Positions 1 to 30,578 of a DNA stretch of 30,578 nucleotides are shown one piece after another. Each line of letters begins with the position of its first letter. Position 1 is the first letter of the stretch. The DNA comes from a virus: the IMG/VR virus record IMGVR_UViG_3300043750_000084, positions 1 through 30,578 of that record. One strand, given 5' to 3'. Both the position numbers and the translations under genes were made by a program. Under the pieces are notes generated by a model. It did not search any database. It was not told where the DNA came from and worked only from the letters and a program-made list of their open reading frames with translations.

Positions 1-140
1 GGGTTGATCAAGATCCAGCCGTGGCGGTACCTGAACGCTAACGCTCCGGCCGGGTTCTTGGAAAAGTCCAGCGTGTGGGCGTCCACCACCCGGACGCCCC
101 GAGGTAACGACTCCGCGAAGACGACCTCGTACTCCTGCAT
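1..140 (-). CDS. Partial phage protein, HGW-motif N-terminus
   Basis: This leftward gene is cut by the window edge, so only its first 46 or so residues are visible. It starts at an ATG two bases after the TGA of the upstream 545-residue gene, which suggests translational coupling. The visible end of the fragment reads FRYRHGWILIN, closely matching FRFRHGWIPV in the neighbouring gene. Position downstream of terminase, portal and MuF suggests a head-assembly role, but this is inference from order only. I do not recognise the family. Confidence 0.6.
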   Translation of the reverse strand, partial: MQEYEVVFAESLPRGVRVVDAHTLDFSKNPAGALAFRYRHGWILIN

Positions 141-142
141 GC

Positions 143-1780
143 TCACTTAGTGCCCTTGCCCTTCTTGCGGATGGAGCGCCGTGCCTTGACTGCCTTCTTG
201 ACCAGCGACGGAGACGCCTTGGAGACCAGGCTGTTCGACGTGAACCGGCCGCCGTCCTGGGAGGTGACCGTGGGCACCGTGGTGACCTCGGAGCCGCCCC
301 CGAAGTCGGCGGACACCCCCAGCTCCACCGTTGCGGGCTCCTCCAGCACGGAGCGGATCAGGGCCATCGGCTGGGACAGGTTGACGTTGTTGCGCAGCTG
401 GTCGTTCTGCGCCTTCTGCTGGGCCTCGAAGGCGTCCAGCAGCCGCTGCTGAGACGGCGTCAACGGGCGTCCAGCCTTCTTGTCGGCCAGGGCCAGCTTG
501 GTCGCCTGGGACACCAGCTGCTGGTGCGCCTTGCGCTTCGCGGCGGCCTGCTTCGTGGCAGCCGTCTTCGCCTTCGTGGCGGCAGTAGCCTTCTGCTTGG
601 CGGCCTTCGCCCTCGCGGCAAGAGCCTTCTTCACGGCAGCGGCCTTCTGCTTCGCAGCACGCTTCGCGGCGGCAGCGGCCTTCTTCTTGTTGGAAGCAGC
701 CTGCTTGGAAGCCTTCTTCGCGTCGGCCTGCGCCTTGTTCTGGTACGCCTGTTTGATCGCGTCCTTGGTGGCCGCGTCGTGGCCCACCATGTCCTTGATC
801 TCCTGCGAGGACTTGTTCTCCTGCGACGGTCCGACCGGCTGCCCGGCGCTGTTGACCGGCACCCAGCCGTGCTTCCAGCCCGTGGCACCCGGGGGCAGCT
901 GGTGGCGGCCCTTCTGGTACTGGTCGTTCTTCGGCTTGCCCTTGCCCTTGGGCGGAGGCGCTGCCTTGCCCTTGCTGGGCTTCCCGGTGGGCTCGGCGGC
1001 GATCTGCGCCAGCTCAACCGGCTCGGAGCCGTCCAGCACGGAGCGCAGGAGGGCCATCGGCTGGCTCAACTCCTGGGTGCGACGCGCGTCCTCCTGGTCC
1101 CGGTAGTACTGGTGCAGACGGTCCTGCTCGTTCTCCCAGGCCAGGTCGTCCCGGAAGATGTCGACCGTCCCGTGGAGATCCCGGCTGCGCTTGTAGTGGG
1201 CGATCGTGCTGTCCAAACCGTGGGCCAGGGCCGGGGACTTGGTGTTCTTCCGGGCCTCTTCCAGGTGGGCGATGGCCCCCTCGTGGTCTCCGGCTTCGCG
1301 CAGCTTCTCCGCGTGGGCTCGGACCGCACGGTCACGGGCGATGGCCTTGGGGACGCCCTTCTCCATCGGCAGGTCGTTGCCGTGCTCGTCCACCGGGATC
1401 CAGCCGTGGCGGAACCGGAAGGCCTTGCCGACCGCCGACAGTTCGATGGCCTCCGCGTCCTCCTGGGACAGTTTGACCTCGCCCTTGTTCGGGGTGGCCT
1501 TGGCCTTTGCCTTGGCGGCCTCCCACTGGGCGACGGCAGCGGTGGCTGCGGCTCGGACCTCGGGCTTGACGTCGCCCCGGCCGGTCGCCCAGTTCTGCAC
1601 GACGCCGATCGCGGTCTGGATGGCCCGGGACTTGTCCATGCCGCGCTTCTCGATGAGAGAGTGCGCGATGTTCTGGATGTAGGGCGGAAGGTTCAGCGAT
1701 CGGTCGTGGAACAAACCGGGGCCGCCCGGCTTTCCCAGCGGGTGGGGCGTGGTCGCTAACTCCCCTGTCTCAGCGCTCAT
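143..1780 (-). CDS. Large Lys/Ala-rich head-assembly (scaffold-like) protein
   Basis: 545 residues. Residues about 30-95 (LPPYIQNIAHSLIEKRG..., AI..AIGVVQNWATGRG) match a short helical motif that I recall from phage capsid-maturation or scaffold-type proteins beside MuF genes. The middle (about 345-430) is a long Lys/Ala coiled-coil-like stretch, and the C-terminus is basic (RRSIRKKGKGTK). Two internal repeats are visible: LSQPMAL(L/I)RSVL followed by VEL at about 240 and 468, and HGW(I/V)PV at about 125 and 305. The gene lies between a small virion-like gene and the cut-off gene. A scaffold or minor head role is inferred; no protease triad was identified. Confidence 0.6.
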   Translation of the reverse strand: MSAETGELATTPHPLGKPGGPGLFHDRSLNLPPYIQNIAHSLIEKRGMDKSRAIQTAIGVVQNWATGRGDVKPEVRAAATAAVAQWEAAKAKAKATPNKGEVKLSQEDAEAIELSAVGKAFRFRHGWIPVDEHGNDLPMEKGVPKAIARDRAVRAHAEKLREAGDHEGAIAHLEEARKNTKSPALAHGLDSTIAHYKRSRDLHGTVDIFRDDLAWENEQDRLHQYYRDQEDARRTQELSQPMALLRSVLDGSEPVELAQIAAEPTGKPSKGKAAPPPKGKGKPKNDQYQKGRHQLPPGATGWKHGWVPVNSAGQPVGPSQENKSSQEIKDMVGHDAATKDAIKQAYQNKAQADAKKASKQAASNKKKAAAAAKRAAKQKAAAVKKALAARAKAAKQKATAATKAKTAATKQAAAKRKAHQQLVSQATKLALADKKAGRPLTPSQQRLLDAFEAQQKAQNDQLRNNVNLSQPMALIRSVLEEPATVELGVSADFGGGSEVTTVPTVTSQDGGRFTSNSLVSKASPSLVKKAVKARRSIRKKGKGTK

Positions 1781-1810
1781 GTCGGTTCCTCGCCGTGCCG
1801 GTCAGTCAGC

Positions 1811-2134
1811 TCAGTGGAATGCGGCGAGCTTGATGGTGACGGCGGACGCGGTGACCTTCACGGTGTCTCCGGTGATGGAGTACGGGAAGTCGCCGGGGCC
1901 GAACAGGTAGATCGTCGTCGGGTTCAGCGTGTACTGCTTGTCCGGGACGGTGAGACCGGTGGCCAGGGTGACATTGGACTTCACCGTGATGGTGCCGCCC
2001 GCCGATCCCCCGTCCACGTAGAGCCAGGTGGCGCCGTCGTTCTGGAAAGTGTTTCCGGTGAGGTCTGCTGCGACCGGGCCCAGGGTGCTCTGGCCGACCG
2101 GCGAGGCCGAAAGGACGGTTAACGCGGTGGACAT
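1811..2134 (-). CDS. Small virion structural protein (decoration/fibre-like)
   Basis: 107 residues from the ATG at 2134, which is preceded by AAGGGA. An upstream in-frame extension to 2203 is rejected because it has no ribosome site. The sequence is a Gly/Thr/Val-rich beta protein with TGNTFQNDGATWLYVDGGS, TITVKSN and YLFGPGDFPYSI. This is the layout of a small phage family I recall as head-fibre or decoration-like proteins: a threonine-rich repeat, an NDG-WL-V segment and a GP-F/Y segment. It follows MuF and precedes the scaffold-like gene. The structural role is inferred from layout and position. Confidence 0.65.
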   Translation of the reverse strand: MSTALTVLSASPVGQSTLGPVAADLTGNTFQNDGATWLYVDGGSAGGTITVKSNVTLATGLTVPDKQYTLNPTTIYLFGPGDFPYSITGDTVKVTASAVTIKLAAFH

Positions 2135-2219
2135 AGTGCGGTCCCTTTCACGTGAATTTTGATACAGGCATGCCGGATACCAAACTACCCGTTTAACCGT
2201 CAATCTGGGAGGCTAGTAC

Positions 2220-2846
2220 CTATACGGGAAAATTTCCACCGAGGTGTGCGGGGAGTTCTGTTACCACGGGTTTTCCGGGGTATGCCGGGGTCGGATAGCA
2301 GCGGCAGTAGACGTGCCGAGCCCCGGGATACAGCCCACCGGGCGGGTTGCTCGCGTCGAAGTTCTTCCCGATGAGCCAGCGGCAATCCGGGGTGGTCCGG
2401 TCGTCCAGAATTCCGCCCCAGCCGAGGGTGCCTTCTCCGGTGTGGTCGGACATGTTCAGGGTCTTCTTGGCTGCGTCGGTGCGTCGCTGGGAGGCTTTCA
2501 GGTGGGCGGCAAAGAGCGCCTTTTCCCGCTTGAGCCCGGTCTGGAGGTCGGGGGCGTCGGCGAGTCGCTTGATGGCGTTGATGAGGTAGGCGGCTCGGAA
2601 CTTCTGGTTCTGAGCCTTTACGGCGGCCAGTGGACCGCCCTTACCGGCGCCCTTTTTGCCCGGCTTGTACTTGATGGCTGCGAGGGCTGCCAGAGCGAGC
2701 TTTTTCGGGGTTTTCAGGGCTGCTGAAATAGCCCCCACCGCCGTGATCAGGGGCGGACCCGCCGCGAGTACGGCAGCCACCGCAGCAATTTCAGCGGCAT
2801 TTCCCGATGAATCGCTTTGGGCCTTTTGCTGCGCTTGCTCCGCCAT
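2220..2846 (-). CDS. MuF-like minor head protein
   Basis: 208 residues starting at an ATG with a strong GGAGG six bases upstream. The N-terminus is Ala-rich (about 1-60), followed by a helical middle. The C-terminal part (about 145-195) has the MuF / SPP1 gp7 signature: WGGILDDRTTPDCRWLIG, then NPPGG, then ARHVYCRCYP. The D-x-R-T-x-x-x-C and H-x-x-CRC residues are the conserved set of this family. Known members are minor head proteins that bind the portal and act early in capsid assembly. The gene lies directly downstream of the portal, the usual place for MuF. It is short for the family, which often has a longer N-terminal part. Confidence 0.82.
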   Translation of the reverse strand: MAEQAQQKAQSDSSGNAAEIAAVAAVLAAGPPLITAVGAISAALKTPKKLALAALAAIKYKPGKKGAGKGGPLAAVKAQNQKFRAAYLINAIKRLADAPDLQTGLKREKALFAAHLKASQRRTDAAKKTLNMSDHTGEGTLGWGGILDDRTTPDCRWLIGKNFDASNPPGGLYPGARHVYCRCYPTPAYPGKPVVTELPAHLGGNFPV

Positions 2847-2886
2847 GCTTCCTCCGTCTACTATTCCTTTCGGGTGGTTGGGTAAT

Positions 2887-2928
2887 CGAACCCCCGTCAG
2901 TCGTAGCTCTGCTCCTGACGGGGGTTCG
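2887..2928 (+). terminator. Perfect hairpin with T-run in the plus direction
   Basis: Arms 2887-2900 and 2915-2928 form a perfect 14-bp stem with a 14-base loop, followed by TTTTTT at 2930-2935 on the plus strand. It lies between the portal and MuF genes, which are transcribed on the minus strand, so its terminator polarity is opposite to the operon. It may block antisense transcription, or act as a structural element in the minus-strand message. Confidence 0.6.
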
Positions 2929-2933
2929 GTTTT

Positions 2934-4499
2934 TTATTTCCCGCCCTTGGCGGCTGCCGCCTTCTGCTGGACCATCGACGCCGCCTTGTTGATCTTGGCT
3001 CCGGCCTTCATCATCTCGGTCTTGCCCTGCGCGTTCGCCGCACCCTTGGCGGCTCCGGCCTGCGGGCCTCCCTGGGCGGCCAGCTGCTTCTGAGCCTCCA
3101 GGCCCACCTGCTTGGTCTGAAGGTCCAGCTGCATGCGCTGGTCGAGGCGGTCCTCCAGCTCGGAGAACTCCTTGTTGACCTCATCCATGGGCATATCGAG
3201 GTAAGTACCCATCATGCGGGTCAATTCGGTCATGAAGGCCTGCGGGACACGCAGTTCGGTCGGCGTGGTGCCGAAGCCCAGCAGCAGGGCCTTGACCGTC
3301 TCAAGGTCGCCCTCGGACAGCGGCCCGAACTCGAAGGTGGGGCAGGTCGCCTGCGGCCCGAAGTTGTACATCACCAGGTCGGCGATCACGAAGTTCGTGA
3401 TGGACTCCGCCAGTTCCTTGGCGGTGCCGGTGAGCGACTGGAGGAAGAAGTCGCTCTGGTCCTTGGACAGGGCGTACGAGCCGCCCGGGGAGTCCGGGAG
3501 GTTGGTGAACCCGGCCAGCACGCTCGCGGCCATCTGGTTGTCCAGGTAGTTGATCATGTCCTGGAACAGCCCGGCCGCCGAGGTACCCAGCTCCAGGGTG
3601 TGCACGTCGATCTCGGACGATGTGCCCAGCACGCCACCGTTCTTGACGTAGCGCAAGGCCTGCGCGTACTGCTTGGCCCGGGTCTCGTCCTCCGCCTTGA
3701 CCACGTAACGGCCGGTGGCGTTGGCCTCCAGGAAGGTGGCCCACAGGAAAAGGATCTTCTGCTTCTTGTCGTGTAGCCAGTAGATCAGCTCCATGTCGCT
3801 GTCCCCTCGGGCAGCGTTGATGTGCTGATTGTTCAGGTGCACCCAGGAGTACTGGGCGGGGATGTCCACCCAGATGTCCGGCCAGACCGCGCCGCCCACG
3901 GACACCGGGCGCTGCCGGAAGCCCCGGAAGGATCCGGTCTTCGGGTCACGGGCGATGGCCACGGTGGACGGGGACCGGAACGCCAGCTTCTCGTAGACGA
4001 TCTTGCCGTTCCGCTCCGTGAAGACCTTCTCGAAGCAGGCCTTGCGGTAGGTGCGGGCGGACAGGGCCTGCGCGATGAGCAGCCTCATCGGGGTCTTCAT
4101 GCCGCCCTGGTTCGCGGGCTTGGTCAGGGCGTCCTGGATGAACGCGGCCTCCCCCTTGTCGCCGGAGCCGGGCACGATCTTCCACGGCGCCGAGCGGATC
4201 GGGAGGGTCAGCACGTTCTGGATGGTGCGGGCCTTGCCGTCCCGCTTGAGCATTTCGTCCAGGTCGAGCGATTCGTATTCGCGCTCGTCCAGGAGAATGC
4301 GCCCGGGAACTCCGGACCAGGTGGCCGCGAAGGAATCGGACCACCCGTAGATGCTGCCCTCTTCGACGTCCAGTGCGACGTCCGGGGCGCCCTTGACGGT
4401 CTTGGTGAGGTCTGTACCTTCAGGCGGGTATACGGGGGCATACGGTGACGCCGTACCTGCCTGCGCAGGCAGGTCGTCGTTTAACGGCACATCCGCCAC
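2934..4499 (-). CDS. Portal protein, Mu gp29-like (DUF935)
   Basis: 521 residues from a GTG with AGGGGA upstream. Typical segments of the Mu gp29/DUF935 portal family are visible: a DEMLKRDGKARTIQNVLTLP-type segment near residue 80, SAPWKIVPG, then RKACFEKVFT, and a C-terminal helical tail. The tail (about 455-521) is Gln/Ala/Lys-rich and could be the crown. Portals form the dodecameric ring through which DNA enters the head. The gene follows the large terminase by 58 bases and precedes MuF, as expected for a head module. Confidence 0.88.
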   Translation of the reverse strand: MADVPLNDDLPAQAGTASPYAPVYPPEGTDLTKTVKGAPDVALDVEEGSIYGWSDSFAATWSGVPGRILLDEREYESLDLDEMLKRDGKARTIQNVLTLPIRSAPWKIVPGSGDKGEAAFIQDALTKPANQGGMKTPMRLLIAQALSARTYRKACFEKVFTERNGKIVYEKLAFRSPSTVAIARDPKTGSFRGFRQRPVSVGGAVWPDIWVDIPAQYSWVHLNNQHINAARGDSDMELIYWLHDKKQKILFLWATFLEANATGRYVVKAEDETRAKQYAQALRYVKNGGVLGTSSEIDVHTLELGTSAAGLFQDMINYLDNQMAASVLAGFTNLPDSPGGSYALSKDQSDFFLQSLTGTAKELAESITNFVIADLVMYNFGPQATCPTFEFGPLSEGDLETVKALLLGFGTTPTELRVPQAFMTELTRMMGTYLDMPMDEVNKEFSELEDRLDQRMQLDLQTKQVGLEAQKQLAAQGGPQAGAAKGAANAQGKTEMMKAGAKINKAASMVQQKAAAAKGGK

Positions 4500-4557
4500 G
4501 AGGGTCCCCTATTCCTATGATCCAGTCCGGTTTATGCTATCCGCGCGATCCATTTCA

Positions 4558-6270
4558 CTACCAGCCGGAGTGCTGCATATCCGCTGTGATATCCCACTTC
4601 TCCACGATGGGGACCTCCTCGGCTTCCATATTCGGCACGTAGCGCTCCCCCGGATCCTTCCAGTCGGAATCCTTCAGCTCCTCGGCACTCACGATGGAGG
4701 AAGGCATCCAGTACGCGTGGATGAGGGCGTCCGCGCGGTCGGTGGACCGCCCGAGCCGGGCCCGGATGTCGTCCTTCTTCTCGATCTTGTACTTCGGGGT
4801 GCCCGGCTGCGTGTCGAACCGGGGACAGGTCAGCTCCGCCAGCAGCTTGTCGTCCCTCGGGAACGCGATCTTCGCCCCGCCCTTGCGAGACGGGTTCAGC
4901 AGCTCCCGCAGGTTCCACCAGGCCGCCGCCCGGTCGTTCACGAAGGTCATCTTGCCGGTGGTGTCCTTGCGCCCAGACTGCGCCGCCGCAATGAACGCGT
5001 AGGTGTCCTGGGAGTCTCGGCGCAGCTTCGCGACCACACCTGAACCCACGCCGATGCCGTCCACGACATACTTGGCGTTGGTGGGTGCCCCGTGCAGGAC
5101 CGCGATCTCCTGGAGGTCATCCGCCGTGGTCAGAGGGTCCTTGGAGGGGAACGCGATCAGCTCGCGGACCACGTCGCCCTGCCGGACGGCCGCCACCGTC
5201 TCGTCCTCGCCGCCGTCCGAGATGTCTGCGCCGATCACGATCTCGCCGACCTGCTGCTGCTTCGGCTCCACCAGGCACACCGGCTCGTCGGTGTCCGGGT
5301 CGATGACGTACGTGCCGTCCCGCCACTGCTCCCACCGGGCCATCGCGGCTTCCGCCCATGCCAGCGGGATGACGCCCTCGGAGGACGTCTCGGGGAACAG
5401 GGCCCGCACCTTCGACTTGAACAGGCTGGAGTCCCGGCCCCAGCCGGTCATCGACTCGTAGACCCAGGTCGGGCCGACCAGCGTCTTCTTGAGGGTGTCG
5501 GAGACCTCCTCGGTGGAGAAGGGGATGCCCTCCTCCTTCATGTACTCGACCAGCTTGGGGTACCGGGAGCAGGCCTCTTCGGTCATCAGCGGTGACCTGA
5601 GGGCGTCGATGCGGATCTTGTTCCACTTCTCGCCGAGCGGGGACTCCGGAGAGCACACCTGGCGGAAGTGGGAACCCGGGTCGGTGGGGTTTCCGATGGC
5701 CAGCACCCGGGAGGCCTCGTTGGTCACGAGGGAGTCCACGGCGTCCCAGATGGACCTGTCGACGCCGCACGCCTCATCGATCACCACGAGGATCTTCTCC
5801 GCGTGGAAACCCTGGAACGCCGAGTCTTCCTTGTCCGGGGGCTTCTGGCCGATACCGACCAACTCGCCGTTGATCTTCCACGAGGGGATCGGGCTGGACA
5901 GGATCTGGCCCGGCAGGGAGTAACCCCGCTCCTTGGCCAGGTTGTGGGCGCGCTGGATGTAACGCCAGAGAATGGACGCCACCTGCCGGGCGGTCGGCGC
6001 GGTGGTCACCAAAAACACCTGGTCCATCGGAATGGTGGCAATCCACCAGGCCGATAACCGGGATGCGAGGTGGGACTTTCCGGCCGCGTGACAGGACTGG
6101 ACGGCAGTGAATCGGTGGTCCCGGACGGATTCGCAGATCTCCGTCTGCATGGACCACATGTCCTCGCCGAGAACATCGTTGACCCATACGGCCGGATTGC
6201 GGTGAGAATCCTTTTTCGCCTGTAATTCGTACAGCGTGGCCAGCCTGTCGGCCCATGCCATTTGCGCCAC
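4558..6270 (-). CDS. terL: Terminase large subunit
   Basis: 570 residues. The GTG start at 6270 is chosen because AGAGG lies six bases upstream; an internal ATG three codons later is less well placed. The N-terminal ATPase has a Walker A-like segment at about 58-67 (QSCHAAGKSH) and Walker B ILVVIDE at 160-166. The C-terminal RNase H-like nuclease shows GADIS (D349), VVDGIGVG (D404) and DRADALIHAYW (D512), the usual acidic triad layout. The enzyme cuts concatemers and drives DNA into the head through the portal encoded next. Length is normal for the family. Confidence 0.93.
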   Translation of the reverse strand: MAQMAWADRLATLYELQAKKDSHRNPAVWVNDVLGEDMWSMQTEICESVRDHRFTAVQSCHAAGKSHLASRLSAWWIATIPMDQVFLVTTAPTARQVASILWRYIQRAHNLAKERGYSLPGQILSSPIPSWKINGELVGIGQKPPDKEDSAFQGFHAEKILVVIDEACGVDRSIWDAVDSLVTNEASRVLAIGNPTDPGSHFRQVCSPESPLGEKWNKIRIDALRSPLMTEEACSRYPKLVEYMKEEGIPFSTEEVSDTLKKTLVGPTWVYESMTGWGRDSSLFKSKVRALFPETSSEGVIPLAWAEAAMARWEQWRDGTYVIDPDTDEPVCLVEPKQQQVGEIVIGADISDGGEDETVAAVRQGDVVRELIAFPSKDPLTTADDLQEIAVLHGAPTNAKYVVDGIGVGSGVVAKLRRDSQDTYAFIAAAQSGRKDTTGKMTFVNDRAAAWWNLRELLNPSRKGGAKIAFPRDDKLLAELTCPRFDTQPGTPKYKIEKKDDIRARLGRSTDRADALIHAYWMPSSIVSAEELKDSDWKDPGERYVPNMEAEEVPIVEKWDITADMQHSGW

Positions 6271-6346
6271 GCCCGACCTCTTTCTCCAGCAGACAGCGCC
6301 CGTGCGTGATCATTGTACGGAATTCTGTCAAGATGCCGGAAATGAC

Positions 6347-6378
6347 GAAACCCCGGTCCGTTGAGAGACCGGGGTTTC
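6347..6378. terminator. Perfect 12-bp hairpin upstream of terL
   Basis: GAAACCCCGGTC (6347-6358) pairs perfectly with GACCGGGGTTTC (6367-6378) around an 8-base loop. It sits in the 176-base gap between the 107-residue gene and terL on the minus strand. No long T-run follows on either strand, so it could be a weak bidirectional terminator or an mRNA processing/stability element dividing the packaging genes. Confidence 0.5.
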
Positions 6379-6446
6379 GAGGCAGTTGTGAAAAAGAGAG
6401 ACCCCTCGCGGGCGACGATCTCGGCTGCCTGCCCTCAGGATAGCTG

Positions 6447-6770
6447 CTAGCCCTCACCCTCGGGTAAGTACGCGATGTCCTCCAGAGTGTGCCGCTGCAT
6501 CTGGAGGCGCTCCTCCTCCTTGATCCGCTTGACCAGCGCCCGGTCGGCCAGCTCCTCCTTCAGGGACGCCCGAGCGGCCAGGGACCGGGCCTGCCCGGTG
6601 AAGAAGCTGGCAGCCCCCTCCAGGATCAGGCCGACCGCGTTGAACAGGTCGATGACCAGCGTCGTCGGCGTCCACCTCAGCGCGCCCTCATCCGGCTCCC
6701 CCGCAGTCGACAGCAGGTGCACGACGGCCGGAGGCAGTTCCTCATCCTCGGACTCATACGGGTCAGACAT
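6447..6770 (-). CDS. Unknown small protein in packaging module
   Basis: 107 residues, ATG start with GAGG eight bases upstream and 15 bases after the phosphoesterase stop. The N-terminus is acidic (YESEDEELPP). A hydrophobic stretch at about 38-62 (TLVIDLFNAVGLILEGAASFF) is followed by a charged helical tail rich in Arg, Lys and Glu, ending HTLEDIAYLPEGEG. It could be membrane-associated or simply an amphipathic helical protein. I do not recognise the family. Position just before terL suggests a late role. Confidence 0.75.
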   Translation of the reverse strand: MSDPYESEDEELPPAVVHLLSTAGEPDEGALRWTPTTLVIDLFNAVGLILEGAASFFTGQARSLAARASLKEELADRALVKRIKEEERLQMQRHTLEDIAYLPEGEG

Positions 6771-6785
6771 GGCAGAACCTCACTT

Positions 6786-8033
6786 TCACAGAATCACGAG
6801 GTCGGACCAGCCGTCCGGACCCGCAGAGAACACCAGCAGCCCGGCCCGAGAGTCATCGCCCGTCCGGTTCGTGAACCAGGTGCTGCCGTTATCGAGCGCA
6901 GGCGCCTGGAGCCACGTTTTTCCGGATCCGACCTCTTCGGCCCGGAAGTGGTGGAAATGCCCGGTAAGGAGGATCCGCGCCCCGGCCACCGGCTGCTCAC
7001 CGAACGTCTGCCCGCGCCACCAGTCCACGACCTTCGAGGGGTTGCGCACCTGATGGCCGTGGGCCAGGCCCACCACGGTCCCGGCGACATCCAGGGACAC
7101 CGTCTCCTGCCACGCCTCCGGCAGGACGAACTTCACGTGCCCGTAGGCGTCCTCGTTGCAGGCGAAGGCGTCCGCGACCTGCTGCATCGTCTCGATGCCC
7201 CAGTCATCCGAAGGCGGCCCCACGGTCTTGCCGTTGATGCGGTGCTGGGCGTGGTTGGAGGCGCACACCGCAGCCGTCACAGAGTCGAACTGCCGGGCCA
7301 GCCGGTTGAGTCCGTCGAAGGTCAGCCGCCTGTGCAAGCGGACCATCTCCGTCATGGTCAGGTCGTTGGTGGCCAGCTGGGAGGCGACGTTCTGCTGCCC
7401 CTCGATGCAGTCCCCGGCGTCCATCCAGTACGCCGAGTCCACTGGGCGGCCGACCGCCTTGAGGTCTCTCGTGTGGTCCTGGAGCCGGTCGAACTTCTCC
7501 GCGATCCGGGCCAGCAGCTCGGGGGTGCCGCCCCTGCGATCGACCTTGCCGGTCTGGGGGTCGGAGTAGGCGATGACAAGGCCCCGAGAAGCCGCTACAG
7601 GGGCCCTACGGGTGCGCTTGACGCGCATGGCGTCCCGAACCATCGCCGCGATGTCCTCGGCCCCGTAGCCGCCCAAGGAAGACGGCGCCACCCGGAACTT
7701 CAGCCGCCACACGGCCTGGGTGATGGCGTCGGCACCTTCGCCGGAGCGGGTCCAGGCGGCCGGGTCGTACTTGGCCTCGGTGAGCTGCACGGACCAGCCT
7801 TCGGGGACCGCGAGCCCGAGTTCTTCGACGGCAGCCTTCCAGGCGGTGGGATCCTGCGGGCTGGCCTCGGTGGGGGCGGTGACAACGGTCATCGCGCCGG
7901 AGGGATCGAACGCCACCCCGGGCTGCCACTCGCGGCCCACAGGAGCCGTGGGGACGTGCCCGGCGCTGGAGGGCCCGGCCTGCCCGCTGGGGAGCCCCAG
8001 TAGGCCGTCCAGAGCCGCTGAGAGCCCGCTCAC
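6786..8033 (-). CDS. Metallophosphoesterase (Mre11/calcineurin-like fold)
   Basis: 415 residues from a GTG at 8033 that overlaps the previous stop as GTGA; the longer open frame to 8234 is rejected. The metallophosphoesterase signature is present in order: YSDPQ (D158, in place of DxH), DAGDCIEG (D208), ASNHAQHR (N260, H261), LAHGHQ (about 324-328) and LTGHFHHFRA (about 357-364). Family members are di-metal nucleases or phosphatases. Actinophages often carry one near the terminase, where it is annotated as Mre11-like, but the substrate here is unknown. The N-terminal 140 residues are not recognised. Confidence 0.8.
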   Translation of the reverse strand: MSGLSAALDGLLGLPSGQAGPSSAGHVPTAPVGREWQPGVAFDPSGAMTVVTAPTEASPQDPTAWKAAVEELGLAVPEGWSVQLTEAKYDPAAWTRSGEGADAITQAVWRLKFRVAPSSLGGYGAEDIAAMVRDAMRVKRTRRAPVAASRGLVIAYSDPQTGKVDRRGGTPELLARIAEKFDRLQDHTRDLKAVGRPVDSAYWMDAGDCIEGQQNVASQLATNDLTMTEMVRLHRRLTFDGLNRLARQFDSVTAAVCASNHAQHRINGKTVGPPSDDWGIETMQQVADAFACNEDAYGHVKFVLPEAWQETVSLDVAGTVVGLAHGHQVRNPSKVVDWWRGQTFGEQPVAGARILLTGHFHHFRAEEVGSGKTWLQAPALDNGSTWFTNRTGDDSRAGLLVFSAGPDGWSDLVIL

Positions 8034-8296
8034 GCGGCTTCCTTGGGGCACCGGCAGCCGGAGGACGCCCCGCGCTTGCGGTGGCGCAGCACGGTCTTGT
8101 CGGCGATGGGGTGGCCGTTGCGGGTCATGGCCTCGGCGATCACCGAGCCGGGAATGTCGGGGTTGTCGATGACGCGGCAGAGCGCCGTGCATTCCTCGTC
8201 GCTGAGCTGGCCCATGATGCGGGCCACGGTGCACTGGGGGCCGGGGTAGGTGCCTCCCCGGGATTCCACGCTTCTCAGGTCGTCTACGAGACTCAT
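8030..8296 (-). CDS. Small HTH-like protein, possible small terminase
   Basis: 88 residues; ATG at 8296 follows AGGGG by four bases. The segment at about 44-80 (DNPDIPGSVIAEAMTRNGHPIADKTVLRHRK) looks like a helix-turn-helix of the kind 'IA.A....G......TV.RHR', ending with a CRC cluster. In related phages similar small proteins are called HTH proteins or the terminase small subunit, which recognises the packaging site. It is first in the leftward late operon and overlaps the phosphoesterase by four bases. The small-terminase call is inference from position and size. Confidence 0.65.
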   Translation of the reverse strand: MSLVDDLRSVESRGGTYPGPQCTVARIMGQLSDEECTALCRVIDNPDIPGSVIAEAMTRNGHPIADKTVLRHRKRGASSGCRCPKEAA

Positions 8297-8386
8297 GATC
8301 CCCTACAGGTGCTACAGGTCCCGTTTAAGTGGACCGATTGTTTCCGGCGACATTCACGGTAGCGTACGAAACACGTTTACCAAAGC

Positions 8387-8392
8387 TGTCAA
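8387..8392 (-). promoter_or_regulatory. Possible -35 box of the leftward late operon
   Basis: A TTGACA hexamer lies on the minus strand in the divergent gap upstream of the HTH gene. The best -10-like hexamer downstream (TACGCT) is 20 bases away, which is long. A promoter must lie in this gap for the leftward operon, but this exact assignment is weak. Confidence 0.25.
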
Positions 8393-8439
8393 ATAGCCCT
8401 GCAAGTAACGCTGCAAAAACGCCGGAGTACGAGGGTAGA

Positions 8440-8468
8440 TTGAACCTGCAACCGGTATCCCGTATGCT
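8440..8468 (+). promoter_or_regulatory. Sigma70/HrdB-type promoter of the lone plus-strand gene
   Basis: TTGAAC (8440-8445), a 17-base spacer and TATGCT (8463-8468) form a good housekeeping-type promoter about 65 bases upstream of the ATG at 8533. It differs from the GTGCTAGGGTAGATAC motif used elsewhere, suggesting host-driven expression. Confidence 0.65.
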
Positions 8469-8532
8469 GCGTCCGCTCTTATGGGCCAACCAGCGCCCAT
8501 AGAGCCTCAATTCACCTCATGGGGGGACCCAG

Positions 8533-9084
8533 ATGACCCAGCAGTACCCGCCGCAGCCCGGTCACGCCTACTACCAGCCGCAGCCCCAGCAGCCTGCCCC
8601 GCAGCCCCCGAAGAAGAAGCGGAAGTGGCCGCTCGTCCTCGGCGGCGCGGCCGTGCTCCTCGTGATCGGCATCGCGGCCTCCTCCAACGGCAGCAAGGGC
8701 GGCACCGACGACACCGCCTCCCCCGCCCGGCCCACCCTCGCCGCCTCTGGCAAGGCCGCCGCGAAGAAGCCCGCCGCTCCGGCCGCTCAGTCCCCGGCCC
8801 AGGAGTTCAAGGCCTACGTGCAGGCGCACGGCACGGCCACCGAGAAGGCCGCTGCCGCGCACATCACCAAGGTGCAGGGCGCCGACTCGAAGAACGACAT
8901 CCTGGACGCCGCCGACATCTACACCGACTACACGGGCGGCATGATGGGCCCGCACCAGAGCGACGGCAAGCTGATCGCCTCGGCGTTCGCCGACTGGGAG
9001 TCCAGCCGGGGCAAGGATTCGGCCAACGGGCTCGTCACGATCTACGACAAGACCGGACAGATCCTGTCCAACGGCAACTACTGA
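8533..9084 (+). CDS. Membrane-anchored secreted-domain protein (moron-like)
   Basis: 183 residues; ATG preceded by a run of G (GGGGGGA). Residues 1-31 are Pro/Gln/Tyr-rich and end in a basic KKKRK cluster, 32-50 is one membrane helix (WPLVLGGAAVLLVIGIAAS), and 51-90 is an Ala/Pro/Lys linker. The C-terminal domain (about 93-183) contains HITKVQGADSKN, DIYTDYTGGMMGP and GLVTIYDKTGQIL, a pattern I recall from Streptomyces membrane and lipoprotein genes of unknown role. The protein should face outside with its N-terminus in the cytoplasm. The only plus-strand gene among leftward genes, it has its own promoter and terminator. A host-surface or superinfection-exclusion role is possible. Confidence 0.8.
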   Translation: MTQQYPPQPGHAYYQPQPQQPAPQPPKKKRKWPLVLGGAAVLLVIGIAASSNGSKGGTDDTASPARPTLAASGKAAAKKPAAPAAQSPAQEFKAYVQAHGTATEKAAAAHITKVQGADSKNDILDAADIYTDYTGGMMGPHQSDGKLIASAFADWESSRGKDSANGLVTIYDKTGQILSNGNY

Positions 9085-9097
9085 GCCCGGACGTGCA

Positions 9098-9132
9098 AAA
9101 GGGGCTGGAGTCCCCCCGACTCCAGCCCCTTT
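9098..9132. terminator. Terminator between convergent genes
   Basis: AAAGGGGCTGGAGT (9098-9111) pairs perfectly with ACTCCAGCCCCTTT (9119-9132) around a 7-base loop. A and T tracts flank both sides, so it can stop the plus-strand gene and the converging minus-strand gene at 9175. Confidence 0.8.
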
Positions 9133-9174
9133 GGCATCTCCCATCCCCTGTGGTGCGATCACCTTACCGTCATT

Positions 9175-10344
9175 TCAACGGATCTTGACCACCGTTGTGC
9201 CACCCATCCCGTTATCGGCATTGACAGAGATCGGGGACAGCCACTTCACCCGGCGCTCCGCCTTCTCCAAACGCTCCTCCGGCGTCATGGACTTGGTGCC
9301 CTCGCCCGCCCAGTAGGTGTGGAAGTGCGCACGCCTCATGTGGGGCCTGGACGACCGCTTGGAGCCCGTGGAACCGCGTCCCTCCCTCGGCTCCGTCTCC
9401 TCGCCGTCCCAGTGCTCCAGGGACGCCAGCACGGCCCCCGAGTTGAATCCGATCTGGTACCGGGCGGACTTGCCGCCGCCGTACGTCTTGTCCCATTTCT
9501 TCCGCTTGGGCGGCGGGGCCGACGTGAGGGTCCTCGGCTTCGACTCCAGGTTCTGACTCACCAGGTAGAGCATGTGCGGAACGATCACGTGCAGCAGGCT
9601 GGAGATGTAGTCCCGCTGGGCGTTATCCGACTGACCCGGGATCGACGGGTCCCAGGCGAATCCGCTCAGGCCCCGGTCGATCAGCTCGTCCAGGGTGGCG
9701 TCCGCCCCGGAGATCGGCAGGGTGATCCGGGAGTGGTCCCAGTCCACGATCTCCTTGCCGTCGTCGGACAGCACCTCGGATACCGCTGTGATGTGGAAGG
9801 CAGTGGCCCGATCGTCCGTGGTGTCCACGTACTGCTTGCGGTTGGTCATGCCCGCCACGTACCAGCCGACCAGCCGGACCGGCTTGTCTGCCGAGTCCTT
9901 CAGCATGACCGGACTGCCCAGGTACACCAGGGGGTTGCGGTAGACCAGGTTGCCGAGAACCATCGGCGGGAACTTGTCGCTGCCGGAGCTGCGCAGGTGC
10001 CCGGTCATGCCCGGGTGGATCTCCAGGACGACCCGCTGGGTCGACTGCCACAGCTCATGCACCGCGACTTCCTGCGCGGTCATCTGGAGGTGGTGCATGA
10101 GGACTTCGTTGTTCGGGATCGCCAGCGTTTTACCGGTGGTGTGCCCCTCCCGGAAAGCATCGGCCATGGTTTCCCAGCCCCAGGCCTCCAGCCATTCGCG
10201 GGCTCCGAGGGTGCGCCGGTCCAGCTCGGACACCCATTTCTGGGCGGTCCAGGGGTGGTTGTCGTACGGGTACATCGACAGCATGCCGCGCGGGATGAGG
10301 TCCCGGGTGTCCCGCGCGAATGCCTTGCGGGGAACGTCAGCCAT
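9175..10344 (-). CDS. AcrVA2-like C-terminal domain protein
   Basis: 389 residues from the ATG at 10344; an in-frame TTG six bases earlier lies too close to the GGAG. The N-terminal two thirds are not recognised. The C-terminal part (about 335-380) has RPHMRRAHFHTYWAGEG, then a charged helix, then KWLSPISVNAD. This 'RR-H-H-YW-G ... KW-P--VN' pattern resembles the conserved end of the AcrVA2-like family, named after the Moraxella Cas12a inhibitor AcrVA2 but also found in many plasmid and phage proteins with untested roles. It has its own motif promoter and sits between terminators, so it is an independent unit. Anti-CRISPR activity is not implied by this match alone. Confidence 0.6.
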   Translation of the reverse strand: MADVPRKAFARDTRDLIPRGMLSMYPYDNHPWTAQKWVSELDRRTLGAREWLEAWGWETMADAFREGHTTGKTLAIPNNEVLMHHLQMTAQEVAVHELWQSTQRVVLEIHPGMTGHLRSSGSDKFPPMVLGNLVYRNPLVYLGSPVMLKDSADKPVRLVGWYVAGMTNRKQYVDTTDDRATAFHITAVSEVLSDDGKEIVDWDHSRITLPISGADATLDELIDRGLSGFAWDPSIPGQSDNAQRDYISSLLHVIVPHMLYLVSQNLESKPRTLTSAPPPKRKKWDKTYGGGKSARYQIGFNSGAVLASLEHWDGEETEPREGRGSTGSKRSSRPHMRRAHFHTYWAGEGTKSMTPEERLEKAERRVKWLSPISVNADNGMGGTTVVKIR

Positions 10345-10368
10345 GATCAACTCTCCAGGGGTTTGGAT

Positions 10369-10384
10369 GTATCTACCCTAACTG
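10369..10384 (-). promoter_or_regulatory. Motif promoter copy a (CAGTTAGGGTAGATAC)
   Basis: One of 17 copies of the GTGCTAGGGTAGATAC element, upstream of the AcrVA2-like gene and directly after the terminator of the preceding gene. TGC of the extended -10 is weakened to AGT here. Confidence 0.65.
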
Positions 10385-10417
10385 AAAAGGCCCGGAGTAG
10401 GCAACTCCGAGCCTTTT
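10385..10417 (-). terminator. Terminator of the 52-residue gene
   Basis: 13-bp stem with one G-T pair, 10385-10397 with 10405-10417, flanked by AAAA and TTTT. It begins right after the TAG stop of the 52-residue gene. Confidence 0.8.
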
Positions 10418-10576
10418 CTAGCTGGGGTTCTCCGGCTTCGGAATCTCCGGACACAAGAAGTCCAGCGACCCGTCCTCCAGCTCGTGCATCGTCAGCAGGC
10501 CGGTCCGGTGCTTCTCGTAGACGATCTTCACACCGCACCACTGGCAGCGATCCAGGCTGATCATGGTGGGTTCCAT
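10418..10576 (-). CDS. 52-residue Cys-motif protein
   Basis: ATG at 10576 with GGGAGGTGCC just upstream; 52 codons to a TAG at 10418. The product begins MEPTMISLDRCQWCGVK and ends FLCPEIPKPENPS. One CxxC knuckle and a later single Cys suggest a partial zinc-binding fold, but a full four-ligand site is not evident. It has its own motif promoter at 10593-10608 and its own terminator. Function unknown. Confidence 0.75.
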   Translation of the reverse strand: MEPTMISLDRCQWCGVKIVYEKHRTGLLTMHELEDGSLDFLCPEIPKPENPS

Positions 10577-10592
10577 GGCACCTCCCTGGGAC

Positions 10593-10608
10593 GTATCTAC
10601 GCTAGCAC
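10593..10608 (-). promoter_or_regulatory. Motif promoter copy b (GTGCTAGCGTAGATAC)
   Basis: Copy of the repeated promoter-like element with one change in the -10 (TAGCGT), 16 bases upstream of the 52-residue gene. Confidence 0.65.
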
Positions 10609-10624
10609 CGGGTCTTCCATGGAA

Positions 10625-10960
10625 CTACCTCTTCCTCTTTTCGAACGTCTCGATGTATTCCTCCGGGGAGTACGTACCTTCCCCGAGAGTCCAGGCCATC
10701 GTGTGAGCCCACCGCAGGTACCGGGCACGCCAGTTGCCGACGATCGCCCACTCATGGCCGGGCCAGTCCTTCTTGATGCCCTCCCGGAACCCCAGAGCGA
10801 AAGTCCACGGGTCTTCGTCGTGATCCCCCTCAGCGATGTACTCGTGCAGCTGCTGAGGGTCGTCCGTGAACGGGTCCACAACCCGGATGGACATCAGCAT
10901 CACGGCGCCCTTCACGGTGCCGTCAACGTCCTTGAGCAGGGGCCTGCCTTCGGTGATCAT
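10625..10960 (-). CDS. Unknown 111-residue protein
   Basis: ATG at 10960 preceded by GAGAGG. The product is acidic in the middle (DPFTDDPQQLHEYIAEGDHDEDPWTF) and ends in a basic tail (ETFEKRKR). It contains many aromatic residues (GHEWAIVGNWRARYLRWAHTMAW), suggesting a compact folded protein. No motif promoter lies directly upstream, so it is probably transcribed by read-through from the DUF6011-like gene past the hairpin at 10991-11008. Family not recognised. Confidence 0.75.
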   Translation of the reverse strand: MITEGRPLLKDVDGTVKGAVMLMSIRVVDPFTDDPQQLHEYIAEGDHDEDPWTFALGFREGIKKDWPGHEWAIVGNWRARYLRWAHTMAWTLGEGTYSPEEYIETFEKRKR

Positions 10961-10990
10961 GGTTGCCTCTCAAATCGGGTGAATGGGTAA

Positions 10991-11008
10991 GGGGGCCCGA
11001 AGGCCCCC
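10991..11008 (-). terminator. Short GC hairpin after the DUF6011-like gene
   Basis: GGGGGCC and GGCCCCC form a 7-bp stem with a CGAA loop (TTCG read on the minus strand). There is only TT after it, so it may be a partial terminator allowing some expression of the next gene. Confidence 0.6.
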
Positions 11009-11018
11009 TAGTTGGGAC

Positions 11019-11516
11019 TTACCAGCCCATCTTGCCCTTGCAGATGGGGCCAATTCCGTCGCGGATGCTCTCCTTCTTGGTGAGCACCTTGGAGCAGATG
11101 CAGCAGTTGCCTGTCTTCTTGCCGAACTTGGCCGCCTGCTCCAGCGTCAGCTTGTCAGCCGCCGTGATCTTGAAGATCGCGCCCTTGGCGAACTCGAACT
11201 TCTTGGTGGCCGGGTTGAAGACCAGGGCGTAGCACTTGCCCGAGGACTTCGAGGTCTGGACCTTGTAGTAGGCCTCGCCGACGCAGTAGAAACCCTCGCC
11301 GACCAGCTCAGTCGCCTTGGCCGTGGCCGCCTTCGGCTTGTCGCCCTTCCAGGGGCACTTGGCCAGCTTGTCGATGAGTCGGGAGGCCGCGACCGCCGTC
11401 ATGTCCAGCTCGTAGGTGGCCGCGAGTCCGGCCGGGACTCGGCGCAGCTCCAGCAGCGACGCGATGTAGGCGGACTGCTTGGGGCTCATGGTCTTGGGGG
11501 CGGTCAGCGTGGCCAT
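11019..11516 (-). CDS. DUF6011-like zinc-knuckle protein
   Basis: 165 residues; ATG with AGGAGA upstream. Residues about 10-50 are helical (SPKQSAYIASLLELRRVPAG), and the C-terminus carries NCCICSKVLTKKESIRDGIGPICKGKMGW. The C-x-x-C ... LT--ES---GIGP-C layout is the DUF6011 zinc-binding pattern seen in many actinophage proteins. The N-terminal 'SPKQ--YI--L' segment often precedes it in such proteins. Function is unknown; binding of nucleic acid is a plausible but untested inference. Expression is probably from motif copy c. Confidence 0.75.
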   Translation of the reverse strand: MATLTAPKTMSPKQSAYIASLLELRRVPAGLAATYELDMTAVAASRLIDKLAKCPWKGDKPKAATAKATELVGEGFYCVGEAYYKVQTSKSSGKCYALVFNPATKKFEFAKGAIFKITAADKLTLEQAAKFGKKTGNCCICSKVLTKKESIRDGIGPICKGKMGW

Positions 11517-11549
11517 CTCGGGTCTCCTAGGTTTGGTGTCCCTTGCGAT

Positions 11550-11565
11550 GTATCTACACTAACAC
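11550..11565 (-). promoter_or_regulatory. Motif promoter copy c (GTGTTAGTGTAGATAC)
   Basis: Variant of the repeated element upstream of the DUF6011-like gene. It is followed by GGGACACCAAACC-TAGGAGA, the leader shared with other copies. Confidence 0.65.
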
Positions 11566-11661
11566 ATGCCCGAGCGAGTAGGCAACACAGAACCAAAAGA
11601 TCATGGAAATATCTCCCCTGATACACTGGAGATCACCGAACCCCACCACAACCGAGGAACC

Positions 11662-12474
11662 ATGACCCCCCAGAACATCCGGGCGCGCATTGAAAGCCTG
11701 CTGCGCTTGGCAGAAGACCCCGGCGCCACCGACCAGGAGCGGGCCCTCGCCCTGGACCGGGTAGCCGAACTGACCCAGAAGTACGCGATAGACGCCTCCA
11801 AGCTGGACCCCCACAGCGGGCAGTACCAGCGGGAGGACGTCGTCACCCACGCCTTCCGCTTCCCCACCTCCTACGGCCTCAACTCCGCCCGGGGACACGG
11901 CATCAACCAGATCATCGCGGCCATGGGAGCGGACGGGTACATCCGGAACGTCCGGCGCGGGAAGGGCACAGAGGAAGAAATGGTGGTATTCGCGACAGAG
12001 TCCACCATGGAAGTCCTCAAGGTGCTCATTCCGTCCCTGACGCTCCAGGAGAACAACGCCTGCCGGAAGTACATCGAGCGGGTCCAGCAGGAGCCGGGCA
12101 TCGCCAGCCTGCGGAAGATCGTCTCCCTCATGCGGCAGGACGGCAAGGACCCCAAGGAGTTCAAGAAGCACCTGGACTCCGAAATGCGGTTCCGGCGCCG
12201 TGGCTTCGTCCTCGCCTTCTACGTGGAAGCCGCCGAGCGGATCCGGCTCAAGCGCAAGGATGCCGTCCAGGCAGCGGGCAGGGGCTACGAGGTGGTCCTT
12301 GTCGACGCGGCGGCCCGGATCGCCCAGCAGATGGCCGACATCAGCGGTCTGTCCAGGTCCCGTCCCCGGGGCAGCATCAGCGCAGACGGCTGGGACCGGG
12401 GCACCGAGGCCGGTCGGCAGGCGATGGTAGGACAGACCGAAGTCCACGGAGGCCGTAAAGCCCTCGGAGGGTGA
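11662..12474 (+). CDS. DUF2786 domain protein
   Basis: 270 residues from the ATG at 11662, with GAGGAA just upstream; a longer in-frame start at 11566 lacks a ribosome site and overlaps promoter sequence. The N-terminal 50 residues (IRARIESLLRLAEDPGATDQERALALDRVAELTQKYAID) match DUF2786. The rest contains a central segment with a basic patch (MRFRRRGFVLAFYVEAAERIRLKRKD). DUF2786 proteins are common in actinobacteria and their phages, and their role is unknown. TGATACACT at about 11627, an extended -10, may be its promoter. The gene is divergent from the DUF6011-like gene. Confidence 0.8.
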   Translation: MTPQNIRARIESLLRLAEDPGATDQERALALDRVAELTQKYAIDASKLDPHSGQYQREDVVTHAFRFPTSYGLNSARGHGINQIIAAMGADGYIRNVRRGKGTEEEMVVFATESTMEVLKVLIPSLTLQENNACRKYIERVQQEPGIASLRKIVSLMRQDGKDPKEFKKHLDSEMRFRRRGFVLAFYVEAAERIRLKRKDAVQAAGRGYEVVLVDAAARIAQQMADISGLSRSRPRGSISADGWDRGTEAGRQAMVGQTEVHGGRKALGG

Positions 12475-12499
12475 TAGGCTACAAGCGGGTTCGGATGCT

Positions 12500-12526
12500 A
12501 GGGGGGTCGTTGACGGCGGCCCCCCT
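12500..12526 (+). terminator. G-run/C-run hairpin after DUF2786 gene
   Basis: AGGGGGG and CCCCCCT plus inner pairs form an 11-bp stem including two G-T pairs, placed 26 bases after the stop at 12474. There is no T-run after it. It also lies upstream of the tRNA. Confidence 0.5.
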
Positions 12527-12575
12527 GAACCACATCCTGACCTGCGCAATCACCATCCAGCAGTACTTCTTGCAG

Positions 12576-12657
12576 GCGCCCGTGGTGGAAATGGCATACA
12601 CAGCAGTCTCAAAAACTGCCGCCGCAAGGCATACGGGTTCGAACCCCGTCAGGCGCA
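12576..12657 (+). tRNA. tRNA-Leu (anticodon CAA)
   Basis: 82 bases. The acceptor arm is GCGCCCG with CAGGCGC (one C-A mismatch). The anticodon arm is GCAGT-CTCAAAA-ACTGC, giving anticodon CAA at 12610-12612. A long variable arm typical of class II tRNAs follows, then the T arm ACGGG-TTCGAAC-CCCGT. The discriminator base is A and CCA is not encoded. It should read UUG leucine codons. Confidence 0.92.
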
Positions 12658-12823
12658 CAGGTGCATGAGAGACGTCACGCCAGCATTCGTCGGCCTGTAT
12701 GGCGGCTACCTGGAGACGGGAACAGCACCTGGTTAGCTGCGCTCCAACCGCATCTCAGGAGGAGCATGCAGGGGTCTGGCCAGCCTTACCTATCAATGGC
12801 CACCAGACTTCTCAGGGGGCGTC
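12658..12823 (+). other. Non-coding gap after the tRNA
   Basis: 166 bases with no gene I can support. It contains a 23-codon frame from 12665 (MRDVTPAFVGLYGG...), an isolated strong AGGAGG ahead of an ATG at 12766 in a frame that only shadows the next gene, and a structured stretch around GTCTGG...CCAGAC at about 12774-12807. Confidence 0.4.
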
Positions 12824-13012
12824 ATGGAAGACACCCGGACGGCACTCCGGGACGCCATAACCACGGCCTACCTGTGGTACCTCGGGCCGCAGCGGGACGA
12901 CGACTGGTTCGCCTCCTACGCGGCCACCTATCCACCCGACATCCGAGAGGGTCTGCACGTCTACCGCACTGGTGGCGAGCAGGCCCTTGACGCGTATCTG
13001 GAGAAATCGTGA
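12824..13012 (+). CDS. Unknown 62-residue protein
   Basis: ATG at 12824 with AGGGGG five bases upstream; the TGA overlaps the next GTG (GTGA). The protein is small, acidic and aromatic (TTAYLWYLGPQRDDDWFASYAATYP), ending ALDAYLEKS. Tight coupling to the exonuclease gene suggests co-expression. Family not recognised. Confidence 0.75.
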   Translation: MEDTRTALRDAITTAYLWYLGPQRDDDWFASYAATYPPDIREGLHVYRTGGEQALDAYLEKS

Positions 13013-13578
13013 CAGACCTGGACTATGACACAGAATTCCTCGAAGACGGTCGCACGGTCGATCTGATCTCGATCGCGATCGTGGCGGAGGACGGCGAGTT
13101 CTTCTACGGGATCAACGAGGACATGCCGCTTGGGCCGATCTCCCGGCACAAGTGGCTGATGACGCACGTGATGCCATCGCTGCCGTTGACGTCGGGTCCG
13201 TACGGCCCGTGGGACGGGGACCACCCGGACATCCAGTTCGTGATGCCGTACGAGGAGATCGCGGAGGGCGCCCGGAAGTTCATCACCCGCTACACGGACC
13301 CGTGCCTGTGGGCAGACCACGGGGCCTATGACCACGTCGCGCTGGCCCAGCTGTTCGGCACGATGATGGATCTCCCCCACGGCGTCCCGATGTGGACGGC
13401 TGATTTGCAGCAGGAGATCCGGCGTCTGGGGAATCCCCGGGTGCCGGTGCAGATGTCCGGGGCGCACAACGCGCTCCAGGACGCCTGGCACGTCCAGAAG
13501 GTGCGGCAGTTCCTGCGGAACTATGAGCAGAACTACGTGATCAATTACGTGAAGGGGCTTACTGATGGATCCCGTTGA
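13009..13578 (+). CDS. Rv2179c-like DEDDh 3'-5' exoribonuclease (RNase AS family)
   Basis: 189 residues, GTG start in a GTGA overlap. It begins DLDYDTEFLEDGRTVDLISIAIVAEDG, which is the start of the Rv2179c/RNase AS family with catalytic D7 and E9. The later acidic residues appear as HGAYDH (D108) and AHNALQDAW (H153, D158), completing a DEDDh set. Family members trim RNA 3' ends, and Rv2179c (RNase AS) acts on adenylate-rich tails. In a phage it may degrade host RNA or process RNA. It overlaps the next gene by 14 bases. Confidence 0.85.
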   Translation: MTDLDYDTEFLEDGRTVDLISIAIVAEDGEFFYGINEDMPLGPISRHKWLMTHVMPSLPLTSGPYGPWDGDHPDIQFVMPYEEIAEGARKFITRYTDPCLWADHGAYDHVALAQLFGTMMDLPHGVPMWTADLQQEIRRLGNPRVPVQMSGAHNALQDAWHVQKVRQFLRNYEQNYVINYVKGLTDGSR

Positions 13579-13780
13579 GCTGAGGAACCGGTTCGAGTTT
13601 CACCCGGCGCGGACGCCGGAGCGGGCGGCGCAGCATGACCTGGTGCGGGAGTGCTGCCTGAACTTCGCCGAGTACCTGAACGAGGCGCTGCCGGATGGCC
13701 GGGAGAAGTCGACGGCGGTCACGAAGCTGGAGGAGGTCATGTTCTGGGCGAACGCGGCCATTGCTCGGCGGGACAACTGA
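13565..13780 (+). CDS. Acb2/Tad1-hairpin-like small protein (candidate anti-CBASS/Thoeris)
   Basis: 71 residues, ATG with AAGGGG upstream, inside the end of the exonuclease gene. The sequence FEFHPARTPERAAQHDLVRE, then LNEALPDGREKSTAVTKLEEV and MFWANAAIARRDN, fits a phage family I recall as the Acb2/Tad1 hairpin domain: 'P--RE-S-A-TKLEEA--WANA-IAR'. Known Acb2 and Tad1 proteins bind cyclic nucleotide signals and so block CBASS or Thoeris defence. Members of the wider family are not all tested. The domain fills the whole protein. Motif call is by eye. Confidence 0.75.
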   Translation: MDPVELRNRFEFHPARTPERAAQHDLVRECCLNFAEYLNEALPDGREKSTAVTKLEEVMFWANAAIARRDN

Positions 13781-13806
13781 CGGCGCTTGTGCGCTAGTTC
13801 ACGAAT

Positions 13807-13822
13807 GTGCTAGGGTAGATAC
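13807..13822 (+). promoter_or_regulatory. Motif promoter copy d (GTGCTAGGGTAGATAC)
   Basis: Exact consensus copy on the plus strand, 29 bases before the TTG start of the ADP-ribosylglycohydrolase. A weak TTGTGC at 13787-13792 is 18 bases upstream of TAGGGT. Confidence 0.75.
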
Positions 13823-13851
13823 ATACCCACCGACCTACCCTGGAGACCACG

Positions 13852-14886
13852 TTGCAGGAGAACAAAGCACTCTCATCCCTGATCGGCGGCGCCCTCGGAG
13901 ACGCCCTCGGCTACAGCCGCGAATTCGTCGGCCACGAAGCCCTCCTGGACGACCTCCGCGACAGAAACTGGTGGAACGCCGACCTCTACAACGGCCCGTG
14001 GGAGATGACGACCCGCGACGGCGATGCGCTCATCTCCGACGACACCCAGATGACCATCGCCACCGGCCGCGCCCTCCTGGCCACCGACAAGGAGGCCGAC
14101 GACTACTACGGCGACTTCGCCAAGAACCTGTCCGAGGCCTACATCACCTGGTCGAAGCACCCCGACAACAACCGGGCGCCCGGAGGCACCTGCATGCGGG
14201 CCTGCGCCAAGCTGGACCAGGGCTTCCCCTGGTACGACGCCACGGACATCCACTCCATGGGATGCGGCGCCAACATGCGCGTTGCCCCCATCGCCCTCAT
14301 GAGTGAGGTCGGACTCCTCATCCAGCGGGACCTGGCTGCCCTGTCAGCTGCCGTCACGCACGGGCACCCGGCAGCCGTCGTGGCCGCCATGCTCACGGTT
14401 GAGACGATCGTGGCCACGCAGGAGGGCATGACCGGCCGCGAGATTCTGGAGGAGGCGGTCAAGCTGTGCACGACGCACCGTCTCCCCTACCCCAAGGTGC
14501 TCGGGGACCTGTGGGTGCAGTCGGAGTACGGCTCGGCTGCCGCCTACATGGAGGCCGGGTACATGGAGTGCGTCAAGTGGCTGTTCAAGGCTGCGGCAGC
14601 CATCGAGCTGGGCTGGAAGGGCCAGTGCGACCCATGCGACATCACGGGTCAGGCCTGGACCGCCCCGGAAGCCCTCGCGGGCGCCCTGCTGTGCGTCGCC
14701 GGGCTCTGGGACAACCCGGTGGAGGTCATCCAGCGCGCGGCCGTCTCCAACGGCGACAGCGACTCCATCGCCGCCATCGCCGGAAACATCCGGGGCGCGG
14801 CCGGAGTCGAGTGGCCGAAGAACTGGGTGCACTCCCTGGAGACCGGCCCCGTCCGGGAACTGCGGAAGCTGTCCCTGGCACTGTGA
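13852..14886 (+). CDS. ADP-ribosylglycohydrolase (DraG/ARH family)
   Basis: 344 residues from a TTG with GGAG seven bases upstream. The family motifs are all present: IGGALGDALGYSREF (10-24), SDDTQMTIAT (62-71; metal ligands), MGCGANMRVAPI (136-147), and NGDSDSIAAIAGNIRGA (about 302-318; second metal site). Such enzymes remove ADP-ribose from proteins or nucleic acid. In a phage this could reverse host ADP-ribosylation defence or recycle ADP-ribose during NAD metabolism; both are inference. It is driven by motif copy d and followed by a strong terminator. Confidence 0.92.
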   Translation: MQENKALSSLIGGALGDALGYSREFVGHEALLDDLRDRNWWNADLYNGPWEMTTRDGDALISDDTQMTIATGRALLATDKEADDYYGDFAKNLSEAYITWSKHPDNNRAPGGTCMRACAKLDQGFPWYDATDIHSMGCGANMRVAPIALMSEVGLLIQRDLAALSAAVTHGHPAAVVAAMLTVETIVATQEGMTGREILEEAVKLCTTHRLPYPKVLGDLWVQSEYGSAAAYMEAGYMECVKWLFKAAAAIELGWKGQCDPCDITGQAWTAPEALAGALLCVAGLWDNPVEVIQRAAVSNGDSDSIAAIAGNIRGAAGVEWPKNWVHSLETGPVRELRKLSLAL

Positions 14887-14896
14887 GTAAGACCTC

Positions 14897-14928
14897 GGGG
14901 GCTCGCACGGTGTTCCGTGCGAGCCCCC
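14897..14928 (+). terminator. Strong terminator of ADP-ribosylglycohydrolase gene
   Basis: GGGGGCTCGCACGG (14897-14910) pairs perfectly with CCGTGCGAGCCCCC (14915-14928) around a TGTT loop, followed by TTCCC. Confidence 0.8.
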
Positions 14929-14951
14929 TTCCCATGAATGGAGAAATCGAC

Positions 14952-15431
14952 ATGACGACGGACCTCACGAAGTCCGCTCGCGGCAACACTGCTCGTCCGG
15001 ACTGGGACACCTACTTCCTTGGGATAGCTCGCGCCGTGGCTGCCCGTGCTGACTGCACCCGGCGTCGCGTCGGCTGCGTCATCGTGGACGAAGATCACCG
15101 CATCCTGGCCACCGGGTACAACGGATCGCCGCCCGGAGGGGCGTCCTGCCTCAAGGGTGACTGCCCTCGGGGACGGCACTTCCAGTCGGCCATGGGGCCC
15201 GAGGAATGCATTTGCGGGGCCGACTGGCCGTGCGAAGAGGCGGTACCGCCCGGCAGCTCCTACGACACCGGGCCCGGAGCGTGTGTGAGTATCCACGCCG
15301 AGGCGAACGCATTGCTGTTCGCACGGGCCTCCGTAAAGGGCGCCACCCTGTACTGCACGGATGCCCCCTGCGGAGGGTGTGCCCGGCTTATCCAGGGTGC
15401 CGGGATAGCCCGGGTTGTGGTGCCGTCGTGA
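14952..15431 (+). CDS. Deoxycytidylate (dCMP) deaminase family protein
   Basis: 159 residues; ATG with GGAGAA upstream, chosen over an ATG 17 bases earlier next to the hairpin. The zinc-deaminase motifs are HAEANAL (H115, E117) and DAPCGGCARLI (C140, C143). The Cys cluster at about 66-94 (C-C-C-C) is typical of dCMP deaminases of the ComEB type. The enzyme turns dCMP into dUMP, supplying dTMP synthesis for phage replication. Its stop overlaps the following HNH gene start (GTGA). Confidence 0.88.
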   Translation: MTTDLTKSARGNTARPDWDTYFLGIARAVAARADCTRRRVGCVIVDEDHRILATGYNGSPPGGASCLKGDCPRGRHFQSAMGPEECICGADWPCEEAVPPGSSYDTGPGACVSIHAEANALLFARASVKGATLYCTDAPCGGCARLIQGAGIARVVVPS

Positions 15432-15985
15432 TCATAGATATGCCCTGCCAGGAGTGTGGGGAGGTCATCCAGGCCCGTCGCCGGAATCGCCGTTTCTGCG
15501 ACGGGTGCAAGGCCAATAGGGAAGCGGCCCGGAAGAAGGCGGCCAAGGTACCGAAGGGCCGGACCGTGCCGTTGACGTGCGAGCGCTGCGGGAACACCTG
15601 GACGTCCGTAAAAAACAACGGGCGTTGGTGTCCTGAGTGCCGCCCGATCATCCAGAAGGAGCGGATCAAGGCGTACACCTCCATACCGGAGGTTCGGAAA
15701 GCACGCGCCGTCTACATGAAAGAGCGCGGGTATGCCCGCAAAGCCCAGCTTGCTCAATACGGCCTAACCGTTGAGGACTTCGATCGCATGCTTGCGGAAC
15801 AGGGCGGCGTGTGCGCCATCTGTTCCAGGGAGCACGAGCGGATGTGTGTGGACCACTGCCACGAGACCGGGAAGGTGCGGGGAATTCTGTGTAGCCCTTG
15901 CAACCGAGCCATAGGACAGCTCGGGGATACCGTGGAGCATGTACAGCGTGCGGTCACCTATCTCATGAGAACCAGTCATAACTGA
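15428..15985 (+). CDS. HNH endonuclease, endonuclease VII fold
   Basis: 185 residues from the GTG overlapping the deaminase stop; an ATG at 15440 is an alternative start. Two zinc-ribbon-like parts come first: CQECGEVIQ...CDGC (about 7-35) and CERCGNTW...CPEC (about 55-75). The C-terminal domain has CAICS...VDHCHETGKVRGILC and CNRAIGQLGD, the recombination endonuclease VII (His-Me finger) pattern. Relatives cut branched DNA or act as homing nucleases. Zinc ribbons make a free-standing homing nuclease as likely as a Holliday-junction enzyme. A terminator follows. Confidence 0.88.
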   Translation: MIIDMPCQECGEVIQARRRNRRFCDGCKANREAARKKAAKVPKGRTVPLTCERCGNTWTSVKNNGRWCPECRPIIQKERIKAYTSIPEVRKARAVYMKERGYARKAQLAQYGLTVEDFDRMLAEQGGVCAICSREHERMCVDHCHETGKVRGILCSPCNRAIGQLGDTVEHVQRAVTYLMRTSHN

Positions 15986-16003
15986 ATTCCTGTCAATACC
16001 GTA

Positions 16004-16032
16004 GATAGCCGTCCACCTGGTGGGCGGCTATC
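16004..16032 (+). terminator. Terminator after the HNH gene
   Basis: GATAGCCGTCCAC pairs with GTGGGCGGCTATC (one G-T pair), loop CTG, followed by GGCGTTTAT. A 120-base gap to the next gene follows. Confidence 0.7.
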
Positions 16033-16107
16033 GGCGTTTATCGGGCAATTAGTCTGTTCGAGGACACGCCGCCTTCTCCGCTATTCAAAGGGCGTGTCGG
16101 CCCCCGG

Positions 16108-16116
16108 TGCTAGACT
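16108..16116 (+). promoter_or_regulatory. Extended -10 of the DUF2637 gene (TGCTAGACT)
   Basis: TGC-TAGACT fits an extended -10 (TGN-TANNNT), 36 bases upstream of the GTG at 16153. It shares TGCTAG with the repeated motif but lacks AGATAC, so it may escape the shared control. Confidence 0.5.
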
Positions 16117-16152
16117 CTCACCACCAAGATCACCCTGGAGAAAGCGACGACG

Positions 16153-17337
16153 GTGGAGACAGAACAGGCCCAGCCTCCTGACAAGATTCCTGACCTGCTG
16201 AAATTCGAGCGGTTCCTGATGGGGACGGTGATCGCCGGGGCTTTCCTGGTAGGCAGTCTCGGTCTCGCGTCCTCGTTCGAGACGGTCGGAAACGCCGCCC
16301 GAGAATGGGGATTTCACCCGTTTTGGGTTCTTCCGGTGGCGATCGACGTCGCCGTCCCCGTTTTCTCCCTCGCTCACCTCTTGCTGATCCGGGCGGATAT
16401 GCCGCTCGGCTGGGTCCGCGCAGTCCCGTGGGGATTGACCGGCGTCACCATCTACCTGAATATCGAAGCGGCTGGCTCCAGCGTGGCGTCGAAAATCGGG
16501 CACGCGGCTCTCCCGCTGCTGTGGGTGATCTGCTCCGAGATTGCCGCGCACGTTTATCGTTCGTTGATCGGTGCGGTCACCGGGCGGCGGATGGAAAGGG
16601 TCAGGAAATCCCGCTGGCTGCTGGCCCCGTTTTCCACGGCTGGCCTGTGGCGGCGAATGGTTCTGTGGGAGGTCACCTCTTATCGGACGGCCCTGGTCCT
16701 GGAGAGCAAGCGGCTTATGGCGAGGGCGGATCTGAGGGACGTGCACGGGCGGGGGTGGCGTCGGAAGGTGTCCCGTAGGCAGCTGGTCCAGTTGCGGCTG
16801 GGGGAGATGGAACCGGCGGTGGAACTGGAACAGCCGGTGGTCCAGGTTCCGGTCCAGACGGTCCCGGAGTTGGAACGGGTGTCCGGGTCGGTTCCACGGA
16901 CTGGAACGGGACGGCACCGGAGCCAGGCTGTGGAACGTCGGGTGGAACAGGTGGAACAGGCGGTGGAACCGGCTCCGGTTCCGGTCCAGGTTCCACTGGA
17001 ACAGCCGGTGGAACCGGAGGTGGAACTGGAACAGGTCCAGGTTCCACTGGAACAGCCGGTGGAACTGGAACGTGGAACGGACCTGGAACAGGTGGAACCT
17101 GGACTGGAACCGGTGGAACTGACGGGGCGGGCGTCCACGAAGAACTCCCAGGTCAGGGCGGTTCTGGAACTGATGGAACAGGTTGGAACGAGCGACGTGA
17201 GCACGACAGTGATCGTGGAACAGACCGGGATGCCGAAGACCACCGCGTACCGGAGGCTCAAGGACGCTCAGAAGGAGTGGAACGCGGGTCGGCGGACCTG
17301 GAACGGTGGAACGGGAACCGCCCAGACTGGAACGTGA
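16153..17337 (+). CDS. DUF2637 membrane protein with C-terminal HTH
   Basis: 394 residues, GTG start with GGAGAAAG upstream. Four hydrophobic segments lie at about 21-42, 53-77, 85-103 and 113-133, matching DUF2637, a domain found in Streptomyces plasmid, conjugative-element and phage proteins. Residues about 135-215 are basic and cytoplasmic. Residues 215-320 are low-complexity (VELEQPVEPEVELEQ) and are encoded by the TGGAAC array. Residues about 325-372 (SQVRAVLELMEQVG..VSTTVIVEQTGMPKTTAYRRLKDAQ) look like a winged helix-turn-helix. The whole could be a membrane-tethered DNA-binding protein. The protein tail WNAGRRTWNGGTGTAQTGT is dictated by the same DNA repeat. Confidence 0.8.
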   Translation: METEQAQPPDKIPDLLKFERFLMGTVIAGAFLVGSLGLASSFETVGNAAREWGFHPFWVLPVAIDVAVPVFSLAHLLLIRADMPLGWVRAVPWGLTGVTIYLNIEAAGSSVASKIGHAALPLLWVICSEIAAHVYRSLIGAVTGRRMERVRKSRWLLAPFSTAGLWRRMVLWEVTSYRTALVLESKRLMARADLRDVHGRGWRRKVSRRQLVQLRLGEMEPAVELEQPVVQVPVQTVPELERVSGSVPRTGTGRHRSQAVERRVEQVEQAVEPAPVPVQVPLEQPVEPEVELEQVQVPLEQPVELERGTDLEQVEPGLEPVELTGRASTKNSQVRAVLELMEQVGTSDVSTTVIVEQTGMPKTTAYRRLKDAQKEWNAGRRTWNGGTGTAQTGT

Positions 17338-17429
17338 GCGGGTGGAACCGAACACCTGAACTGGAACGGGCCCACTGGAACGAGGTGGACCGGATCCACT
17401 GGAACAGGAACCTGGAACGGTTCTGGAAC
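16808..17429 (+). repeat. TGGAAC hexamer array (about 35 copies)
   Basis: I count about 35 TGGAAC copies on the plus strand in 622 bases against about 3 on the minus strand. They start inside the DUF2637 gene and run six copies past its TGA at 17335-17337. All three codon phases are used (nTG-GAA-Cnn, nnT-GGA-ACn, TGG-AAC). Two copies form the palindrome GTTCCA-C-TGGAAC (about 16990 and 17041). This is a DNA-level repeat rather than a protein repeat. Confidence 0.9.
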
Positions 17430-17434
17430 GCACG

Positions 17435-17467
17435 ACGGCCGTCCCTCGGCGAAGGAGGGGCGGCCGT
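17435..17467. terminator. Terminator between convergent genes
   Basis: ACGGCCGTCCCTC pairs with GAGGGGCGGCCGT (one G-T pair) right after the last TGGAAC copy and 22 bases before the converging minus-strand gene. Confidence 0.65.
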
Positions 17468-17488
17468 TGCCGTGTCAGCGTACAGGCC

Positions 17489-18067
17489 TCAGGCGAGGCG
17501 CTTGTACAGGCTCCCGGGGGTCACGTAGCCGTCCCAGCGGGCGTCCGAGAACAGCTTGATCCCGGCGAGCGCATAAGCCCGGTCCACAAGCTGGGAGCAA
17601 ATCTGATGGTCCGTGGATGCCACGAATTCCCGGAGTCCGGGAAGGGGCAGGTGCAGCCGGTGCGCGGCTATTGCCAGGTAGTCCACGAAAGAGTACGGGG
17701 TGTCGATAAACGACCGGGCGATATTGCAGATCCGCTGCCGGTCGGCTTCGGTGAGTCCAGCGGGGGAGACGTAAAGGACGTCTACGTCGTCGTATTCGTC
17801 CTGGGAAACGATCTGGGCGCCTCCCGGCATCGCCTCCATCAGCATTCCGTCTTCGAGGACGATGAATGCGTGCTCGTAGTGGGAGAAGCCGTCGCCGTTG
17901 AGCCACTGGCCTAAGCGAATCAGCTGGCCGACGATTCCGGCGATGCTGGTTAAGCCGATGTCTCCGGGCTGCGGTGTGTTGTGAATCAATGCGACCTCCC
18001 GGGCGCGTAACAGGATCTTCTGTGCTGCGGCGGAATGACTCATGGGAGGTTGGGCGGGTAAAGCCAT
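17489..18067 (-). CDS. YiiX/permuted NlpC-P60-like hydrolase
   Basis: 192 residues from the ATG at 18067, which overlaps the previous stop as ATGA; a longer open frame is rejected. The order is PGDIGLTSI..GIVGQLIRLGQW, then YEHAFIVLEDGMLMEAMPGG (H66, E78), and later HQICSQLVDRAYALAG (C157). His before Cys is the circularly permuted papain-like (YiiX/YebB/LRAT-like) order. Such proteins cut or transfer acyl/peptide bonds; substrate unknown. There is no signal peptide, so it would act inside the cell unless released by lysis. Confidence 0.78.
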   Translation of the reverse strand: MALPAQPPMSHSAAAQKILLRAREVALIHNTPQPGDIGLTSIAGIVGQLIRLGQWLNGDGFSHYEHAFIVLEDGMLMEAMPGGAQIVSQDEYDDVDVLYVSPAGLTEADRQRICNIARSFIDTPYSFVDYLAIAAHRLHLPLPGLREFVASTDHQICSQLVDRAYALAGIKLFSDARWDGYVTPGSLYKRLA

Positions 18068-18282
18068 CAGAGGACCACTAAGAGCGTCGCGGGGGCGGCC
18101 CGCTGTAACGTCATCCCGGAGTTGGCTAAAGCCGGGAGAATGGCGTCCAGGCAGGTTCTCGGGCCGCTTACGGCTATCGTCCGGTCCGGCCCAGGGGTAA
18201 TCACGACGTCCGGGCGGGATTTCGAGAACGACGGGTGACTGAGGATCCCGTAGACCCTGCGCATCGCTTCGTCCAGTGTCAC
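18067..18282 (-). CDS. Unknown 71-residue protein
   Basis: GTG start at 18282 with GAGGAG six bases upstream, giving TLDEAMRRVYGILSHPSFSKSRPDVVITPG and a second half ending LQRAAPATLLVVL. The longer frame to 18372 crosses the terminator at 18303-18335 and is rejected. It looks like a small alpha/beta protein. It is coupled to the YiiX-like gene by an ATGA overlap and may be its partner; this is inference from position. Confidence 0.65.
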   Translation of the reverse strand: MTLDEAMRRVYGILSHPSFSKSRPDVVITPGPDRTIAVSGPRTCLDAILPALANSGMTLQRAAPATLLVVL

Positions 18283-18302
18283 CGTGTTCTCCTCGGGGCA
18301 AG

Positions 18303-18335
18303 AAAAAACCCCAGCCGCGCGAAGCAGCTGGGGTG
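18303..18335 (-). terminator. Intrinsic terminator with T6
   Basis: On the minus strand ACCCCAGC...GCTGGGGT is followed by TTTTTTCTT. It ends the message of the 116-residue gene and separates it from the 71-residue gene and hydrolase, which therefore need read-through or another promoter. Confidence 0.85.
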
Positions 18336-18356
18336 GGTAATGCCAGTCTAGCCGAT

Positions 18357-18707
18357 TCAGTGATTGCCGCACACACCCGCGATGTACATGGAGTAGGCGG
18401 TGTCCAGCGTGTGCTTCCCGTATTCCTTGCAGATGATGCAGGGGGCGGCGATTTCCCGAACCCGGCGCCGGGCGGTAAGCGGCTGGTTGCTCGGGAGCGT
18501 CATAACGAGGTCTTCCGAGTCGACCCCTTCCTTTGTTGCGCGGCGCACCGTAAAGGAAACCACCGGCTCATCCGGCTCTGTGCGGGACCGGACTACGTAA
18601 ATGGCACCCGGCTGGACGGGGAAAGCGAAGCAGTCCCCGACCTCGTACAGGTCGGCGTCGAAGGTGTTCGGGACGCCGTTGTTATGACCGTGGATTTCGG
18701 CAGACAT
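18357..18707 (-). CDS. Unknown 116-residue CxxC protein
   Basis: ATG at 18707 overlapping the upstream stop (ATGA) with CGAGGAGAA upstream. The protein has a beta-rich core (YEVGDCFAFPVQPGAIYVVRSR, PVVSFTVRRATKE) and then a tail with CIICKEYGKHTLD and a final VCGNH. A zinc site made from the C-terminal Cys and His residues is possible. Last gene before a strong terminator. Not recognised. Confidence 0.75.
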   Translation of the reverse strand: MSAEIHGHNNGVPNTFDADLYEVGDCFAFPVQPGAIYVVRSRTEPDEPVVSFTVRRATKEGVDSEDLVMTLPSNQPLTARRRVREIAAPCIICKEYGKHTLDTAYSMYIAGVCGNH

Positions 18708-19255
18708 CAGTTCTCCTCGGGGATTCCGGGGCAGGGGACGGCCTTGCGGCCCTTGAGCCACTGGTGGGGCTCGTGGACCTTCGTCCGGTAGCACGGGGTG
18801 CCCGGGGGCTCCTCCGGCTCGGGCACCTCCTCCGGGGTCTCCACTTCCTTCATGGCGCCGCACGCGCACTTGAGGAGAGAGCCGAACTCTCCGTCCGGGC
18901 CGATCGGCCACGAGCCGATCGTGTCGAACTGGTGGACGTGGCCCTGGTAGCCCGCCCGCTGGCCGAACGGCCGGTCGTAGGTGGCCAGCTTGGGCAGCTG
19001 TGCCGGGTAGTACCGGTCGTCCCAGATGTGCGTGAGGACGTCGTCCATGCCCGCCAGGTAGACGTGCTTGCCGCCCTTGGTCTCCGCGAGGCCCCGGAAC
19101 TGCTTGCCACTGGTGGTGATCTCATCCAGGATCTCGTCCCCGGCCGCCCTGTAGAAGTTCAGGAGGACGTCCTCGGCGAAGTTCTGCCGGAGGAAGGCGT
19201 CGATCTCGGCGGGGGATGCGTGGAACCGCGACGGCGGCTCAGGGATGGCGTTCAC
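18707..19255 (-). CDS. Unknown 182-residue protein
   Basis: GTG at 19255 with GAGGAGACACC upstream. N-terminal part helical (SPAEIDAFLRQNFAEDVLLNFYRAAGDEILDEI), then an aromatic central region (HIWDDRYYPAQLPKLATYDRPFG) and a late CACGAMKE with further Cys residues (CYRTK, CPGI) split by an acidic Pro/Glu linker. The two Cys groups may form a zinc ribbon. It follows the tandem small beta proteins by nine bases. Not recognised. Confidence 0.75.
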   Translation of the reverse strand: MNAIPEPPSRFHASPAEIDAFLRQNFAEDVLLNFYRAAGDEILDEITTSGKQFRGLAETKGGKHVYLAGMDDVLTHIWDDRYYPAQLPKLATYDRPFGQRAGYQGHVHQFDTIGSWPIGPDGEFGSLLKCACGAMKEVETPEEVPEPEEPPGTPCYRTKVHEPHQWLKGRKAVPCPGIPEEN

Positions 19256-19264
19256 GGTGTCTCC

Positions 19265-19471
19265 TCAGAGTTCCCGGTCGATCCGGTCGCCCGGGTCGCG
19301 GTAGATGTCGAACGAGTAGCCGGTGTCCAGCTGGATGGTGATCCGCCATCTGTCGTCTGCCATCAGCGTGAGCTGAACAGCCTTGCCGATGACGTTCGCC
19401 TTGGTCTCGGGATGGGGGACGTGGAGACGATCCCCGAGCGTGATGGTCTCCACGTAGATGTCGCCGATCAC
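19265..19471 (-). CDS. Small beta-barrel-like protein, paralogue of its upstream neighbour
   Basis: 68 residues from the GTG at 19471 in a GTGA overlap; an ATG 18 bases earlier is possible but would overlap more. IYVETITLGDRLHV..., VIGKAVQLTLMADDRWRITIQLDTG and FDIYRDPGDRIDREL line up with the 76-residue protein upstream: 'L-LGD-I-L ... GK-V-L-L--DD--V-I-L-TG--F-L-R-P'. An SH3-like small barrel is likely. Function unknown. Confidence 0.75.
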   Translation of the reverse strand: MIGDIYVETITLGDRLHVPHPETKANVIGKAVQLTLMADDRWRITIQLDTGYSFDIYRDPGDRIDREL

Positions 19472-19698
19472 GAGGTCCCCTCTTCCCATTCCAGGATGAC
19501 TGCGGTCTCGGGGGAGCGGTCCAGGAAGAACGTGTCTCCCGCGCTCGTCTTCAGGACGATCCGGACGTCAGTCTCGTCGTCCCCGAGCAGGGACAGGCCC
19601 ACGACCTTGCCGGTGATCCAGTTGCCGTCATCGGCTCTGAGGCTGATCTGGTCGCGGAGGCTCAGTTCATCCACTGTGCCGGTGTCGGTGAAACTCAC
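19468..19698 (-). CDS. Small beta-barrel-like protein, paralogue of its downstream neighbour
   Basis: 76 residues from a GTG at 19698 that overlaps the upstream stop as GTGA. LSLRDQISLRADDGNWITGK, VVGLSLLGDDETDVRIVLKTS and FFLDRSPETAVILEWEEG show alternating hydrophobics of a small beta fold. It aligns along its length with the next gene product, indicating tandem duplication. Role unknown. Confidence 0.75.
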   Translation of the reverse strand: MSFTDTGTVDELSLRDQISLRADDGNWITGKVVGLSLLGDDETDVRIVLKTSAGDTFFLDRSPETAVILEWEEGTS

Positions 19699-19979
19699 GG
19701 TGTCTCCTCGGTCGGTTCGGGGGTCGGGGCGGTCTCAGGCTTCGGGGCGACGCCGAGGCGGTCGTAGAAGCCACGGAGCAGACGCTCGCACGTGTCCTTG
19801 GCCGCCTGGTCAGTTGCCCAGCACCGGGCGAACTGCTTGTAGCCCGGAAGGTAGTGCTTGATCGTGAAGGGGTAGCCCTGCACGTGGCTGACGTTCCGGG
19901 CGATGGTGAACAGGCGGATCCCGTTCACCGTGCCCGCGTTCTGGGTCCAGTCGCCGGACCAGGTGATGCGATCAGGCAT
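19695..19979 (-). CDS. Unknown 94-residue protein
   Basis: ATG at 19979 overlapping the upstream TAA as TAATG, with GAGGAG upstream. A globular part of about 75 residues (WSGDWTQNAGTVNGIRLFTIARN, FTIKHYLPGYKQFARCWATDQAAKDTCERLLRGFYDRL) is followed by a Pro/Glu/Thr tail. The arrangement resembles a short substrate-specificity or single-strand-binding-like fold, but this is not a firm match. Operon member. Confidence 0.75.
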   Translation of the reverse strand: MPDRITWSGDWTQNAGTVNGIRLFTIARNVSHVQGYPFTIKHYLPGYKQFARCWATDQAAKDTCERLLRGFYDRLGVAPKPETAPTPEPTEETP

Positions 19980-20218
19980 TACAGCTCCTCGGGGATCTCG
20001 ATGCCGTTATCCCGGAGGGCCTGCTCCAGGACCGCGATCCTGTCCCGGGCGATCTGCTCGCGACGGCTCGCGTTGGTCTGCCGGTAGCCCTCGTTGACCA
20101 GGGCGATGATCTCCAGCTCCTCGGGGGAGGCGTCGAAATCGGGGACGATCTCGGTCTCCTCCGGCAGGTAGCCGGTCTGCTCACGGTGCTGGAAGGCTGC
20201 CATCTCGATGCTGTCCAT
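19979..20218 (-). CDS. Unknown acidic 79-residue protein
   Basis: ATG at 20218 in a TAATG overlap. The protein is acidic with a first half of loops (REQTGYLPEETEIVPDFDASPEELE) and a helical second half (IIALVNEGYRQTN..REQIARDRIAVLEQALRDNG) that could form a coiled coil. Not recognised. It is the second gene of the operon driven by motif copy e. Confidence 0.75.
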   Translation of the reverse strand: MDSIEMAAFQHREQTGYLPEETEIVPDFDASPEELEIIALVNEGYRQTNASRREQIARDRIAVLEQALRDNGIEIPEEL

Positions 20219-20472
20219 TACGCCTGTCCCTCCACGATCTTCACGATGTCCCTGGCGACGCAGTAGCTACCGAACTGCCGGGCGATGTCATCGGCGGTCT
20301 GGATCTCCTTGGGCGCGTCCTTCAGACGCTGGAGCGTGTACGCCACGTCGACCTCCAGTACGCCGAGGTCGATCAGGGGATCCAGGTCGCTCATGGATGC
20401 GCGGAGGATCTTCTCGGCGTCAGGGCCTTCGAGAATCTTGATGGCCTTCTGGATGACAGCTGCGTCGTCCAT
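20218..20472 (-). CDS. Unknown 84-residue helical protein
   Basis: ATG at 20472 with GAGGAGACC upstream and motif copy e 30 bases further. All-helical and acidic (AAVIQKAIKILEGPDAEKILRASMSDLDPLIDLG..., ADDIARQFGSYCVARDIVKIVEG). First gene of a run of at least seven overlapping genes ending at the terminator 18303-18335. Not recognised. Confidence 0.78.
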   Translation of the reverse strand: MDDAAVIQKAIKILEGPDAEKILRASMSDLDPLIDLGVLEVDVAYTLQRLKDAPKEIQTADDIARQFGSYCVARDIVKIVEGQA

Positions 20473-20501
20473 CGCGGTCTCCTCGGTTCGGTGTCTGCGT
20501 T

Positions 20502-20517
20502 GTATCTACCCTAGCAC
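20502..20517 (-). promoter_or_regulatory. Motif promoter copy e (GTGCTAGGGTAGATAC)
   Basis: Exact consensus copy. Downstream the leader reads GACACCGAACCGAGGAGACC before the ATG, the same leader as at copies f, j and n. Confidence 0.75.
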
Positions 20518-20535
20518 GTCTCTGGCCAGAAGAAA

Positions 20536-20559
20536 AGCCCCCGGCGACTGCCAGGGGCT
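20536..20559 (-). terminator. Terminator of the 100-residue gene
   Basis: AGCCCCTGGC-AGTC-GCCGGGGGCT read on the minus strand, followed by TTTTCTT. One G-T pair in a 10-bp stem. Confidence 0.85.
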
Positions 20560-20565
20560 CTCTCG

Positions 20566-20868
20566 CTACACCAGGCCCGCACGGTACGGGTCCGGGTCCC
20601 AGGTCCGCTTCAGGCCGTTCCACACGTGGTAGGTGACCTCCACGGAATCGACCCGCAGTGTCGTCCGCCCGTCGCGGCCCTTCTCGGTGGCGTACTTGAC
20701 GGAGACTTCCAGCTCCTCATCGGAGTTCAGGTTGTTCCGCAGGCGGCCCGCCAGCAAGTCCGCGATGTCATCGTCCGTCGCGGAGCGCAGCGACTTGTAC
20801 TCGCCCGTGCAGCACTCGGTGCAGCCGCAGTCGTAGGGGTCGATCGCGATCAGGCGTACAGAGGACAT
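20566..20868 (-). CDS. Unknown 100-residue Cys-rich-start protein
   Basis: ATG at 20868 with AGGAGACC upstream. The N-terminus carries CGCTECC (IDPYDCGCTECCTGEYKSL), followed by a helical part (DDDIADLLAGRLRNNL) and a beta-strand part (LEVSVKYATEKG, TTLRVDSVEVTYHVWNG). Four Cys in nine residues suggest metal binding. It is a single-gene unit between motif copy f and a terminator. Not recognised. Confidence 0.78.
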   Translation of the reverse strand: MSSVRLIAIDPYDCGCTECCTGEYKSLRSATDDDIADLLAGRLRNNLNSDEELEVSVKYATEKGRDGRTTLRVDSVEVTYHVWNGLKRTWDPDPYRAGLV

Positions 20869-20900
20869 GGCGGTCTCCTTGGCTCGGTGTCCGGCTGTGT

Positions 20901-20916
20901 GTATCTACCCTAGCAC
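20901..20916 (-). promoter_or_regulatory. Motif promoter copy f (GTGCTAGGGTAGATAC)
   Basis: Exact consensus copy, starting eight bases after the TAG of the LuxR-type HTH gene and followed by the shared GGACACCGAG...AAGGAGACC leader. Confidence 0.75.
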
Positions 20917-20924
20917 ATACCGGG

Positions 20925-21443
20925 CTACGATGCCTCAGCATTCTGCCGGTAGTCCCGCCACCACTGCTGGTACGCCTCCCGGCACCCGCACACGAGGTCA
21001 CCGATCCGATCACCCTCGCGGATGTGCCTGCGGGCGGCCTGGATCGTCCCGCACTCCACCGGGGCACCCTTCTTCAGGCGCTGCTCCGGAGGCGTCAGGC
21101 GGCGGAAGGTCGACATGACCCGGGTCGCCCGGTCCTTCGGCTCCAAGAACTCCTGGCAGGCCGGGCACAGCGGGGTCCCGTTGGCGGTGTGAGCGTTCAC
21201 GGACTGCGCGGTGCCGTGCTTGGCGATGGTGCCCTTGAGCAGGTGCGGGTAGCCCCGGAGGGCCACCAGGACGGCGTGGGCGTTGGTCGTGGCGTCCAGC
21301 TTGGCCCGGATGTGCGCCATGTACGTGCGCACCGTGGCCGGGAGCAGGTACAGCTTGGCGCCGATCTGTTCAGGGGTCAGACCCTCGGCGTACAGCCGGA
21401 AGACCTCGAACTCGCGCTCAGAGAGGGGGGTTGTGTTGATCAC
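20925..21443 (-). CDS. LuxR/GerE-type HTH DNA-binding protein
   Basis: 172 residues. Residues about 7-60 (LSEREFEVFRLYAEGLTPEQIGAKLYLLPATVRTYMAHIRAKLDATTNAHAVLVALR) are a clear LuxR/GerE helix-turn-helix at the N-terminus. The rest holds CPACQEF and a later C...CGC set, perhaps a zinc site. There is no receiver domain. The GTG start at 21443 follows motif copy g with no gap, so the mRNA is predicted to be leaderless; no ribosome site exists upstream. A regulator controlled by the motif it may also recognise is an attractive inference. Confidence 0.85.
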   Translation of the reverse strand: MINTTPLSEREFEVFRLYAEGLTPEQIGAKLYLLPATVRTYMAHIRAKLDATTNAHAVLVALRGYPHLLKGTIAKHGTAQSVNAHTANGTPLCPACQEFLEPKDRATRVMSTFRRLTPPEQRLKKGAPVECGTIQAARRHIREGDRIGDLVCGCREAYQQWWRDYRQNAEAS

Positions 21444-21459
21444 GTATCTACCCTAACAG
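21444..21459 (-). promoter_or_regulatory. Motif promoter copy g (CTGTTAGGGTAGATAC), abutting a start codon
   Basis: The last base of the motif is directly followed by the GTG of the LuxR-type gene. With TAGGGT as the -10, the transcript should start at or next to that G. A partial copy, GTGCTAGC, lies just upstream. Confidence 0.7.
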
Positions 21460-21482
21460 ACGGGCTAGCACGGGAGACGACA

Positions 21483-21515
21483 ACGGGCGGGACACCAGAT
21501 AGATGTCCCGCCCGT
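21483..21515 (-). terminator. Terminator of the NlpC/P60 gene
   Basis: Perfect 12-bp stem ACGGGCGGGACA / TGTCCCGCCCGT with a 9-base loop, in the 148-base gap between the NlpC/P60 stop and the LuxR-type start. TGTCGTC follows on the minus strand. Confidence 0.7.
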
Positions 21516-21591
21516 ATATGCGCTGGTCACACGGGTTGGGGGTGCCCCGCACGGCCTAGGAACGCTGCAAGTCTACTGCATCACATCCTGC

Positions 21592-22065
21592 TCAGGAGAT
21601 GCGCCCGAACGAGCCCCACGAGCCGTGGCCCGTGTAGTTGCTGATCGGGGCGATCATCACCTCGTGCTTGGTCGTCCGGCCGGAGTTGGCGTTCACCATC
21701 CAGCTCTTGCCCTTCCAGTGGCCCACGTAGATCCCGACGTGGTAGACGCCGTGCCGGTCGTGTATGAAGACCTCATCCCCCACTGTCACCCGGTGCCCGT
21801 TGACGTGCTTCGCGTACCGGTACTGCGCCTGAGCAGTACGGGGGATCTTCTTGCCGACCCGCTTGAACGAGTACTGCACGAGGCCTGAGCAGTCGAAGCG
21901 GCGCGGACCAGCTGCTCCCCACTGGTACGGCTTGCCGATCTGTTTCTCTGCGACGTCCTTGGCTCTGACGCGCAGACTCGGCGCTGCCTGAGATTCGGTC
22001 GCGGCGACAAGGACCAGGCCACCTGCAAGTGCGATGGGCGTGGCGATACGAACGATCTTGTTCAC
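21592..22065 (-). CDS. Secreted NlpC/P60 peptidoglycan peptidase
   Basis: 157 residues; GTG with GGGGAG seven bases upstream. Residues 1-27 are a signal peptide (basic NKIVRI, hydrophobic core, SQA-A cleavage site). The NlpC/P60 domain has GKPYQWGAAGPRRFDCSGLVQYSF (catalytic C59), then GDEVFIHDRHGVYHVGIYVG (H109) and a later polar residue around N124. It cuts peptide cross-links in the cell wall. It could help lysis or remodel the wall during infection; there is no holin next to it. It is preceded by a terminator-like hairpin and motif copy h, suggesting attenuation. Confidence 0.9.
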   Translation of the reverse strand: MNKIVRIATPIALAGGLVLVAATESQAAPSLRVRAKDVAEKQIGKPYQWGAAGPRRFDCSGLVQYSFKRVGKKIPRTAQAQYRYAKHVNGHRVTVGDEVFIHDRHGVYHVGIYVGHWKGKSWMVNANSGRTTKHEVMIAPISNYTGHGSWGSFGRIS

Positions 22066-22091
22066 GGGTTATCTCCCCTAGCAAACACATG

Positions 22092-22203
22092 AAAAGGCCC
22101 CGATGTTGCACCGGGGCCCACCATGCTTATGGATGATCTGGATGGCGTCTGTGAGCTATGCCTCGTTCTCCTGCACTAAGTGCGTACAGAGTCTTACCCG
22201 GTT
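22092..22203 (-). ncRNA. Possible small RNA or attenuated leader
   Basis: Motif copy h should start a transcript near 22203, and the first terminator lies at 22096-22118 with TTTTC. No reading frame with a start and ribosome site fits in between. This leaves about 110 bases as a small RNA or as an attenuated leader of the NlpC/P60 gene. Confidence 0.35.
22096..22118 (-). terminator. Hairpin with TTTT before the NlpC/P60 gene
   Basis: GGCCCCG / CGGGGCC on the minus strand, 9-base loop, followed by TTTTC at 22095-22091. It lies between motif copy h and the NlpC/P60 start. Confidence 0.75.
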
Positions 22204-22219
22204 GTCTCTACCCTAGCAC
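22204..22219 (-). promoter_or_regulatory. Motif promoter copy h (GTGCTAGGGTAGAGAC)
   Basis: One change from consensus (AGAGAC for AGATAC). It overlaps nothing coding downstream for over 130 bases, unlike the other copies. Confidence 0.65.
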
Positions 22220-22220
22220 A

Positions 22221-22451
22221 TCATTCTGCGTCCGGCTGCCACGGCAGCGGCCGGAAGCCTCCCCGGGCCAACCAGTCGTCCAACATCAGGAAAGTCTGTG
22301 CAAGCGTCGCCTCGTTCGCCTGGACCATCTCGGCCGTCTCCGGGTCCTCCAGGTCGTCCAGCGTCTGCTGTGCTGCCTCCCGTAGCGTGTTCAGCAGGAC
22401 GTTCGGGTCAACCGCGTTCACCGGGTCAGTTTCAAGGTTGGACAGGTCCAC
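22221..22451 (-). CDS. Unknown acidic 76-residue protein
   Basis: GTG at 22451 with GAGGGG eight bases upstream; the frame is open through the motif but that part is promoter. The product (DLSNLETDPVNAVDPNVLLNTLREAAQQTLDDLEDPETAEMVQANEATLAQTFLMLDDWLARGG) is acidic and helical, ending FRPLPWQPDAE. Not recognised. Single-gene unit between motif copies i and h. Confidence 0.7.
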   Translation of the reverse strand: MDLSNLETDPVNAVDPNVLLNTLREAAQQTLDDLEDPETAEMVQANEATLAQTFLMLDDWLARGGFRPLPWQPDAE

Positions 22452-22476
22452 GACATACACCCCTCGCTTGTAAAGT

Positions 22477-22492
22477 TTATCTACCCTAAGCA
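22477..22492 (-). promoter_or_regulatory. Motif promoter copy i (variant TTAGGGTAGATAAA)
   Basis: Divergent copy: an extra T breaks the TGC-TAGGGT spacing and AGATAC is AGATAA. It lies 26 bases upstream of the 76-residue gene. Confidence 0.55.
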
Positions 22493-22501
22493 ATTCGGGC
22501 C

Positions 22502-22554
22502 GTATAACGCAAGAAAGCCTGCCAGTAACAACTGGCAGGCTCCCTGCGTTATAC
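22502..22554 (-). terminator. Long terminator hairpin of the HAD gene
   Basis: Inner perfect 11-bp stem AGCCTGCCAGT / ACTGGCAGGCT with a four-base loop, extended by an outer 10-bp stem GTATAACGCA / TGCGTTATAC. TTTCTT lies inside the 3' arm on the minus strand. It begins six bases after the stop at 22560. Confidence 0.85.
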
Positions 22555-22559
22555 CCTGA

Positions 22560-23093
22560 TCACACAGCGTTGCCGACGTTGGCGACAGCATCCAGCCACT
22601 GCCAGATGTTCGTCAGGTCATCCGCCGTCAGCCCCCAGCGAGGGTCAACGCGGTACAGCAAGGCAGGCGCCGGGTACTCCAGGGCCACGCGAACCGTGTC
22701 CGCGCCCGAGACGCCGTCATCCACCCAGACGAAGGGACGGCCGTCCGCACGCCACATGATGTCGTCCAGCTTCCAGTGCGACCCGTCAGGGTGACGCTGG
22801 AAAGTACGCTCGGAGAACGTGATGTGGTCCATGGGGGACAGACCGACGCGCGGCCCGATCTCCCAGTTGGCCATGCCCTCCCAGGCTGTCGCCCACATCA
22901 TCTCCACGCCCAGGGCGTTCAGCCACTGCCCGTGACGGGGGTGCAGCCACATCCGTGAGGGCTTCTTGGCGAGGATGCCCAACTCGGAGCGCCAGACCTG
23001 GTGTGCGCGGTACCCCTGGGGCTTCTTGGTGGCGCGGTCGGGGGACAGGACGCCGTCAACGTCCAGCATGAGCACGGGCGTAGAGACAGTCAT
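22560..23093 (-). CDS. HAD-superfamily phosphatase-like protein
   Basis: 177 residues; ATG with AAGGAGA upstream. Motif I is VLMLDVDGVLSP (D11, D13), motif II is the T in WATAWE (about 68-72), and motif IV is FVWVDDGVSG (about 120-129). The intervening HWKLDDI may supply the lysine of motif III. The DxDGV-L and WATAWE pattern is that of small HAD domains found in phage and actinobacterial proteins, sometimes fused to RNA repair enzymes. It probably removes phosphate from a nucleotide or nucleic acid end; substrate unknown. Confidence 0.82.
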   Translation of the reverse strand: MTVSTPVLMLDVDGVLSPDRATKKPQGYRAHQVWRSELGILAKKPSRMWLHPRHGQWLNALGVEMMWATAWEGMANWEIGPRVGLSPMDHITFSERTFQRHPDGSHWKLDDIMWRADGRPFVWVDDGVSGADTVRVALEYPAPALLYRVDPRWGLTADDLTNIWQWLDAVANVGNAV

Positions 23094-23128
23094 GGGGATC
23101 TCCTTGGTTCGGTGTTCCTCATTGCGAT

Positions 23129-23144
23129 ATATCTACACTAGCAC
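23129..23144 (-). promoter_or_regulatory. Motif promoter copy j (GTGCTAGTGTAGATAT)
   Basis: Two changes from consensus. It ends in a dyad, CTAGCAC-A-GTGCTAG at 23138-23152, also seen at copy n. It is followed by the shared GAACACCGAACCAAGGAGA leader. Confidence 0.65.
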
Positions 23145-23165
23145 AGTGCTAGGGGGTGTGCAACA

Positions 23166-23411
23166 TCACTCCCCGGCCGGAGGCGGCACCGGCCCGAAAT
23201 CCCCCTCAGACGGCGTCCGCAGAGCCTTCAACAACTCCGGATCCGCATACACCTCCGCCGTCGACCGCCACGAAGCCACCAACGCCGCAATAGCCTCCGG
23301 CGACTCCTCGTTGCGGTACGCCCGCACCAACTCGCCAGCGAACAGCTCCGCCGCCTCCAGTGGGAGATGCCTCGCCCACGGGAACATATCCGTCAGATGG
23401 ATCTGGAACAC
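23166..23411 (-). CDS. Unknown 81-residue protein
   Basis: GTG at 23411 with AGGAG five bases upstream, the first good start after the RyR-like gene stop; the longer frame to 23603 only shadows that gene. It reads FQIHLTDMFPWARHLPLEAAELFAGELVRAYRNEESPEAIAALVASWRSTAEVYADPELLKAL, with a Pro/Gly tail. Helical. It lies nine bases downstream of the RyR-like gene and is likely co-expressed. Not recognised. Confidence 0.7.
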   Translation of the reverse strand: MFQIHLTDMFPWARHLPLEAAELFAGELVRAYRNEESPEAIAALVASWRSTAEVYADPELLKALRTPSEGDFGPVPPPAGE

Positions 23412-23419
23412 ACCCGCTC

Positions 23420-23791
23420 CTACTCCGTAGCCGTCGCCATCGTCGCAGCCGCCAGCACCCGCACGATCGACAGCAGCAGCTGATCCTTCACCCGCTGCTC
23501 CTCCGGCAGTTCGGCATAGGGCTTCAAGCACGGATGGGTCTTGCCCCATTCGTCCTTTACCGCCCCATACCTCCAGCCGTGGTCCAGGCGATACCGCATC
23601 CACGCCTCGTGCAGCTCCTCCGGAGTCGCCCCGGCCACCGCCATGTGCACACCCTGGATCAGGCCGTCCCGCTGCGCTCTCGGAGCCTCATCCCACGTGG
23701 GCGACACCACCGGATCATGGAAAATCCTCTGCAACGCCCGGTTCGCCTCGTGCACCACGTGGGCCATCTGTTCGGCCGTTAACTCCCGCAT
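23420..23791 (-). CDS. RyR-domain-like phage protein
   Basis: 123 residues from the ATG at 23791; the ATG three bases before it is too close to AGGAGG. N-terminal ELTAEQMAHVVHEANRALQRI, then VSPTWDEAPRAQRDGLIQGV, and a C-terminal HEAWMRYRLDHGWRYGAVKDEWGKTHPCLKPYAELPEEQRVKDQLLLSIVRVL. The 'W...GW.YG...D...K.HP.L.PY..LP...K..D' pattern is the RyR domain as seen in phages. RyR domains have been proposed to sense nucleotide-derived signals, but the role here is unknown. Gene lies between the prim-pol and an 81-residue gene. Confidence 0.75.
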   Translation of the reverse strand: MRELTAEQMAHVVHEANRALQRIFHDPVVSPTWDEAPRAQRDGLIQGVHMAVAGATPEELHEAWMRYRLDHGWRYGAVKDEWGKTHPCLKPYAELPEEQRVKDQLLLSIVRVLAAATMATATE

Positions 23792-23816
23792 CATTCCTCC
23801 TGATTGCCTTCCACTG

Positions 23817-24749
23817 TCACGGCGTGGGACGACCCCGGCCAGCAGTACGCCGCCGCGCGTCCTCCACCGGCTTCCACGGATCGAAGTCGCTGCCGTCCGT
23901 CACCACCGGCAGCACCTGCCGGATCAACCGCTCCGCCTCCCGCACGCTCACCGTGTTCCAAGGAGAGTTGGCGATCTCGAAAATCGTGCACGCTGACCGG
24001 AAGATACCCATCGTCCAGCCGTTCCTAGCGTGCTGAAGGGCCTTCAGCTCGTCCCGGGCCCCACGGATGACCCACTCGGCGTAGAAGTCCCACCGCTGGG
24101 CCGTCGCAGCGTCCGGAGGGGCCATAGACGCCCCCTCAGCGGCCTGCACGGTCCCTTCCCGGCCCTCCGGGTCAGACTGCTTCTCACAGAGCCGCAGAAG
24201 CCAACTGGGGGCCTCCTGGATCGGGTCATCCGACAGCACCTCGTACAGGCCCTTCGCAGACCGCGACGGAGGCAGCACGATGAACGCGCCACCGTCCCCG
24301 GCCTTGAAGTCCAGGTCCGGCCCCAGCACGCTCAACGACGTCTTCAGGGCAGGCCCGCTATAGCGGTACAAGTACTGGATGCCGCCGCCCCCGGTGCGGT
24401 GCTGCCGGGTAGAGGTCAAGTCGTCCCAACCGTGGACGGCTGCAAGCGCCTCCAGGGATTCGCGGCCGACCTTGCCCGAGTCGGTGTCCACGTCCAGCAC
24501 GACCACACCCGTAGGGCTTCCGGTGATCAAGCCGAGGTTGAACAGCCCGCTGCGGAACTCCTCTTCAGCCTGCTCCGGGGTGCGGATGGCGCGGGCACCG
24601 TGCGGATCCTTGTACACGGGATGCTTGCCCGCCCGCGAACCACAGGCACGGGCACAGGTGCAATTCCCGTTGCGGGTGATCCCGTGGATCTTGGTCAGGA
24701 CGTAGCCGTCCTCCAGCCACTCCAGGGCGGCATCAAGCGTCTCAGACAT
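23817..24749 (-). CDS. Bifunctional DNA primase/polymerase (prim-pol domain)
   Basis: 310 residues, ATG at 24749. The archaeal-type prim-pol motifs appear as GVVVLDVDTDSG (about 84-95, metal-binding acids), RQHRTGGGGIQYLYRY (about 114-129) and LDFKAGDGGAFIVLPPSRSAKG (about 145-167). The N-terminal CTCARACGSRAGKHP is the usual Cys-rich lead of this family. It makes primers and possibly extends them for phage DNA replication. No helicase domain is fused, and no helicase is visible in the window. TAGGAT lies six bases before the ATG, so the message may also be leaderless. It ends near the RyR-like gene. Confidence 0.9.
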   Translation of the reverse strand: MSETLDAALEWLEDGYVLTKIHGITRNGNCTCARACGSRAGKHPVYKDPHGARAIRTPEQAEEEFRSGLFNLGLITGSPTGVVVLDVDTDSGKVGRESLEALAAVHGWDDLTSTRQHRTGGGGIQYLYRYSGPALKTSLSVLGPDLDFKAGDGGAFIVLPPSRSAKGLYEVLSDDPIQEAPSWLLRLCEKQSDPEGREGTVQAAEGASMAPPDAATAQRWDFYAEWVIRGARDELKALQHARNGWTMGIFRSACTIFEIANSPWNTVSVREAERLIRQVLPVVTDGSDFDPWKPVEDARRRTAGRGRPTP

Positions 24750-24786
24750 GTGGTGATCCTAGCTCTGTGCAGGTGGAACGTGAGAG

Positions 24787-24818
24787 GGCGCCGCCCCCGA
24801 AAGTGAGAGGGCGGCGCC
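24787..24818 (-). terminator. GC hairpin after the 61-residue gene
   Basis: GGCGCCGCCC / GGGCGGCGCC, 10-bp stem with a 12-base loop, just after the TGA at 24821. No T-run. GTGAGAGGGCG occurs twice around it. Confidence 0.6.
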
Positions 24819-24820
24819 GG

Positions 24821-25006
24821 TCATGCAGTCTTCTTCCAGATGAAGCCCCAGTGCTCGCACACGCTGCTGGAGTACACCCAGGAGAGGCCCGGTGTGGCCT
24901 CCTGAACCAGGAGATCCTGGGTGTTCTCGCAGTCGGCGGCCGGGCACTTCTCGAAGGCAGGGGCTCCCTCGCCTTCGAAAAGCACCACGTCCATGTAGCC
25001 GCCCAT
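24821..25006 (-). CDS. 61-residue zinc-ribbon-like protein
   Basis: ATG at 25006, four bases after the TerD-like stop, with GGAAG upstream. MGGYMDVVLFEGEGAPAFEKCP starts it; C-x-x-x-x-C at about 21-26 and a later Cys-His (VCEHWGFIWKK) could make a zinc site. Co-transcribed with terD. Not recognised. Confidence 0.7.
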   Translation of the reverse strand: MGGYMDVVLFEGEGAPAFEKCPAADCENTQDLLVQEATPGLSWVYSSSVCEHWGFIWKKTA

Positions 25007-25009
25007 GGG

Positions 25010-25618
25010 CTACTTCCAGTCGTTGCGGTGGCCGCCGTCGACCTTGAAGACCATCGTCTTCTTCAGCATGCCCGCCTGCCGGAACTCGGGGCGGTTCTCG
25101 GACCCGGGCCGCGAGTACTCCTCCAGGTACTCCACCCGGGGGGACCCGTTCTCGAAGCTGACCATGCCCGGAACGCAGGTGTACACGGTGGCGTTGTCCG
25201 ACGCGTTGGTGGCGGCGATCTGCACGGTCTCCGTGCCGTCCGTAACCTCCATCGACACGGCGTAACGCCGGAAGGAGCCAGTCCCGTTGGACTGGGCGCT
25301 GTAGGCCCAGAAGGCGATGGAGTCGATCTCGGCGTCGGGGTTGACGGTGATCGTCTCGGTGGAGGTGCCCTCACCGCGCGCGGCATCGCCGCCGTGGCGC
25401 ACGGTGCCGTTGCGGGAAACGAGATTCTTGGGAGAGATGATCTGCTTGCCGGGGGTCACGGTGGGGAAGGTGGCGATGGACTCCGTGGTGCCGTCCCGGT
25501 ACAGAATCTCCGCGCCCAGGTCGTAGTCCGTCTCAGCGGGCCAGGAAACGCGCGCCGTGATGCCCTGGTCCTTGCGGAGCTGGACGGGGGAGCTGCCCTT
25601 GGTCATGTTGATGGGCAT
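25010..25618 (-). CDS. terD: TerD-family protein
   Basis: 202 residues; ATG with GGAGGT upstream. TerD-family segments are clear: ARVSWPAETDYDLGAEILYRDG, GTVRHGGDAARGEG, FWAYSAQSNGTGSFRRY and VYTCVPGM. The DYDLGA and SNGTGSF segments are the calcium-binding and signature parts of TerD/CABP domains. Family members belong to tellurium-resistance and stress modules linked to phage defence in hosts; many Streptomyces and their phages carry them. Here it forms a unit with motif copy k, and no other ter gene is visible. Confidence 0.9.
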   Translation of the reverse strand: MPINMTKGSSPVQLRKDQGITARVSWPAETDYDLGAEILYRDGTTESIATFPTVTPGKQIISPKNLVSRNGTVRHGGDAARGEGTSTETITVNPDAEIDSIAFWAYSAQSNGTGSFRRYAVSMEVTDGTETVQIAATNASDNATVYTCVPGMVSFENGSPRVEYLEEYSRPGSENRPEFRQAGMLKKTMVFKVDGGHRNDWK

Positions 25619-25657
25619 AAAGGGTGACCTCCGTGGTCAGTTGGGGCGTGGTGCGAT

Positions 25658-25673
25658 GTATCTACCCTAGCAG
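25658..25673 (-). promoter_or_regulatory. Motif promoter copy k (CTGCTAGGGTAGATAC)
   Basis: Near-exact copy upstream of the TerD-family gene, beginning four bases after the terminator at 25677-25703. Confidence 0.72.
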
Positions 25674-25676
25674 TAA

Positions 25677-25703
25677 GCCCCGGGAGTACGCAACTCCCGG
25701 GGC
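25677..25703 (-). terminator. Terminator of the 172-residue gene
   Basis: Perfect 11-bp stem GCCCCGGGAGT / ACTCCCGGGGC with a five-base loop, then TTACT on the minus strand. Confidence 0.75.
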
Positions 25704-25711
25704 CTGCCAGG

Positions 25712-26230
25712 TCAGTTCCGCTTGTAGCTGTAGCGGCCGGTGCCCTTCCGGAACGGATCAGCCGGGTTCCGGCGCACGACCAGCTCCCAGACGGTGATCT
25801 CCTGGAGCCGCTCGAAGTAGCCGACCCAAGAACGGCTGTAGCTCTCGCCGTTGTACTCGAAGGAGTACTTGTCCGCCCAGTCCACCTGGCCATCGGCGTC
25901 CTTCGGGGGATCCGCCAGGGCAGCGGCGTGCAGGCCCTCGGCCTCTTCCAGGGTGGTGAACACGTCCAGCACCTGCGCGTGGCCTCCGCTGCGGCCGAAG
26001 GTCGAACCGCTCTCGTAGTCCGCGACGACCGCGTACACGGTGTCCCCGGCCCCCACGCCGTCCATGTCCTTGGTGCGGGAGTCTCCGGTGCCGTAGACGT
26101 CCGGCTTGGTCTCCACGAACGCGACGACCTCGGAAACACGGCCTGCGGTATCCCCGTTGTCCCAGCCGTCGTTCGCGGCGGGCCGGGTATCCCAGCTCTC
26201 GGTCTCGGCGGATACAGAGATCTTGGCCAT
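25712..26230 (-). CDS. Unknown 172-residue protein
   Basis: ATG at 26230 with GAGGAGAAC upstream. Long loop-rich N-terminus (SVSAETESWDTRPAANDGWDNGDTAGRVSEVVAFVETK) and beta-type segments (AGDTVYAVVADYESGSTFGRSGGHAQVLDVFTTLEEAEGLHAAALADP), ending with RNPADPFRKGTGRYSYKRN. The 'V-AVVADY-SG-TFG...Q-LDVFTT-EEA' part is like a small phage/host domain of unknown role seen beside TerD genes in my memory. Not certain. Single-gene unit with motif copy l. Confidence 0.75.
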   Translation of the reverse strand: MAKISVSAETESWDTRPAANDGWDNGDTAGRVSEVVAFVETKPDVYGTGDSRTKDMDGVGAGDTVYAVVADYESGSTFGRSGGHAQVLDVFTTLEEAEGLHAAALADPPKDADGQVDWADKYSFEYNGESYSRSWVGYFERLQEITVWELVVRRNPADPFRKGTGRYSYKRN

Positions 26231-26259
26231 CTGGTTCTCCTCGGGTAGGTGTACCTGTT

Positions 26260-26275
26260 GTATCTACCCTACCAC
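26260..26275 (-). promoter_or_regulatory. Motif promoter copy l (GTGGTAGGGTAGATAC)
   Basis: One change (TGGTAGGGT for TGCTAGGGT), which still fits TGN-TANNNT. Upstream of the 172-residue gene. Confidence 0.7.
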
Positions 26276-26299
26276 GAGTGATGCGCGGCGACACCCCGA

Positions 26300-26512
26300 T
26301 TACCGCTGCCGGTTCGGACACACAGACGGGTAATGCGAAGCCCCCCGAGGACGCTCGCAACCCCTGCCATGCAGCGGGCAGTTATCCGCATACCTGCCCT
26401 CGTACTGGCCCCCACACGGAGCCCAGCTGTCCCCAGAACACAAACAGCCGTCCTCCCGAACCACCTCAACATGTGAGAGGAACGGAAGGACGGCGCGCTC
26501 CAGATCTGTCAT
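26300..26512 (-). CDS. 70-residue Cys/His-rich protein
   Basis: ATG at 26512 in an ATGA overlap with the upstream gene. After MTDLERAVLPFLSHVEVV the product has eight Cys, beginning REDGCLCSGDSWAPCGGQYEG and continuing NCPLHGRGCERPRGASHYPSVCP. This suggests one or two bound zinc ions. Not recognised. It is coupled to the 104-residue gene and shares motif copy m. Confidence 0.7.
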   Translation of the reverse strand: MTDLERAVLPFLSHVEVVREDGCLCSGDSWAPCGGQYEGRYADNCPLHGRGCERPRGASHYPSVCPNRQR

Positions 26513-26823
26513 ACGGTCCCTGCCTGCCTGCTCTCCAGCCACGCCACCGAGGCTTCCACAGCCAGCTCCGAAGTCTCGCAAGGCTCGCCGCCGATCTCCC
26601 TACCGTCGATCCTGGGAAGGAACCGGCCGCCCTCCTGCTTGGGAGTCAGCCCAAGGACGCGTGCAGGCTCACCGTGCGGGCCTGTAGGCGGCTCCGAGCC
26701 CGTAGCCTCCTGGTGGCGCCGCTTCGCCCGGCGTACGCCCTGGCGCTGGTCGTTGGCCGTCACGACGTACGTGTAACGGTCCTTCTCGTTGGCGAACATC
26801 ACGAAATACGGGTACTGAGCCAT
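26509..26823 (-). CDS. Unknown 104-residue protein
   Basis: ATG at 26823 with GAGGAGA about ten bases upstream. MAQYPYFVMFANEKDRYTYVVTANDQRQGVRRAKRRHQEATG begins it: a beta-hairpin-like N-terminus and a strongly basic helix. The rest is loop-rich with a final helix (SELAVEASVAWLESRQ). It could bind nucleic acid through the basic helix. Not recognised. First gene of a two-gene unit. Confidence 0.72.
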   Translation of the reverse strand: MAQYPYFVMFANEKDRYTYVVTANDQRQGVRRAKRRHQEATGSEPPTGPHGEPARVLGLTPKQEGGRFLPRIDGREIGGEPCETSELAVEASVAWLESRQAGTV

Positions 26824-26861
26824 TTCAACCGATCTCCTCGGGTGGTTGGTGTTCGGATGGT

Positions 26862-26877
26862 TTGTCTACCCTAGCGC
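26862..26877 (-). promoter_or_regulatory. Motif promoter copy m (GCGCTAGGGTAGACAA)
   Basis: Variant at both ends (GCG start, ACAA end) but with an intact TAGGGTAGA core. It begins two bases after the TTTT of the lipoprotein terminator. Confidence 0.65.
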
Positions 26878-26878
26878 G

Positions 26879-26909
26879 AAAAGGCGGGAAGGCAACATGC
26901 CCTCCCGCC
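26879..26909 (-). terminator. Terminator of the His-rich lipoprotein gene
   Basis: 12-bp stem with one G-T pair, GGCGGGAGGGCA / TGCCTTCCCGCC, loop TGT, followed by TTTTCGC on the minus strand. Confidence 0.85.
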
Positions 26910-26931
26910 CCTTTCCCTCATGCGCCGCAGC

Positions 26932-27120
26932 CTACCGGCGACGGCCCGGACGCACCGTCACGTGGTAGTGCTTGTGCACCGTGACGTGCTTGTGCACCGT
27001 CACGTGGCTGTGCGAGTGCGAGTGGCTGTGATAACCCGAGCCGGTGCCCGGGTCACACGCGGCGGTCAGGCCCGCGACCAGGGTCATGGGCAAGACAACG
27101 TGCGATACAAAGCGCTTCAT
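26932..27120 (-). CDS. Small His-rich putative lipoprotein
   Basis: 62 residues from the ATG at 27120, where a signal sequence begins. MKRFVSHVVLPMTLVAGLTAAC forms a signal peptide with a loose lipobox (TAAC; position -3 is T rather than L). The mature part is GTGSGYHSHSHSHSHVTVHK followed by HVTVHKHYHVTVRPGRRR, with about 13 His. VTVHKH is repeated, and its DNA is a short tandem repeat. A secreted metal-binding peptide anchored to the cell surface is likely. Such repeats can also be low-complexity noise. Confidence 0.7.
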   Translation of the reverse strand: MKRFVSHVVLPMTLVAGLTAACDPGTGSGYHSHSHSHSHVTVHKHVTVHKHYHVTVRPGRRR

Positions 27121-27152
27121 GAGCTGCTTTCTTGAGTAGGGAAGGTGGTGCA

Positions 27153-27186
27153 CCCGGCCGCCCGGGAGTCGTCGCGGGCGGCCGGG
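27153..27186 (-). terminator. GC-only hairpin after the 116-residue gene
   Basis: Perfect 12-bp stem CCCGGCCGCCCG / CGGGCGGCCGGG with a 10-base loop, no T-run. It sits between the 116-residue gene and the lipoprotein gene, which has no motif copy of its own, so some read-through is expected. Confidence 0.65.
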
Positions 27187-27200
27187 AATCTGGGGGAGGA

Positions 27201-27551
27201 CTAGTCCTCGATCGGCATGATCGCGAAGAACTCGCTGACGTTCTCCTTCAGGACCCCGGCAAGGTGCTTCGCCATCTCCTTGGCCAGAGGGCCGCCCGTC
27301 TCGGGGTTGAAGGTGATGTCCAGCAGAGCCACGGGGGCGTTGGCCGCCAGCTTGTTCACGAACAGGGCGCCCGTCTTCGCGTGCAGGAGGGTGATCTCGA
27401 TCTCCTCGGTGCCCGTGCGACGGACGCTGAAGACCTCGCCACGGCTCAGGATCTTCTTGCCGTCCGCATCGATCTCGTAGCCGACCTTGTAGCCGACGCG
27501 GATCGCAGCAGCAGGGGCGGCGACGGTCGTGTTGTTCTGGGGCTGAGCCAT
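27201..27551 (-). CDS. Unknown 116-residue protein
   Basis: ATG at 27551 with GAGGAGACC upstream. Beta-rich: AAIRVGYKVGYEIDADGKKILSRGEVFSVRRTGTEEIEITLLHAKTGALFVNKL, then LLDITFNPETGGPLAKEMAKHLAGVLKENVSEFF. A small cytoplasmic phage protein; a basic/hydrophobic strand pattern with a final helix. Not recognised. Transcribed from motif copy n with the shared leader. Confidence 0.75.
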   Translation of the reverse strand: MAQPQNNTTVAAPAAAIRVGYKVGYEIDADGKKILSRGEVFSVRRTGTEEIEITLLHAKTGALFVNKLAANAPVALLDITFNPETGGPLAKEMAKHLAGVLKENVSEFFAIMPIED

Positions 27552-27587
27552 GGCGGTCTCCTCGGAGTTGGTGTCCGTCGTTTCGAT

Positions 27588-27603
27588 GTATCTACTCTAG
27601 CAC
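27588..27603 (-). promoter_or_regulatory. Motif promoter copy n (GTGCTAGAGTAGATAC)
   Basis: One change (TAGAGT). Like copy j it forms a dyad at its upstream end, CTAGCAC-G-GTGCTAG at 27597-27611. Confidence 0.7.
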
Positions 27604-27607
27604 GGTG

Positions 27608-27633
27608 CTAGGGGGGCGTGTCAACCCCCCTAG
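27608..27633. terminator. CTAGGGGGG / CCCCCCTAG hairpin
   Basis: Perfect 9-bp stem with an 8-base loop downstream of the 58-residue gene and touching the dyad of copy n. No T-run. Confidence 0.6.
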
Positions 27634-27641
27634 TCACCAGG

Positions 27642-27818
27642 TCACTTGCGCTTGATCAGGACGACCCAATACGCGCCCCGGACCTTCTCAACCGAGACAC
27701 CCATCTCCTTGGCCAGTCCGCGCCCCTTCAGGGTCTTCGCGTACTTGTGGGCCGCAGCCCACGCCGCATCCTGCGTGTCGTGGGAGCTGATGAACGTGGA
27801 GTCGCTGCGCTTTGCCAT
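27642..27818 (-). CDS. Unknown 58-residue basic protein
   Basis: ATG at 27818 with GGAGACCTCCCCCA upstream, TGA at 27642. The product begins MAKRSDSTFISSHDTQDAAW, continues AAAHKYAKTLKGRGLAKEMG and ends VSVEKVRGAYWVVLIKRK. It is strongly basic, and the second half resembles a short helix-turn-helix-like pattern (LAKEMGVSVEKVRGAYWVV). It could be a small DNA-binding protein. It lies beside the GTAAC repeat region, read away from it. Confidence 0.72.
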   Translation of the reverse strand: MAKRSDSTFISSHDTQDAAWAAAHKYAKTLKGRGLAKEMGVSVEKVRGAYWVVLIKRK

Positions 27819-27858
27819 TGGGGGAGGTCTCCTAGGAGTTGGTGTCCTCGGTGGGTAC

Positions 27859-27874
27859 GTATCTACCCTAGCAC
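27859..27874 (-). promoter_or_regulatory. Motif promoter copy o (GTGCTAGGGTAGATAC)
   Basis: Exact consensus upstream of the 58-residue gene, with the GGACACCAACTCC-TAGGAGACC leader. It is the left edge of the divergent non-coding region. Confidence 0.75.
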
Positions 27875-27889
27875 ATTACGATCATGGGA

Positions 27890-28190
27890 TCTACCCCCGA
27901 AACCCGGTTACCTCCTGGCGAGATGAACACACCCTGTACGACCCCAAGAAACACATCGCGCGTATAGGTGATACGTGAAGTAACAAAGTAACCGAGTAAC
28001 TATGCAGGTCAGAGGGGATTTTTGAAAGGTAACCAGGGAAGTAGCCGTGGGGTAACCAGGCTGTTTTGGGGGTTTGGATCAAGGGATGCGTCCGTATGTC
28101 CTGACAATTGGTCGACTGGTTACCCTGCCGGTTACCCGCGTGTTACTCCGATCCGAGTAACCTCCCCGCCACCTCGTGGGAGGCTTTAGG
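27890..28190. repeat. GTAAC iteron-like region (candidate origin or centromere)
   Basis: No gene is visible. Ten GTAAC pentamers occur: plus-sense at 27980, 27988, 27996, 28029, 28052 and 28157; minus-sense at 27907, 28119, 28131 and 28142. Three are in an exact 8-bp tandem (AGTAACAA-AGTAACCG-AGTAACTA). GGTAACCAGG occurs twice (28028, 28051), GGTTACCC twice (28118, 28130), and GTTACTC-6-GAGTAAC (28142-28161) is an inverted repeat. The region separates divergent transcription and precedes a ParB-like gene. Confidence 0.7.
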
Positions 28191-28232
28191 CGTGGATCTC
28201 CGGACACTCCGGTTGCGCCTGGTCCTCAGCAT

Positions 28233-28248
28233 GATCTAGGGTAGATAC
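28233..28248 (+). promoter_or_regulatory. Motif promoter copy p (GATCTAGGGTAGATAC)
   Basis: Copy on the plus strand 25 bases upstream of the ParB-like gene; GATC replaces GTGC, so it lacks the TGN of an extended -10. Confidence 0.68.
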
Positions 28249-28273
28249 ATCCCAACCCCAGGAGGATTGCCTG

Positions 28274-29224
28274 ATGGCAACCCAGAGAAGCACCACTTCC
28301 GGCAGGAAGCCTTCCACGGCTAAGAAGGCAGTCCCGGAGCAGCGGAGCACCACGGCCACCACCGGCTCCACCCGCACCCGCACGCGCGCACAGAAGGAAC
28401 GGCTCCTCGTCGTTGAGGCGGAGGTGGCCCCGGAGATCAAGACCGAGTTCATCGACATCTCCCCGGAGTTGGCGGCTGAGCTGGTCAAGCCGGAGCGGAA
28501 CTACTGCAACCGCTCCGTGAAGGAGTCCGTGGTCAAGGCCTACGCCCGCGATATGGCGGCTGGCCGGTGGCGTGTGAACGGCGAGGGCATCCAGATCGAC
28601 GTGGACGGTGGGCTGTTGAACGGTCAGCACCGCATGCTGGCCATCATCATGTCCGGCAAGACCATCAAGATGCTGGTGGTCAGCGGTCTTCCTCGGAATA
28701 CGCGGGCCACGATGGACGCGGGCCGCAAGCGTACGAACACGGACAACTTCACCATGGACGGCGTGAAGAACGCGAAGGCGGTTGCTGCCATCTCGCGTCG
28801 CGCGGTTCTGTGGGAGCGCGGGGACAGGCGGTTCCGCGACATCGTGACCTTCGTTGAGGCGGAGGAGATGCTGGCGAAGCACCCGGAGATTCACCGGTCT
28901 GCGGAGATTGCGGAGCGTGTGCACCGCTCGTTCAAGCTGATCCCGACGTCGGCGCTGGGTACGGGTCACTTCCTGATGCACCAGACGGCTCCTGATGAGA
29001 CGCCGTGGTTCTTCGGTGCGATCGAGAAGGGCACGGATCTCAGTGAGGGCAGTCCGGTGCTGACGCTGCGGGAGCGTGTCCGGCGTGACCGTGACGACGG
29101 TATCCGGGTGGGCGATGTTCGTGCCCTGGCCTACCTGGTGCGGGCCTGGAATGCGCACCGCAGGGGGAAGACGTTGGCGCGGATTCAGCACGCGCTGAAC
29201 GAGCCGATTCCCGACGTGCTGTAG
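28274..29224 (+). CDS. ParB/sulfiredoxin-fold (ParB-like nuclease domain) protein
   Basis: 316 residues; ATG with AGGAGG nearby upstream. Residues 1-50 are a low-complexity Thr/Arg/Lys tail. Residues about 60-150 hold the ParB-like pattern: NRSVKESVVKAYARDMAAGRWRVNGEGIQIDVDGGLLNGQHRMLAIIMSGKTIKMLVVSG, where NGQHRM is the signature. The C-terminal half is helical. Actinophages often carry such proteins; roles in DNA partition, nuclease activity or regulation have been suggested but not proven. Its place right after a repeat-rich region makes repeat binding plausible. No partner ParA is visible. Confidence 0.85.
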   Translation: MATQRSTTSGRKPSTAKKAVPEQRSTTATTGSTRTRTRAQKERLLVVEAEVAPEIKTEFIDISPELAAELVKPERNYCNRSVKESVVKAYARDMAAGRWRVNGEGIQIDVDGGLLNGQHRMLAIIMSGKTIKMLVVSGLPRNTRATMDAGRKRTNTDNFTMDGVKNAKAVAAISRRAVLWERGDRRFRDIVTFVEAEEMLAKHPEIHRSAEIAERVHRSFKLIPTSALGTGHFLMHQTAPDETPWFFGAIEKGTDLSEGSPVLTLRERVRRDRDDGIRVGDVRALAYLVRAWNAHRRGKTLARIQHALNEPIPDVL

Positions 29225-29235
29225 GGAAGTGCGGT

Positions 29236-29280
29236 CACGGGAGGGGGCGTTGGGCTTTCTGGCTCGACGCCCCCTCCGTG
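29236..29280 (+). terminator. Terminator after the ParB-like gene
   Basis: GGAGGGGGCGT pairs with ACGCCCCCTCC, extended by CAC/GTG across a one-base bulge, loop 16 bases, followed by TTTAT. The next motif copy begins four bases later. Confidence 0.75.
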
Positions 29281-29283
29281 TTT

Positions 29284-29299
29284 ATGCTAGGGTAGATAC
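29284..29299 (+). promoter_or_regulatory. Motif promoter copy q (ATGCTAGGGTAGATAC), abutting a start codon
   Basis: Immediately followed by the ATG of the 88-residue gene at 29300. Predicts a leaderless message, exactly as at copy g on the other strand. Confidence 0.75.
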
Positions 29300-29566
29300 A
29301 TGACGACCGAGAAGCCCAACACCGAGCCCCTGCCCGAGCCCATGCCCGTGAGCATTGACGCCAAGGTCTACGGTTCCCCCGGGTACATCCACATCGGAGA
29401 GTTCTACCTCTCCGACAACAGCGACATGGCCTACCTGTACGACCCGAATACAGAGCCCCTGCCCTGGGAGATCGACATCTCCGGCAGCAAGACCCTGTCC
29501 CTGTCCACCGCGCAGGCGGAGCGGCTGCGGGACCAGCTGACCGACTTCCTGGAGCGCCAGAAGTGA
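29300..29566 (+). CDS. Unknown 88-residue protein (leaderless)
   Basis: ATG at 29300 directly after motif copy q, with no ribosome site. MTTEKPNTEPLPEPMPVSID begins it, followed by a beta-type part (AKVYGSPGYIHIGEFYLSDNSDMAYLYDPNTEPLPWEIDISGSKTLSLSTAQAERLRDQLTDFLE) ending in a helix. TEPLP appears twice. The C-terminal 'SLS-AQAE-LRDQL--FL' helix recalls small phage proteins of unknown role. The TGA overlaps the next GTG. Confidence 0.78.
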   Translation: MTTEKPNTEPLPEPMPVSIDAKVYGSPGYIHIGEFYLSDNSDMAYLYDPNTEPLPWEIDISGSKTLSLSTAQAERLRDQLTDFLERQK

Positions 29567-29913
29567 CCCATCGGTTCCTGCCGACCAGCCTGCACATCCT
29601 CAAGGCTGAGATCGACCACGACCGGATGGACTGCGAAGACGACGACCCGCGCAAAGTCTGGGTCGTCGTCGGCAGTTGGTCCTACCGCCGCGCCGTCCTC
29701 ACCCACGCCCTCCCCTTCCTGGAGGCAGCGGGGACCGAGGACGTCATGTCCCTGGAGGGTCAGGTCTTCCTGGCCCGCCTGGACCTGGAGAACCCGCCCC
29801 CGTACCAGCACGAGGGCGGGGAGCGCCTGGAATGGCCTGAGCTGGAGTTGGCCCCGCCCATGTCCGAGGTCTACGCGCGCCTCGGCATCGCACCCCCGGA
29901 GGAGGAGCTGTGA
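29563..29913 (+). CDS. Unknown 116-residue protein
   Basis: GTG start in a GTGA overlap with the previous gene. THRFLPTSLHILKAEIDHDRMDCEDDDPRKVWVVVGSWSYRRAVLTHALPFLEAAG begins an alpha/beta protein; the second half is Pro/Glu-rich (ENPPPYQHEGGERLEWPELELAPPMSEVYARLGIAPPEEEL). Not recognised. Part of the four-gene coupled operon starting at 29300. Confidence 0.75.
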   Translation: MTHRFLPTSLHILKAEIDHDRMDCEDDDPRKVWVVVGSWSYRRAVLTHALPFLEAAGTEDVMSLEGQVFLARLDLENPPPYQHEGGERLEWPELELAPPMSEVYARLGIAPPEEEL

Positions 29914-30179
29914 CCAGGGCGGAACTGGCGCTCACCATAGCGTTCGCTCTGGGGATCTTCATCAACGTCTTCGTGAACACGAAGTGGGCGAAGGCGAATC
30001 GGCCGAAAGCCACCAATGTGCTGCTCGCCTGCGGTGCGGCCGGAACGGCTGCCGACGCTTTCGGCGGATCCCCCCTCTTCTGGGTGAATGCCGCCGTGCT
30101 GGGCTCGGTGACCGTGTACGCCTACCACGTCGACAGGAAGCGTCGGCGGCGGCTCAAGAACCAGGAGACCTCGAAGTGA
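29910..30179 (+). CDS. Small membrane protein
   Basis: 89 residues, GTG in a GTGA overlap. Hydrophobic segments lie at about 4-24 (AELALTIAFALGIFINVFVN), 35-52 (ATNVLLACGAAGTAADAF) and 55-73 (PLFWVNAAVLGSVTVYAYHV), followed by a basic tail (DRKRRRRLKNQETSK). Two or three membrane passes with a cytoplasmic C-terminus. Holins can look like this, but no lysin is adjacent, so that name is not assigned. Confidence 0.72.
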   Translation: MTRAELALTIAFALGIFINVFVNTKWAKANRPKATNVLLACGAAGTAADAFGGSPLFWVNAAVLGSVTVYAYHVDRKRRRRLKNQETSK

Positions 30180-30578
30180 GCCTGCCCGAGATCACGGCGA
30201 AGGAACTGCCCAGACAGGCCTACGCCCACAGCAAGGACCACGAGGTGGTCTTGACGCTGCCAGAGAAGTTTCGGCCGGTCGTCAACTCGGGGTTCGACCC
30301 GAAGCCGACAGCGGGCGGCATGTGGACTGCGCCGGTCACGGAGGTGGATCACACCGGGGGCATCCTTTCCACCGAGTGGACCGACTGGTGCCGCTCGGAG
30401 GACTGGGGGTCGGAGTACTACAGCCACTTCCTGGAGATCGCCCCGAACGCGGATTTCCGGGGCCTGGTCATCGACGGGCTGGACGACCTCCGGGCGATCA
30501 TGGGGACCTACGAGGGCTCCAGGAACCCCCGGTACGCCTTCTCCATGTGGGCGGTCCTGGACTTCGAGCAGATGGCCG
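30176..30578 (+). CDS. Unknown protein, cut by the window edge
   Basis: GTG start in a GTGA overlap. About 134 residues are visible, beginning SLPEITAKELPRQAYAHSKD and containing TAPVTEVDHTGGILSTEWTDWC, HFLEIAPNADFRGLVIDGLDDLRAIMG and YAFSMWAVLDFEQMA. Alternating aromatic and acidic residues suggest a folded cytoplasmic domain. The family is not recognised. Confidence 0.7.
   Translation, partial: MSLPEITAKELPRQAYAHSKDHEVVLTLPEKFRPVVNSGFDPKPTAGGMWTAPVTEVDHTGGILSTEWTDWCRSEDWGSEYYSHFLEIAPNADFRGLVIDGLDDLRAIMGTYEGSRNPRYAFSMWAVLDFEQMA

Follow-up and report, generated by a model that had tools for sequence, protein, structure and literature searches.

The stretch of DNA analysed here (the window, 30,578 nt) is a 30.6-kb virus fragment, and the GTAAC element that is our subject lies in non-coding DNA near its right end. 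The element is bordered on the left by a minus-strand gene for a basic protein of 58 aa with no confident family (27642..27818), a homologue of which occupies the same place in a relative (L003), and on the right by a plus-strand gene for a ParB-like protein of 316 aa that belongs to PHROG 5931, a family without assigned function (28274..29224). No convincing open reading frame was found between these two genes, and the region, searched directly as DNA against known phages, gave no match. The gap is plausibly the longest gene-free stretch in the window, the gene calls being crude. The ParB-like protein gave no match to Pfam, and its AlphaFold model (mean pLDDT 71) returned nothing significant from the PDB, the best ParB/Srx-like hit having a probability of 0.33.

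These two genes are the direct neighbours of the element. At a distance of 3.2 kb lies a minus-strand gene for a stand-alone Prim-Pol primase/polymerase domain protein of 310 aa (23817..24749; PF09250). A helicase gene of the PHROG 5177 type was not found in the 30-kb contig, and the partner helicase of the Prim-Pol protein is presumed to be encoded outside it. Elsewhere in the window, a dense run of GGAAC/TGGAA (22 in 260 bp, 16930-17190) falls among open reading frames at 16081-17433 and has the look of a coding repeat, and the sole Rfam match is to a tRNA (RF00005, 12576-12657).

An iteron cluster between divergent promoter-like motifs

The window copy of the element (27902..28167) consists of ten GTAAC iterons that flank a core, TGCAGGTCAGA. 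The ten pentamers, read as GTAAC or GTTAC, span 255 bp (27907-28161) and start at 27907 (-), 27980 (+), 27988 (+), 27996 (+), 28029 (+), 28052 (+), 28119 (-), 28131 (-), 28142 (-) and 28157 (+). Over the whole window the pentamer is about as frequent as expected (22 occurrences against 20); what stands out is its clustering, with ten sites in 260 bp against at most four in 300 whole-window shuffles, and none of 5000 local shuffles reached ten. The first-pass annotation, which had reported ten GTAAC pentamers in a non-coding divergent region, is thus borne out.

From left to right, the element begins with an iteron within CCCGGTTACC (27907..27911, -), which is retained in three aligned main copies, followed by a CGCGCGTATAGG block (27957..27968, +) in whose place other copies carry a similar alternating CG/TA stretch. 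Three plus-strand iterons with 8-bp spacing come next (27980..28000). These had been described as an exact 8-bp tandem, and while the spacing holds, the bases between the pentamers are not alike (GTAACAAA GTAACCGA GTAAC); as the three intervening bases differ, the trio is a tandem by spacing only. The core, an 11-mer that is expected 0.015 times per window and is common to the first six copies, occupies 28003..28013 (+), and a short AT-rich run, ATTTTTGAAA, which is a possible melting site, follows just after it (28018..28027, +). To the right of this run is an exact pair of GGTAACCAGG repeats (28028..28060, +; starts at 28028 and 28051) that contains the iterons at 28029 and 28052. The right iteron group (28118..28161) comprises GTTAC at 28119, 28131 and 28142 and GTAAC at 28157, and includes a second exact repeat, GGTTACCC, starting at 28118 and 28130, together with an inverted repeat (28142-28161) with 10-nt arms that are 90% alike. 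The two longer direct repeats noted at first pass were found again. Iterons lie on either side of the core and ATTTTTGAAA, and AT content peaks at 60% in 50 bp. Folding of the element as DNA gave nothing unusual (z -0.61) and no large stable stem-loop.

The region is flanked by two outward-facing promoter-like motifs of the CTAGGGTAGATACAT type: CTAGGGTAGATACGT towards the leftward genes (27857..27871, -), and CTAGGGTAGATACAT itself 5' of the ParB-like gene (28236..28250, +). Such motifs occur 17 times in the window (0.16 expected) and 41 and 51 times in two relatives, with TG conserved before TAGGGT and a clear -35 box absent. The direction of the motifs flips at the GTAAC region in all three contigs (the window, G001 and G002), which places the element at the main divergence point of transcription. 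The genome-wide form of the motif, TGcTAGGGTAGATACAT, was collected from three contigs, and most of its 129 sites lie 27-59 nt 5' of start codons; examples among the 17 window sites are at 13810, 25656, 28236 and 29287. For 13 of the 129, a called gene has its ATG at a fixed position within the motif, which suggests leaderless mRNAs. AGATAC is conserved after the -10, an unusual feature that could reflect an operator. The core, the two bounding motifs and the recurrence of the element among relatives are additions to the original description.

Related elements beside helicase genes

A search with the ParB-like protein retrieved two relatives at 59-60% identity, G001 (76 kb; locus L003) and G002 (125 kb; locus L004), and in each of them the same pair of divergent promoters encloses GTAAC sites and the core. 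Including a more distant contig, G008 (89 kb), the element occupies this divergent place in three contigs besides the window. In G008 it adjoins a homologue of a 116-aa gene of the window, another gene stands in place of the ParB-like gene, and a ParB-like gene was undetected anywhere in the 89-kb contig. The first-pass annotation had taken absence of the repeats from this place in close relatives as evidence against its reading; they are present, and kept at the same place in both G001 and G002.

The relatives also carry further copies. G001 has two in total, the second at 71.9-72.2 kb, and G002 has three, with extra clusters at 68.0-68.2 kb (copy b) and 119.06-119.4 kb (copy c, with 12-bp iterons). 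The 11-mer TGCAGGTCAGA is present in all six aligned copies, against an expectation of 0.04-0.06 per contig; each of its three occurrences in G002 lies in an element, as do two of the three in G001. The GCAGGTCAGA version of the core is found in every copy of the phage family. Pairwise likeness among copies is 70-83%, and these identities do not support concerted evolution of the copies within one genome. The phage of the window, seen here as a 30-kb fragment, probably has further copies as its relatives do.

In G002, copy c directly follows a gene for a 612-aa helicase (117215-119053, +), and copy b precedes a paralog of 614 aa on the opposite strand (66052-67896, -). Both proteins (helB and helC) match the helicase half of PHROG 5177, a DNA polymerase/primase family, with E-values of 1e-85 and 3e-102. 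The fused proteins of Streptomyces phages JackieB and Microdon resemble the window Prim-Pol in their N half and helB/helC in their C half. As an observation on G002 itself, the two paralogs are 41% identical and the Prim-Pol gene is separate, so that the replication protein appears both split and duplicated. The AlphaFold model of helB (pLDDT 39) was too poor for use. Searches of the relatives with D5_N left the helicase undetected, since it belongs to PHROG 5177, and a scan for Walker motifs likewise missed it.

Two scans in opposite directions linked element and helicase. A DNA-only scan of IMG/VR with the pattern GTAAC-core-GTAAC yielded six further contigs of high GC with dense clusters, and in 6/6 the cluster lies directly 5' of a helicase gene; matches with few local GTAAC (for example L024-L027 and L029) were set aside as chance. 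Conversely, a protein-only scan for the helicase gave 13 loci of this phage family on 12 contigs, and at 13 of 13 the cluster and the core lie no more than about 350 nt away; several of these loci are near-identical or already known, so that they represent fewer independent lineages. A separate high-GC, non-coding stretch (L046:2154-2721) combines seven GTAAC and the core with several CGCAGGTCA motifs, and no primase is encoded in the 9.5 kb covered.

A constant core with phage-specific iterons

The same layout recurs in other phages with different iterons. In annotated relatives the non-coding DNA that follows the primase gene is filled with a phage-specific repeat and often includes the same core, and the 3' flanks of primase/helicase genes from other actinophages and two Streptomycetaceae genomes combine phage-specific iterons with a constant core, (G)CAGGTCAGAG. 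The iteron is GTGAAACA in DrLupo, GTTTC in Predator and GCGGAAC in Hawkeye, and the two Streptomycetaceae elements have GAACGG and GGAAACC iterons with the core GGTCAGAG. L028, an unrelated phage of 49% GC, has a gene for a fused Prim-Pol/D5 helicase, immediately 3' of which come two GCAGGTCAGAG cores, each between GTGTAACA repeats. GTAAC itself, the iteron of the window element, recurs in Streptomyces phage Hiyaa, Gordonia phage LittleFella, Nocardia phage P3.1 and Mycobacterium phage Indlulamithi, where it accompanies a core, or a near match to one, immediately after the 3' end of the primase/helicase gene. Two GTAAC clusters, with 13 and 11 sites, were seen in the cultured phage Hiyaa (36.9 and 79.9 kb). 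One is 3' of the primase and the other 43 kb away, and they are 71% identical over 347 bp.

The core was present in 15 of 42 primase 3' regions, whereas of 450 control stretches taken from those loci 25 had it (Fisher p 7e-8, a value that overstates independence because the regions and their neighbouring windows are related by descent). As the core had been recognised partly from these very sequences, a k-mer test is the fairer one: the 9-mer CAGGTCAGA occurs in 10 of the 42 regions and in at most 7 in shuffles, while the 8-mer version of the core did no better than tie with the best of 200 shuffles. Nor is the core found everywhere: 27 of the 42 regions are without it, and JackieB and Johann have iteron-like repeats but lack the exact core. 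Exact cores or near matches, the latter counted by eye only, occur in the primase/polymerase 3' flanks of actinophages (Hiyaa, LittleFella, P3.1, Indlulamithi, DrLupo, L028 and others). These flanks carry no origin annotation in their records, and they differ from the window copy in location. A search of an open-access library of papers found no description of the core, and no paper on the origins of Prim-Pol actinophages as a class.

Origins of comparable build are known from other mobile elements. Proven iteron origins lie 3' of helicase/primase initiators (PMC7581432, PMC6092414); in PICIs the origin, tested by plasmid maintenance, follows the rep gene and has an AT-rich stretch with a set of iterons to each side (PMC6092414). 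The PICI/SaPI pri-rep-ori module is alike in its short iterons, possibly also in their grouping into two sets about an AT-rich stretch, and in its position near the helicase/primase initiator gene, and its iteron also varies between elements (PMC6092414; Ubeda 2007 via PMC7581432). In contrast, the window copy lies away from the initiator, there are several copies per genome, Prim-Pol and helicase are on separate genes, the hosts of the element are actinophages, and no counterpart of the constant core GCAGGTCAGA is known from these sources (PMC6092414, PMC7581432). Compared with PICI/SCC-type origins, then, the window copy has the short repeats in non-coding DNA, and a Prim-Pol/SF3-type initiator is represented by the Prim-Pol gene in the window and the helicase halves in relatives; adjacency to an initiator gene is found for the sister copies b and c in relatives but not for the window copy, which for this reason may work like a PICI/SCC-type origin without being filed as one.

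The closest parallel in iteron length is SCCmec Cch2, a D5-type helicase with a separate primase-polymerase, which binds AAGTG iterons of five bases immediately 3' of the gene that encodes it (PMC7581432). There, three iterons make up a single site, whereas here there are about ten at two or three sites, and helB/helC come from another helicase family, PHROG 5177. Plasmid pRN1 similarly encodes a Prim-Pol and SF3 helicase, ORF904, and requires a cis region 3' of the replication gene, but this region needs a 100-nt stem-loop and is without iterons (PMC4234260), unlike the window element, which bears iterons and has no unusual fold.

A candidate origin and its alternatives

Three options had been offered for the repeats: an iteron origin, a centromere for the ParB-like protein, or a cluster of operators. 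We favour the first, at a probability of roughly three in four: judged from sequence, the GTAAC cluster is probably an initiator-bound replication-origin element of a lytic-type, Streptomyces-type actinophage, and one of several per genome. It occupies the same place in relatives, extra copies lie by helicase genes, and the same iteron and core accompany the primase/helicase genes of other phages. Cumulative GC skew, which had been suggested as a check, gave no turn at the element in G001, G002 or Hiyaa, a weak test if there are several origins.

From what comparison provides, namely the clustering of the sites, their conservation, the copies, the helicase-side location and the constant core with variable iterons, we infer a binding protein, melting, priming and origin firing as follows. 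The initiator would most likely be the SF3/AAA-type helicase of PHROG 5177, acting with the separate Prim-Pol primase/polymerase. The helicase would bind the GTAAC iterons that flank the core on both sides and melt the AT-rich bases beside it; Prim-Pol would then prime synthesis near GCAGGTCAGA, and forks would depart one or both ways. With one element at the promoter divergence point and others beside helicase genes, the elements of a genome might serve as multiple origins, or as one origin with auxiliary initiator-binding sites.

The second arrangement is a variant of the origin reading in which the helicase-side copy is the real origin and the window copy an auxiliary initiator-binding site, which may for instance titrate or handcuff the initiator. 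Phage P4 offers a precedent, since its replication uses two separated iteron-bearing cis sites, ori1 and crr, for one initiator, the alpha protein. The P4 iterons differ from GTAAC. The primase domain of alpha is of the bacterial (Toprim) type (PMC4234260). Copies remote from the initiator gene occur in G001, G002, G008 and Hiyaa, as this arrangement would expect; they are, however, as full as the helicase-side copies, with core, iterons and AT-rich run complete, and we consider a purely auxiliary role less likely than not.

Alternatively, a phage repressor, or the ParB-like or 58-aa protein, could act on the GTAAC sites to control the two divergent promoters. The bounding motifs and the switch in transcription direction exactly at the element fit such an operator cluster. 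However, at least two GTAAC within 150 bp were found at only 6 of 107 promoter motifs, all of them bounding the window-type element, so that GTAAC does not characterise the phage's promoters elsewhere; moreover, the sites spread over more than 250 bp instead of overlapping the promoters, and such divergent promoters are not found at copies b and c. We therefore regard this option as improbable, although auto-regulation by the initiator may occur as a side effect of an origin element.

A parS-like centromere, at which the ParB-like protein and a ParA-like ATPase would partition or organise the genome through dispersed GTAAC elements, appears slightly less probable still. The ParB-like gene does adjoin the window copy, two or three dispersed copies resemble multiple parS sites, and a ParA-like ATPase (PHROG 164, 1e-37) is encoded in G002 (42191-43162; L013:2191-3162, -) and in G001 (47026-47997). 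The ATPase gene is far from the ParB-like gene in both, 14 kb away in G002. Against the centromere, element and gene come apart in both directions: the element persists in G008 despite the replacement of the ParB-like gene, and Hiyaa, with its two elements, gave no ParB-like match; conversely, a ParB-like homologue in L020 (44-45% identical) is without a GTAAC cluster, and in two annotated phages (L145 and L146) the gene directly adjoins the one upstream, so that the element would not fit between them. Copies b and c, too, adjoin helicase genes away from the ParB-like gene, and the protein itself gave neither a Pfam match nor a significant PDB match. A further locus, L021:9983-11628, has a PHROG 5931-type gene directly followed by a gene for a canonical-looking ParB.

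Finally, a mobile or selfish MITE-like repeat that copied itself within these genomes would account for several copies per genome at 70-83% likeness, but is very improbable given their fixed positions across relatives by helicase genes or the divergence point, the same layout with different iterons in unrelated phages, and an unsystematic look at the alignment in which no terminal inverted repeats or target-site duplications were evident.

The origin reading leads to a broader and more tentative proposal, to which we give somewhat less than even odds: that large actinophages of this group have two or three dispersed, sequence-related origins each, and that a two-part origin code operates across many Prim-Pol/helicase phages, in which the constant core GCAGGTCAGA serves the conserved machinery, probably as the primase start site, and the phage-specific iteron serves the helicase's own DNA-binding domain. 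It would be unusual for a single lytic-type phage to have several dispersed copies, a point that is directly testable in the cultured phage Hiyaa. The two or three copies in related genomes, and their likeness to sites by the genes of copying enzymes, offer a testable way to find replication starts, and a shared core with swappable iterons would give a rule by which candidate origins could be located from sequence in many genomes. The same rule predicts which initiator pairs with which site and could supply parts for small replicons. If true, the two-part code would keep each phage's replication private.
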